Shown piece after piece: positions 1 to 52,960 of a DNA stretch of 52,960 nucleotides (within the stretch, counting starts at the first letter, position 1; every line of letters begins with the position of its first letter). Source of the stretch: Candidatus Rifleibacteriota bacterium (GTDB lineage Bacteria > Muiribacteriota > Ozemobacteria > Ozemobacterales > Ozemobacteraceae); contig JAAYVD010000039.1 of assembly GCA_012517355.1 (NCBI GenBank), positions 1-52,960 of the forward strand. The letters are read 5' to 3'. The notes beneath the pieces were generated by a model. That model had not been told where the DNA came from. It worked only from the letters and a program-made list of their open reading frames with translations, and made no database searches. The position numbers and the translations under genes are program-made.

Positions 1-43
1 CCACACCTCCAAGCGCAAGAAGGAGGGGAAGACGATTCACTGA
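1..43 (+). CDS. C-terminal tail of an unidentified upstream gene (5' partial)
   Basis: Reading from base 2, twelve codons end in a TGA at 41-43 and encode a basic tail (HTSKRKKEGKTIH). Eleven of the twelve sense codons end in G or C, as in the real genes of this window. The frame of the next large ORF over the same bases has poor third-position GC. I therefore read this as the end of a gene lying to the left of the window. Twelve codons are too few to assign a family. Confidence 0.4.
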   Translation, partial: HTSKRKKEGKTIH

Positions 44-66
44 ACAGCCCCCGAAGGGGGGAGTTC
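42..66 (+). terminator. Weak hairpin after the upstream gene
   Basis: GAAC-ag-CCCCC-gaa-GGGGG-ga-GTTC folds into a short stem with a symmetric 2x2 internal loop, starting at the stop codon of the upstream gene. There is no T-run after it, so if it ends transcription it is not a classical intrinsic terminator. Confidence 0.3.
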
Positions 67-156
67 TGTCAGGAAAATCACAACGACAGTGGGAACATAC
101 GGAACCTTGGGACGGTTTCAGCGGTCCATTCGACAGGCTCTTATGTCTACGGCTGG

Positions 157-3100
157 ATGGACTATTGCTACGCGAACATGAGCCCGATCGGCCTGGTCGC
201 CACAGAGACGGCAACCCAGGCCGCCTTCCTGACCTGGGCCTCCAGCACGTACGTCACCGGAGCCCCCGGGCCGGCGGTCGCCACCTACTGCTACCGCATC
301 TACCGCAGCACCTCGCCAAGCGGCACGTTCACCTACGCATCGGCGACGTACCGACCCTTCTGGTACGAGGTGCCCGCGGAAGACGAGGTCTACTACAAAA
401 TCTGCGACGTCGACCAGAGCGGCGCCGTTTCCCCCCTATCGGTCCCGGCCACCTTCAAACGGGCCAGGCTCGTCATCACCAAGGTGGAGGCCGGGCAGAC
501 CAACGTCACCCGTGGCCAGACCGGGGTTCCCGTCAAGGTCTACCTGTCCAACCCGGGGTATTCCCCAGCCCGCTTCGACGGGGCCAGCCTTACCTTCAAG
601 ATTCCCGAGGTCGGCAGTTACACCTGGGTGCGGACGTCCCCGGCCGTGGGCACGGTTATCCCCGCCGAGGGAACATTGGAAGTCGATTTCTCGGTGAACA
701 TTCTCGAGGCCAGCATTTGCGACATTGACACCATCGATGCCACCGCCTCGGCCACCAGCCTGACCACCGGGGTCTCGCTCGGTGACACGGACGCCGACCT
801 CACCTCCAACTGGCTCATCCGGGCCCCTGCCTTCCTGCGCGTGTTGAGCATCGCCGCCCCCAATACCGTCTACCTGGGCCAGACCGACGTCGCCGTCGAT
901 GTCACGGTCGAGAACATGGGCGACCAGAATGCGGCCGGACTGCTCGACAGCGTCACCCTCACGTTCGACCACGGCAGTTACCTGAACGTCCACGCCCAGG
1001 ACCCGCTGCCGGTAACCATCTACGCCGGCCAGGCGACCACGGTCAGGTACCTGCTGGAAGTGGACCCCACTTCGGCAACCGGGACGGCCAACCTCGACGC
1101 CACCATCGCCTACCGGGACGCGAACCTGCTCATGCCCTCCACCAACATGGACGGCGCCCTGGTCCCCGACTCCTGGATCATCGTGGCCGGCATCGTCAAC
1201 ACCTACAAAGATCCCACATTCATCATCAAGTTGGCGGAATTCAACCAAGGCTACTACACGGTCTTTGCCAAGGCCGAGAACCTGGCCCCCCTCAAGGAAC
1301 ACCGCATGCGGTGGTATCGCCCGGAGCCACCCGACTCCGACGGCGGCATGGCTTCGTTCAGCGATCCGGCGGTCTTGACCAATGCTGACGGCGATTTCAC
1401 CTCCCAATTCCAATTGTCTCCCACCTCACCCAGGGGGTGGTGGCGCGTGGTTGGGACCCGCGTGTTCGACTCGATTCCACTCTGCGAAAACACCTTCTTT
1501 GTGGGAACTCCCGCCGAGGCGACCCTGACCTTCTCACTTCCCCCCACGGTTTCCCTCAATTCGACCTTCGTGGCCACGCTGACCTTTGCCAACCTCGGCG
1601 ACGCCACCATCCTCGACGGGGAACTCGCCACCCTGACCTGGCTGCCGACCAACACCGGAACGGCCTCCTGGCTGACGGGGCAAACCCCGGTCCGGCAGAA
1701 TGTACCTGGCCCCGGCCAGGCGACGTTCACCTACACGTTCCGGGCCAATTCCACGGGGAATTTCCAATTGAAGGTGAACGGATTCGGCTACGACGAGAAT
1801 GCGACCTCGACCCCCTTCGTGCAGGCCGCCACGGTCACCAGCAGCCTCTGCCTGATCCAGACTCCACCGATTCTGACCGTCACGGGCGCGACCGACAGCT
1901 ATGTCGCCGTTTCCCCGGGCCAGGAGGGCTTGGCCGTCGACATGACCGTGACCAATTCCGGAGAAGCCACGGCGATCCTGACCGCGGCCACCCTGACCCA
2001 CTCCCTTGCCACCGTCCATTCCGAATATGTAGCATCCCCGACGGCCTGGCCGGTTTCTCTCGCGGGAGGAGAAACCACCACAATCCGGTTCATTGTCACC
2101 GTGGCCGAGACAGCCACGGGCGGGACCACCAACACCATCAGTGGAAACATTCGCGGATACGACGCCAACAACCCGGTGGACATCGTCGGCGATAACGGCG
2201 GCTCCTGCGGCTGGGACATTCTGGCGGTTAAAGGCCTGCTGTCACCCAGTTCGTCCTACTCTCCGGAAGGGTACAGTTATTCCACCGGCCAGCGAGTGTA
2301 TGTGAGGTTTGACCATGGGGCAAACAGCAACACCAAGGAAGCCATCCTGATTTTCGGTCCGGATGGCCAGATCGCCACATCCCCCTCCCAAAACAGCGGC
2401 CAATACCGCACCTACGACTTCTCGACCACCGCCCAGACGATCGGGGCTTGGCGCGCGGAACTGTGGACCATGACAGGCGCCGGAGACATCAGCACCCTGG
2501 TCGGACGGCTGTATTTCAACCTGTTCAACCCGGCGGCCCTCACCGGCGTCTTCACCCTGTCGCCGAACGCCGTCGAGGTGAGCGCCACCGTCACCGCCAC
2601 CCTCACGGTCACCCAAAGCCCCGGTGGCGGAACCGTTTCCAACTTCACTCCCAACCTTCCCACCAAGACGGGCGCCAGCGCGGGCGACTTGTCCCTGGCC
2701 AGCGGACCGTCCCCGGCGGTCGCCACCATCACTCCGGATTTTCCGGCGGTTTTCACCTGGCAATATACGGCCGTCAATGAATCGGGCGCAGCTCCCGCCA
2801 GCTACTCGATGCTCGCGTCTGGAACCGGGATCGATACCACCACATTCCAGGACGCTTCCGTCACCGACCTGTCGAACTCCATCACCATCGTGCGAAGAAA
2901 GCTGGCCCTCTCCCTCCCCGCCATCGATTTCGGGCCGATGCAATGCAACGACCGTAAGGCCTCCGAACCGTTCACCGTCGACAACGTGGGCAATGTCGCC
3001 CTGACCAACGTCAAATGGCAGCCTTCGCACCTGCTGGGGGCCGACGACGATTACATCGACCGGGCCAACATCTCCTTCAGTCCCACGACCAGCACCGGGT

Positions 3101-6100
3101 TTGCGATTCCCCTGACCAGCAGCCAGAGCGCCTCGGCCACCCTCGAAATCCCTTACAACACCCCAGCCGGGACCTACCAGGCGACCATGAATGTCTGGGA
3201 CGACTACTCCCCCACCAACGGAGCCCGCGATGTGACCGAGCCCTACGACGATTTCCTCGTGACCGTGGTGGTGGTCCCCACCGAACTGGTCGTGCTCGAC
3301 CAGGATTCGGTGAACATGGGCAACTGCCCCCAGGACAACCCCGTGGCGACGAAGACGTTTTCCGGGTTCAACGGGGGTAATGTGGAAATCGCCAGCATCA
3401 GCTTCGTCGCCACCGAGACGACCTTCACCCAACCGGCCAACATCACGTTCACCCCTGCCGCCTGGGGAGCCCTGGCAACCGATGACGTGTTTCTGGCCAG
3501 CGTCACCGCCTTCATCGATGCGGCAGAAACCAACGGCACCAAGATTGCTACGGTGACCGTCTTCAACGACAAGAACGCCAACGGAATCGTCGACTCCGGC
3601 GAGCCATTCGACCAACTGCAGCTGATCTTCCAGGTCGGAAACATCGGCCTGACCGTGACCCCGGATCCCATGAGCCTTGGGCTCGGCACGCCGACCTACA
3701 CGATCAGCAATGTCCCCTTCCAGGTCCAGAACACGGGCACCTTGCCGCTGAGTTCCCTGAAGCTGTTTCCCGCCGACCTGGTCGGCCCCGGAGGGGCCAT
3801 CATCCCGGGCGAGAACCTCCTTCCCGAACTGCCATCCACCATCAACGCCGCCACCACCGGGAACGCTACCATGTCCCTCTATGTCGCCGCCGGGGTGCCG
3901 GCTGGGCTCTATACAGGGACACAGATCCTTTTCGAGGACCTGGACGGGGATGGCACCTACATCGGCGACAGTGCCGAGGCCAGCACCACCTTCCTCGCCT
4001 CGGTCACGGTCAACCCCTTTTCCGCCGTCCAGGTCATCGATGATGTGATCAACCTGGGAGGGCGCACCCCTGACGAAGTGGCGACCGTTTCCTTCCTGTG
4101 CCGGAACATCGGCAGCGTTCCCTTGACCAAGCTGAACTGGTTCAACGTCGATCTGACTTCAGGGGGAAACAGCATTCCATCGACCGCCTACGGATTCACC
4201 CCCGGGGGGTTGTTCCCGATCGCAGTTGGAACGGTCTTCTCCGCTTCGATCACGATGACCATCCCGACCTTGACCCCCGACGGCGATTACTACGGCCAGT
4301 ATGGCTACCTGTTCGACGACGCAACAGGCACCGACAACCTCGTGGGTGCCCAGGAAACCCAGGACAAGTTCGGGCTCGCCTGCAAGATCGGCGCGAAGTC
4401 GATCAACATCGTCGACGTCTATTCGAGGCTCGTCGGCGGGACGCCGTTCGCCACCCTCCCCGGGCCCGACTTCACCATCAACAACAACGGCGCTTTGCTT
4501 CTGGCCAAACCGGTTGCCACCATGACCACCGACCTGGTGAACGGCACCGGGCAGATCATCCCCAAGTCCGCCATCACCTTCTCCCCAACGGTTTTCAGTT
4601 TCATGAATGCCGGCCAGAGCAAAACCGGGACCTGGCAGGTGGCCATTCCGGCAAACGCGGAGGTCGGATCCTACGTGGGCACCCTCAAGGTCTGGAATGA
4701 CGAGGACAACGGTGGCGACATCGACACCTTCGAAGCAAGTGACACCTGCCAACTTGAGGTGGAGGTCATCGAAAAGGCTGTCCTCAACGTGATCCAGGAC
4801 CCACTGGATATGGGCTTCATTCCCGCCGGGCGGACCGCCACCGCCACCATCGAGGTGGTCAACGTCGGCAACGTGAGTATGACCGGAGCAGATCTCCTGG
4901 CCATCGTCACGCCCGTGGCACCCGTTTCCCCCGGTCCCCCGGCGGTGCCCGCACCGACCATCACCCTGCCGGCACCTGGTTTTTCTCTTCTCCCCGGCGA
5001 GAGCTTCCTGGCAACCGTCTCAGTGACCATTCCACTCACCCAGACCTCCCTTCCCTATCAAAGCTACCAGGAGCTTCAGGCCGACGTGAACATCGATGGC
5101 ATGTATGATGCCAGCGACCCCTTCCTCCTGAAATTCACCGTTGGCGAGAAACGCATCCTGGCCGACACGCCCCTGCTGTTCGGAACCTGCAACCCTGACG
5201 GCACCTATCCCTACCCGTTCACGATCTTCAATCTCACCTCGATCTCCATTTCCAACGGCCGGTTCACCTTCCTGCCTCTGATCCATACCGACGGCACCAG
5301 TGCCATCGGCACCGACCGTTTGTCGGTCTCCCCAACTCCGTTCTCCATCGGGCCCGGATCGAGCAAATCGTGCACCTTCTCCCTGAACCTTGTGGCCACC
5401 CAGACCCCGGGCAGTTACGTCGGCACCCACACCGCGTTCGAGGACGACAACGGGAACGGGATCTGCGACGGGTTCGAGGCCTCCGCCCCCGTCCAAGTCC
5501 AGGTCACGGTCGCCACCAGGCCCGTCCTCGTGATCGACGAAACCAGCCTTGATGCCGGCTCCGTGGCCCTCGGCGAAGAGACTTCCACGGTCACCCTGAC
5601 CTACCGCAACACCGGCAATGCCACTTTCACCGACCTCCATTGGTACACCACCGCGATGGTGAACGGAGGAAACACCATCCCCTCAGGGTTGATGGCCTTC
5701 ACCCCCGCCAACCCGGTCGCTCCATTGGCCCCGGGGGCCTTCCTCACCGCAACCGTCAAGGTCGGTCCGATCCCTGCTGGGACCGCCGGCGGAGTCTACA
5801 CGGGAACGCTGGGGATCTACGACGCGACCGCGCTGGGTGCCGGCTATCTGCTGGCTTCCGACGTGTTCACCCTGACCCTGACCGTGGTAAGCTCGGTGGC
5901 CGGCCCGGAGGATGTCGCGTCCGGTTCGGTCTACCAGGAGATCGCCACCTCGACCTTCCTCGAAACCTCCCCATGGAACCGGTTCATCCTGTCTGCATGG
6001 GTCTGCCCGGGAACCGGATCGGCTCGGATCACCTTCTTCGATGTCGATTCCGGCCTGAACGAGGTGGCAAGCCAGTCCATCGAGGTCACGGCCGCCGGGG

Positions 6101-6423
6101 CGGTCACGGTGAAAGACGGGATCGAAGGGGGAATTCTCGAATCCTTCGTGGCGTCCCAGGCCAACACGCTGGCCACCTGGTACCGGGTCTTCCTCGCCAT
6201 CGATTACCAGTTCGATCCTGCCACCGCCAGTCACACCTACGTCCTGCTCGAGAACACCTCGCCGATCACGGCTTCGCACTCCGTCTGGTTTGACGGGTTC
6301 CAACTGGAGAAGGCCTCCTTCGTCGGGCAGACCCGGCCTACCACCTACGGTCGGGGGCGCAAGCTGATCTCTCCCAATCCCACGATTGACCTGGGAGGCA
6401 ACAGGAGATATTTCGAGTGGTAG
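157..6423 (+). CDS. Giant extracellular Ig-like repeat protein, start unclear
   Basis: This 2,088-residue protein is probably exported or surface exposed, with an unknown ligand. Residues about 8-100 resemble a fibronectin type III domain. Two or three CARDB-like Ig domains follow (about 105-330 and 450-620). From about residue 915 to 1910 there are eight tandem units of about 125 residues. Each opens with an ASH/choice-of-anchor-D-like strand pattern and closes with an acidic loop such as DKNANGIVDSGEP or DDNGNGICDGFEA. The C-terminal 170 residues look like a concanavalin/CBM-type beta sandwich ending in a WFDGFQLEK motif. Odd points: ATG 157 has no Shine-Dalgarno and no signal peptide follows. 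The frame is open back to base 1 but has no start codon before 157, and the neighbouring gene ends at 43. The 5' end may be lost, or the true start may need a frameshift. Function is inferred from architecture only. Confidence 0.75.
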   Translation: MDYCYANMSPIGLVATETATQAAFLTWASSTYVTGAPGPAVATYCYRIYRSTSPSGTFTYASATYRPFWYEVPAEDEVYYKICDVDQSGAVSPLSVPATFKRARLVITKVEAGQTNVTRGQTGVPVKVYLSNPGYSPARFDGASLTFKIPEVGSYTWVRTSPAVGTVIPAEGTLEVDFSVNILEASICDIDTIDATASATSLTTGVSLGDTDADLTSNWLIRAPAFLRVLSIAAPNTVYLGQTDVAVDVTVENMGDQNAAGLLDSVTLTFDHGSYLNVHAQDPLPVTIYAGQATTVRYLLEVDPTSATGTANLDATIAYRDANLLMPSTNMDGALVPDSWIIVAGIVNTYKDPTFIIKLAEFNQGYYTVFAKAENLAPLKEHRMRWYRPEPPDSDGGMASFSDPAVLTNADGDFTSQFQLSPTSPRGWWRVVGTRVFDSIPLCENTFFVGTPAEATLTFSLPPTVSLNSTFVATLTFANLGDATILDGELATLTWLPTNTGTASWLTGQTPVRQNVPGPGQATFTYTFRANSTGNFQLKVNGFGYDENATSTPFVQAATVTSSLCLIQTPPILTVTGATDSYVAVSPGQEGLAVDMTVTNSGEATAILTAATLTHSLATVHSEYVASPTAWPVSLAGGETTTIRFIVTVAETATGGTTNTISGNIRGYDANNPVDIVGDNGGSCGWDILAVKGLLSPSSSYSPEGYSYSTGQRVYVRFDHGANSNTKEAILIFGPDGQIATSPSQNSGQYRTYDFSTTAQTIGAWRAELWTMTGAGDISTLVGRLYFNLFNPAALTGVFTLSPNAVEVSATVTATLTVTQSPGGGTVSNFTPNLPTKTGASAGDLSLASGPSPAVATITPDFPAVFTWQYTAVNESGAAPASYSMLASGTGIDTTTFQDASVTDLSNSITIVRRKLALSLPAIDFGPMQCNDRKASEPFTVDNVGNVALTNVKWQPSHLLGADDDYIDRANISFSPTTSTGFAIPLTSSQSASATLEIPYNTPAGTYQATMNVWDDYSPTNGARDVTEPYDDFLVTVVVVPTELVVLDQDSVNMGNCPQDNPVATKTFSGFNGGNVEIASISFVATETTFTQPANITFTPAAWGALATDDVFLASVTAFIDAAETNGTKIATVTVFNDKNANGIVDSGEPFDQLQLIFQVGNIGLTVTPDPMSLGLGTPTYTISNVPFQVQNTGTLPLSSLKLFPADLVGPGGAIIPGENLLPELPSTINAATTGNATMSLYVAAGVPAGLYTGTQILFEDLDGDGTYIGDSAEASTTFLASVTVNPFSAVQVIDDVINLGGRTPDEVATVSFLCRNIGSVPLTKLNWFNVDLTSGGNSIPSTAYGFTPGGLFPIAVGTVFSASITMTIPTLTPDGDYYGQYGYLFDDATGTDNLVGAQETQDKFGLACKIGAKSINIVDVYSRLVGGTPFATLPGPDFTINNNGALLLAKPVATMTTDLVNGTGQIIPKSAITFSPTVFSFMNAGQSKTGTWQVAIPANAEVGSYVGTLKVWNDEDNGGDIDTFEASDTCQLEVEVIEKAVLNVIQDPLDMGFIPAGRTATATIEVVNVGNVSMTGADLLAIVTPVAPVSPGPPAVPAPTITLPAPGFSLLPGESFLATVSVTIPLTQTSLPYQSYQELQADVNIDGMYDASDPFLLKFTVGEKRILADTPLLFGTCNPDGTYPYPFTIFNLTSISISNGRFTFLPLIHTDGTSAIGTDRLSVSPTPFSIGPGSSKSCTFSLNLVATQTPGSYVGTHTAFEDDNGNGICDGFEASAPVQVQVTVATRPVLVIDETSLDAGSVALGEETSTVTLTYRNTGNATFTDLHWYTTAMVNGGNTIPSGLMAFTPANPVAPLAPGAFLTATVKVGPIPAGTAGGVYTGTLGIYDATALGAGYLLASDVFTLTLTVVSSVAGPEDVASGSVYQEIATSTFLETSPWNRFILSAWVCPGTGSARITFFDVDSGLNEVASQSIEVTAAGAVTVKDGIEGGILESFVASQANTLATWYRVFLAIDYQFDPATASHTYVLLENTSPITASHSVWFDGFQLEKASFVGQTRPTTYGRGRKLISPNPTIDLGGNRRYFEW
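2902..5883 (+). repeat. Eight tandem ~125-residue Ig-like units with acidic loops
   Basis: Within the giant repeat protein, acidic Asp/Asn/Gly loops fall at about residues 1012, 1135, 1260, 1386, 1513, 1643, 1762 and 1886. This is a period of about 125 residues (about 375 bp). Each loop precedes a short beta strand ending the unit. The loops look like calcium-binding turns of dockerin or thrombospondin-3 type. The DNA is well diverged between units, so this is an old protein-level repeat, not a recent tandem duplication. Confidence 0.7.
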
Positions 6424-6442
6424 GACCCCGCCCTCGGGTCCT
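6422..6442 (+). terminator. Hairpin overlapping the stop of the giant repeat gene
   Basis: AGGACCC (6422-6428) pairs with GGGTCCT (6436-6442) around a 7-base loop. The left arm includes the last two bases of the TAG stop codon. No T-run follows, so it is a weak or Rho-assisted candidate. Confidence 0.35.
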
Positions 6443-6733
6443 GCCGGCGAAGCATTCCTGAATCGCTGGCACCGGTGGCGCCCGCGGCCGGAGCGGTTGT
6501 GGGCAAAAACAGGACGATAGTCACCAAGGGGTGGGGAATGGCGGGCAAAGCATTTCCTTGTGTCTCTTGTGCCTCTTTGTGGCTGCCTTCTTCCTGGCCC
6601 CCCGGTGTGGGCAAGGCTACCCGCCCCCTCTCCACCCGTCCATCTTCTCTTGCCGTCCTCATCCGCGTCCATCTGCGTTCATCAGCGACTCCTCCAGGGT
6701 CTCCCCCCGCCAGGAAAGAGTCACCGGTATGAC
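6443..6733. other. Non-coding stretch with dispersed-repeat-like sequence
   Basis: I see no gene here. Bases 6559-6583 (read as ...GTGTCTCTTGTGCCTCTTTG...) and 6661-6687 (...CGCGTCCATCTGCGTTCATC...) match from memory two short motifs that recur between genes in many environmental bacterial genomes. Their translations on either strand (for example SHKEAQETQ) are low-complexity and typical of spurious ORF calls. I could not search a database to confirm. Confidence 0.45.
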
Positions 6734-6769
6734 AAACCGGGCCGGGGGATGGCTCCCCCGACCCGGTTT
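6734..6769. terminator. Bidirectional intrinsic terminator between convergent genes
   Basis: AAACCGGG (6734-6741) pairs with CCCGGTTT (6762-6769). CGGGGG (6743-6748) pairs with CCCCCG (6755-6760), with one C/A mismatch between the two helices and a 6-base loop. The right flank gives a T-run for + transcription; the left flank gives TTT for - transcription. It sits between the convergent repeat protein and peptidase genes. Confidence 0.75.
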
Positions 6770-6789
6770 TCAGGTCGGTCAGATCAGGA

Positions 6790-8742
6790 TCAGAAGGTGA
6801 TCTTCTGGTCGATGACGGGGACGAGGTTGGGACCGGTGACGGTGACGTAGCCTTCGGTGGCCCGCACCTTGGGCAGCTTCACGGCCGCTTCGCCGTCGCT
6901 GTTGGTGAGGCAGAGGGAAGCGTTCTCGACGCCTTCGGTGTAGACGACCACGCGGGCGTTGTTGACCGGTTTGCCCTCGGCATCCTTCACGACGATGCGC
7001 ACGGGAATGCCGTCATCAGCCTTGACGGTCTCGACGGTGGCGGTGACGGGGACCGGATCCTTGAAGCGGACCTGGAGGGTGCCGTCGCCGAACAGGTGCC
7101 ACTGCTCGAACATCATGACGCCGGAGCCCTTCGGATCAACGCCGTACACCTCGAGGCCCTTCATGATGCCGTTGAAGGCCAGGCCACCGGCGGTCTTATA
7201 GAGCTCATTGATGGTGTAGTTGTTGTTGATCTCGGCCTGCACGACGCAGGGGGGCACCCATTCCTGGTTGGTGGAGGACCCGAAGATGCCGACGGCACCG
7301 GCGGGGGCTTCGATGTTGCCGGCGCGCATCCAGGCTTCGCAGAAGCAGGTCTTGCCGACGAACTGACCGTTGACGCAGGCGACGCTCCAGATCAGGGGCA
7401 TCTTCCAACCGTTCGTGAGGGCGGCGCAATCGGTGTTGCTGAAGTAGGTGGTGCCCCAGCTGGTGGTGCTGCCGTGGCCGATGTAGTTGATCAGGCTGCG
7501 GCCTTCGTTGACCGCCGCGGCGACCATGGCCTTGGTGGCATTGGGATCGTAGATCTTGTCGATCTTGGTGAAGTTCCAGCCTTCGAGAGCAGCGCGCAGT
7601 TCCTCGCAGCGGGCGAAGTCGGTCGGGTTGCCCTGGTTCGAGGCGATGCCGGTGCCCAGGCGGTACCAGGCCTTGTCGTTGACCGTCGGATAGGCTTCGT
7701 AGTTGACGAACTTGGCGACCTGGTAGGCCACTTCCTTGGCGTTGGTGGCGGACAGGCGGCTGATGATGCAGTCGGGAACGTGATCGTCGCCGGCGAGCTT
7801 GGTGTAGCAGGGATCGGAATCGGCCCGTTCCTTCACGCCCTTCAGGGTGGGAATCTGCTCGGCATCGCCGACCAGCATGATGTGGGTCAGGCCGCCCTTG
7901 TTGTATTCCTTCTGGATGAAGGCCTTGACCTCGTCGGCGGTCTTGCCAGCTTCGCTGGCCTTGGCGACCACGACGGTCAGACCGCACTTCTGCTTCCAGA
8001 CCACGAAGGGGTTGATGGCTTCGAGATACTCGTCGTAGCAGATGACCAACAGGCGGCCGTTCTCTTCGAGGCGGGGCAGCCGGCTGGCGACCTGCCGGAA
8101 GTTGATGAAAGCGTTCCGGTAGATGGGCTCGTAGATCTTGCTGATGCCCTTGGCAACCGGGGCGCGGGAGGAACCGGTGCCGCTGACGGCGACGCTCAGG
8201 TTCCGGTAGACGCGCAACTGGTTCTTGACCGGGTTGTACTGGACCGGGGTCACGACCACGTTGACGCCGCGCACATCGCGGAAGGTGAAGGGCTCACCCA
8301 TCTTCACGAGGTCGGCATCGGCGGGATACCATTTGTCCTGGGCGTAGACATCGCCGAACGCGTAGGGAACGTTGGCGGGGTCGATGTCGCGGGTGAAGTT
8401 CCCGCGGCTGGGAATGACGGAGGCTTCGAGGTTGACGATCTGGGCCTGGCCCTTGACCACGCTGAAGATCGGGTTCTTGCGCGGGTCGACCATGACCAGG
8501 GCGGTCAGGCGGGGCAGTTCGGGGGCGTCTTTGTCAAAGGACACGCTGGTGTTGGGAACGTTGATCGAAACGACGGGCCGGCCCGCCACTTCGCCCTTGG
8601 TGAAAGTGACGTCTTCCACCTTGATCTGGAGAGTCGTGTCAAAGCCCTTGGTGGCCTTGACCGTGATCCCCGTGGCCGCCCACGAACCGGCGGCACAACA
8701 CACGACCGCGAGAACAGTACAAAGGATAGTCCAACGCCTCAC
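6790..8742 (-). CDS. Secreted gingipain-like cysteine peptidase (family C25)
   Basis: This 650-residue protein is predicted to be a secreted cysteine endopeptidase. A signal peptide covers about residues 1-22, with AxA-type cleavage near SWA. Residues about 25-215 look like the propeptide domain that precedes C25 catalytic domains. The catalytic domain, about 225-560, carries His423 in IGHGSTTSWG and Cys456 in SVACVNGQF. The 33-residue spacing equals that of the His/Cys pair in RgpB gingipain. A C-terminal Ig-like domain (about 565-650) follows. The start is a GTG with an excellent Shine-Dalgarno (acaggaggaattgga before GTG). The gene appears monocistronic, with its own promoter and terminator. 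I do not recognise a type IX secretion sorting domain at the C-terminus, so the export route to the surface is unknown. Substrate cannot be told. Confidence 0.88.
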   Translation of the reverse strand: MRRWTILCTVLAVVCCAAGSWAATGITVKATKGFDTTLQIKVEDVTFTKGEVAGRPVVSINVPNTSVSFDKDAPELPRLTALVMVDPRKNPIFSVVKGQAQIVNLEASVIPSRGNFTRDIDPANVPYAFGDVYAQDKWYPADADLVKMGEPFTFRDVRGVNVVVTPVQYNPVKNQLRVYRNLSVAVSGTGSSRAPVAKGISKIYEPIYRNAFINFRQVASRLPRLEENGRLLVICYDEYLEAINPFVVWKQKCGLTVVVAKASEAGKTADEVKAFIQKEYNKGGLTHIMLVGDAEQIPTLKGVKERADSDPCYTKLAGDDHVPDCIISRLSATNAKEVAYQVAKFVNYEAYPTVNDKAWYRLGTGIASNQGNPTDFARCEELRAALEGWNFTKIDKIYDPNATKAMVAAAVNEGRSLINYIGHGSTTSWGTTYFSNTDCAALTNGWKMPLIWSVACVNGQFVGKTCFCEAWMRAGNIEAPAGAVGIFGSSTNQEWVPPCVVQAEINNNYTINELYKTAGGLAFNGIMKGLEVYGVDPKGSGVMMFEQWHLFGDGTLQVRFKDPVPVTATVETVKADDGIPVRIVVKDAEGKPVNNARVVVYTEGVENASLCLTNSDGEAAVKLPKVRATEGYVTVTGPNLVPVIDQKITF

Positions 8743-8789
8743 TCCAATTCCTCCTGTAAAGTTGAGCTAAAATGAGATCAATTATGTCT

Positions 8790-8818
8790 ATTATACGGAG
8801 GGAAGAGGCAACCGGCAA
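8790..8818 (-). promoter_or_regulatory. Sigma-70 type promoter of the C25 peptidase gene
   Basis: On the minus strand TTGCCG (8813-8818) is followed after exactly 17 bases by a perfect TATAAT (8790-8795). The start codon lies about 48 bases further on. This is the best housekeeping promoter match in the left half of the window. Confidence 0.7.
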
Positions 8819-9016
8819 CGTACCCCGGCTTTTTTCTTGTAACCTCGGCCCCATGGCCCCACCCGAAACCCGGCTGAGCGGCCGTTTTTCCGCTCCGGGG
8901 AGAAGTGTTTCTTTTCCCCGGAAATTCTGGAGGCCAACCGGGGCCGGCTGAGGGGGTCGGCGAAAGCGGGAAGGTCTTCGGCCCCCCCCTCCCCCCTCGG
9001 CCTGCCCAGACCGGCT
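8819..9016. other. Intergenic region behind the GT-C-like gene
   Basis: No gene seen. A hairpin CCGGGGA (8895-8901) / TCCCCGG (8915-8921) lies in it, but neither side is followed by a T-run. It could still help end transcription from the gene at 9017 before the peptidase promoter. Confidence 0.3.
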
Positions 9017-10999
9017 TCAGGGGCGGGGGTCGGGCACCTGATCGGGGAAAACGAACGGGGGCATCCCGGGCCAGCCGCCGGGCGGACGGGCGGTCCAGGG
9101 CATCGCGAACAGCACCAGCTCCTCGCCACCCCCGGTGGGGTTGAACGGCACGCTCCGCTTCAGGACCGCCTGGAAGACGTCCAGGCGACGCATCACCTCC
9201 GGATACCAATAGGGGAAGATCAGCAGGAAATCCGGCTTCTCCTGCTCGAGGAACCGGTCGATGGTTCCCTGCCGCCGCCAGGGGATGGACGACGGGGTGA
9301 TCAGCCCCTCCAGGTCGAGCAACCGCTGCCGGCCGAAATACGCCATGGCCCCGACATCGTTCACAGCCACCCGGCACCCGGGAGGCTGGGTCGCTCGAAA
9401 CCACTGTGCCCAAGCGACCTGCAGGGTATTGATGGTGGCCACCTCTTTCCCGTAGTCGCTGGCCACCTCGACCTGGCGGAACACCCCGTAGGCCGCTCCG
9501 ATCAGGAGCAGGGCCAAAGCCACCCTCGGCACCGGGGCGCGGGAAAACCGACGCAGGGCCAGGGCCAACCCGGCCAAGGCGCTCAGCCAGAGGGTGTGGG
9601 CCACATACCGCCCATGGAACAAAGTCAGGAATTCCGGCCCCGCCACCCAGCCGACCAGCACAGAGACCAATGGCAGGGCCGTCCAGGCGGTCCACAGGCT
9701 GGGCAGGTCTTCCCCAGCGGGGGTCCCCGCGGCTGATTCCGGCTGCCGCAGCCGGAGGGCCATGGGAAGGGCCAGCCACCACAGGAGCAGGACCGGGCAC
9801 TCCAGGCCGGCGAACCCTGCCACCTCGGCAAGATCCCGAAAGGGCGATCCCACCAGGGCTTCCAGCACCCCACCGAGGCCACCCGCCTGCCAGGCCAGGG
9901 GCAGGGCCCGCCCGGTCATCTTGGCGGCCAAGGTCGAAGGGAAGGGGTTGCCACTGACGGACAGGAAGAACAGGGCCTGCCCCGCCACCACGGCGAGCCC
10001 CCAGGGGGCCAGGCGGGCCAGCGCCGCCGCCCGGCCGCCGGGTTCGTGGCGGGCGAGCAGGAGAGTCATCACCCCCAGCAGGGCGAGATTCTCGGGCCGC
10101 AGGACGGCCGCCACCCCCCACAGGAATGCGGCCAACCGCCGGGCCCGGGCGGCTTCCGGAGAGCGGCATCCCACCAGGTGCCAGCGCAGGGCCCAGGTGC
10201 AGGCGGCGATGGTGGCGGGCACTTCCATTCCCGAAAGGCCGGCCCAGGCGAGCGGGTAGGCGGTTGCCACCAACAGGAGCGCCAGGAGAACGGGGGAAGA
10301 TGGACGAACAGGCGGAGAGGAAGGGACTTTGGGAACGCCGGAAGCTGAAGGGGAAAGGGGGAAGGAAGGGGAAGGGGCGAGCGGGGATGGCGCCTCGGAG
10401 GGTGCGGATGAAATGGCCGGAGCGATGGAAGAAAGGGCGGAGGAAGAAGGGGCGGAGGAAGAAGGGGCGAGGGGGGATGCCACATCGGAGGATGCGGATG
10501 AAATGGCGGGGTCGCGGGGAGGAGAAGGCGAGGAAGGGGGCCCGAGGATGGGAGAGCCGGAGGAAGGGGGGCGGGAAGAGGGGCCGTTCGAGGCCTCGTC
10601 CAAGATACGGAAGGCTCCCCACACGGCCAGGAGGGCGAAGCCGAGGCCGGAGGCCTTGACCGCCCAGACCACGGCGGCCAGGCCGAACCCGCCCAACAGC
10701 AGGTGCAGGAGGGCGATCCACAGGGTCCAGGCCAGGCTGGTGGAGGCGGTGGAGGGCTCCCCGGGCTGGGCCCCGAACCCAAGCCCCCAGGCCAGGTTGC
10801 GGCCGAAGGCCATGTGGATCCAGGCGTCGTCGAGAGGAAAACCAAGGGTGGAGCCGGTGGCCTGCCGCTCGTGCCAGAGGCTGAGAGCGGTCGAGGCGAC
10901 CACCAGGGCGGCCACCAGGAGCAGGCCACCCCATCGCGACAGGCGGGATGGCCCGGTCATGGCACGCCCACCGTCCGGCACATGAGAGGGAACGATCAT
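9017..10999 (-). CDS. Multi-spanning membrane protein, GT-C glycosyltransferase-like
   Basis: A predicted inner-membrane protein of about 660 residues with roughly nine or ten hydrophobic helices and a soluble C-terminal part. After the first helix comes a periplasmic loop with LDDAWIHMAFGRNLAWG. That acidic pair followed by a R-N-x3-G run is typical of GT-C enzymes, which transfer sugars from polyprenyl-phosphate carriers. The C-terminal part carries AVNDVGAMAYFGRQRLLDLEGL, another pattern common in such proteins. I infer, but cannot prove, glycosyltransferase activity. Odd feature: a run of about 95 residues made almost wholly of Ser, Pro and Ala splits the protein after the second helix pair. 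Start: ATG 10999 has a GAGGGG 6 bases upstream. ATG 11077 (686 residues) and ATG 10960 are alternatives. The overlapping minus ORF 8778-11015 is a shadow. It follows RNase D by about 120 bp. Confidence 0.65.
   Translation of the reverse strand: MIVPSHVPDGGRAMTGPSRLSRWGGLLLVAALVVASTALSLWHERQATGSTLGFPLDDAWIHMAFGRNLAWGLGFGAQPGEPSTASTSLAWTLWIALLHLLLGGFGLAAVVWAVKASGLGFALLAVWGAFRILDEASNGPSSRPPSSGSPILGPPSSPSPPRDPAISSASSDVASPLAPSSSAPSSSALSSIAPAISSAPSEAPSPLAPSPSFPLSPSASGVPKVPSSPPVRPSSPVLLALLLVATAYPLAWAGLSGMEVPATIAACTWALRWHLVGCRSPEAARARRLAAFLWGVAAVLRPENLALLGVMTLLLARHEPGGRAAALARLAPWGLAVVAGQALFFLSVSGNPFPSTLAAKMTGRALPLAWQAGGLGGVLEALVGSPFRDLAEVAGFAGLECPVLLLWWLALPMALRLRQPESAAGTPAGEDLPSLWTAWTALPLVSVLVGWVAGPEFLTLFHGRYVAHTLWLSALAGLALALRRFSRAPVPRVALALLLIGAAYGVFRQVEVASDYGKEVATINTLQVAWAQWFRATQPPGCRVAVNDVGAMAYFGRQRLLDLEGLITPSSIPWRRQGTIDRFLEQEKPDFLLIFPYWYPEVMRRLDVFQAVLKRSVPFNPTGGGEELVLFAMPWTARPPGGWPGMPPFVFPDQVPDPRP
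10385..10507. repeat. Imperfect direct repeats encoding a Ser/Pro-rich insert
   Basis: A 33-bp segment at 10385-10417 recurs, with a few mismatches, at 10475-10507, exactly 90 bp (30 codons) later; both end in gcggatgaaatggc. Between them a 15-bp unit, gcggaggaagaaggg, is repeated in tandem. All units are multiples of three, so the GT-C-like gene stays in frame. Confidence 0.7.
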
Positions 11000-11106
11000 G
11001 GCAGGCCCCTCGCACGGCTCTGGGGAGAGACCGACCGCGGCACGCCCACCGCCCGGGTCAGGGGATGGACCGGCCATGACGAGTCCACCGCCCGGGTCAG
11101 GCGGGG
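10961..11106. repeat. Short degenerate repeats at the 5' end of the GT-C-like gene
   Basis: The phrase gcacgcccaccg[tc]ccgg occurs at about 10962 and 11039, and a shortened form (ccaccgcccgggtcagg) at about 11085. They make the N-terminal region upstream of ATG 10960 repetitive (GPSPDPGGGRA versus VPSHVPDGGRA) and so cloud the choice of start. Confidence 0.55.
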
Positions 11107-11119
11107 GTCAGTCCGCGGG

Positions 11120-12433
11120 TCATCCGGTCGGCCGGGACCCGCGGCCCGAACGGCGGCGACCCCGGCGGCGGCCGGAGGAGGCGGGCGGGGGCCCGCTCTT
11201 CTGCAGGAGGTCGAGGAAGGCCTCGCCCAGCAGGCCGATCTGCCAGTTCCGGAACTCGCCCATGGCGCGCAGTTCGTCGAGGCTGGCGGGGCGATGCCGG
11301 GCCACTTCGAACAGGGCGTGCGATGAGGCGAGCAGCGGGGGCGGCACCTGCAGGCGGGCGGCCTCGCGGTCGCGCAGCTCGCGCAGGCGGTGGGTCATTT
11401 CGGCCTCCCAGTTGGTAGGGGGCAGGTCCCGGCGGCGGTCGTCGCCGGGGGCTGGCAGGCGGACCGGCTCGGCCTCGCAGCCGCGCTTGATGGCGGCCTG
11501 CAGTTCCTTGCCGTGGCGGCGCAGGAACTCGGCCGACATGTGGGAGATGGCGGCCAGGCCGGCCAGGGACCGGGGCATCTGGCGGGCGATCTCGAGCAGG
11601 GCGGGGTTGGCCACGACCATGAACGGGGCGCGGTCCATGGCGCGGGCGATGCGGTCGCGGAGGGTCCAGACCTCCTTGAGGACGGCCAGCTGGCGGGGGG
11701 GCATCCGGGAAGCACCCTTGATGACGAAGGCGAACGGGTCATCGGCGTGGTCGGCCGGCCCGTGACGGGCATCGGCGGCCAGGATGGCGAATTCCTCCTC
11801 GGCCCACCCGAGGCGGCCCTGGTCGGCCAGGCGCTGCCGAAGCAGGTCGCGCAGGGGCACCAGGCAGATGGCATCGAGCAGCCCGTATTTGATCATGCCC
11901 GGGGTCAGCGGCCGCCGCGACCAGTCGCACCGCTGCAGCTTCTTGTCGAGGGGGAACCCCAGGTAGGCCTCGGCCAGGGAACCGAGGCCGAGTTCCTTCA
12001 GGCCGGCCAGTTCGGCCGCCAGGCGGGTGTCGAACAGGTTGGCGATCTCGAGTCCCAGGTAGCGGAACAGGGCCCCAGCGTCGTACCCCGCCCCGTGGAA
12101 GATCCATTGGCAGGCGCACCGCCGCGGGAACTCCCGCAGGGGCGACAGGTCGGAGACGGCCTGGGGATCGATGATGGCGGCGCGCGTGCGGGTGCTGACC
12201 TGGATCAGGTTGACGGTGGCCCGGTAGCGGTAGAAGCCGGCCGACTCGGTATCGACCCCGATGACATCGGTGTCGGCGATGCCGTCGAGGAAACGGGCGA
12301 GGTCCTCGGTGGACTGGATCACCACGGCGGTGTCCAGCAGGGGCTTGGGGTCGAAGGCGAGAGGGACGACGGGTGGGGTGGCAGAGGGAATGGCGTTTTG
12401 ATTCATATGGTACAGACTTTCAGAATTTGACAT
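11120..12433 (-). CDS. rnd: Ribonuclease D (3'-5' exoribonuclease) with two HRDC domains
   Basis: 437 residues. A DEDDy-family 3'-5' exonuclease that trims structured RNA such as tRNA precursors. The full catalytic set is visible: Asp61 and Glu63 in VDTES, Asp118 in GAGYDAG, and Tyr183 and Asp187 in YGLLD, in the same order as in E. coli RNase D. Two HRDC domains follow, at about 243-315 and 345-415, and the tail is Arg/Gly-rich. The first about 35 residues are an extra, non-conserved leader. ATG 12433 has only a poor Shine-Dalgarno and ATG 12406 is a possible alternative. It begins 15 bp after the stop of the adenylate cyclase gene, so the two are probably cotranscribed. No functional link between them is obvious. 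Confidence 0.88.
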   Translation of the reverse strand: MSNSESLYHMNQNAIPSATPPVVPLAFDPKPLLDTAVVIQSTEDLARFLDGIADTDVIGVDTESAGFYRYRATVNLIQVSTRTRAAIIDPQAVSDLSPLREFPRRCACQWIFHGAGYDAGALFRYLGLEIANLFDTRLAAELAGLKELGLGSLAEAYLGFPLDKKLQRCDWSRRPLTPGMIKYGLLDAICLVPLRDLLRQRLADQGRLGWAEEEFAILAADARHGPADHADDPFAFVIKGASRMPPRQLAVLKEVWTLRDRIARAMDRAPFMVVANPALLEIARQMPRSLAGLAAISHMSAEFLRRHGKELQAAIKRGCEAEPVRLPAPGDDRRRDLPPTNWEAEMTHRLRELRDREAARLQVPPPLLASSHALFEVARHRPASLDELRAMGEFRNWQIGLLGEAFLDLLQKSGPPPASSGRRRGRRRSGRGSRPTG

Positions 12434-12448
12434 CCGGCCGCGGGCCGG

Positions 12449-15265
<2,817 letters not shown>

Positions 15266-15296
15266 GGGTGGTCAATCCCCCCGAGGCCGCACCACC

Positions 15297-16892
15297 TCAG
15301 CGGTTGGTGCGGTAGATTCGATAATCGATGTCGGGGAAGATGTTATCACGCCATTCCAGTTCGCTCAACCAGCCTTCGTCGATCCGGTCCTGCAGGATCT
15401 CGTGGTACAGACGGGTGAACCGCACGCAGTGGTCTTTCGTGCGCTTCACTGCATAGGGGACGGTGGTGCCGGTCTTCATGATGAAGGCCCAATCAGAAGC
15501 CTGCATCAGCATCAGCTCGCGGGCCGCCTGGTTGAGGGCACGGCGGCGGGTGCCCTCGGCCTCGCCGAAGCGGTCGGCCAGCTGGATCATGCGTTCGGCC
15601 GCCTTGTGCAGATGGCGGTAGATCCAGTCGTTGCTGCCCTCGAGCCACACCTCGTGATAGCCCTTGTGCCCCCAGGAGGACATCGAAGGCATGGCCACCT
15701 GGTTCTTGGGGAACCGGCCGAGATATTCGGAAGGCGTGATCAGTTCGAGTGTCTGGCTGTCGCAGGCCACCTTGCGCAGGAGGAAGTTGATGAAGTCGGG
15801 CCCCTCGTACCACCAGTGTCCGAACAGTTCGGCATCGTAGGGGGAGACCAGTACGGGAGGCCGGTCGCCCATCAGGCCGCAGAGGTGATCGACCTGTTTC
15901 TCGCGGCACCACATGAAATGGCCGGCGTGGGTGGCCGCCTTGGCCATGGCCACGGTGTGGTTGTAGGGCTCCTTGTGGTTGCTCTCGCGCGTGGTGATCC
16001 GGTAATACTTGATGCCCGTGTTGAGCCGGATGCCCGACTCGTGGATGTAGGGCCGGATGTAGTCGAGGTCGAGGTCGTACCCCACGTCGCGGTAGAACTC
16101 GCGATAATCGAAGTCGCCCGGGTACCCTTCCTCGGCCGACCAGACCTGCTTGCTGCTCTCGAGGTCGCGCGCGAAGGCGGCGACGCCGGAGGGCGTGTAG
16201 ATCGGGGCGAACACCCCGTAGCGGGGCCGGGGATGCGCGTGCAGCACCCCGTGGGCATCGGTGAAGAAGAACCGGATGCCGTGGTCGGCCAGCACCTTGT
16301 CGTCACCGGGATTGAACGCGCATTCCGCCAGCCAGATGCCGCGGGGGCGGCGGCCCAGGTGCTTCTCGTAATCGCGGACGGCCTGCTCGATCTGGGCCCG
16401 CACAGCCGGGCGGTACAGTTCCATCAGCGGCAGGTAGCCGTGGGTGGCGCAACAGGTGATGACCTCGAGGTTGCCGAGGTCCTGGAACTTGCGGAAGGCC
16501 GCCACGAGATTGCGGCAATACCGCTGCGAAAAGATCTCGCGGGCGCGATGCAGCTTGCTGCGGTACATCTGCGCCGTGCCGTGGAACTCGGGCATCCAGC
16601 GCGTACGGTCGACCTCTTTCTCGGCCAGTTCGATCACGAGGTTGAGGTGCTTTTCGTACCGTTCCTGGAGCAACGGGTCGGTCAGCATGCCGATCAGCGG
16701 CGGCGTCAGGGACATGGTGATGCGGAAGTCCACGCCGTCGGCCAGCATCCCCTCGAAGGCATCGATGAGCGGAATGTAGGTTTCGGTGATCGCCTCGAAC
16801 AGCCAGCGTTCTTCCATCATGTCCGCGTGTTCGGGATGGCGGACATAGGGCAGGTGGGCGTGCAGGACCAGGCTCAGGAACCCCTTCTTCAT
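15297..16892 (-). CDS. GH57 1,4-alpha-glucan branching enzyme (DUF1957 type)
   Basis: 531 residues, the normal length of the family. It cuts an alpha-1,4-glucan chain and rejoins it by an alpha-1,6 bond, acting in the cytoplasm in glycogen synthesis. The first GH57 motif is HAHLPYVRHPE (11-21). The nucleophile is Glu190 in WLAECAFNPG. The acid/base is Asp353 in SPYDAELFGHWWYEG. These positions are nearly the same as in the archaeal enzyme TK1436. The C-terminal helical domain (about 400-530) contains the aromatic DWAFIMKTGT segment typical of GH57 branching enzymes. The start lies 7 bp after the stop of the DUF4912 gene, a pairing also known in other phyla. Together they point to a glucan storage module. 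Confidence 0.93.
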   Translation of the reverse strand: MKKGFLSLVLHAHLPYVRHPEHADMMEERWLFEAITETYIPLIDAFEGMLADGVDFRITMSLTPPLIGMLTDPLLQERYEKHLNLVIELAEKEVDRTRWMPEFHGTAQMYRSKLHRAREIFSQRYCRNLVAAFRKFQDLGNLEVITCCATHGYLPLMELYRPAVRAQIEQAVRDYEKHLGRRPRGIWLAECAFNPGDDKVLADHGIRFFFTDAHGVLHAHPRPRYGVFAPIYTPSGVAAFARDLESSKQVWSAEEGYPGDFDYREFYRDVGYDLDLDYIRPYIHESGIRLNTGIKYYRITTRESNHKEPYNHTVAMAKAATHAGHFMWCREKQVDHLCGLMGDRPPVLVSPYDAELFGHWWYEGPDFINFLLRKVACDSQTLELITPSEYLGRFPKNQVAMPSMSSWGHKGYHEVWLEGSNDWIYRHLHKAAERMIQLADRFGEAEGTRRRALNQAARELMLMQASDWAFIMKTGTTVPYAVKRTKDHCVRFTRLYHEILQDRIDEGWLSELEWRDNIFPDIDYRIYRTNR

Positions 16893-16899
16893 GGCGGGC

Positions 16900-18048
16900 T
16901 CAGCGGGTGCACTTCTGGACGATCGGGGTGATCGTCCGTTCCATGTCCCCGTCGTGGTTCACGGCGTGGACGGGGATGTTCTGCTCACCGTCGGGCAGGG
17001 CGAACCGCAGGGTGAAGGTGCCGTCGGGCCGCAGCTTCACTTCCTTTCCCTGAACGGTCAGGCGGGCATCGGGCTCGGTGGCCCCGTAGACGATCAGTTC
17101 GGTGTTCACGACGAGCCAGAAGTCCTTGCCACGGGCGGGCATTTCCTTTTTGACCGACGAGCTGAGGGAACTGACCGCTCCGGAGCTGAGCTCCTCGAGC
17201 AGCCGCTTGGACATGGCCTGCCGGATCTCCCCCGAGCTGGCGCCGACGTTGAACCCGCCGGAGGCCCGGTAGATCTCGCGGAAGGTCTCGTCGACCACCA
17301 TCCACTGCTCGTCGACCACGTCGGAATAGGTGTCGCGGGGGGTGCGGGCCACGTTGCTGCGGGCGATCAGGATGAACTGCCCGGTCGGGGAAACGAGCCC
17401 CAGGTCGATGACGAACGAGCAGTTGGGCCGGCCCAGGTGCAGGTACCAGTTGTTGGCCCCTTCGAAGATGTGGATGTCGTAGAAACTGTGGGCGTTGTCG
17501 CCGGTGAAATCGACGTCGGTGACGTCGTAGATGCGCAGGATGAACGAGCTGCGGGTGTAGCCTTCGTCGCCCAGCGTGCGGCGCAGTTCGGCCTTGGTCT
17601 GGTCGTTGATCTCCCAGTAGGCGTGCGCCCAGTAGGGATCGCGGATCTGCAGGACGATCCGGGTGTCGCCGTACCCGAGGGGAAGCTCGCCCGACAGGCG
17701 CTCGGCGGGGTAGGACGGCGCTTCCGGGGCCTTCATCGGCTGGAAGGGCTTGCCCGAGGCTTGCATGACCCCTTCGACGGGCAGAGACTCCTGCCGGGCC
17801 GCGGGGGCCTTGTCGCCCTTCTTCGCCGGCTTGCCGCGGGAGTTGGCGTGCAGGGTGGAACTGGGGGCGGCCGGGCGGGCGGGGCCGTCGGCCTTGTCGA
17901 TCACCTTCTCCTGCTTGGCCTCGATCTGGCTGATCAGGTCTTCCTTGGAAAGGCTCGACCGCCCCTTGATGTTCAGTTTCTTGGCAAGATCGTACAACTC
18001 GAGCCGGGTCATCTTGCGGAGATCTTTCCCCTTGGTGGTGGCAGCCAT
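16900..18048 (-). CDS. DUF4912 domain protein with N-terminal Rho-N/SAP-like helix pair
   Basis: 382 residues, predicted cytoplasmic. Residues about 10-45 (MTRLELYDLAKKLNIKG...) form a Rho-N or SAP-like helix-extended-loop-helix motif that in other proteins binds nucleic acid. A Lys/Ala/Pro-rich linker follows to about 115. Residues about 120-260 are the DUF4912 domain, with the sequence DPYWAHAYWEIND near its start. A C-terminal beta domain (about 300-380) ends the protein. The molecular role of DUF4912 is not established. The family often sits beside DUF1957 branching enzymes, as here. ATG 18048 has a consensus Shine-Dalgarno (gaggagg, 5 bases before). A TATAAG about 27 bp further upstream could be a -10 box with a poor -35. 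Confidence 0.85.
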   Translation of the reverse strand: MAATTKGKDLRKMTRLELYDLAKKLNIKGRSSLSKEDLISQIEAKQEKVIDKADGPARPAAPSSTLHANSRGKPAKKGDKAPAARQESLPVEGVMQASGKPFQPMKAPEAPSYPAERLSGELPLGYGDTRIVLQIRDPYWAHAYWEINDQTKAELRRTLGDEGYTRSSFILRIYDVTDVDFTGDNAHSFYDIHIFEGANNWYLHLGRPNCSFVIDLGLVSPTGQFILIARSNVARTPRDTYSDVVDEQWMVVDETFREIYRASGGFNVGASSGEIRQAMSKRLLEELSSGAVSSLSSSVKKEMPARGKDFWLVVNTELIVYGATEPDARLTVQGKEVKLRPDGTFTLRFALPDGEQNIPVHAVNHDGDMERTITPIVQKCTR

Positions 18049-18167
18049 CGCGCCCTCCTCAAAAGACAGAATTCACGCTTATAAGCAAGGACCATACCAG
18101 CCGAACGACAGCAAACTGCTCCATAATAGCGCAGAGGGAAGGAAGGGTCAATCCCGCCGGGAGAGGG

Positions 18168-18278
18168 TCAGGAATCCCCAAGGAACCGGTCGAGCAGGGC
18201 CGGCAGGAAGATCAGCAGCAGGTAGTAATGCACGGCCATGAAGAACCCGAAACAGTACCCCAGTGCCTGGAAGAACAT
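18168..18278 (-). CDS. 36-residue single-helix membrane peptide
   Basis: A short gene encoding MFFQALGYCFGFFMAVHYYL followed by LLIFLPALLDRFLGDS. It is almost entirely one hydrophobic helix with an Asp/Arg tail. ATG 18278 is preceded by a near-perfect Shine-Dalgarno (aaaggaggccggcac), the best argument that it is real. It lies between the TPR protein gene, whose stop is 26 bp upstream, and the DUF4912 gene, so it is probably transcribed with them. I do not recognise a family. Possible roles are a small membrane-protein partner or regulator of a neighbour. Confidence 0.6.
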   Translation of the reverse strand: MFFQALGYCFGFFMAVHYYLLLIFLPALLDRFLGDS

Positions 18279-18304
18279 GTGCCGGCCTCCTTTGTGGTGC
18301 CCCG

Positions 18305-19510
18305 CTACTTGCGGGAAATCGTCACCTTGACCTGGATGCCCGCGAACAGCGGCGCGGCGCGCATCCCCTCGCCGTAGATATCCTGGACATAGGCGGTGGT
18401 CAGGTTGACGGTCTGGAACTCGACCTGGTACAGGAGGTTCCCCTCCTCGTAGGACACCTGTTTCTCGGCGATCCCTTCCTCGGCCCGATACTGGTATTCC
18501 TTCTGATCAGCGCCCTTGCCGAGGGTCATGGTGAACATCTCGAACCGGTGATCGGGGACGTTGGGCTGCTCGTTGAAGGCTCGGAAGGTGTAGGCGAACT
18601 CCCCGAGTTCCTTCGACTGCACCCCCGGGTCGCGGAATTCCAGCGTGGCCTCGTGCAGAACCGCGTCCTCGGGCGGGGTCAGTTCGGCGAGACCGTCGTG
18701 GGGGCGTTTGAACTCCACGTAGGAGGTCCGCTTCTGGGTGTAGAAGGCCAGCTTCTCTTCCGCCTCTCCCGATTCCTCGGAATTGGGGTAGATGATGAGG
18801 ATCTGCTTGAGGGTTTCGACGGCCTTCTCGGTGTCGCCACGCAGTTCGAGGAAGGTGGCCAGCTTGAGGAGGCGGGACGGTTCCCTGGTCTTGTCTTCGG
18901 ACAGGAAGGTGAGATACTGGATCGCATCGTCGATCAGGCCCGACTCGTCCTGGCCCATCAAGGCCGGCTCCAGTTGCAGGCTGCGCAGGTAATCATCGAG
19001 CGACCCCCGGATGTCGCGCCGCTTGTAGGAGGCCATGGCCCGCTTGAACAGCCGCATCGCCTCTTCGTGCTGGGCCAGCCCGGGCAGATGCTTCAGCTTG
19101 AGGGCCACCCGGCTGGAGAGGTTTTCGGGCAGATCGGTCAGCAGGGCCTGCTTGTAGTGGTATTCGGCGAACTCGAACCGCCGGGTGGCTTCCAGGCATT
19201 CCCCGATGCGGAAATGGATCTTGCCGCGAACGCTGCCGGGGGGCGAGGCGGACAGGGCCTCGTAGTAGAAAATCAGGGCTTCCCGGTAGTTGTTTTCCTT
19301 GAAGATTTCCTCGGCGCGGGTCAACAGCGTCTGGAAATCGTAGGGCGGCTTCAGGACGGGAACCTGCTGGGGCCGGGGAGCGGGGCGGGCGGGGGGGCGG
19401 GGGGCGGCCCGGGCGGCCGGCACGGGGACCCAGGGGGCGAACCCGAGCAGGAGGGCGGTCAGGATGGTCGCCCACACCAGCCCGCCGCGGGACTTCCCTC
19501 CCCCACTCAT
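18305..19510 (-). CDS. Exported tetratricopeptide-repeat protein
   Basis: 401 residues from ATG 19510. The N-terminus is a clear signal peptide (MSGGGKSRGGLVWATILTALLLGFAP..., AxA near position 36), followed by a Pro/Ala/Arg-rich linker to about residue 50. Residues about 55-270 hold TPR-like helical pairs, for example LLTRAEEIFKENNYREALIF and RRDIRGSLDDYLRSLQLEPA. A C-terminal beta-rich domain (about 275-401) follows. It is likely periplasmic and may assemble a protein complex. An alternative GTG at 19564 would overlap the preceding stop codon by 4 bases (GTGA) and give an 18-residue leader before the signal peptide; that arrangement suggests translational coupling, so the true start is not certain. 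Confidence 0.7.
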   Translation of the reverse strand: MSGGGKSRGGLVWATILTALLLGFAPWVPVPAARAAPRPPARPAPRPQQVPVLKPPYDFQTLLTRAEEIFKENNYREALIFYYEALSASPPGSVRGKIHFRIGECLEATRRFEFAEYHYKQALLTDLPENLSSRVALKLKHLPGLAQHEEAMRLFKRAMASYKRRDIRGSLDDYLRSLQLEPALMGQDESGLIDDAIQYLTFLSEDKTREPSRLLKLATFLELRGDTEKAVETLKQILIIYPNSEESGEAEEKLAFYTQKRTSYVEFKRPHDGLAELTPPEDAVLHEATLEFRDPGVQSKELGEFAYTFRAFNEQPNVPDHRFEMFTMTLGKGADQKEYQYRAEEGIAEKQVSYEEGNLLYQVEFQTVNLTTAYVQDIYGEGMRAAPLFAGIQVKVTISRK

Positions 19511-19560
19511 AGAACGGTGCCCTGGTCGGGGGGCAGTCCGGTCAGGACTCACGCGCACGA

Positions 19561-20760
19561 TCACAGGGTGCCGGTGAAGGCTTCCGGGAGCAGGTGCCGT
19601 CCCAGGAATTCGGCATTCTTGATGTTGGGAACGGTCTCGACCACGATGAGCCGCTCACGGCCGGCGTCGAGATCGGCCTTGATCGCCCGGAGCAGGGGCA
19701 CCGGGTTGATGTCCCCGCTCTGGAACAGGCCGAGGTTGAAGTTGGGATTGGTGCAGGCCTCCTGGTAATCGTGCCAGGAGCGCAGCAGGTTGCCCAGCGG
19801 GGTCCCCTTGCCGCGCTGGTCGGCGGCGGCCGGACCGGCGGCCTTGTATTCGGCGAGGGCGGCGCGGTAGCGTTTGATCCCTGCCGCCATCGCCTCGCGG
19901 CGGGTCTTCCACTTGTCGATGCCGGGCAGGACCTGTTGCAGGTAGACGATCTCGATCTGGTCGCCGAAGGTGGCGTAGGTGCCGGTGAGATCGAACCGCT
20001 CGAGGTCGGCAATGCCGGCATTGAAGGCCAGGCGGCATCCCGTTTCGCGCTGCAGTTTCTTGAAGAGGTCGAGGCGCAGGCCGCCATTGCGGAGGTGCAG
20101 AGAGAGACCCTTGTCGCGGGCGACGGCGGTCAGGGTCTTCAGCTTGGCACGCAGTTCCTCGCCCGCTCCGGGGTCGAGAAACAGGCCCGGCTCGGAAACC
20201 GGCACCACCACGTGGCGGAGGCCGAAGCGTGCGGCCAGGTCGAGGATGGGCAGGCACTCCTCGACCGAGAGGGTGCGGAAGGTGTCGGGTTCGGGAAGCG
20301 AGCGCGGCACGGCCAGGTAGCTGGGCTTGAAATAGGTCACCGGAATGACCGGGATGGGTTTGCCGTAAGGCCGCAGCTTGCGGGCCGCCCGCGCCGCCTC
20401 GGCTTCGCGGGCGTGGCGGGCCTCGCGTTCCTCTTTCGACTCGCGGGCCGGGCGGGCCGGCTTGGCCGCCTTGGGTTCTTCCGGCTTGGGCGGGGGCGGC
20501 TCGAAGAACTCGGGCACCGCCTCGGGCAGGGTCACGATCACCTCGATCCCGAGGGTTCGGGCCTTCTCCAGGATATCCTCGAAGGCAGACCGGAAGCGGG
20601 TCAACCCGGGGTCGTTCACCCGCAGATCGAGCAACTGGATCTTGTCACGCCATTTGGCGAGACTGCCGTTGCGGCTGACGGAAATGGGGGGGGTCAGCGG
20701 GTCGATGCCCCCCGCGATGGCCTGTTCGACGCATCCGAGCTTGAGGGTGGGTTCTGACAT
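19561..20760 (-). CDS. TIM-barrel protein of the xylose isomerase/AP endonuclease 2 type
   Basis: 399 residues, predicted cytoplasmic. Its alternating beta-strand/helix pattern (IQLLDLRV, IEVIVTLPE, LRHVVVPVSEP, LSLHLRNGGL, RLAFNAGIAD, IEIVYLQQVLPG, RLIVVETVPN) fits a TIM barrel of the sugar-phosphate isomerase/epimerase superfamily. Between strands two and three lies a charged insert of about 50 residues, rich in Pro, Lys, Glu and Arg, which the family normally lacks. I cannot place the metal ligands with confidence, so catalysis is unproven. It is the first gene of the minus-strand run, with a promoter right before it. Its stop overlaps a possible GTG start of the TPR gene. Confidence 0.55.
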   Translation of the reverse strand: MSEPTLKLGCVEQAIAGGIDPLTPPISVSRNGSLAKWRDKIQLLDLRVNDPGLTRFRSAFEDILEKARTLGIEVIVTLPEAVPEFFEPPPPKPEEPKAAKPARPARESKEEREARHAREAEAARAARKLRPYGKPIPVIPVTYFKPSYLAVPRSLPEPDTFRTLSVEECLPILDLAARFGLRHVVVPVSEPGLFLDPGAGEELRAKLKTLTAVARDKGLSLHLRNGGLRLDLFKKLQRETGCRLAFNAGIADLERFDLTGTYATFGDQIEIVYLQQVLPGIDKWKTRREAMAAGIKRYRAALAEYKAAGPAAADQRGKGTPLGNLLRSWHDYQEACTNPNFNLGLFQSGDINPVPLLRAIKADLDAGRERLIVVETVPNIKNAEFLGRHLLPEAFTGTL

Positions 20761-20774
20761 GGCGGTTCGGGGCT

Positions 20775-20803
20775 ATCTTACCATACTTCCCCGAAGCCCT
20801 CAA
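20775..20803 (-). promoter_or_regulatory. Promoter of the TIM-barrel gene
   Basis: On the minus strand TTGAGG (20798-20803) is followed after 17 bases by TAAGAT (20775-20780). The ATG is only about 15 bases past the -10 box, so the transcript would have a leader of under 10 bases, and I see no Shine-Dalgarno. This would be a nearly leaderless start. Confidence 0.4.
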
Positions 20804-20874
20804 TTTTCCTTCCCTTCCTGCCGATAGATACATCAGGGAGTCCAAATCTCGTCCGAAGGATTTGCGGAGGCAGC

Positions 20875-21048
20875 ATGAAACTGAGCAAAGACGAAGCCTA
20901 CTACATTCTGACCAACCTCGAGCAATTCGTGTCCCGCTTCGAGTCGGCCACCCGGAAGAAGGTCACTCCCGGTGCCCTCGACATCATCCATGAGATCCTG
21001 ACCGAGGTTTCCTTCCCCGCCGGTGCGGGTTCCGAGAACGTGCACTGA
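20875..21048 (+). CDS. 57-residue unknown soluble protein
   Basis: The product starts MKLSKDEAYYILTNLEQF and ends AGAGSENVH. It is amphipathic and mostly helical, with no signal peptide or membrane segment. ATG 20875 follows gcggagg at a good distance. Codons show the high third-position GC of real genes here. A strong hairpin follows 28 bp after the stop. It lies alone on the plus strand, divergent from the TIM-barrel gene. I do not recognise a family; a small adaptor or regulator would fit the size. Confidence 0.65.
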   Translation: MKLSKDEAYYILTNLEQFVSRFESATRKKVTPGALDIIHEILTEVSFPAGAGSENVH

Positions 21049-21076
21049 CCGCGGGCCCCCGCCCGCCAACCCCCAC

Positions 21077-21115
21077 CCGACCGCCTTCGGCCGCCCCCCC
21101 GCCGAAGGCGGTCGG
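21077..21115 (+). terminator. Strong hairpin after the 57-residue gene
   Basis: A perfect 15-bp stem, CCGACCGCCTTCGGC (21077-21091) with its complement at 21101-21115, around a 9-base loop. Only a short ctttcc follows. It most likely ends the small plus-strand gene. Confidence 0.7.
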
Positions 21116-21135
21116 CTTTCCGGCGGACAAAGAAA

Positions 21136-21155
21136 ACCCCCGCCGCAACGGGGGT
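21136..21155 (-). terminator. Intrinsic terminator of the lipoprotein operon
   Basis: Read on the minus strand, ACCCCCG-ttgcgg-CGGGGGT is followed at once by TTTCTTT, a classical Rho-independent terminator. It ends the three-gene minus-strand unit 26762-21182 and faces the hairpin of the small plus-strand gene. Confidence 0.8.
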
Positions 21156-21181
21156 GGTGGTGGCCGCCAGCCGGAAGAGGG

Positions 21182-24100
21182 TCAGTATTCCACGAACATG
21201 CTGATGCCGTCGGCGTCGGCGACAAAATACTTGTTCTGGAAATACTTGATCATGAACGGGAAACGGACACTTCCCCAGACGGGGATGGCCGTGTCGTCGC
21301 GACCGATTTCCCAGACGGTCGACCAACTCATGTCCTGGTCGAGTTTGTAAATGCGGTTCCGGTCAGAGTCGGCGAAGAGGTAGTAGCGGGAGTCGGTCTC
21401 GATCCAGTCGAACCCGAAGTTTCCACCTGTGGTGGGGGCGGGCGGCAAGCTCAGGGTCATGCCGGTCATCCAGGTGCCGGTATCGGTCAGATTGTAGGCC
21501 CGCAACGTCCGATCCGCCGTGATGGCCCAGATATCGACGGCCGTCGCCCCGAACTCGAAGAACCGGTGGAAGTCCATGGCTTTGGCCTGCGCCGGCAGGG
21601 AGATGGTGCTCACCGGAGGGATCCCGGCAATTTGGAGATTGGCGCTGTCGATCTGGGTTCCCATCATGAAGAAGGCCATGCGGTTGCCATTGTCGAACTC
21701 GCCCTTGCCGTAGAAAACGGGGGTTCCCATCGGGGAAATCCCGGTGGAATCACTGGTGATGGTCGAGTCCGGAATCCCTCCGATCAGGTCCTGATACTGG
21801 AAGTAGAAGCCGGAATAGGGCGGCAGGCCTGCTGCCACGAGGTGGACGGAAGCCAGGTCGCCGGCCGTATCGGTGGCGATGTAGAGATCGTGGAAGGTCC
21901 ATTGGCCTGAACTGAGAGAGGCAAACCACTGGCCGCTGTACCCGGTCGGGGGACTCAACTGGAAGGTGGTGGCGGTCGGATGCGAAAGCCATCGTTCCTC
22001 AACCCTGTTGTTCCAGAGGAAGAACATCCGGTCCAGGTTCGGGTGGGGCAGCAGCACCTTCTGAGGGGTCGATGGCAGGCCGAATTCGCCCCAGGGATGG
22101 AAGTCACGGAACACGAGCCGGTTCCGGATGTCCATCTCCTGACCGGATGTCTGGTAGGTTCCGGCGCTGTTCTGAACACCGGTCACCACCAGTTTCAGGG
22201 TGGCCGTATCGGCGGGGATGGTGCTCGCGAAATCCAGGGTGACAAACGTGCCGCCCCCATCGACGGTCACCCCGGTGGGGTTGATCCGTTGGCTGCTGAT
22301 CAGGCTTCCATCCGCCCGATTCTTCAGGTCGTTGACCAGGGTGTAGTTCAGCGGGGCGGCTGCCTGGGCGGAATTCACCGTATCGCTGAAGGTCACGGTG
22401 ATCTGGGTCAGGTTGGAAAGTTCGGCAGGATCGTAGGCAAGATTGCCGAGAACGCTCAGGGTGCAAGGAATGGACCCGGACCCGACCCCATCGTAGACAT
22501 TGATCACGAAGTTGTTGACCTGGCCGGCGGTGGTCGGGGTCCCTGTGACATACCCCTGCGACCCAACCGACGAAAGGCTCAGACCAGTCGGCAGGGCGCC
22601 GGTCAGCAGTTGCCAGGTGGCAGGATCGGGGCCGTTCGTCGTCCGGAAGACATACTGGTAGGGAACCCCCTGGATCGCCGTGGGCAAGGTCAAGGAAGGC
22701 GACCCGACGATCTCGTATACCAGTTGGGAGGCCTGAATGCTGATCATCCCTGACCAGTTCGCCGTCGCGGAGTTGCCCTGATCGAGGACGTCGATGGCGA
22801 TGGAGACCGGTCCGACGGCCGTGGGCGTGCCCGCCAACACACCGGTCGAGGAGTCGAAAGTCCAACCGGCGGGAAGGCCCGTGCAGGACCAGACCAAGGT
22901 GCCCACGGCCCCCACCGCGTTGAAGTCGTGGGAGAACGGCTGCCCCACCACCCCAGCAAGGGAGCCCGGGTCGACGATGGCCAGAGAGGTGCCGCCCACG
23001 CTGATCATGCCGGACCAGGTCGCCGTGGTGGAGGTGCCCTGGTCGCGGGCGTTCACCACGAGGGACAGGGGACCGATGGCGGTGGGGGTTCCCATCAGGA
23101 CTCCGGTGGAGGCGTTCAGGGACCACCCGGATGGCAGGGCCGGGCTGCTCCAGGCGAAGGGGCCGACGCCGCCACCCACCTCGAAGTCGTAGGTGAACGG
23201 CTGGCTGACGGTCGCCACGAGATTGCCGGGGTCGATGATCCCGAAAGCGTTCCCCGAAACGCTCATCATGGTCGACAGGCGGGAGATCTGCCCGAAATAG
23301 TCGCGCACCAGGAGCTGGAAGGTGGCCGGCCCCGAAATGGTGGGAGTGCCTTTCAACAGGCCGTCTGACCCCAGGGCCAGGCCCGTCGGAAAGCCGCTGC
23401 CTGCCCAGACGAACGGCGAGGCGCCACCTTTGGCCGTGAACTGGTAGGAAAACGGCTGATAGGCGGCCGCGGAAAGGTTTCCCGGATCGGTGATCTTGAC
23501 CGGGTTGGCCAGGGCCATGCCGTTGACCAGGCCACGCAGGGCGATCTGGAATTCGATGGTGTCCCCCGTCGTCGGGCAGAAGCATTTCGTTCCCACGATA
23601 CCAACTTTCCGCAGGAGGTACAAAGTGTGCTTTTCTTCCTTCAACCCCGTGAGAACTGAGTAGGGATTGGTCGGATCGGGGTAGGCCGTATGGATGTCGA
23701 TGGGGACCACCGCCGCCACCCCCGCCTCGGCCAGGGGGAACGGCCGGAGGAGGTACAGGTCCCCGACCGTGACGGTCTTGACGCTGGTGATGGTCTTCCC
23801 TTCGAAGGGGAAGGTGACCGTGGCGACGGTCACGTCATCGGTCACGAGCGGGTCGTTGAGGATTTTCCAGGGCTTGCCCCCGTTGAAGGTGCTGTCGTTG
23901 CCGTAGTAGTACAGCCCTTTGTCCAGGGCGAAACGCAGGGTTCCGGAGGTGATGGAGCCGCTTTGGCCGGGGAACAGATCGGCCCGCATCGCCAACCGCG
24001 TCGGGCGCGCCGAGCCCAGAGGCATGTCTGGAGTGTAGAGGACGCCGGTGGATCCCAGGGCAGCATCGAGGTCGACGAAAGAAACGGACGTGCGCCTGAC

Positions 24101-24727
24101 CGGGAAGACCTGGCGGCCATCCACGGTGGTGGGACTGTCGACGGTCTGCATCACCCCGAAGCTGGTGTTGGGGGCTTGATCCTCCTCGATGGCGTAGAAC
24201 AGGCGATCGCCCTGCCGGATGGGGAAATACTCGACGAGCGGGGCGTTGACTGCCGTGGTCGAGCTGCTCTCGAAACCGATCTCCTCGATGAGGTATTCCC
24301 CTTCGTCCTCGATGAGGAAGAAGGTGATGACCATGGTCTTGCCCGACACGCCGGTATACCTGGCGGGGACCACGTAAAGACCGTTGTCCCAGAAGATTTC
24401 CGACGGGTTGATCTCGAAACTGTAGGAGGCATCGTCGGCAGGGTTGTAGATGTCCTCCCCGAAATCCTGTAGGTAGAGACGGCTGACCTGGGTGGTCGCC
24501 TCCCCGGTCGACTGGCGCCGCGTGGCGAAGAAGCTGGCGGCTTTCCCGGGGTCCTGGGCCGCCAGAGCGCCGAAGAACCCCTGCAGCGTCCGGTTGATGG
24601 CCGGAAGATCAGGCGGGGGATGGGCCGCGGAACTCCCGCCCTGGCCACCACCGCCAAGACACCCCAATGCAAAAATCACCGCCCCGAGGAGGGCGGTGAT
24701 CGAAAAGAAGGCGAAGGAACGGCTCAT
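21182..24727 (-). CDS. Large lipoprotein with putative Ig (He_PIG-like) domains
   Basis: 1,181 residues from ATG 24727. The signal peptide MSRSFAFFSITALLGAVIFA ends in a lipobox at Cys23 (ALGC), followed by a Gly-rich tether, so the protein is lipidated. Residues about 35-190 are an alpha/beta region that may be NTF2-like. Residues about 410-790 hold four He_PIG-type Ig domains, each opening with a DPGxL or similar strand and containing a P-x-GW or P-x-GL turn. An SbsA-like Ig domain lies at about 795-890. The C-terminal 290 residues have repeated beta blades and may form a beta propeller. The ORF could start at 24766, but only ATG 24727 gives a proper lipobox. It follows the beta-barrel gene by 16 bp, in one apparent operon. 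The function is probably surface binding or complex assembly. Confidence 0.78.
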   Translation of the reverse strand: MSRSFAFFSITALLGAVIFALGCLGGGGQGGSSAAHPPPDLPAINRTLQGFFGALAAQDPGKAASFFATRRQSTGEATTQVSRLYLQDFGEDIYNPADDASYSFEINPSEIFWDNGLYVVPARYTGVSGKTMVITFFLIEDEGEYLIEEIGFESSSTTAVNAPLVEYFPIRQGDRLFYAIEEDQAPNTSFGVMQTVDSPTTVDGRQVFPVRRTSVSFVDLDAALGSTGVLYTPDMPLGSARPTRLAMRADLFPGQSGSITSGTLRFALDKGLYYYGNDSTFNGGKPWKILNDPLVTDDVTVATVTFPFEGKTITSVKTVTVGDLYLLRPFPLAEAGVAAVVPIDIHTAYPDPTNPYSVLTGLKEEKHTLYLLRKVGIVGTKCFCPTTGDTIEFQIALRGLVNGMALANPVKITDPGNLSAAAYQPFSYQFTAKGGASPFVWAGSGFPTGLALGSDGLLKGTPTISGPATFQLLVRDYFGQISRLSTMMSVSGNAFGIIDPGNLVATVSQPFTYDFEVGGGVGPFAWSSPALPSGWSLNASTGVLMGTPTAIGPLSLVVNARDQGTSTTATWSGMISVGGTSLAIVDPGSLAGVVGQPFSHDFNAVGAVGTLVWSCTGLPAGWTFDSSTGVLAGTPTAVGPVSIAIDVLDQGNSATANWSGMISIQASQLVYEIVGSPSLTLPTAIQGVPYQYVFRTTNGPDPATWQLLTGALPTGLSLSSVGSQGYVTGTPTTAGQVNNFVINVYDGVGSGSIPCTLSVLGNLAYDPAELSNLTQITVTFSDTVNSAQAAAPLNYTLVNDLKNRADGSLISSQRINPTGVTVDGGGTFVTLDFASTIPADTATLKLVVTGVQNSAGTYQTSGQEMDIRNRLVFRDFHPWGEFGLPSTPQKVLLPHPNLDRMFFLWNNRVEERWLSHPTATTFQLSPPTGYSGQWFASLSSGQWTFHDLYIATDTAGDLASVHLVAAGLPPYSGFYFQYQDLIGGIPDSTITSDSTGISPMGTPVFYGKGEFDNGNRMAFFMMGTQIDSANLQIAGIPPVSTISLPAQAKAMDFHRFFEFGATAVDIWAITADRTLRAYNLTDTGTWMTGMTLSLPPAPTTGGNFGFDWIETDSRYYLFADSDRNRIYKLDQDMSWSTVWEIGRDDTAIPVWGSVRFPFMIKYFQNKYFVADADGISMFVEY

Positions 24728-24743
24728 ATCGACATTCCCGTGC

Positions 24744-26762
24744 TCAGAAGTCGTATTCGAGGCCACCGTAGAACTCGGTCACCGTCATGGGACGGGTGAA
24801 GTCCCAGAGCAGTTCCTGGGAGGTGGTGTCGAACGACTTGTAGTAGGTCTTCTCGCGGGAGGCGGTCAGCTTGAGCTTGAGATCCTTGCGGATGAACCAG
24901 TTGAACTTCCCTTCGGTGAAGGGCTGGGACTGGTTGCGCCAGTCGCTGGCGATGTTGTTGCCGTTGCGGTTCGAGAACTTGCGGAAGGCCTGTTCGAGCG
25001 ACCAGTCGTATTTCTTGGGTTGGGCGTAGGCGGCCTGCAGCCCGGTCTGGAGATACCGGTAATCGCGGTAGAACATGGCGGTGTACATCCGGGCCAGGTA
25101 TTCCCCGCGCCAGGTCAGCTCGATCTTCGAGGGGAGCTTCCAGGTGGCGCGCATGGAGAAGAGATTCTCGGCGAAGTCCATGACGTCCCCGATGAGGGTG
25201 TAACGCCGGTGGAACGTGTCTTCGACCTTCAGCTTGAAACGGTCGGTGAACTTCTTCTCCCACATGCCCATCCACTGGTGGTTCTTGTGGCTGCGGGCCT
25301 TGGTCTTCTCGTCGTTGAAGATGTAGGCGTGGCCGATTTTGGCGCGGGTCTTCTTGTCGATCGTGATATGGCCGGTGGTCTTGATCTTCAGCTGGGCATA
25401 CCCGCGTGGGTTGTCGCTGGGATAGTGGCGGCGCTGGTGTTCGTCCTCGAAGGTCCATTTCCAGGTCTTGCTGACCGGCAGGTCGTAGCGGAACCGGAAG
25501 TAGTTGTCCCAGTAGCTGGCCCGGAACAGATTGATCGCCTCGCTCTCGAAGAGGCGGTGATCGTAGGTGTCGGAGACGCTGATCTCGCTCTTGTTTCCGC
25601 CATAGGAGCGCTGGAACTCGACGTAGGTGTTTTCGTTGCGGTAATCGAGATTCGGCGAATTCTTGTATTCGCGCCAGTTGTAGGTGCTTTCCCCGAACAG
25701 CGTCCCGTTCTGGATGAAGTAGGTGGTCTGGGTCATGACGTTTTTCTGGGTGAAATCAGAACGGGAGTAGTCGGGGTAGGTGCGGGTTTCGTAACCCAGG
25801 TTGTACATGCGCTCGTAGCGGCCTTCCTTGCGGTTGAGAAAGATCTCGGCCGTGTTGTCCCGGTAGGCCTTCTGCGCATTCTGCGGATACCAGACGTGGT
25901 GCAGGGTGTCCTTGAACGAATAGATGGTGCGGGGGGAATGGGTGTGCACCCAGGAGAAAGTCAGCACATTCTCTTTGACCAGTTCATTGCGCCGGCGCTG
26001 CAGGTACTTGTCCTCGAGGAAGAGCTTGTCATTCTCGTCCAGCTGGTAGGCCAGGCTGAGCTTGCCCTGGTAGTAGTTGTTCGGAAGGGCGGTGTTCTGG
26101 GCGGTGTATTTCTCGTTCTTGTTACGAAGATCGACCTTCAGCGAGCCCGTCAGTTTGACCTTGTCGCTCTCCTGGACCTTGGGAACATCGAGCGTGGCAG
26201 GCGACGGCGAGGAGGAGGGAACGACGGCCACAGGGGCGGTTTCCTGGGCAGGGGCGGTCACCGCAGCCCCGGGGGCGGGCTTGGCCGGCTGACCGGCGGC
26301 CGGTTGCTGGGAGCGGGCCGGGGCCGCGGCTGTGGCCGCCGGCTTGGCGGCGGGCGGGGCGCCGGACTGGCCGTCCTCGAAGTTCGTCAGGTAGAAGTCG
26401 CGGAACTTCCGGTAGAGGTCGTCGAGGCGGCTGAACCCGTCGAAGAGCTGGGCGCGGTCGGCCGGATAATCGCCGGAAACGCTCTTGAACAGGTCGTCCA
26501 TGAGATCGTAGCGGCGTTGCACGAAGTCGAGCAGGTCGGCGGCGTCTTCCTTGAGGGCGTCGTGCTCGGGCATGCCGGGCTTCAGGTTCTGGTTCTGGAT
26601 CTTGCGCTGGATCTCCTCGAGCTTTCGCAGGGAAGTGAGGAAATCGGGCTCGTAGCGCCGGAAGGCATCGAGTGCCTTGGCACTGGCGTCGGCGAGAGCG
26701 AAGGCGGGGACGACCCCGGCCACGAGAATCATGAGGACCAGAGAGAGCAGGCGAAGTTTCAT
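24744..26762 (-). CDS. Outer-membrane beta-barrel protein with coiled N-terminal domain
   Basis: 672 residues from ATG 26762, which has a perfect Shine-Dalgarno (gggaggaaacgtc). A signal peptide (MKLRLLSLVLMILVAGVVPA...) covers 1-25. Residues about 25-135 are helical. An Ala/Pro-rich linker runs from about 140 to 195. From about 210 to the end the sequence alternates polar and aromatic residues in long strands, with many Tyr, Trp, Arg and Lys, and ends in the aromatic residue of EYDF, as outer-membrane barrels do. I count enough strands for a barrel of roughly 20 or more strands. No known porin or TonB-dependent family is evident. It lies between the FecR-domain gene (26 bp upstream) and the lipoprotein gene (16 bp downstream), suggesting one envelope complex. 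Confidence 0.72.
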   Translation of the reverse strand: MKLRLLSLVLMILVAGVVPAFALADASAKALDAFRRYEPDFLTSLRKLEEIQRKIQNQNLKPGMPEHDALKEDAADLLDFVQRRYDLMDDLFKSVSGDYPADRAQLFDGFSRLDDLYRKFRDFYLTNFEDGQSGAPPAAKPAATAAAPARSQQPAAGQPAKPAPGAAVTAPAQETAPVAVVPSSSPSPATLDVPKVQESDKVKLTGSLKVDLRNKNEKYTAQNTALPNNYYQGKLSLAYQLDENDKLFLEDKYLQRRRNELVKENVLTFSWVHTHSPRTIYSFKDTLHHVWYPQNAQKAYRDNTAEIFLNRKEGRYERMYNLGYETRTYPDYSRSDFTQKNVMTQTTYFIQNGTLFGESTYNWREYKNSPNLDYRNENTYVEFQRSYGGNKSEISVSDTYDHRLFESEAINLFRASYWDNYFRFRYDLPVSKTWKWTFEDEHQRRHYPSDNPRGYAQLKIKTTGHITIDKKTRAKIGHAYIFNDEKTKARSHKNHQWMGMWEKKFTDRFKLKVEDTFHRRYTLIGDVMDFAENLFSMRATWKLPSKIELTWRGEYLARMYTAMFYRDYRYLQTGLQAAYAQPKKYDWSLEQAFRKFSNRNGNNIASDWRNQSQPFTEGKFNWFIRKDLKLKLTASREKTYYKSFDTTSQELLWDFTRPMTVTEFYGGLEYDF

Positions 26763-26788
26763 GACGTTTCCTCCCAATCGTGACCGGT

Positions 26789-28438
26789 TCACTTGCCCGA
26801 GTTCAGGAACTGGCTGAGCTGGCTTTCGAGGTCGTTCAGGCGGCTTTCCAGGAGGTCCGCCCCGATGCCGATCTGCTGGTAGGTGTTCTGGATGCGGTCG
26901 AAGATGGATTCCATCTCCTCCTGTTCGGCCGTCTTGAACTTCTGACCGGCGGTGGCGCGCATGGTGGAGTCATACAGGCGCTGGGCGTTGGTATACAACC
27001 GGCGCGACTTGGAGAAATCGCGCATGATCGAGAGCGAAGCGCTCAGCCGCTTTTCGGCATCGGCCCCGCTCACGGTGGTGTTGTAGGACTCGATCTGCTT
27101 GTTCAGAAGCAGGATCGCATCCGACATGGTGTCGTCGATATCCTGGAGCTCGGTCAGCATGGACCCGTCGATCTCGACCACGGCGAGGTCTTTCAGCAGG
27201 TTGCTGATCTGGGACTGCTTGGCCGCGATCTGCTTGAGCATGTTCTGGGCGGGAAGGGACGATGGGTTGGCATCGAGGAACGACTGGACCTCCTGGGAGA
27301 GCATGTCGAGTTCCTGCAGGGCGATGGTGCACTGGTCGAGAGCCTCGGCGAACCAATCCTGGCTGAGACCCGCCGGGTTGGCCGACACCTCGCGCAGGAT
27401 GTTCTCGACCGGCTCGAGGGCGGCCGTCAACTCGGCCTGCAACTGGCCAATCTCCTCGCTGCCCGCCCCGGAATCGGTCTTGAACTTCGTTTTCATCATC
27501 TTGGCGATTTCCATCTGATAGCCCTGGATCTTCACCTGGGCATCGGCGACCATCTTCTGGTAGCCCGCCACCTGGGTCAGCTGGGACGGTGACAATCCGC
27601 CCCCCCCAAGGGTTTTGTCGATCTTCATCCGCATGGCCCCGAGGATCAACAGGTCTTCCATGATCACACCGGTGAACCGTTCCGCACTCTTGATGAATTC
27701 CTGCGCATCTTCCAGAGGGACCTGGCCGAGGGCCAGAAGGGCTTTGAAATCGTCGATGATCGCGGTGAAGTTTTCCGCTTCGCTCTGCAGCAGCCCCTGG
27801 ATGATGCCCGGGACCTCTTCGAGCTCAAAGTTGGCGCCCATTTTCGAGAGTTCCTCGTCCCACTTCTTCTTTTCGGCCTCGATGTCGATCTCGGATTTTT
27901 CGGTCTTGCCGCCCTTCTTGACCACGAGTTCTTCGCCTTCGTTGACCGTGATCTTTTCCTGGGATTCGCGGATCAGGACTTCGGCAACGCCACGCAGGAC
28001 AGAGATGCGGTCTTCGTCAATGTTCGACTGGCAGGTGATGTTGGTGCCTTTGATGCCGGCGACGGCCTGGCTCATCTCGATGTCCATCGTGCCGTCCTTC
28101 ACCATCTTCTTCACGTTCACCCACAGGTTGCCGGCGAGGAGCTTGATCTGGCTGTCCTTGGCGGCGGGGCTCGACAGCACGATCTCGGATTCCGGCTTCA
28201 TGACGAAGGTGGTCATGTCGGCGAAGCTCAGAATGGCGCTGGAGCGTTCGGCGGTCTTGACGTGGTCGTCGACGTTCAGCGGCATGTCGAGCTTGGCGAA
28301 CGACCAGGCCTCCTCGTCGGCGTCAGGCCGTACTTCGACCTGCCCCGATAGATCGGAGAACCGCGCGCCCGAGTCTTCGGCCCAGGCGGGGACCAACAGG
28401 CAAGAAAAAACAAGGAAGGCCGCCAACACACGTTTCAT
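26789..28438 (-). CDS. Exported FecR-domain protein with long coiled-coil region
   Basis: 549 residues from ATG 28438, which has gaggag at the right distance. A signal peptide covers 1-20 (MKRVLAAFLVFSCLLVPAWA). Residues about 25-165 match the FecR periplasmic domain, with the pattern SSAILSFADMTTFVMKPESEIVL and the following LLAGNLWVNVKK strands. Residues about 195-540 are predicted helices and coiled coil rich in Glu, Gln, Leu and Lys. Classical FecR is a membrane anti-sigma regulator; here there is no transmembrane helix after the signal peptide, no sigma factor and no TonB receptor nearby. A structural or scaffolding role in the envelope with the next two genes is more likely. It is the first gene of its operon. 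Confidence 0.78.
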   Translation of the reverse strand: MKRVLAAFLVFSCLLVPAWAEDSGARFSDLSGQVEVRPDADEEAWSFAKLDMPLNVDDHVKTAERSSAILSFADMTTFVMKPESEIVLSSPAAKDSQIKLLAGNLWVNVKKMVKDGTMDIEMSQAVAGIKGTNITCQSNIDEDRISVLRGVAEVLIRESQEKITVNEGEELVVKKGGKTEKSEIDIEAEKKKWDEELSKMGANFELEEVPGIIQGLLQSEAENFTAIIDDFKALLALGQVPLEDAQEFIKSAERFTGVIMEDLLILGAMRMKIDKTLGGGGLSPSQLTQVAGYQKMVADAQVKIQGYQMEIAKMMKTKFKTDSGAGSEEIGQLQAELTAALEPVENILREVSANPAGLSQDWFAEALDQCTIALQELDMLSQEVQSFLDANPSSLPAQNMLKQIAAKQSQISNLLKDLAVVEIDGSMLTELQDIDDTMSDAILLLNKQIESYNTTVSGADAEKRLSASLSIMRDFSKSRRLYTNAQRLYDSTMRATAGQKFKTAEQEEMESIFDRIQNTYQQIGIGADLLESRLNDLESQLSQFLNSGK

Positions 28439-28690
28439 TCTGGAACTCCTCGATGGGTAGACTCTCAGGGGGTAACACTCTTCCGTGACGAGGCATGGTA
28501 GCATACCGCTCCAGGGTAGTCAATGAGTCGTACCCTGCACGGATTGTCAAGGACTTTCCCCTGCCTGTCGCCCATCGCCTCCGGAACGGATGCCAGGGAA
28601 GGACCTGAAGTCCCCGGAAGGAACGCGGCAGCCCAGGACGACTGAGGGATCAGGCTGGGAAGGGATGACTCCCCCGGCCGGGTTCCGGCG
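28439..28690. other. Intergenic region upstream of the FecR-domain gene
   Basis: No gene seen. On the minus strand there is a perfect TTGACA, but only weak -10 matches at 16-18 bp from it, so I do not call a promoter. GC content drops in the 28480-28560 part, consistent with regulatory DNA. Confidence 0.35.
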
Positions 28691-30622
28691 CTACTTCACA
28701 TTCCAGGCCGTGACGTTTCCCGCCTGGTCGGATACCTGGACCGCAAGCTTGGCGGCGCGGGCCTGCCCGGGGGGCTCAAGGACGTAGATCTCGTCGCGAT
28801 CGGGGTCGGAATCCGCTTCTGCCTTCTTCCCACCGATGGTGGCGCGGGTCGCATACCAGTCGATCCCCGAACCTTCGTCGGATACTTCGAACACGTGGAC
28901 CTTTCCCAGGGTCACCAGGGTCCGCCGGCCACGATAGGTCAGGCGCGGCGGCACCGGGTCGCGCACCAGGACGAGAGGCATGGGAACGCGGGTGCCCAGA
29001 GTAAGGGTGCCGCCCTTGGCGTCACCCCCCTGGCAGCCATAGGATCGCCCCTGGCGCCATCGGTAGGCCCCGATCTTTTGGGCCTCCTCGCCGGCGGGAA
29101 GGGGGAACACCCACGCCGCCGCCTTGTCGGTCACCAGGTCGGCCGGAGCGAAGGACCAGACCGGGGACACTTCGACGAGGGCGGGGCTTTGGCCCTTCGC
29201 CGGGGCCTGGGCTTCGCGCACCACCTCGACGCGCGCCAGGATGGGGAGGTTCAGGGACCCTTCCGGGAAGCGGATTTTCAAGCCCCGGGGGCCTTCCATC
29301 TCCCCACCTGCCCGGTCGAGGTAGCGATGCGGAGGAAGCACCTCGCTGGGCCCGGTCTTCGCCCCCCCCGCCCATTCCGGGGCGATGGGAAAAGCGATCG
29401 ACACCCCGGTCTTGGTGATAACCGCGGGAAGGCGGTGTTCCCGGCCCGCGCCATCCGTCACGGTCACCGAGTCGGCCTGGGCGGAAACCACGCCTTCGGG
29501 CGGCTCACACTCGACGATCACCGAGGTGGGACAGTATCGCAGCCGCCGCGGCCGAAGCTCCGCCCGGATCGGTGAGCCCGGCTCCGGCAACGGTTCGCCC
29601 ACCACCGGCCCCTCGACGACCACCTGGTTGCCGGCGAAATCGCGGGCAGCGATCCGGACCGTGTGGCGCCCCGGCGCGAGGTCGAGCACGCCAGCCCAGG
29701 GCGGGGCGCCGGCGCTGAAAGGCGTGGTGTCGAACGGCCACCGGAACAGGGTGTAGACGAAACCGGTCCCCGGCCGCTCGGTCTTCGGATGATCGAAGAC
29801 ATACGGGCACTGGGGATTCTGGTCATACGAGAACGTGTCGAAGCGGCGCTCGAACAACGGCTTCCCATCGAGCTCGAGCCGGACGGTCTCGACTCCGAAC
29901 CGGCTGCCGCCCTCGCCGTGGTCGATCAGGCCGATCGCGAGCCCCGCCCGCCCGGCCAGGCGGATGGGTTGCTTCCAGCAGTAGCCCCCCGGGCCGGTCT
30001 TGGCCAGTGGCACCGTGACCGGCTGGAACCCTCCGTTGATGAGGGTCTTGGGGGAAAGGGGATCGACGTGCAGATGGAACGCCTGGGGGATCGAGGTGTC
30101 GGGCGCGACGAGGCCGAGGGTGGAAGGGCTGACCGGATCGTCGTTGAGCTTCCGCGTCTCGAAATGCAGGTGGGGGGGCCCCATCCCGGTTTCCCCGGAA
30201 TAGCCGATGATCTGGCCTTTCTTCACGGGGAACTTCTCGGGCCCGAAGAAATCATCGATGCCGTAGCGGGACCCCGACCGCGCCTGCTTGTCGGCGATGA
30301 AGCGGGCCATTGGTTCGGCGAACCGCTCCAGATGAGCGTAGAGGGAGCGGATGGCCAGCCCCGGATGGTCCAGGTAGACGGAGTTGCCGGCCCCGCGATG
30401 CTGCACCTTGAGGCGTGAGACGAACCCGTCGGCCATGGCGTGCACCGCGTGTCCCGTTTCCCCACGCGTTTTCAGATCGATCCCGGCGTGGAACCGCAGG
30501 CCGCGGTACTCGGCGAAACTCGAACTCTGTTTGATCTCGATCCGCAGGGGCCAGTCAGGGGTCTCCGCCATCAGCAGCGCGGGGAGAACGGCCAGGCAGG
30601 CCGCCACGAGCACACGTTTCAT
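28691..30622 (-). CDS. Secreted M23 (LytM-type) metallopeptidase
   Basis: 643 residues from ATG 30622, preceded by ggaggtgagggt. A signal peptide (about 1-19) directs export. The M23 domain (about 20-165) has zinc ligands His45 and Asp49 (RFHAGIDL) and His153 (PPHLHFE), with His97 (SLYAHLE) and His151 completing the active site. Such enzymes cut peptidoglycan cross-links in the periplasm. The remaining about 470 residues form several Ig-like or beta-sandwich domains, which may position the enzyme or bind a partner. The gene has its own promoter and is divergent from the flagellar operon. A role in opening the wall for flagella is possible but only suggested by position. Confidence 0.88.
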   Translation of the reverse strand: MKRVLVAACLAVLPALLMAETPDWPLRIEIKQSSSFAEYRGLRFHAGIDLKTRGETGHAVHAMADGFVSRLKVQHRGAGNSVYLDHPGLAIRSLYAHLERFAEPMARFIADKQARSGSRYGIDDFFGPEKFPVKKGQIIGYSGETGMGPPHLHFETRKLNDDPVSPSTLGLVAPDTSIPQAFHLHVDPLSPKTLINGGFQPVTVPLAKTGPGGYCWKQPIRLAGRAGLAIGLIDHGEGGSRFGVETVRLELDGKPLFERRFDTFSYDQNPQCPYVFDHPKTERPGTGFVYTLFRWPFDTTPFSAGAPPWAGVLDLAPGRHTVRIAARDFAGNQVVVEGPVVGEPLPEPGSPIRAELRPRRLRYCPTSVIVECEPPEGVVSAQADSVTVTDGAGREHRLPAVITKTGVSIAFPIAPEWAGGAKTGPSEVLPPHRYLDRAGGEMEGPRGLKIRFPEGSLNLPILARVEVVREAQAPAKGQSPALVEVSPVWSFAPADLVTDKAAAWVFPLPAGEEAQKIGAYRWRQGRSYGCQGGDAKGGTLTLGTRVPMPLVLVRDPVPPRLTYRGRRTLVTLGKVHVFEVSDEGSGIDWYATRATIGGKKAEADSDPDRDEIYVLEPPGQARAAKLAVQVSDQAGNVTAWNVK

Positions 30623-30645
30623 ACCCTCACCTCCAGGGTGCACGA

Positions 30646-30674
30646 AGCATACCCGGAAACATTTCAGGGGTCAA
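30646..30674 (-). promoter_or_regulatory. Sigma-70 type promoter of the M23 peptidase gene
   Basis: On the minus strand TTGACC (30669-30674) is followed by a 17-base spacer and TATGCT (30646-30651). The start codon is 24 bases further on with a good Shine-Dalgarno between. Confidence 0.65.
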
Positions 30675-30683
30675 ATTACCCCC

Positions 30684-30711
30684 TAAGCGAAAGGCAAAGC
30701 GATGCCGATGT
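30684..30711 (+). promoter_or_regulatory. Possible sigma-28/SigD-type promoter of the flagellar operon
   Basis: TAAG (30684-30687) is separated by 16 bases from GCCGATGT (30704-30711). The flagellar sigma-28/SigD consensus is TAAA, a 14-16 base gap, then GCCGATAT. The site lies about 58 bases before the fliK start. The match is good at the -10 but has one mismatch in the -35, so I hold it as a candidate. Confidence 0.42.
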
Positions 30712-30768
30712 TGATAGTGGGAAAGTTTTTTTCGATCACCAGAAACAGGCATGGAAGGAGGTGAACAC

Positions 30769-32676
30769 ATGATCGCCAATCTCGTATCCCTCAATGTCCT
30801 CGATCTGCTGGAAGTGGACTCCAAGCCCTCTCTTCCGGCCGATCGGAAGTCATCCGATGCCTTCGTCCGCACGTTGCAGGCGGCGATGGACCGGCCCCGC
30901 GCCTCCCAGGCCCGGACCCACCAGAGTCCCCGGCCCCCGGCGGAAGCCCGACGGCCCTTCCCCGCCGCCCCCACCCGACCACCTGTCGCCGACCGAGAAA
31001 CCCAGGAAACGAATGGCCCCCAGATCTCCGAAGGGACAGAAGCCGCCCAACCGGTCCAACCCATCGAACGCGTGGAGGCAAACACGCCAGAGACCGGAAC
31101 CGGGGCGGCCGCCCGGACAGAGGTCGGAGCCACCCTTCCGCACGAGGCCGACGCCTTACCCTCAGAAGGTGGGGCGACCGAGAACACGGCCGCGGAGGAA
31201 TCTGACACCGCTGTGCCTGTCACCGATCTCCTGCCCGCTCCCCTGGAGGCCGACCCGACCGCCATCCTGCCGCCAACCGCGGATGCCACCAGTCTGGACG
31301 AGCCCTCCAAGGATCCTGTCCAGGAACTGGCGGAAGCCGCCCGGCGGCTCGCCGAGGAACTGGCCGCCATCCTGCAGAAACTCCAGGAATCCAGTCCCGA
31401 GGAGCGTCAGGCCCTGATCGATGCCCTCCCCGAACACCCCGTGGTCGGGAATTTCCTGGAAACCCTGGCCGGCGAGACCGGCCAGACCGTCCCCCAGCTC
31501 CTCGCGGAGCACTCCCCCGAGGAACTGTTCGCCCCGATCCAGAAGGTCCTGCCCCTGCTCACCGCCGACGCCCCCGCGACCCCTGGGGAATTCGGCGACG
31601 CCCTCGAGCAGGCGTTCCAGGAAAGCCCGTTCTTCCGCGACCTCAAGCCCGCCAAGACCGTCCTGGCCTTCACCCGCCTGGTCGCCTCCGTCATCCCGAC
31701 CCCGGACCAACCCGGCCAGGCTGCCACCGGTCTGACCGATGACCCGGCCGCCCCCGACCGCGACAAGGGCGTGTGGGGCCTGCTGCAGAAACTGGTCCAC
31801 GCCGCCCGTGGCCGGGAAAAGGCCGACAAGGCCGGGGAGGCCGATACCCCGCCCACCTCCGAAACGGCCCAGGTCTCTTCCGAGGGTGGGAAACCCGTTC
31901 CCAGCCTGCGTTCCGAAGCCGCGGCTAAAGCCGCCGCTGCGGAGGGGCACCCCAACGGGAAGACCCAGACCCCGTCCGCCCTGCCCTCACAGACACAACC
32001 TGCGACCGCGGCCACGACCTCCACCGCCCCAGCCACCGCCGCCGCCCTGACCTCCGAAACCGCCGGTCCGTCCCGGCCCGAAGCCCGGCCCGCCAGCGAC
32101 CTGGCGGCCGCCGTCGCCGCCAAGGCCCCCCGCGCGGTTCCCACCCAGACCATGGGCGGCCAGACCTCGCAGGGCTGGAACCTCCCGTCGGGCGACCGCG
32201 CTCCCGACAAGTCCGCTTCCCACCCGGCCCGGCCGGCCGACCCGATCCGCGGCGCCCTGTTCTCGCAGATCGTCGAGAAGGCCGAGATGTTCAAGGTCGG
32301 CGCCGAGAAGAAGGTCCTCACCGTCCAGCTCTCCCCCGAATCCCTCGGCAAGCTCAACGTCGAACTGACCTCGAAGGATGGTGCGGTGACCGCCCGCATC
32401 AGCACCGAACACGCCATGGTCCGCGAGAAGCTCGAACAGATCGTCCCGCAGATCAAGGAGACCCTGGCCGCCCAGGGCATCAATCTTCACGAAGTGACGG
32501 TGGACATTTCCCATCAGCATCCCGATGGAAGAAATGAGGAAGCTTTCCGCGGACACGGCGGAACCTTCCGTTCCGTGTCGTCCGGTTCCGCGGACGCATC
32601 CGGACCCGTCCAGGATGTCCGACCCGCCCTGCGCCGCCTGGCGCTGAACATCCGGATGGTCGATCTCACGGTATAG
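30769..32676 (+). CDS. fliK: Flagellar hook-length control protein FliK
   Basis: 635 residues from ATG 30769, which has an ideal Shine-Dalgarno (ggaggtgaacac). FliK is a secreted ruler that stops hook growth and switches export to filament proteins through FlhB. The N-terminal about 500 residues are a low-complexity Pro/Ala/Thr/Glu-rich region, with a helical part at about 180-330. The conserved Flg_hook domain lies at about 510-590 and includes VQLSPESLGKLNVELTSKDG. The protein is longer than most FliK proteins (about 400 residues). Since FliK length sets hook length in studied bacteria, this fits the unusually large hook protein downstream. It is first in the flagellar operon; flgD follows after 12 bp. 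Confidence 0.88.
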   Translation: MIANLVSLNVLDLLEVDSKPSLPADRKSSDAFVRTLQAAMDRPRASQARTHQSPRPPAEARRPFPAAPTRPPVADRETQETNGPQISEGTEAAQPVQPIERVEANTPETGTGAAARTEVGATLPHEADALPSEGGATENTAAEESDTAVPVTDLLPAPLEADPTAILPPTADATSLDEPSKDPVQELAEAARRLAEELAAILQKLQESSPEERQALIDALPEHPVVGNFLETLAGETGQTVPQLLAEHSPEELFAPIQKVLPLLTADAPATPGEFGDALEQAFQESPFFRDLKPAKTVLAFTRLVASVIPTPDQPGQAATGLTDDPAAPDRDKGVWGLLQKLVHAARGREKADKAGEADTPPTSETAQVSSEGGKPVPSLRSEAAAKAAAAEGHPNGKTQTPSALPSQTQPATAATTSTAPATAAALTSETAGPSRPEARPASDLAAAVAAKAPRAVPTQTMGGQTSQGWNLPSGDRAPDKSASHPARPADPIRGALFSQIVEKAEMFKVGAEKKVLTVQLSPESLGKLNVELTSKDGAVTARISTEHAMVREKLEQIVPQIKETLAAQGINLHEVTVDISHQHPDGRNEEAFRGHGGTFRSVSSGSADASGPVQDVRPALRRLALNIRMVDLTV

Positions 32677-32688
32677 GAGGAATCGCAC

Positions 32689-33123
32689 ATGGCCCTGGAA
32701 ATCGTCGATGTCCCGGTTTCGGGGGTGAATGGCACCACCAAGCGCGCGACCAAGACCGAGCTCGGCAAGGACGACTTCCTGCTGCTGCTCACCAAGCAGC
32801 TGCAGAACCAGGATCCCCTGGAACCGCAGGACAACCTCCAGTTCATCAGCCAGATGGCGTCGTTCAGCACCCTCGAGCAGATGACCAACATGACCAGCAC
32901 CCTCGAAAAGTTCCTCGCATCCACCCAGACCTCGTACAAGGTGGAGGCGATGAGCTACCTGGGAATGAAGGTGACCGTCCAGCCCACCGGCGGTTCCGAT
33001 TCCTTCGAGGGCACCGTCAAGGCGGTCAAGTTCGCGGACGGGGAGGCCATCCTGACGGTCGGCGACAAAGAGGTCACCCTGGGGGAGATCACCAGGGTCG
33101 AGTATCCCCAGCCGGCCGCCTGA
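32689..33123 (+). CDS. flgD: Flagellar hook-cap assembly protein FlgD
   Basis: 144 residues. It forms the cap under which FlgE subunits are added to the growing hook, then is shed. The N-terminal FlgD signature is clear: FLLLLTKQLQNQDPLEPQDN followed by a QMASFSTLEQ helix. The protein stops after the about 55-residue C-terminal part (VTVQPTGGSDSFEGTV...), so the separate Ig/tudor-like domains of long FlgD proteins are reduced. Short FlgD proteins like this are common outside the proteobacteria. It has a perfect aggagg just after the fliK stop, which suggests strong translation. Confidence 0.92.
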   Translation: MALEIVDVPVSGVNGTTKRATKTELGKDDFLLLLTKQLQNQDPLEPQDNLQFISQMASFSTLEQMTNMTSTLEKFLASTQTSYKVEAMSYLGMKVTVQPTGGSDSFEGTVKAVKFADGEAILTVGDKEVTLGEITRVEYPQPAA

Positions 33124-33171
33124 CCCGTCTTCACACGAAGCCCGACGAAAGGAGCGTGAGCCACAGGCAGT

Positions 33172-33570
33172 ATGGATCCCCGACTGATCATCGGCCCTGG
33201 AATCCCTCTGGTCTCCCCGATCAAGGGGCGGACAGCGGGTGCCGCCGGTCAGGTGCAGGCGGGGCTGTTCGGGAAGGTGCTGCAACAGGTCATGCAGCAG
33301 CCGGCCACCGGGAAGGTCACGGTCTCGCAGCACGCCGAGAAGCGGCTGCAGGAGCGGGGCATCCCCTTCGGGGCCGACACGCAGGCCCTCCTCTCCGACA
33401 CCATCGACGAGCTGCGCGCCAAGGGCGCCCGCGACTCGCTGGTGATCACCCGGGACGGCGCCTTCCTGGTCAACGTGCCGAGCCGCACGCTGGTGACCGC
33501 GATGGACATCGGCGAAATGCAAGACCGGATCGTCACCCAGATCGACAGCGTCAGCGTGAAGAACGTCTGA
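33172..33570 (+). CDS. Flagellar operon protein of the TIGR02530 family
   Basis: 132 residues. The family is found only in flagellar operons, between flgD and flgE, as here. Its exact role is not established; a hook-assembly or regulatory role is usually assumed. The core TGKVTVSQHAEKRLQERGI and the following helix DTQALLSDTIDELRAKGARD, then LVITRDGAFLVNVPSRTL, are typical. ATG 33172 is the only start downstream of an in-frame stop at 33157. The best aaggag is 17 bases away, so initiation may be inefficient. Confidence 0.85.
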   Translation: MDPRLIIGPGIPLVSPIKGRTAGAAGQVQAGLFGKVLQQVMQQPATGKVTVSQHAEKRLQERGIPFGADTQALLSDTIDELRAKGARDSLVITRDGAFLVNVPSRTLVTAMDIGEMQDRIVTQIDSVSVKNV

Positions 33571-33911
33571 CGGGGCAAACAACCGCAAGAAGGACGCGAT
33601 GACATAAGGAAGCAGACAAAGCCGGTTCGCGAAGATCGGGATTGTGCAGACAAATCCCGCGACCGATCAGAGAACGGTCATACGGCCGGACCCCGTGGAC
33701 TGGGGAAGCCGTGAAACCGCCCGAACGACAGAGGGCGGTCCCCCCACCGGTCTTCGTGAAGCCGAGGTGCATGGTCGGAAGGGCAAGGTCACAGGACGTG
33801 CCCACCGCCCTTCCGACCCGCCCGCTCCCATCCTGGGAGCACGCCCTGCCCGACGGAGGAGCCTGAGGGCAGCGGAAGGCACACGATGCCGAAGCTAAAG
33901 GACACGAAGCA
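33571..33911 (+). ncRNA. Structured leader-like region before flgE
   Basis: No convincing gene lies in these 341 bp. Seven hairpins can be drawn in order: TCGC/GCGA enclosing GGGATT/AATCCC (33627-33662), CGGC/GCCG enclosing CCCC/GGGG (33683-33711), ACCGCCC/GGGCGGT (33716-33739), a perfect 12-bp helix 33773-33784/33807-33818, GCTCCCA/TGGGAGC (33824-33840), CTGCCC/GGGCAG (33846-33872) and GGCA/TGCC (33878-33890). GCAGACAAA occurs twice (33612 and 33646). It is the longest gap in the flagellar operon and may be a regulatory leader, RNA-processing site or small RNA. I match no known riboswitch. Confidence 0.4.
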
Positions 33912-36900
33912 ATGATGCGATCGCTGTTCACGGGAGTTACGGGCCTGAAGCAGCACCAGACCCGGATGGACGTGTTGAGCAACAACATCTCCAACGTCAA
34001 CACCACCGGGTTCAAGCGGGGACGCGCCCTCTTCCAGGATCTGTTCTCGGAAACCCTCCGCCACGCCCAGCAGGCGTTCGGCGATTACGGCGGCCTGAAC
34101 CCGATGCAGGTCGGCCTGGGCACGCGGATGGCCGCCATCGACACGCTGATGGAGCAGGGCACCCTGGAGACGACCGGGAAGAACACCGACCTCGCGATCG
34201 AGGGGGAAGGCTTCTTCACCATCGAGTCGGCCGACGGCAACGTCGTCTACTCGCGCGACGGCAACCTGAACATCAACCCCAACTACGACCTGGTCAGCAC
34301 CAACACCGGGTTCAAGATCATGGGCTGGATGTCGACCCAGAACCCGGTCACGGGCAACCTGGAACTCGACCAGAATGGGGTGGTGCCTGAGACCGTCAAC
34401 ATCGTCAAGTATCTGAAGAAGCACGCCCACCAGACCAACAACGTCACCTACGCCTCGAACCTCGACAGCGGCTCGGCCGAGCGCGACGTCGAGATGGCCA
34501 CCGACTACCTGGCCTTCCGCGACACCGCCGGGGTCGAACAGAAGCTGCAGCTGAAGTTCAAGAAGCTCGATGCCAAGAACTGGCTGTGGTCGGCCATCGA
34601 CGGCAACAACAAGAACGTCGCCAACGGGTCGTTCAAGACCGACGAGGACGGCAACCTGATCGCCACGAGCGTCAACCCCGCCGGGGCCGCCTCCACGGCC
34701 GCCGACCCCTACTTCGTCTACGATCCCGACGGCCTGTTCATGCCCGCCGAAGCCACCATTCCCCGCAACGACGTGAACAACACCGGCACCGGTTCGAGCA
34801 CTCCGGTCGTCGCCAGCGGAAGCTTGGTGCGGGACGAGTCGGTCGACATCATCTTCGACGGCGGCGATCCCTCGCGTGCCACCACCTTCCGGGTCGTCGG
34901 CAGCGAGCGCGGCTTCATCGGTGGCGGCGTCCTGGGCGGCACCCAGGCCAAGATCGAGGGCAACCCCTTCATGTTCGAAACCGGCTGGGAGCCCAGCAAG
35001 GCGGTCACCTTCACCATCACCGAGGTGCAGGACCTGATGGCCGGCTCTCTCTCCACCCGGGAGAACTGGGCCAACATCACCTTCAACGCCGGCACCCTCT
35101 ACACCGTCAACGACATCAAGACCATCGCCAACACTGCCCTCAAGAACGGCGGGGTCAACGCCACCCTGCAGTATGACTCGACCACCAAGAAGTTCTCGAT
35201 CGTGTCGAACAACGTCGGCTCGAACACCACCCTGATGCTCGACAACATCTCCGGCCCCATCGCCGAGCTCGGCATCGACCCGGGCAACGCGGCGGGCTCC
35301 GCCTTCCTGTCGAACTACAACGTGGTCTACCCGGGCACTTCCGACGGGGTGAAGAACATCCTCAACACCGTCATGTTCCAGATCGCCGACAACGCGGGGC
35401 ATGTGGCCAACGTCCGGTTCAACCCGGGCACCTACACCCGCGCCCAGATCCAGTCGACCATCGAGAACGCCCTCAGCTCGAACGGCATCAGCGCCCAGGT
35501 CTCCTTCATCACCGAGGGCACCGTCGTCCGGCTGCAGATCGCCCCCAACCAGGGCACCACCCTCCAGCTGACCGACGTGCAGGGCCTGCTCTCGGAACTC
35601 GGCATCAACCCTATCACCCAGGGAGAAAACACGTTCATCTCCGAGTTCGACATGGGATTCTTCGTGAACGGAATGACCTCGACGAAGGACTTCAACCCCG
35701 GGTTCGCCGTTGGCTTCAATCTCGGCAGCCGGGTGACCAACCCCGCCGCCGTCGACATCCCCACCCCCGGTCAGGTCATCCGCATCACCAACGCCACCGT
35801 TCCTCCCTCCACCTGCGACATCGCGTATCTCGACGCCGACACTCCCAGCCTGGCCCAGATCGTCGCGGATATGAACGCGGCCATGGCGGCGGCTGTTCCT
35901 CCTGTCCCCGCCACCGCCACGCTGGTCGGCAACCAGATCCAGCTCCGCGCCAACGATCCCGACTCCGAAACCCTGTCGATCGACTTCCTCGGCAACACCG
36001 GGGCGCCCAACTATCCCGCGGGCACCGACTTCCTCGGCAAGGATCCGCTGATCCGCATTTCCAGCGATGTCCGCATGCTGATCGAAGACCCGTACAAGAG
36101 CGGAAACGACCTGGGCGAAGTCGGGGTCCTGCTGGGCAGCGCCCAGGCCGACCCGCTCAACATCGTCCTGGCCCGCACCGAAAACGTCACCCTGTCCGAC
36201 TCGGGCGGCAACGTCTCGGTCGTCTCGATTCCCGCCGGCACCTATACCCTGGCCCAGATCCAGGGCCTCATCGACGGGGGGAAGGGGAGCGTGGAAGCGA
36301 CCGTCGCCCTCGTCGGGAACCGGATCAGTGTGGTCCCTTCCGGCGGCGGCACCGTCTCGATCGCCGGCGCCTCCTTCCTCGGCGTCGAACCGAACATCAC
36401 CGCCGACGGCTCGGTAACCAACCCCGCCCAGCCCGCCCTGTTGATCGCGACCGGCAGCTATACCCGCGACGAGATCAAGGGGCTCATCCAGAACTACCTG
36501 ATCGAGCAGGACATCGCCGCCCAGGCCATCTTCGTCGACACCGACTCGGACGGCATCGGCAACCAGCTCCAGATCAACGGCCTCGTCGGGGAACGCATCC
36601 GCATCACCGACCTGACCTACGCACCCGCCACCCCGACCCTCCCCGCCGTCAATGGCACCATGAAATCCGAACTGGGGCTGACCCCCAGCAACAGCTGGGA
36701 GCCCGACCGGGATATCTCCTTCCGCATCTACCGCCCCGACTGGGACCAGACCATCACCATCCGCATCCCGTCCACCGATGCCGGCGCCTTCCAGGGCCCC
36801 TACAACCTCGACACCCTGGCCCTCGAGATCCAGCGCCAGATCGACAGCGTCGAACTCCATACCGGCGCCAAGGGCCTGGTCGTCGAGACCATCGACGCCA

Positions 36901-38420
36901 ACAACGACGGGGTGAAGGACCACTTCCAGATCCGCTCCACCAACACCCCCGAACGCATCCGCCTCGAAAACGGCGACGGCGTCAACCCCGACGCCGGCCA
37001 CAACATCTCCCTGCTGGGCCTGCAGTCCGGCATCACCGCCGACGGCACCGGCGGCGCCGCGCCCCAGGTCTACAGCAACCCGAACTTGCGCAACTTCGCG
37101 GTCGAACCGTTCTTCCTCCCCCGCACCGTCGACTTCGTCATCGCCGACGCGGCCGGGCACACCACCGAGGTTTCCCTGCCCATGCTCGATTCCACGAGCA
37201 CACCCATCCAGTACACCCGCAGCGCCATCCTCAGCGCCATCAACTCGCAGTTGCTCAAGGACAAGGTCGACGCCACGGCCGCCATCATCGACACCAACAA
37301 CGACGGAACACCCGACACCCTGACCATCACCGGCACCCAAAGCGGTGCGGGTCAGAAGATCGTGCTGTCGGGCGACGAATCCATGGCCCAGCTCGGCCTG
37401 GAAGCCGGCACCTACGGGGGCACCGCCGCCGTGGGCACCTTCGACCAGGGCGGCCTGGCCTTCACCCTGACCGAAGGCACCAAGGCCTGGCGGCCGAACG
37501 AGTTCCTGTCGTTCGCCACCAAGGCCGAGCGGGGCGCGTCCGAGAGCGTCAAGATCGAGGTGCCCGCCTTCTCCGACAAGGAACTGGTCTTCCAGACCAC
37601 CGTGAACGGCGAGACGTACAAGACCACCGGCACGATCAGCAAGGGCGCCCTCCATTCCACCAGCATCACGATCTACGACTCGCTGGGCTCGGCGCACGAG
37701 CTGGTCACCGAGTGGGAGCACACGAACAAGGACAGCCAGGAGTGGCGGTACAAGATCACCTACGCGAAAGACGACCCGGAGATCCAGAACTGGCTGAAAG
37801 ACCCGGCCAACGGGGTGCCCGACCCCGAGAATCCCGGCTACGACTGGCTCGAGAAGGCGAACGACGCCCTGATCAAGGACCGCAAGGGGCTCATCTACTT
37901 CTCGAACAACGGCAAGATCGACCTGGCCCGCTCGATCATCCGCGACGTGTCGATGACCCCCGCCGGCTCCAACCCGGTCACCGTCAAGCTCGACCAGGCA
38001 CTGGTCACCCAGTTCGCCTCGGACTTCACGACCAAGGCCCGCGAGCAGGACGGCTACGAGATGGGCCTGCTCGAGACCATCTACTTCGAGCAGGACGGGA
38101 CGATCCGCGGCGTCTACTCGAACGGCCAGAAGCAGCCGATCGGCCAGCTCGCCATCACGACCTTCAACAATCCGGCCGGCCTCGAGAAACTCGGAAAGAA
38201 CCTCTACGAGTATTCCCCCAACTCGGGCCAGGCGATCGTCTGCCGCCCTGGCGTGGCCAGCGCCGGCGTCATCGTGCCCGGGACCCTCGAGATGAGCAAC
38301 GTCGACATCGCCGAGGAGTTCACCAACATGATCATCACCCAGCGTGCCTTCCAGGCGAACTCCCGCGTCATCACCACCTCCGACGAGATCCTCCAGGAAG
38401 TGGTCAACCTCAAGAGGTAA
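33912..38420 (+). CDS. flgE: Giant flagellar hook protein FlgE
   Basis: 1,502 residues, three to four times the usual 400-450. FlgE polymerises into the curved hook joining rod and filament. The N-terminal D0/D1 part is typical (SLFTGVTGLKQHQTRMDVLS, NNISNVNTTGFKRGR), as is the C-terminus (EEFTNMIITQRAFQANSRVI). Between about residues 290 and 1240 lies a huge insertion. In it, about seven flagellin_IN-like repeats can be seen starting near residues 397, 508, 645, 778, 851, 964 and 1101, each beginning with a Y-T-x3-I type helix and ending in a hydrophobic strand. Two repeats carry calcium-like loops (DTDSDGIG, DTNNDGTP). The normal hook body resumes at about 1250. ATG 33912 follows aaagga at 9 bases; ATG 33915 is equally possible. 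Confidence 0.93.
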   Translation: MMRSLFTGVTGLKQHQTRMDVLSNNISNVNTTGFKRGRALFQDLFSETLRHAQQAFGDYGGLNPMQVGLGTRMAAIDTLMEQGTLETTGKNTDLAIEGEGFFTIESADGNVVYSRDGNLNINPNYDLVSTNTGFKIMGWMSTQNPVTGNLELDQNGVVPETVNIVKYLKKHAHQTNNVTYASNLDSGSAERDVEMATDYLAFRDTAGVEQKLQLKFKKLDAKNWLWSAIDGNNKNVANGSFKTDEDGNLIATSVNPAGAASTAADPYFVYDPDGLFMPAEATIPRNDVNNTGTGSSTPVVASGSLVRDESVDIIFDGGDPSRATTFRVVGSERGFIGGGVLGGTQAKIEGNPFMFETGWEPSKAVTFTITEVQDLMAGSLSTRENWANITFNAGTLYTVNDIKTIANTALKNGGVNATLQYDSTTKKFSIVSNNVGSNTTLMLDNISGPIAELGIDPGNAAGSAFLSNYNVVYPGTSDGVKNILNTVMFQIADNAGHVANVRFNPGTYTRAQIQSTIENALSSNGISAQVSFITEGTVVRLQIAPNQGTTLQLTDVQGLLSELGINPITQGENTFISEFDMGFFVNGMTSTKDFNPGFAVGFNLGSRVTNPAAVDIPTPGQVIRITNATVPPSTCDIAYLDADTPSLAQIVADMNAAMAAAVPPVPATATLVGNQIQLRANDPDSETLSIDFLGNTGAPNYPAGTDFLGKDPLIRISSDVRMLIEDPYKSGNDLGEVGVLLGSAQADPLNIVLARTENVTLSDSGGNVSVVSIPAGTYTLAQIQGLIDGGKGSVEATVALVGNRISVVPSGGGTVSIAGASFLGVEPNITADGSVTNPAQPALLIATGSYTRDEIKGLIQNYLIEQDIAAQAIFVDTDSDGIGNQLQINGLVGERIRITDLTYAPATPTLPAVNGTMKSELGLTPSNSWEPDRDISFRIYRPDWDQTITIRIPSTDAGAFQGPYNLDTLALEIQRQIDSVELHTGAKGLVVETIDANNDGVKDHFQIRSTNTPERIRLENGDGVNPDAGHNISLLGLQSGITADGTGGAAPQVYSNPNLRNFAVEPFFLPRTVDFVIADAAGHTTEVSLPMLDSTSTPIQYTRSAILSAINSQLLKDKVDATAAIIDTNNDGTPDTLTITGTQSGAGQKIVLSGDESMAQLGLEAGTYGGTAAVGTFDQGGLAFTLTEGTKAWRPNEFLSFATKAERGASESVKIEVPAFSDKELVFQTTVNGETYKTTGTISKGALHSTSITIYDSLGSAHELVTEWEHTNKDSQEWRYKITYAKDDPEIQNWLKDPANGVPDPENPGYDWLEKANDALIKDRKGLIYFSNNGKIDLARSIIRDVSMTPAGSNPVTVKLDQALVTQFASDFTTKAREQDGYEMGLLETIYFEQDGTIRGVYSNGQKQPIGQLAITTFNNPAGLEKLGKNLYEYSPNSGQAIVCRPGVASAGVIVPGTLEMSNVDIAEEFTNMIITQRAFQANSRVITTSDEILQEVVNLKR

Positions 38421-38464
38421 TGAACCGGTGAACCCATGACCCAGACGGACCGCTCTTCCCGCCC

Positions 38465-38689
38465 ATGATCAAGCTCACGAGACTCAACGGCCTGGTGTTC
38501 TACCTCGACGCCGAGAAGGTCGAGTCGCTCGAGGCGACGCCCGACACGGTCATCACCCTGGTGGGCGGGAAGACGGTCATGGTGAAAGAACGCGTGGACA
38601 TGGTGGTGCGGCGGATCATCCGCTACCGCCGCCATGTCCACGCCCCCTTTTCCCGGCCCCGGCGCGGCCGCGCCGAACCTCCGGAGTGA
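38465..38689 (+). CDS. flbD: Flagellar protein FlbD
   Basis: 74 residues. The conserved part is MIKLTRLNGLVFYLDAEKVE followed by TPDTVITLVGGKTVMVKE and a basic helix. This is the small FlbD family (SwrD in Bacillus), which supports motor power or flagellar gene expression in species where it was studied. The last about 15 residues are a basic extension. There is no clear Shine-Dalgarno, and the gene starts 44 bp after the flgE stop. In related operons motA and motB follow; here fliL comes next. Confidence 0.9.
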   Translation: MIKLTRLNGLVFYLDAEKVESLEATPDTVITLVGGKTVMVKERVDMVVRRIIRYRRHVHAPFSRPRRGRAEPPE

Positions 38690-38763
38690 TCGGTGGGAAT
38701 CCAGGTTGGTGGCCAGGGCACCCGATTGACCCGGGAAATTCCAAGATGATAGGATAACGAGAT

Positions 38764-39234
38764 ATGAACCCCCGAACGCGCTGGATTCTCATCGGCCTTG
38801 CGGTTCTCATCCTGATCCTGACCGTCATCCTCATCGCCTACGTGACCACCAAGAAGGCAGGCACCGGTCCGGAGGGCGACCCCCAGAAGGGCCCGGTCGT
38901 CGAGGGCCAGGTCGTCGCGGCCCCCAAGATGGGGCGGTTCGACCTCGGCGAGTTCGTGGCCACCTCCCGCGACGAGGAACTGCACTACATCAAGATCGAG
39001 GTCCAGGTCGGTTTCATCGGGAACCTGGAAAAGGAGCTCGAGGAGCGCAAGGGCGAGCTGCGCGACACCATCACCACCATTCTGATGAAACTCACCATCC
39101 AGCGCGCCAAGGAAGACTACATCGACCACTTCCTGCACAAGGACATCGAAAAGTCGCTCAACCAGATCCTGGGCACCTCCACCTCGGAGAGCCGGATCAT
39201 CAAGGTCTTCATCCCCACCTTCCTCATCAACTGA
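38764..39234 (+). CDS. fliL: Flagellar basal body-associated protein FliL
   Basis: 156 residues. A single inner-membrane helix (about 8-28, WILIGLAVLILILTVILIAY) is followed by a periplasmic stomatin-like domain with the pattern ELHYIKIEVQVGFIGN and the C-terminal IIKVFIPTFLIN. FliL surrounds the stators and supports motor torque. The gene is preceded by a weak taggataac. It directly precedes fliM, as in many species. Confidence 0.9.
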   Translation: MNPRTRWILIGLAVLILILTVILIAYVTTKKAGTGPEGDPQKGPVVEGQVVAAPKMGRFDLGEFVATSRDEELHYIKIEVQVGFIGNLEKELEERKGELRDTITTILMKLTIQRAKEDYIDHFLHKDIEKSLNQILGTSTSESRIIKVFIPTFLIN

Positions 39235-39343
39235 GAAGGTCGGAACGCCGATATATCGAATGATGCAGCTGTCGAAACGGGGCCGCCCTTCCATGGAGGC
39301 GGCCCGGTGACAATTCTTCCCCGGTCGGGCCGCGGAGCCGTGA

Positions 39344-40441
39344 ATGGTTGAGACCCTGTCCCAGAGCGAGATCGACGCCCTGCTGTCGGCGCTCAACACG
39401 TCTCCCGGCGAGGCGGAACCACCACCCCCGGCTCCCGGCGGGTCCCCCCCCTCCCCGGCCGCCGCGGCCGCCGAGCCGGCCGCCAGGTCCGGTGGTGCCC
39501 CCGCCCCGGCCGCCAAGGCGGAGCCGGCCGTCACCAAAGGCGGAAAGAAGACCAAGGTCTACGACTTCAAGCGGCAGACGAAGTTCTCGAAGGAACAGAT
39601 GGGCACGATCCAGATGATCCACGAGACCTTCGCCCGCCTGATCGGCACCGACCTGTCCACCCAGCTGCGCGCCTACGCGCAGGCCACCATCATCTCGGTG
39701 GATCAGCTCACCTTCCAGGAGCTGATCCAGTCGATCTATTCCCCGACCTTCATCACCTGCTTCAACTGCGAGAAGCTCGACGGCAAGGCCCTGATCGACA
39801 TCAACCTGAACGTCGTCTTCACCATCCTCGACCGGCTCCTGGGCGGCAACGGCAGCCCCCTGGGCACGCTGCGGCAGCTGACCGACGTCGAGAAACAGAT
39901 CATGCAGAAGGTGATGGTCCGGATCCTGGAGCGCCTGCGCGAATCCTGGATCAACGTCATCGACCTGGCCCCGACGATCGAGCTGATCGAGTCGAACCCG
40001 CAGTTCGCCCAGATCGTGCCGCCTGGCGACATGGTGCTGTCGGTGACCATCGAGGTCAAGATCCACGACGTGACGGGGAACATGACCCTGTGCATCCCCT
40101 ACAACACCGTCGAGCCCATCGCCAACAAGTTCAACGCGGCCTCGTGGTTCGCGGCGGTCCGCAAGGAACCGCTGCAAACCAACGTCGAGGCCATCACCCA
40201 CCAGGTGCGCGAGGTCTACCTGCCCTTCGTGGTGGAATTGGGCACCGCCACCGTCACCCTGCAGGACGTCCTTGGTCTGCAGGCGGGAGACCTACTGGTG
40301 ATCGACCGCAAAGTCAAGGAAGACCTTGACGTCCGGGTCGGGAACCTCGTCAAGTACCGAGGACGCCCAGGTGTTCTGGGCAAAAAGATGGCCATCGGGC
40401 TCACGCAGGTCATCGACCAACCCGGGGAGGAATTGCTGTGA
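39344..40441 (+). CDS. fliM: Flagellar motor switch protein FliM
   Basis: 365 residues. FliM is the middle part of the C-ring and binds phospho-CheY to switch rotation. The N-terminal CheY-binding peptide [13 protein letters not shown] is intact (5-17). A Pro/Ala-rich linker to about 60 is longer than usual. The middle CheC-like domain starts near [13 protein letters not shown]. The GGNGSP motif at about 168 matches the conserved GGxG loop that contacts FliG. The C-terminal SpoA domain lies at about 290-360. ATG 39344 has a ggag 7-8 bases upstream. Its stop overlaps the GTG start of fliY by 4 bases, so the two are translationally coupled. Confidence 0.95.
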
Positions 40442-41865
40442 CAGATCTGCTTTCCCAGGAAGAAATCGACGCGTTGCTTCGCGGCGGTGGCGGTGGCGGG
40501 GGAGGCGGGGAAGCCCCGCCGGCCGGTGATGGTGCCGCGCCACCCCCAGCGGACGGAGGCGGGGAGGCCAAGGCCGACGCCCCACCAGCCGCCGAGGCCC
40601 CCAAGGCGGGCGGCGGTGGGGGCAGCGGCAAGACGGTCTCCATGTCCCAGGAGGCCATCGACCAGCTGTCCGACGTGGCCAAGCTGTCGCTGGGCGCCAC
40701 CAGTTCGGTCGTCCAGATGCTGCTCAACAAGCCGGTCGAGCTGAACCTCTCCCAGCTCCGGGCGATCCACTACGAAACCCTGGCCGCCGAGTCCGGGAGC
40801 GAAGAGTACATCATCGCCAAGATCGCCTACATCGAGGGGTTCGACGGCAACACCTACCTGCTGCTGCGCAAATCGATCGCGGCCATCATCGGCGATCTGA
40901 TGATGGGCGGCGAAGGGCAGCATCCCGACTTCCAGGAGATGCACAAGTCGGCCGTCGGCGAGATGCTGAACCAGATGATGGGGAAGACGACCACCTCGCT
41001 GTCGGAGATCTTCAAGAAGCGGGTCGACATCGCCCCCCCCAATGTCGAGCTGGTCAACTTCAGCGGCGGCCCCCCCAACATGCCCGACTTCCACCCGGAT
41101 GCCGGGTTCCTGCGAATCGGCTTCCAGCTGAAGATCGGCGACATCGCCGAAACCGAGATGGTGCAACTGCTGGCCATCGAGTTCGCCCAATTGATGGCCT
41201 CGCAACTGGCCAAGCCGGCCAAGACCGAACCCAAAAAGGCCCCTCCGCCACCGCCTCCCCCAGGAGCGCCGGGCATGGGCCCCGCCCAGCCCGGAATGCC
41301 GGGGGGACCGGGGGCGATGCCGGGAATGCCGATGCCAGGTGGGATGCCGGGAGGGATGCCAGGAGGAATGCCAGGAATGGGAATGCCGGGGATGGGAATG
41401 CCAGGGGCCATGCCGGGAATGGGCATGCCTGGGGCCATGCCGGGAATGGGAATGCCCGGAGCCATGCCGGGGATGGGCATGCCGGGGATGGGCATGCCCG
41501 GAGCCATGCCTGGCATGCAGATGCCCGGCATGGGCATGCCGGGAATGCAGATGCAGGGCAATCCTGCCGAGTTCGGCATGATGCAGATGCCGATGGGGAT
41601 GGGCTTGCAGTCGAACATCGACCTGCTCCTGGACGTCCCCCTCCAGATCACCGTGGAACTGGGCCGGACCCGGATGTTGATAAAAGATGTGCTTGAATTG
41701 GGAATAGGATCTGTTGTAGAGTTGAATAAACTCGCCGGTGAGGCGGTGGAGGTTTTCGTCAACAACAAGCTGATCGCCAAAGGGGAAGTCGTGGTGATCG
41801 ACGAGAATTTCGCCGTGCGCATTACCAGCATAGTCAATCCACAAGACAGGCTCCAGGCTCTCTAA
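40438..41865 (+). CDS. fliY: Flagellar motor switch protein FliY (FliN/CheC fusion)
   Basis: 475 residues, with a GTG start overlapping the fliM stop (GTGA). The N-terminus [12 protein letters not shown] is the CheY-binding peptide, followed by a Gly/Pro/Ala linker. Residues about 65-265 form a CheC-like domain. One phosphatase site, Ser171-x3-Glu175-x2-Asn178 with a Pro about 22 residues on, fits the CheC consensus. The other (Asp75, Asp79, Lys82) has lost the Glu and Asn. Residues about 279-375 are a Met/Gly/Pro repeat. The FliN SpoA domain (about 390-470) is the C-ring part, with [20 protein letters not shown]. It may both build the switch and dephosphorylate CheY. Confidence 0.93.
41274..41570 (+). 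repeat. Met-Pro-Gly tandem repeat inside fliY
   Basis: Short, imperfect repeats of units such as atgccgggaatgggc encode a run of GMPGAMPGM-type peptides of nearly 100 residues. Codon choices vary between units (ggaatgccg, ggcatgcct, gggatgcca). The repeat forms the linker between the CheC-like and FliN domains. All units keep the frame. Length polymorphism between strains would be expected. Confidence 0.85.
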
Positions 41866-41880
41866 GGAGGCTCCCGCAAG

Positions 41881-42243
41881 ATGGGGAAGACCATACTGAT
41901 CGTAGATGACGCTGCCTTCATGCGCATGATGATCAAGGACATCCTGACCAAGAACGGGTATACCGTTCTGGGTGAGGCTCAAACCGGCAAGGAAGCGGTC
42001 GAGATGTATGGCAAGCTGAAGCCCGATCTGGTGACCATGGACATCACCATGCCGGAGATGAACGGCATCGACGCCGTCCGCGCCATCAAGAAGTCCGACC
42101 CCACCGCCCGCATCATCATGTGCAGCGCCATGGGTCAGCAGGCCATGGTCATCGACGCCATCCAGGCCGGAGCCCGCGATTTCATCGTCAAGCCCTTCCA
42201 GCCCAACCGGGTCATCGAGGCCGTGCAGAAAGCCTTGCGTTAG
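41881..42243 (+). CDS. cheY: Chemotaxis response regulator CheY
   Basis: 120 residues, a lone receiver domain. The acid pocket is Asp9-Asp10 (LIVDDAAFMR), the phosphoacceptor is Asp54 (TMDITMPEMNG), the conserved hydroxyl residue is Ser82 (MCSAMGQ), and Lys104 lies in VKPFQ. When phosphorylated by CheA it binds FliM/FliY and changes rotation. It follows fliY by 15 bp with a perfect aggagg, as in the Bacillus-type fla/che operon. Confidence 0.95.
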   Translation: MGKTILIVDDAAFMRMMIKDILTKNGYTVLGEAQTGKEAVEMYGKLKPDLVTMDITMPEMNGIDAVRAIKKSDPTARIIMCSAMGQQAMVIDAIQAGARDFIVKPFQPNRVIEAVQKALR

Positions 42244-42263
42244 CCCGGGCCCTGGTTCCGAAC

Positions 42264-43109
42264 ATGTTCCGGAAAGCGACGATCCCCCTCGTCGCTTTCT
42301 TGTTTCTGCGGGTCTTCCTCCTGCCCGTTCCGGCCTCCGCCCAACCCGGCCCGGCCCCGACGGCCACCGCCGCCCCCATCCTGTCCACTACCTCCCCCAC
42401 CCCGTCCCAGCCGGCAATGAAACACCCCACCGGCCCTGCCACCACGGACCCGCCACCCACCGCAACTCCGGCCCCTCCCCAGGCCGCCGGTTCCCCCATC
42501 CCATCCCGGCCGACGACCGGCCCCACCCGCCCGTCCGCCGGACCCTCGTCACCCGGTGAGGCGACTCCCCCTTCCCCCGCCTCGGCTGACGACCTGCTGT
42601 TCCTCCCCACGGGGACCGCTCCTCTACCGGCTTTCCCCGTCCCCGATCCGTTGTCCACCACCCTTCGCATCCTCACCTCGTTGGCCGTGGTCATCGCCCT
42701 GGTCTTCGGCCTGTCCTGGTTCCTCCAACGCCGGGGGCCTCTCGGCGGCCCCCCTATCGGCCGGGTCCTGGGCATCCTGCCCCTCGACGGGCACCGCTCG
42801 GTCTACGTCGTTGACGTGCTGGGCCGCATCCTCCTCCTCGGCGTCGCCGAGCAGGGAGTTTCGCTCCTGGGCGAGATCACCGACCAGGTGGTCATCGACG
42901 GCCTGCGCGTCAAAGCCGAACGGTCGACCATCCCAGGCCTCGAGCAGGTGTTCCGCTTTCTCCGCCGGCCCGAGGCCCCTGGCCCCGCTCCGGCCGAGGA
43001 GCCGGCTCCCGACCGGCCCGATTTCAGCCAGCACACCCGCAAAGCGCAGGACCAGGCCCGCCAGATGGAGGATCTGCTCCTGCGCCGCCCCCCCCGCCAG
43101 GGAGACTGA
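42264..43109 (+). CDS. fliO: Flagellar biosynthesis protein FliO (FliZ-like)
   Basis: 281 residues from ATG 42264. FliO is a small membrane factor that helps assemble the FliP ring of the export gate. The protein has a signal peptide (MFRKATIPLVAFLFLRVFLL..., 1-27), a long Pro/Thr/Ser-rich periplasmic stretch to about 130, a transmembrane helix near 135-155 (LRILTSLAVVIALVFGLSWF), and a cytoplasmic FliO domain with IGRVLGILPLDGHRSVYVVD. The Pro-rich section makes it about twice the normal length. The frame is open further upstream inside cheY, but the signal peptide sets the start. Confidence 0.82.
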   Translation: MFRKATIPLVAFLFLRVFLLPVPASAQPGPAPTATAAPILSTTSPTPSQPAMKHPTGPATTDPPPTATPAPPQAAGSPIPSRPTTGPTRPSAGPSSPGEATPPSPASADDLLFLPTGTAPLPAFPVPDPLSTTLRILTSLAVVIALVFGLSWFLQRRGPLGGPPIGRVLGILPLDGHRSVYVVDVLGRILLLGVAEQGVSLLGEITDQVVIDGLRVKAERSTIPGLEQVFRFLRRPEAPGPAPAEEPAPDRPDFSQHTRKAQDQARQMEDLLLRRPPRQGD

Positions 43110-43145
43110 CCACAGGGGACCGTGCCCTCGGTAGGGGGTGCATCG

Positions 43146-43173
43146 GGGGCAGGAAAATTTCCGCCTCTGCCCC
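43146..43173 (+). terminator. Hairpin after fliO
   Basis: GGGGCAG (43146-43152) pairs with CTGCCCC (43167-43173) over a 14-base AT-rich loop. It is followed only by ttgtcaa, with no T-run, and it directly abuts the -35 box of the next promoter. It could weaken read-through from fliO to fliP. Confidence 0.35.
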
Positions 43174-43202
43174 TTGTCAAATGAACCCACCTCCAGTATA
43201 AA
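43174..43202 (+). promoter_or_regulatory. Internal sigma-70 type promoter before fliP
   Basis: TTGTCA (43174-43179), a 17-base spacer and TATAAA (43197-43202) lie 50 bases before the fliP start. Such AT-rich sequence is rare in this GC-rich operon. It would allow the export-gate genes from fliP onward to be transcribed apart from the hook and switch genes. Confidence 0.6.
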
Positions 43203-43252
43203 TATTCAACGGTTTCGCCCCCCGGTCCGCAATCAACAGGAAAGGTCGTTTC

Positions 43253-44095
43253 ATGCACCGAACCCTCCTGGCCTTTTTCCTTGTACTTTCGGTGGTTTTT
43301 TGTGCAGGCAGTGCCCCCGCCCAGACGCCTGACCTGGAGAACCCGAAAGCCCGCATCGACGTGCAGGATCCGACCAAGGTCCAGAAGATCGAGCCGACCG
43401 AGACGCCGTTCCCCATCCCCCGCATCCGCATCGATATCGACCCCGCCAAGGAACGGGGCCAGATCGGCACCAGCTTCCAGATCCTGATCCTGCTCACCAT
43501 CCTGAGCCTGGCCCCTTCGATCCTGGTCATGCTGACGAGTTTCACCCGGATCCTGATCGTCCTGAACTTCGTGCGCCGGGCCCTGACCACGCAGCAGGAA
43601 CCCAGCAACCAGATCCTCATCGGCCTGACCCTGTTCCTGACCTTCTTCACCATGTCCCCGGTCATCGACCAGGTGAACAAGAACGCCGTGCAGCCCTTCC
43701 TGGCGAAGGACATCGACCACGTCGAGGCCTATCACCGGGCCATGAAGCCGATCCGCGAATTCATGTTCACCCACACCCGCAAGACCGACCTGGCCCTGTT
43801 CGCCGGCATGGAAGGCGGCGGCAAGCCGAAGAACAAGGATGACTTCAGCTCCCTGGCCCTGATCCCGGCCTTCATCACCAGCGAGATCCGCACGGCCTTC
43901 CAGATGGGCGTGATCATCTTCCTGCCCTTCCTGGTCATCGACCTGGTGGTGGCCAGCATCCTGATGTCCATGGGCATGATCATGCTTCCCCCCGTCATGA
44001 TCTCGATGCCGTTCAAGATCCTGCTGTTCGTGATGGTCGACGGCTGGAACCTGGTCATCAAGTCGCTCGTGGTGAGCTTCGGAGGGAACGCATGA
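43253..44095 (+). CDS. fliP: Flagellar export-gate protein FliP
   Basis: 280 residues. FliP forms the pentameric core of the type III export channel. A cleavable signal peptide (1-23) and an acidic periplasmic segment lead to the first helix (about 75-100). The family signature SLAPSILVMLTSFTRILIVL with FVRRAL is intact, as is the C-terminal LPPVMISMPFKILLFVMVDGW. ATG 43253 has aggaaagg upstream. The stop overlaps the fliQ start by 4 bases (ATGA). Confidence 0.96.
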   Translation: MHRTLLAFFLVLSVVFCAGSAPAQTPDLENPKARIDVQDPTKVQKIEPTETPFPIPRIRIDIDPAKERGQIGTSFQILILLTILSLAPSILVMLTSFTRILIVLNFVRRALTTQQEPSNQILIGLTLFLTFFTMSPVIDQVNKNAVQPFLAKDIDHVEAYHRAMKPIREFMFTHTRKTDLALFAGMEGGGKPKNKDDFSSLALIPAFITSEIRTAFQMGVIIFLPFLVIDLVVASILMSMGMIMLPPVMISMPFKILLFVMVDGWNLVIKSLVVSFGGNA

Positions 44096-44361
44096 GCGAG
44101 TTCACCTTCCTCGAACTCATGAAGGAGGCCATCTTCCTGACCTTCCTGATCTCGCTGCCGATGCTGGCCGTGGGCACCGTCGTCGGCGTGGGCATCAGCA
44201 TCGTCCAGACGGCCACCTCGATCCAGGACCAGAGCCTCTCCTTCATCCCCAAGCTCCTGGCCACCATCGCCACCATGGTCGCCTTCGGGCCCTGGATGCT
44301 GTCGTTGCTGATGCAGTACACGTTCAAGCTCCTGTCGGGGCTGCAGAACTTCGCCCGCTGA
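44092..44361 (+). CDS. fliQ: Flagellar export-gate protein FliQ
   Basis: 89 residues with two membrane helices (about 15-40 and 50-78), the standard size. The conserved IVQTATSIQDQSLSFIPKL loop between the helices is present. FliQ packs around the FliP/FliR core of the export gate. Its start overlaps fliP by 4 bases. Confidence 0.96.
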   Translation: MSEFTFLELMKEAIFLTFLISLPMLAVGTVVGVGISIVQTATSIQDQSLSFIPKLLATIATMVAFGPWMLSLLMQYTFKLLSGLQNFAR

Positions 44362-44397
44362 GAACGCCGGGAACGGGCACCGGATGACGGACGGGCG

Positions 44398-45174
44398 ATG
44401 ACCGAAGCCTTCTTCCTCAAGGCGGTGGGCCTGTTCCTCATCGCCCTGGTGCGGTTTTCGGGGTTCTTCGTGAACCTGCCGGTCTTCGGCGAGAGCATCA
44501 TTCCCATGCGCGTGAAGGCAGGCCTGTCGGCCCTGTGCGCCCTCATCGTCCTCCCCCACCTCATCGCCACCCAGGAACTGCCGGAACTCGGGGTGCCGGG
44601 CTACGGCCTGATGGCCATCAAGGAACTGGTGCTGGGCCTGACCCTGGGATTCATGGTGATGATCAACATCGACGCCCTGAAGTTCGCCGGACAGATGATC
44701 GGCATGCAGGTCGGATTTTCCTTCGTCCAGGTGGTGGACCCCGAATCGAACCGCAGTCAGGCCATCGTCAGCGAGCTTCTGCAGCTCCTCGGCCTGATCG
44801 TCTTCCTCTCGGTCAACGGGCACCTGATCCTCCTGCAGGCCTTCGTCCAGAGCTTCGAACTGGTGCCCCTGGCCGGACTGAAGGTGCCGGGTGGGGTGGT
44901 GGCGGAACTGGTCCGGATCTCCTCGATGGTCTTCTGGGTCGGTCTGCAGGTTTCGATGCCGGTCTTCGCGGTGATCCTGATCGGCGACGTCGGACTGGGG
45001 ATCATCGCCCGCACCGTCCCCCGCATGAACATCTTCCAGGTCGGGTTCGCCCTCAAGATCCTGATCGGCCTCCTCGTCCTCGGGATGTGCCTGCCGTTCG
45101 TCGGAGACCTGGTGAAGAACCTCCTGCGCACCGTCTACGGCGATCTCAACACCCTGCTCAACGCGATGGGGTGA
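44398..45174 (+). CDS. fliR: Flagellar export-gate protein FliR
   Basis: 258 residues with about six hydrophobic helices. FliR completes the FliP/FliQ/FliR export core. Family patterns visible are FAGQMIGMQVGFSFVQVVDP and the C-terminal GIIARTVPRMNIFQVGFALK. The start is 36 bp after the fliQ stop. The C-terminus is not fused to FlhB. Confidence 0.95.
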   Translation: MTEAFFLKAVGLFLIALVRFSGFFVNLPVFGESIIPMRVKAGLSALCALIVLPHLIATQELPELGVPGYGLMAIKELVLGLTLGFMVMINIDALKFAGQMIGMQVGFSFVQVVDPESNRSQAIVSELLQLLGLIVFLSVNGHLILLQAFVQSFELVPLAGLKVPGGVVAELVRISSMVFWVGLQVSMPVFAVILIGDVGLGIIARTVPRMNIFQVGFALKILIGLLVLGMCLPFVGDLVKNLLRTVYGDLNTLLNAMG

Positions 45175-45182
45175 CCAGGTCG

Positions 45183-46370
45183 ATGCCCCACCCCGCGATC
45201 GCTCCCTGGTCGCCGGTCGCTCCGGCGGGCGGGCCCGCCTTCCTGCCCGCGCTCCTGCCTCCCCCCCCGCCCAGCCGGTTGTCCGTCGCCGACCGGCCGT
45301 TCGACCTGCAGATGTTCGCCGGGGAAAAGACCGAGCCCGCCACCGAGAAACGGCGCGAGGAAGCTCGCCAGCGCGGCAACCTCGCCAAATCCCAGGACCT
45401 GGACTCGGTGGTGGTGATGCTGGCGGGCTTTTTGATCCTGCAGAGCTTCGGCCCGACCCTGGTGGGCATGATCGGAGAGTATTTCCACTACGTCCTCTCG
45501 TCGACCCTGACGACCGAGTTGACCGCCGGCAATGTCTTCATCCTGGTCAGCCAGATGCTGCTGGTGACGGCCAAGTGCCTGGCGCCGGTGTTCGTCGTCA
45601 TCATCCTGGCGGCGGTCACGGCCAACGTCCTGCAGGTCGGCTTCCTGCTGACCTTCGATCCCCTGTTTCCCGACCTCGAACGGCTCAACCCCGTGGCTGG
45701 CCTGGAGAACCTGCTTTCCTGGAAGTCGATCGGGGAGCTGGTCAAGTCCATCTTCAAGATCATGGTCGTCGCCTACGTTCCGTATGCGACGCTGCGCGAC
45801 CAGATGCCGACCTTCCTCCGGCTGATCCAGCTGGAACCGCTGCCCGGGATGATCGCCCTGGCCCGGATCCTGTTCGCGATGGCCATCAAGATCATCCTGA
45901 TCCTTCTGGTGCTGGCGTTCGCCGACTACTGGTTCCAATGGTGGCGCTACGAAGAAAACATGAAGATGTCCAAAGAAGAGATCAAGGAGGAATACAAACA
46001 GCGGGAAGGGGATCCCAAGGTCAAGGCCAAGATCCGCGAGCGACAGCGGCGCATCGCCACCCGGCGCATGATGGCCGAGGTGCCCAAGGCCACGGTGGTC
46101 GTCACCAACCCCACACACATCGCCGTGGCCCTGCAATACCAGCAGGGCGATTCGTCGGCACCCCGGGTGGTGGCCATGGGCACCGAGCTGATGGCGCAGA
46201 AGATCAAGGAGATCGCCCGACAGCACGGCGTGCCCGTCATCGAGAACAAACCCCTTGCACAGGCTCTCTTCAAAATGGTAGATGTAGGGGACGAGATCCC
46301 GGCCGACCTCTATGCGGCGGTGGCCGAGATCCTTGCACAAGTGTTCCGGATGCGGTCGGCAGCGGCATGA
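45183..46370 (+). CDS. flhB: Flagellar export switch protein FlhB
   Basis: 395 residues from ATG 45183. FlhB controls export specificity and is self-cleaved in an NPTH motif, here Asn309-His312 in VVTNPTHIAVAL. The canonical N-terminus FDLQMFAGEKTEPATEKRR begins only at about residue 40, after a Pro/Ala-rich leader that most FlhB proteins lack. It is therefore possible that translation starts later, but I see no better start with a ribosome site. Four membrane helices lie between about 70 and 255, and the C-terminal cytoplasmic domain follows. The start is 8 bp after the fliR stop. Confidence 0.93.
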   Translation: MPHPAIAPWSPVAPAGGPAFLPALLPPPPPSRLSVADRPFDLQMFAGEKTEPATEKRREEARQRGNLAKSQDLDSVVVMLAGFLILQSFGPTLVGMIGEYFHYVLSSTLTTELTAGNVFILVSQMLLVTAKCLAPVFVVIILAAVTANVLQVGFLLTFDPLFPDLERLNPVAGLENLLSWKSIGELVKSIFKIMVVAYVPYATLRDQMPTFLRLIQLEPLPGMIALARILFAMAIKIILILLVLAFADYWFQWWRYEENMKMSKEEIKEEYKQREGDPKVKAKIRERQRRIATRRMMAEVPKATVVVTNPTHIAVALQYQQGDSSAPRVVAMGTELMAQKIKEIARQHGVPVIENKPLAQALFKMVDVGDEIPADLYAAVAEILAQVFRMRSAAA

Positions 46371-46441
46371 GCAGCCCGGAACGACGGCGGAAAACGGGAT
46401 TTTGCGGTGCACAATGCACCACCGAGGGTAGGGAATAGGGA

Positions 46442-48532
46442 ATGGCGGAAACGGCTCGTCCGGCACCTTTGCTGAACATCGTCCCCTTGGCCGATGTCCT
46501 CAAGAATCAGGACGTCCTGTTCGCGCTGGGCCTCATTTCGGTGGTCATGATGATGGTGGTGCCCCTGCCCCCCTTCATCCTCGACCTGTTCCTGGCGCTC
46601 AACATCGCGCTGGCGTTGGTGATCCTGCTGGTCTCGATCTACACCAAGGAGGCGCTGGAGTTTTCCGCCTTCCCCAGCCTCCTGCTGGTGGCCACGGTGT
46701 TCCGCCTCGCCCTCAACGTCAGCTCCACCCGCCTCATCCTGGGCGGGGAAGGCGCCAAGATCACGATCATCAAGGCCTTCGGCAACTTCGTCATCGGCGG
46801 CAACTACATCGTCGGGGCGGTCGTCTTCACCATCCTCGTGGTGATCCAGTTCATCGTCATCACCAAGGGCGCCGAGCGCGTCGCCGAGGTGGCGGCCCGG
46901 TTCACCCTCGATGCGATGCCCGGCAAGCAGATGGCCATCGACGCCGACCTGAACGCGGGGGTGATCGACAACGACCAGGCCCGTGACCGCCGCAAGAACG
47001 TGCAACGGGAGGCCGACTTCTACGGCTCGATGGACGGCGCCAGCAAGTTCGTCAAGGGCGACGCCATCGCCGGGATCATCATCACCGTCATCAACGTCCT
47101 GGGCGGCCTGGCCATCGGGGTCCTGCAGCGCGGCGAAAGCGCGGCCGACGCCCTGCAGGCCTACGCGCTGTTCACCGTGGGCGACGGCCTGGTGACCCAG
47201 ATCCCCGCCCTGCTGATCGCCACCGCCACCGGCATCGTGGTGACCCGCGCCGGGTCGAGTTCCAGCCTGGGCATCGAACTGGCCGAACAACTGGGGTCGC
47301 GGCCGAAGGTCCTGGCCATCACCGCCGGCATGCTCGGCTTCCTTGGGTTGATCCCCGGGTTGCCCAAGTTCAGCTTCCTGACGCTGGGGGTGGTCTTCGG
47401 TGCCCTCGCCTACATCATCACCACCAACGAACAGGCCCGCGAGACGAAGGCCGAAGAAGAGAAGAAGGCCAAGGCCGCCGCGCCCACCGGCAAGCCCGAG
47501 GACGTCTCCTCGCTGCTGAGCGTCGATCCGCTCGAGCTCGAGATCGGCTACAACCTCATCCCCCTCGTCGACGCCAACCAGGGGGGCGACCTGCTGAACC
47601 GCATCACCCTGATCCGGCGCCAGATCGCCATCGATCTCGGGCTCGTCGTCCCGCCCATCCGCATCCGCGACAACATCCAGCTGCAGCCGTCCACCTACGT
47701 CATCAAGATCAAGGGGGTCGAGATCGAGCGCTACGAGATCATCCCCGACCAGCTCCTGGCGATGAACCCGGGCACCGCGACCGCGCCGGTCAGCGGCATC
47801 GAGGTGGTGGAACCCGCCTTCGGCCTGCCCGCCACATGGATCCAGCAGTCCCTGCGCGAACGCGCGGAGATGGCCGGCTTCACCGTCGTCGACCCCTCGA
47901 CGGTCATCGCCACCCACCTCACCGAGATCGTCCGCAAGAACGCCCACGAGATCCTGGGCCGCCAGGAACTGCAGTCCATCCTCGAGACGGTGAAGGCGAA
48001 CTACCCCCTGATCGTCGACGAGGTCATTCCCAAGGCGGTCAGCCATCCCCTGCTGCTCAAGGTCCTGCAGAACCTGCTGCGGGAAGGGGTGTCCATCCGC
48101 AACATGGTGACCATCCTGGAGTCGCTGGCCGACTGCGCCGGGGTCACCGAGGTCGACACCCTGACCGAGGTGGTGCGACAGGGCCTGTCGCGGCACATCT
48201 GCAAGGCCCTGGCCGACGACCAGGGGCTGATCCGCGTCATCTCCCTCGATCCGCGCCTGGAGCAGATCCTCGGCAACTCCCTGCAGAAGGTCGACGGGAC
48301 CACGCAACTGGCGCTCGATCCCAAGATCGCCGCCGACTTCCTCGGCAAGCTGAAGGAGCGGATCGAGGAGGCGATGGCCGAGGGCCGCAACCCGATCCTG
48401 CTGTGCGCGTCCGCGTTGCGCCTGAGTCTCAAGCGGCTGGCCGAGCGCGTCGCCCCCCGCCTCACCGTGTTGGCCTACAACGAGATCCCCAGCACCTTCC
48501 AGCTCGAGTCGATCGGGCTGGTGGGCCTGTAA
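46442..48532 (+). CDS. flhA: Flagellar export-gate protein FlhA
   Basis: 696 residues, the normal length. FlhA forms the nonameric ring that receives cargo and chaperones and couples export to the proton gradient. The N-terminal half has about eight membrane helices. The family signature LLVATVFRLALNVSSTRLIL is intact at about 80-99. The cytoplasmic loop (FIPEP region) contains GAERVAEVAARFTLDAMPGKQMAIDADLN at about 140-168. The C-terminal domain (about 355-696) ends in a short tail. ATG 46442 has a gagggtagggaataggga stretch upstream. The 71 bp before it carry nothing recognisable. Confidence 0.96.
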   Translation: MAETARPAPLLNIVPLADVLKNQDVLFALGLISVVMMMVVPLPPFILDLFLALNIALALVILLVSIYTKEALEFSAFPSLLLVATVFRLALNVSSTRLILGGEGAKITIIKAFGNFVIGGNYIVGAVVFTILVVIQFIVITKGAERVAEVAARFTLDAMPGKQMAIDADLNAGVIDNDQARDRRKNVQREADFYGSMDGASKFVKGDAIAGIIITVINVLGGLAIGVLQRGESAADALQAYALFTVGDGLVTQIPALLIATATGIVVTRAGSSSSLGIELAEQLGSRPKVLAITAGMLGFLGLIPGLPKFSFLTLGVVFGALAYIITTNEQARETKAEEEKKAKAAAPTGKPEDVSSLLSVDPLELEIGYNLIPLVDANQGGDLLNRITLIRRQIAIDLGLVVPPIRIRDNIQLQPSTYVIKIKGVEIERYEIIPDQLLAMNPGTATAPVSGIEVVEPAFGLPATWIQQSLRERAEMAGFTVVDPSTVIATHLTEIVRKNAHEILGRQELQSILETVKANYPLIVDEVIPKAVSHPLLLKVLQNLLREGVSIRNMVTILESLADCAGVTEVDTLTEVVRQGLSRHICKALADDQGLIRVISLDPRLEQILGNSLQKVDGTTQLALDPKIAADFLGKLKERIEEAMAEGRNPILLCASALRLSLKRLAERVAPRLTVLAYNEIPSTFQLESIGLVGL

Positions 48533-48550
48533 CCCCGGAGCACGCCCGCC

Positions 48551-49396
48551 ATGATGCAAGACCAGGCTTCCGCCCTCCGCCAGCTGAAAAAGCTGCGCGA
48601 CAGCCTGGCGACCGATCCGCTCCCCTCCCCCGCCGAGCTGCTGGCGGGCTTGCCCCGCCCCAGCGGGTTCCCCGCCATCGCCCTGATCCTGCCCGACCAC
48701 CGCGGGCTCGATATCCCGCCCCTGCAGTCGTGGGCCCATTCCCTGCTGGGCGACTCGCCCCGGGCCTGCATCTGGGACCAGGGCGGCCTGTTCTCCCTCC
48801 TCTCACCCGCCACCGTCCAGGAGCCCTTCGCCGCCGTCCAGACCACGGTGGAGACCACCCGGGGCCCGATCCAGGTGGTGCCCCGCCTGCCCGGCCTGCC
48901 GCACCTGGCCAGCCGGCCGGAAGCCGACCGCGTCCGGTTCATCCGGAGCCTGGTCCGCAGCCTGGGCACCATCTCCGAGCTCTGGGTTTCCCTGCGGGCG
49001 GCCGAGCTCGCCCACTCCCAGGCCATCCTGCACGCCACCGACCTGGCCTGCATCGTGGTGCCCCGCCATCCCGACGCCATCCTGCGGTCCTACGAGGCGG
49101 TCAAGGCCATCCACCTGTCGGGCTACTTCTCCACCTTCGGCCTGATCGGTCTCGAGGCCGGCGAGGCGGATTCCACGCAGAACCTGGTCGACCGGATCAC
49201 GGCGGTCGCCCGGCAATTTTTGTCTCTTGACCTGGCCCCCGCGGGAATGGTACCGTCAGTCCAGCCCCCGGAAAACAGCATCAATACTCAGCTGAGAGGC
49301 TTGATCGGGGGAATCGACGTGAAATCCACCGAGTTCCTGTATTTCCTGGCCGAGCGGTTGCTGCATCCCATCCCCGGAGACGTGGACTACCCATGA
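48551..49396 (+). CDS. P-loop-less FlhG-like paralogue
   Basis: 281 residues between flhA and flhG. Its C-terminal half aligns by eye with the FlhG downstream: AILHATDLACIVVPRHPDAI matches FCLAADQIVVVTTPEPTALA, and ARQFLSLDLAPAGMVPS matches AREFLKFPVHRLGFLPN. The Walker A loop (SGKGGVGKT in FlhG) is absent; the N-terminal half instead has a Pro-rich, non-conserved sequence. It therefore probably does not bind ATP in the usual way. A non-catalytic partner of FlhG or FlhF is my inference; a divergent unrelated protein remains possible. The start has ggag upstream, and the stop overlaps flhG by 4 bases (ATGA), so the two are translationally coupled. Confidence 0.6.
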   Translation: MMQDQASALRQLKKLRDSLATDPLPSPAELLAGLPRPSGFPAIALILPDHRGLDIPPLQSWAHSLLGDSPRACIWDQGGLFSLLSPATVQEPFAAVQTTVETTRGPIQVVPRLPGLPHLASRPEADRVRFIRSLVRSLGTISELWVSLRAAELAHSQAILHATDLACIVVPRHPDAILRSYEAVKAIHLSGYFSTFGLIGLEAGEADSTQNLVDRITAVARQFLSLDLAPAGMVPSVQPPENSINTQLRGLIGGIDVKSTEFLYFLAERLLHPIPGDVDYP

Positions 49397-50334
49397 CCGA
49401 CCCCGTGGTCAAGCCGATCGACAGCCTGGTGGCGGAAACCCGCCGGCAGATCCAGCCCTACGTCTTCCAGCGGCTGGAGGCCAGAAAGCCCCGACAGGCG
49501 GGTCAGAAGATCGCCCGTACCCTGACGATCACCTCGGGCAAGGGCGGGGTCGGCAAGACCAACATCGTGGCCAACCTGGCCATCGCCCTGGCCCAGGCCA
49601 ACCGGCGGGTGATCATCCTCGACGCCGATCTCGGCATGGCCAACATCGACGTGGTCTTCGGGATCCGCCCCAAACGGAACCTGACCGACGTCATCAACGG
49701 CACCTATTCCCTCGACGAGATCCTGATCCCCGGGCCCTGCGGCCTGCAGATCATCGCGGGCGGATCGGGCATCAGCGAACTGGCCCATCTCGCGCCCGAA
49801 ACCGCGCGGCGCCTGTTCGAACAGCTCCGGTTCCTCGAGGACAAGGCCGACTACCTGTTGATCGACACCGGGGCGGGCATCAACCAGAACGTCATCTCCT
49901 TCTGCCTGGCGGCCGACCAGATCGTGGTGGTCACCACTCCCGAGCCGACCGCCCTGGCCGATGCCTACGGCATCATCAAGATCATCAGCCAGGCCCGCGC
50001 CGGGAGCCATGTCTCGGTGCTGGTCAACCGCGCCGAGAACGAGGCGGAGGCGGCCTTCATCCAGGAACGGCTGGAGAGCGTGGCCCGCGAGTTTTTGAAG
50101 TTTCCCGTGCACCGGCTGGGCTTCCTGCCCAACGACCCGAACATGTACCTCGCCGTGCGGCAGCAGACCCCGCTGCTGCTGTTCTCCCCGATGTCCCCCG
50201 CCGCAGTCAGCCTCCGGGGCATCGTCGGCGAGGCGTTCCACGAATCCGTCGCCCAGGAACTGCCCAAGACCGGCATCGAAGGCTTCCTCGACCGGTTGGC
50301 CGGCTACTTCGGGAGGGGGGCGGTCCAGCCGTGA
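49393..50334 (+). CDS. flhG: Flagellar number regulator FlhG (MinD-like ATPase, YlxH)
   Basis: 313 residues. FlhG is a membrane-associated ATPase that limits flagellar number and stimulates the FlhF GTPase. The deviant Walker A loop SGKGGVGKT is at 48-56, the switch-like LDADLGMANID follows at about 76-86, and LLIDTGAG at about 157-164 holds the Walker B-type Asp. The N-terminal segment QIQPYVFQRLEARK takes the place of the FlhF-activating helix. The C-terminal membrane-targeting helix is short. It overlaps its partner genes on both sides by 4 bases. Order flhG-flhF is the reverse of the common flhF-flhG. Confidence 0.93.
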   Translation: MTDPVVKPIDSLVAETRRQIQPYVFQRLEARKPRQAGQKIARTLTITSGKGGVGKTNIVANLAIALAQANRRVIILDADLGMANIDVVFGIRPKRNLTDVINGTYSLDEILIPGPCGLQIIAGGSGISELAHLAPETARRLFEQLRFLEDKADYLLIDTGAGINQNVISFCLAADQIVVVTTPEPTALADAYGIIKIISQARAGSHVSVLVNRAENEAEAAFIQERLESVAREFLKFPVHRLGFLPNDPNMYLAVRQQTPLLLFSPMSPAAVSLRGIVGEAFHESVAQELPKTGIEGFLDRLAGYFGRGAVQP

Positions 50335-51854
50335 TGATGAAGAAGTTCGTGGCGGACACCTATTTCGAGGCCATGCTGAAAGCCCGGAACGAGCTGGGTG
50401 AGGAGGCGGAGGTGGTCACCTCCCGCACGTTCAAGGACTCCACCTGGGGCGGCTTCTATGCCAAGGAGATGGTGGAAATCACCGCCATGGCCCCCAAGCC
50501 GCGGCCGACCGGCCGCCCCGCCCGCCAGGCCCCCCTCCGACCCGTCCCCGCCGAAGAACTGCCCGTCCCCACCATGGCCCCCGTCGAACCCCTCCCCCCC
50601 GTCGTCCCCCCGGCCCCCCCACCGCCGCGACCACGAGCGGCCGCGGCGCCGCCCAAGCCCAGATACCCCGCCGTCCCGCCAGCGGCCGATACCACGACCC
50701 CGGCCGGGTATGCCCCGCCCCGCCCCCATCCCCACCTGGGCTGCCCCACAGCGCGGCAGGCGCACACCATCCGGACCATCCAGATGGGCGACGAGGAACC
50801 GCTGCCGCAGACCATCCCCCCCGACCAGGTCGCGGAAAACGCCCAGGACGACCGCATCACCCGGTTGCTGGAGGCGATCCTCGTCACCAAGCAGAACCGC
50901 CAGGGGTCCGGCGGCACCCTTCCCTCCTTCATCGACTCCCCGGAACTCCGCAACCACCGGTCCATCCATTCCCTCGAGCAGAAACTCGGCGAGATCTGCT
51001 CCCTTCTCAACGAAATGCAGAAATCGACCACCCAGGCCCTGCAGGCCACCCCGACCCTGCCCCCGGGCCTGAGCTTCCTCCGGCAGCGCCTCGAGGCGGT
51101 CGAACTGCCCCCGCACGTGCTCGACGACCTGATGGCCTGCTTCCTTCGCGACTTCCCGGCGACCGCCCAACGGGATCCGGTGGCCGCCCGGGAGGAGTTC
51201 ACGCGGTGCCTCCGCAAGAAGCTGCGGTTCGGCAACGGCCCGGGGCCCTCCGCCTCCCGGCAGCCCTGTTTCAACATCCTCCTCGGACCGACCGGGGTTG
51301 GCAAGACCACCACCATCGCCAAGCTGGCGGCCACCTACGCCCTGAACGTGGTGGAAGGGAAATCGGTGGCCCTGGTGACCACCGACACCTTCCGGATCGG
51401 AGCCACCGGTCAGCTGGCCCAGTTCTCCCAGATCATGGGCGCCGAGTTCGAGATCGCCTATGCCCCCGACGACATTCCCGCCCTCATCCAGAAACACCAG
51501 GCCCGGGACGTCATCCTGGTCGATACCGCCGGCCGGTGCCAGAAGCAGGAGAAGGAACTCGATGAACTGAAGCGGTTCGTCGAACGGTTCCCCTCCCCCA
51601 CCAAGTATCTGGTCCTCTCGGCGACCACGAAATATTCCGATATGATAGAGAATGTCCGTCAGTTCGGGAATGTCGGGTTTGACCATCTCATCTTCACCAA
51701 GGTCGACGAGACCAACTCCGTGGGGCCGCTCCTGGCGCTGCTGTTCGAGACCTCCGGGAGCCTGGCCTACATCACGGACGGGCAAAGCGTGCCGGACGAC
51801 TTCCGCCCCGCCGACCTCGATTTCTTCCTGCAACGCATCTTCCAACCCGGCTGA
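50331..51854 (+). CDS. flhF: Flagellar placement GTPase FlhF
   Basis: 507 residues. FlhF is an SRP-type GTPase that marks where flagella are built. The N-terminal domain (MMKKFVADTYFEAMLKARNE..., about 2-50) is typical, and a very long Pro/Ala-rich linker runs to about 160. The N domain lies at about 230-315. The G domain follows, with GPTGVGKTTT near 318-327, TTDTFRIGA, LVDTAGR and FTKVDE. The start is GTG 50331 overlapping the flhG stop (GTGATGATG); ATG 50334 or 50337 would change only the first residues. Confidence 0.94.
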   Translation: MMMKKFVADTYFEAMLKARNELGEEAEVVTSRTFKDSTWGGFYAKEMVEITAMAPKPRPTGRPARQAPLRPVPAEELPVPTMAPVEPLPPVVPPAPPPPRPRAAAAPPKPRYPAVPPAADTTTPAGYAPPRPHPHLGCPTARQAHTIRTIQMGDEEPLPQTIPPDQVAENAQDDRITRLLEAILVTKQNRQGSGGTLPSFIDSPELRNHRSIHSLEQKLGEICSLLNEMQKSTTQALQATPTLPPGLSFLRQRLEAVELPPHVLDDLMACFLRDFPATAQRDPVAAREEFTRCLRKKLRFGNGPGPSASRQPCFNILLGPTGVGKTTTIAKLAATYALNVVEGKSVALVTTDTFRIGATGQLAQFSQIMGAEFEIAYAPDDIPALIQKHQARDVILVDTAGRCQKQEKELDELKRFVERFPSPTKYLVLSATTKYSDMIENVRQFGNVGFDHLIFTKVDETNSVGPLLALLFETSGSLAYITDGQSVPDDFRPADLDFFLQRIFQPG

Positions 51855-51996
51855 GCTGCCACCCACCGTCACCTTCCCGGCCGCCTCCCACGGCGGCAAC
51901 GGGGAATGGCCGACAGCGTGTCGGGCGGCCCCTCCGTTCTGGCTGGAGCCGCCCCATCGAATCCTTCCCACCGGGAAAAAGGAATCGCCAACGGCG

Positions 51997-52013
51997 GACG
52001 ATTTTTGTATACT
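51997..52013 (+). promoter_or_regulatory. Possible promoter before cheA
   Basis: In the 207-bp gap between flhF and cheA a locally AT-rich gatttttgTATACTgtagg gives a good -10 box (TATACT near 52008). A -35 at the right distance is poor. I rate this as a candidate only. Confidence 0.3.
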
Positions 52014-52061
52014 GTAGGTTTGTGAGCTGACTTTCAAGGCCGAGGCCCCCGAGGAGACAAG

Positions 52062-52960
52062 GTGGACATAGATCTCAGCCAATACATGGGAATGTATGTC
52101 GATGGTTCCCGTGAAAACCTTGATCTCATGGACAAGCAGCTCCTCGCCCTGGAGGACGACCCGTCCAACGTCGAATCGATCGGGGAGATCTTCCGCGCCG
52201 CCCACACCCTGAAGGGGATGTCCGCCACCATGGGGTTCGAAAAGGTGGCCCACCTCACGCACGAGATGGAAAACATCCTGGACAAGCTGCGGAACAAGCA
52301 GCTCGAGGTCCATCAGGGCATCATCGACCTGCTCTTCGAAACCTTCGACGTCCTGCGGGTCCTGGTCAACGACAGCATCTCGGCCACCGATTCCAACGTC
52401 GATCTGGAAACCATTTCCAAGAAGATCTCCGAAGCCGCGGCCGGGCAGGGAGCGGCCGCCAGGAAGCCGGAGGCCCAGACCATCCAGTCACAGCCGGTCG
52501 CCCCCACGGCCGCCCCAGCCGGAGCCGGGGGCACCGGCAAGCCGGAACTGGCCGACATGGCGATGAACGAGTTCGAGATGCAGGTCCTGCTCGAAGCCGC
52601 GCAGCACCAGGCCAACATCTACTACATGAAGGTGCAGCTGGTTCCCGACTGCCTGTTGAAGGCCCCCCGGGCCTTCATGGTGGCCCGCAATCTCGAGGAA
52701 CTCAGCTGCGACATCATCAAGTCGGTTCCCGAAACCAAAGACCTCGAAGAGGAGAAATTCGACCTTTCCTTCCGGATGATCCTGTTGTCCTCCACCCCCG
52801 CGGCGGACGTCCAGAAGGGCATCGAATCGATCTCGGAAATCGAGAAGGTGACCGTCACCCCCGTCACTCCCGACGATTTCCCGCGCAAGTTCGCCGGCGA
52901 TGCCCCCGCCGCGCCAGCCCCGGCCCCACCGCAGCCACCGGAACCCACCCCGGCCCCGCC
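52062..52960 (+). CDS. cheA: Chemotaxis histidine kinase CheA (3' partial)
   Basis: The first 299 residues are in the window; the gene runs off the right edge. CheA autophosphorylates and passes the phosphate to CheY. The GTG start has gaggag 5-6 bases upstream. The Hpt domain covers about 1-125, with the phosphoacceptor His48 in FRAAHTLKGMSATMGF. An Ala/Pro-rich linker and the P2 CheY-binding region (about 170-275) follow. The window ends in another Pro-rich linker before dimerisation and kinase domains would begin. In Bacillus cheB lies between flhG and cheA; here it is absent. Confidence 0.93.
   Translation, partial: MDIDLSQYMGMYVDGSRENLDLMDKQLLALEDDPSNVESIGEIFRAAHTLKGMSATMGFEKVAHLTHEMENILDKLRNKQLEVHQGIIDLLFETFDVLRVLVNDSISATDSNVDLETISKKISEAAAGQGAAARKPEAQTIQSQPVAPTAAPAGAGGTGKPELADMAMNEFEMQVLLEAAQHQANIYYMKVQLVPDCLLKAPRAFMVARNLEELSCDIIKSVPETKDLEEEKFDLSFRMILLSSTPAADVQKGIESISEIEKVTVTPVTPDDFPRKFAGDAPAAPAPAPPQPPEPTPAP

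What the first reader, a model, noticed from the sequence alone, without database searches (positions are those of the whole stretch)
21182..28438. FecR-domain coiled coil, beta barrel and Ig lipoprotein in one operon
Three large envelope proteins are spaced by 26 and 16 bp with a shared terminator: an exported FecR-domain protein with a long coiled coil, a barrel with a helical periplasmic part and a lipoprotein with Ig domains and a possible propeller. There is no sigma factor or TonB receptor. This looks like a self-contained periplasm-spanning complex, perhaps for secretion, adhesion or outer-membrane tethering, and I know no described system with this set.
Basis: partly seen in the sequence, partly recalled or inferred. 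Interest (0 to 1): 0.7.

Follow-up and report, generated by a model that had tools for sequence, protein, structure and literature searches.

The report
Lineage-specific outer-membrane barrel–FecR complex operon
Three neighbouring genes in an uncultured Ozemobacteraceae bacterium encode an undescribed outer-membrane barrel, its constant periplasmic partner and a fast-changing lipoprotein; the pair is kept side by side across the whole family and probably builds an envelope assembly that displays proteins on the cell surface, though this has not been tested.

Summary
Three exported proteins lie on the minus strand, 26 and 16 bp apart: FecR domain plus helical array (26789-28438), barrel (24744-26762) and Ig lipoprotein (21182-24727). 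The window is a contig of an Ozemobacteraceae genome. The barrel family was found in 23/24 family genomes and 0/16 other genomes of the phylum. It has no credible Pfam, NCBIfam or PDB relative. A FecR gene lies directly 5' of the barrel at all 23 readable loci, in several unrelated contexts and in a second copy in this genome. The lipoprotein is the third partner only in part of the family: 12 of 18 loci where the next gene is visible. So the core is a FecR-helical/barrel pair and the lipoprotein is a variable accessory. Profile analysis supports a 22-24-strand barrel with 3-4-residue periplasmic turns, C-terminal Phe in 19/19 and unusually conserved outer loops. Structure prediction of the barrel failed because the permitted alignment was too shallow. 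Best reading: an outer-membrane export or display platform that works like, but is not a member of, the Slam/type XI system (confidence about 0.4). Rivals are an envelope-spanning scaffold and an uptake channel. Flagellar-ring replacement and FecI/FecR/FecA signalling were rejected.

The parts
26789..28438 (-). Exported FecR-domain protein with helical array (549 aa): signal peptide, FecR domain 58-152 (nt 27983-28267), all-helical region about 181-549
24744..26762 (-). Outer-membrane barrel protein (672 aa): signal peptide, three-helix periplasmic domain about 26-130, Pro/Ala-rich linker about 131-195, predicted 22-24-strand barrel 196-672 ending in Phe
21182..24727 (-). Lipoprotein (1181 aa): lipobox Cys23, family-specific N-terminal domain about 25-400 (nt 23528-24655), He_PIG Ig-like domains about 410-790, C-terminal possible NHL-like propeller
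26178..26372 (-). Pro/Ala-rich linker of the barrel protein; length varies strongly between genera (about 450 aa insertion in genus g5)
28495..28523 (-). Sigma-70-like promoter candidate for the FecR/barrel/lipoprotein operon (TTGACT-17-TACCAT, extended TG)
   Evidence: consensus match only
21136..21155 (-). Intrinsic-terminator-like stem-loop after the lipoprotein gene
   Evidence: not above chance as a class
28691..30643 (-). Upstream M23 peptidase-domain protein, frequent but separable neighbour, not part of the core

Best explanation
The locus encodes an outer-membrane assembly specific, as far as searched, to Ozemobacteraceae. SHOWN by comparison: a core pair, an exported FecR-domain protein with a helical array and a barrel-type outer-membrane protein, inherited and duplicated together; and a fast-evolving lipoprotein with a conserved N-terminal domain followed by exchangeable Ig-like modules, joined to the core in part of the family. 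INFERRED: the barrel forms a wide outer-membrane pore of about 22-24 strands whose conserved outer loops close or shape the mouth; its N-terminal helices and linker, together with the FecR-helical protein, form the periplasmic side that receives clients. The most likely job is export or display: the barrel and its periplasmic partner bring Ig/propeller lipoproteins (and other clients where this lipoprotein is missing) to the cell surface and hold them there by the conserved N-terminal domain, as Slam (type XI) barrels do with surface lipoproteins.
For: FecR gene directly 5' of the barrel in 23/23 readable loci, including loci moved away from the M23/flagellar neighbours (genus g6, G000:C47, G011:C84, G018), whereas the M23 neighbour is lost in several. 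The lipoprotein N-terminal-domain gene is directly 3' of the barrel in 12 loci, and moved with the pair in g6 and in the second copy of this genome. Barrel and FecR trees agree in their main clades, and the second copy sits in the same place in both. Lipoprotein tails are modular and variable (1-9 He_PIG, 0-3 Big_5) while the N-terminal domain is shared, and the lipoprotein diverges faster: identity to the same-genus relative G002 is 77% for the barrel, 70% for FecR, 51% for the lipoprotein N-terminal domain and about 40% for its C-terminal part, as expected of a surface-exposed product. Barrel evidence: alternation z about 4.8-5.6 on the profile, none of 60 shuffles reaching it; C-terminal Phe 19/19; 11 turns of 3-4 residues alternating with longer loops.
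Against: No structural model of the barrel: pLDDT 33 from a 4-row alignment. Strand limits in the 24-strand scheme were set by hand; an automatic segmentation finds 22 strands and recovers 21 of the 24, and on a single sequence the alternation signal is hardly stronger than in the soluble Ig region (z 2.75 against 2.32). The lipoprotein is missing beside the core in genera g5, g10 and g11, and its full-length N-terminal domain was not found anywhere in their genomes, so the core has some use without it. The N-terminal helical domain is not recognisable in the second copy, so it need not be the docking site. FecR-helical genes also occur without a barrel, beside lipoproteins. No surface-exposure data exist.
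Confidence: 0.4

Rival explanations
1. Envelope-spanning scaffold: the helical FecR protein and the barrel's periplasmic arm form a structural strut between outer membrane and cell wall or inner membrane; the lipoprotein is decoration.
For: The core persists without the lipoprotein; helical, weakly spectrin-like array; the barrel's periplasmic arm grows by about 450 residues in g5; an M23 peptidase-domain gene is often next door.
Against: No peptidoglycan-binding domain found in either core protein; SLH-domain proteins of the usual tether type exist in the genome; a strut would not need a barrel of more than 20 strands.
Confidence: 0.27
2. Uptake channel: the barrel is a large porin-like pore, the surface lipoprotein catches a nutrient (polymer) and the FecR-helical protein gates the periplasmic side; a SusCD-like division of labour without TonB.
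For: Wide predicted barrel, lipoprotein with Ig-like beta modules such as polymer-binding proteins often carry, conserved outer loops.
Against: No plug or transporter family hit; no transporter genes travel with the unit in relatives; outer loops, the usual variable part of porins, are the most conserved part.
Confidence: 0.15
3. Envelope sensor: the FecR-domain protein is a signalling element reading barrel or lipoprotein state.
For: FecR domain present.
Against: The protein is exported with no inner-membrane or cytoplasmic anti-sigma part; no sigma factor or TonB receptor found beside it; exported FecR domains without sigma partners are also curated as leptospiral surface proteins (weak matches). 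The genome has 23 FecR-domain stretches.
Confidence: 0.05
4. Flagellum-associated outer-membrane part (sheath or ring), since in several genera the operon is divergent from the fliK/flgD/flgE cluster.
For: Conserved position beside the flagellar cluster in g1, g4 and g8.
Against: The pair is found away from flagellar genes in g6, G000:C47 and G011:C84; FlgH, the normal L-ring protein, is present in nearly all genomes with the barrel; flagellate genomes of other families lack the barrel.
Confidence: 0.05

Closest known systems
Slam / type XI secretion outer-membrane proteins (DUF560) with their surface lipoprotein cargo
   Same: Barrel with an N-terminal helical periplasmic domain (about 140 aa TPR domain in NilB) encoded beside a lipoprotein (PMC8406197)
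   Different: No DUF560 hit in any of 19 barrels; predicted 22-24 strands instead of 14 (14 is from general knowledge); helical part not TPR by Pfam; cargo lacks the C-terminal 8-stranded barrel described for TXISS cargo; extra FecR-helical partner
OmpM (SLH-coiled-coil-barrel tether of Terrabacteria; PMC10628300)
   Same: Outer-membrane barrel with a helical periplasmic extension
   Different: No SLH domain; separate FecR partner; SLH proteins exist separately in this genome
Leptospiral LipL45 / Lsa33 / Lsa19 FecR-domain proteins
   Same: Exported FecR-domain proteins; weak NCBIfam matches over the FecR domain (E 4e-5 to 9e-8)
   Different: Far below the NCBIfam cut-offs; no helical array matched, no barrel partner known to me
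FecI/FecR/FecA cell-surface signalling
   Same: FecR domain PF04773
   Different: No sigma factor, no TonB receptor, no inner-membrane anti-sigma part
LptD/LptE
   Same: Large outer-membrane barrel with a lipoprotein partner (general knowledge)
   Different: No LptD domain match in this genome by PF04453; barrel family absent from the other families of the phylum

Membership tests
Type XI secretion / Slam (DUF560) | DUF560/SlipAM barrel domain by Pfam or NCBIfam | tested here: not met
   19 members scanned, no hit up to E=5
Type XI secretion / Slam (DUF560) | N-terminal periplasmic helical (TPR) domain before the barrel | tested here: inconclusive
   Three-helix domain predicted with pLDDT about 50-75, no TPR hit
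Type XI secretion / Slam (DUF560) | Neighbouring lipoprotein that is surface-exposed | tested here: inconclusive
   Neighbouring lipoprotein in 12 loci; exposure not testable here
FecIR-FecA signalling | Adjacent ECF sigma factor and TonB-dependent receptor | tested here: not met
   Flanking genes scanned in the window
FecIR-FecA signalling | FecR domain PF04773 | tested here: met
   E=1.9e-10; 22 of 24 relatives
OmpM tether | SLH domain on the barrel protein | tested here: not met
   No SLH hit in 19 barrels
Two-partner secretion / Omp85 | POTRA and ShlB/Omp85 domains | tested here: not met
   No hit in 19 barrels; the same Pfam library did find them in the G018 neighbour gene
LptD | PF04453 | tested here: not met
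Outer-membrane beta-barrel proteins in general | Signal peptide, alternating amphipathic strands, C-terminal aromatic beta-signal | tested here: met
   strand number uncertain (22-24) and no structural model

The most novel reading that the evidence does not exclude
A previously undescribed outer-membrane export system confined to Ozemobacteraceae: a barrel of about 24 strands with a dedicated FecR-domain helical periplasmic partner that moves modular Ig lipoproteins to the cell surface.
Probability: 0.3. Interest if true: 0.75.

Novelty: new variant of a known kind. Interest (0 to 1): 0.52.

Why it matters
It defines a barrel family without annotated relatives and gives the FecR domain, usually read as a regulator, a constant outer-membrane partner in a whole bacterial family. 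Because the pair moves, duplicates and diverges together, it is a testable case of a lineage-specific envelope machine in a diderm phylum whose envelope biology is almost unstudied.

Tried and rejected
Deeper alignments (A1, A2) rest on loci from the genome search, which the tool does not name as allowed, so they were not submitted. Homology of the barrel's helical domain to the FecR helical array, suspected by eye: hhalign probability 3-6%, not supported. Replacement of the flagellar L-ring: rejected, FlgH present. LptD identity: no PF04453 match in the genome; rejected as an essential LPS port because other families lack the barrel. Barrel relatives in viral contigs: none. A genome-collection scan with the single protein found only two close relatives, so absence outside the phylum is NOT shown; only the 16 other genomes of the phylum were searched by profile. 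Single-sequence barrel scoring barely separates the barrel from soluble Ig sequence; the profile was compared with three non-barrel profiles only. PDB search for the C-terminal 'propeller': nothing.

Full report
OBSERVATION. The three genes exist as described on the minus strand: a 549-aa exported FecR-domain protein (26789-28438), a 672-aa exported protein read as a barrel (24744-26762) and an 1181-aa lipoprotein (21182-24727), with 26 and 16 bp between them. The FecR domain (E=1.9e-10) and four He_PIG Ig stretches (summed E=1.4e-23) are supported by Pfam; the barrel protein has no credible Pfam or NCBIfam match. A promoter-like site lies upstream of the FecR gene and a terminator-like stem after the lipoprotein gene, both consensus matches only.

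WHERE. The window is a whole contig (C113) of a 7.1-Mb genome, 96% complete. The nearest named relatives are Candidatus Ozemobacteraceae MAGs, including Ca. Ozemobacter sibiricus. Upstream on the same strand is an M23 peptidase-domain gene; divergent from that is a flagellar cluster with fliK, an flgE-type hook gene, fliP and flhA.

DISTRIBUTION. A profile of 19 barrels (A1) matches 23 of 24 genomes of the family and none of 16 genomes of other families in the phylum. FecR-domain matches occur phylum-wide, but full-length matches reaching over the helical array are confined to this family. Absence outside the phylum was not shown: the one genome-collection scan used short peptide patterns of the single protein and found only two close relatives.

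GENE ORDER. At 22 barrel loci tabulated, plus G001, a FecR gene is directly upstream of the barrel on the same strand (gap from a small overlap to 52 bp at ORF level). At G011:C75 the FecR partner is a short, divergent version. The M23 gene acts as an internal control: it is adjacent in many loci but not in genus g6, in G011:C84 or at the second copy of this genome, and in all of those FecR and barrel stay together. The FecR gene is tandemly duplicated in three g4 genomes and flanks the barrel on both sides in g5. This genome holds a second full set on contig C47. The barrel tree and the FecR tree share their main clades and place that second copy at the same point, with moderate support (83/73 and 85/72).

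THE LIPOPROTEIN IS AN ACCESSORY. Its N-terminal domain of about 350 residues defines a family (A5; no credible Pfam or PDB relative). A member lies directly 3' of the barrel in 12 loci, in six visible loci it does not, and in four the contig ends first. The full-length domain was not found in genomes of g5, g10 and g11. Downstream of this domain the proteins differ freely: He_PIG arrays of one to nine, Big_5 domains, or no recognised domain. Some family members are unlinked, and FecR-helical genes also sit beside lipoproteins without a barrel (G014:C174, G003:C88).

STRUCTURE. AlphaFold2 of the FecR protein (three-row alignment) gave an all-helical array (pLDDT about 75-91 for 331-549) and could not model the FecR domain; fold matches are weak and spectrin-repeat-like (E 0.02 at best). 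AlphaFold2 of the barrel failed (pLDDT 33) because only four rows could be given. Instead, a strand-alternation score on the 19-row profile exceeds all 60 column shuffles (z about 4.8-5.6), unlike the lipoprotein domain, the FecR domain or the helical parts. A hand-set topology gives 24 strands with periplasmic turns of 3-4 residues and outer loops averaging 13; automatic segmentation finds 22 strands and recovers 21 of the 24. All 19 end in Phe, most within an LEYxF-like signal. Under this topology 20 of 32 invariant residues fall in outer loops (expected about 10; P=3e-4), the reverse of ordinary porins. Caveats: the limits were chosen by eye, and on one sequence alone the score barely separates the barrel from soluble Ig sequence. 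The strand-propensity numbers used are approximate values from general knowledge.

MECHANISM. The best reading is an outer-membrane platform made of the barrel and its FecR-helical periplasmic partner, with exchangeable clients, the Ig lipoprotein being the commonest. It works like Slam/type XI barrels, which pair a helical periplasmic domain and a barrel with an adjacent surface lipoprotein (PMC8406197), but it fails the DUF560 membership test. The chief rival is a structural scaffold, favoured by persistence of the core without the lipoprotein and by the long, variable periplasmic arm; it is weakened by the lack of any recognised peptidoglycan-binding domain and by SLH proteins present elsewhere. 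An uptake channel, a sensor and a flagellar ring are less likely. No step of the mechanism has been shown by experiment.

NOVELTY. No description of this gene set was found in the searches made. The barrel and the lipoprotein N-terminal domain are families without annotated relatives in Pfam or PDB. I file it as a new variant of a known kind (outer-membrane barrel with dedicated periplasmic and lipoprotein partners), because the function is inferred.

Noticed in passing
window 20875-21048 (+): A 57-aa protein (MKLSKDEAYYILTNLEQFVSRFE...) encoded convergent to the operon is conserved beside the locus in many relatives (L032, L036, L038, L041, L044, L048); no function known.
   Followed up: partly
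window 6790-8742 (-): Exported peptidase of family C25 (gingipain family) with its propeptide and an Ig-like domain, outside the Bacteroidota where the family is best known.
   Followed up: no
window 33912-38420 (+): Very long flagellar hook-type protein (1502 aa; FlgE domains only at the two ends), also 1498 aa in L065 of G001.
   Followed up: no
whole genome G000: 23 FecR-domain stretches in one genome: a large family of FecR-domain proteins whose other members were not examined.
   Followed up: no
L071:4347-9145 (-): In G018 the FecR/barrel pair is preceded by a two-partner-secretion transporter gene (POTRA_2/ShlB) and a Big_5/GLUG lipoprotein gene.
   Followed up: partly
genome G000: No PF04453 (LptD) match in a 96% complete genome with outer-membrane proteins; the lipopolysaccharide export port, if any, is divergent or missing.
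   Followed up: no
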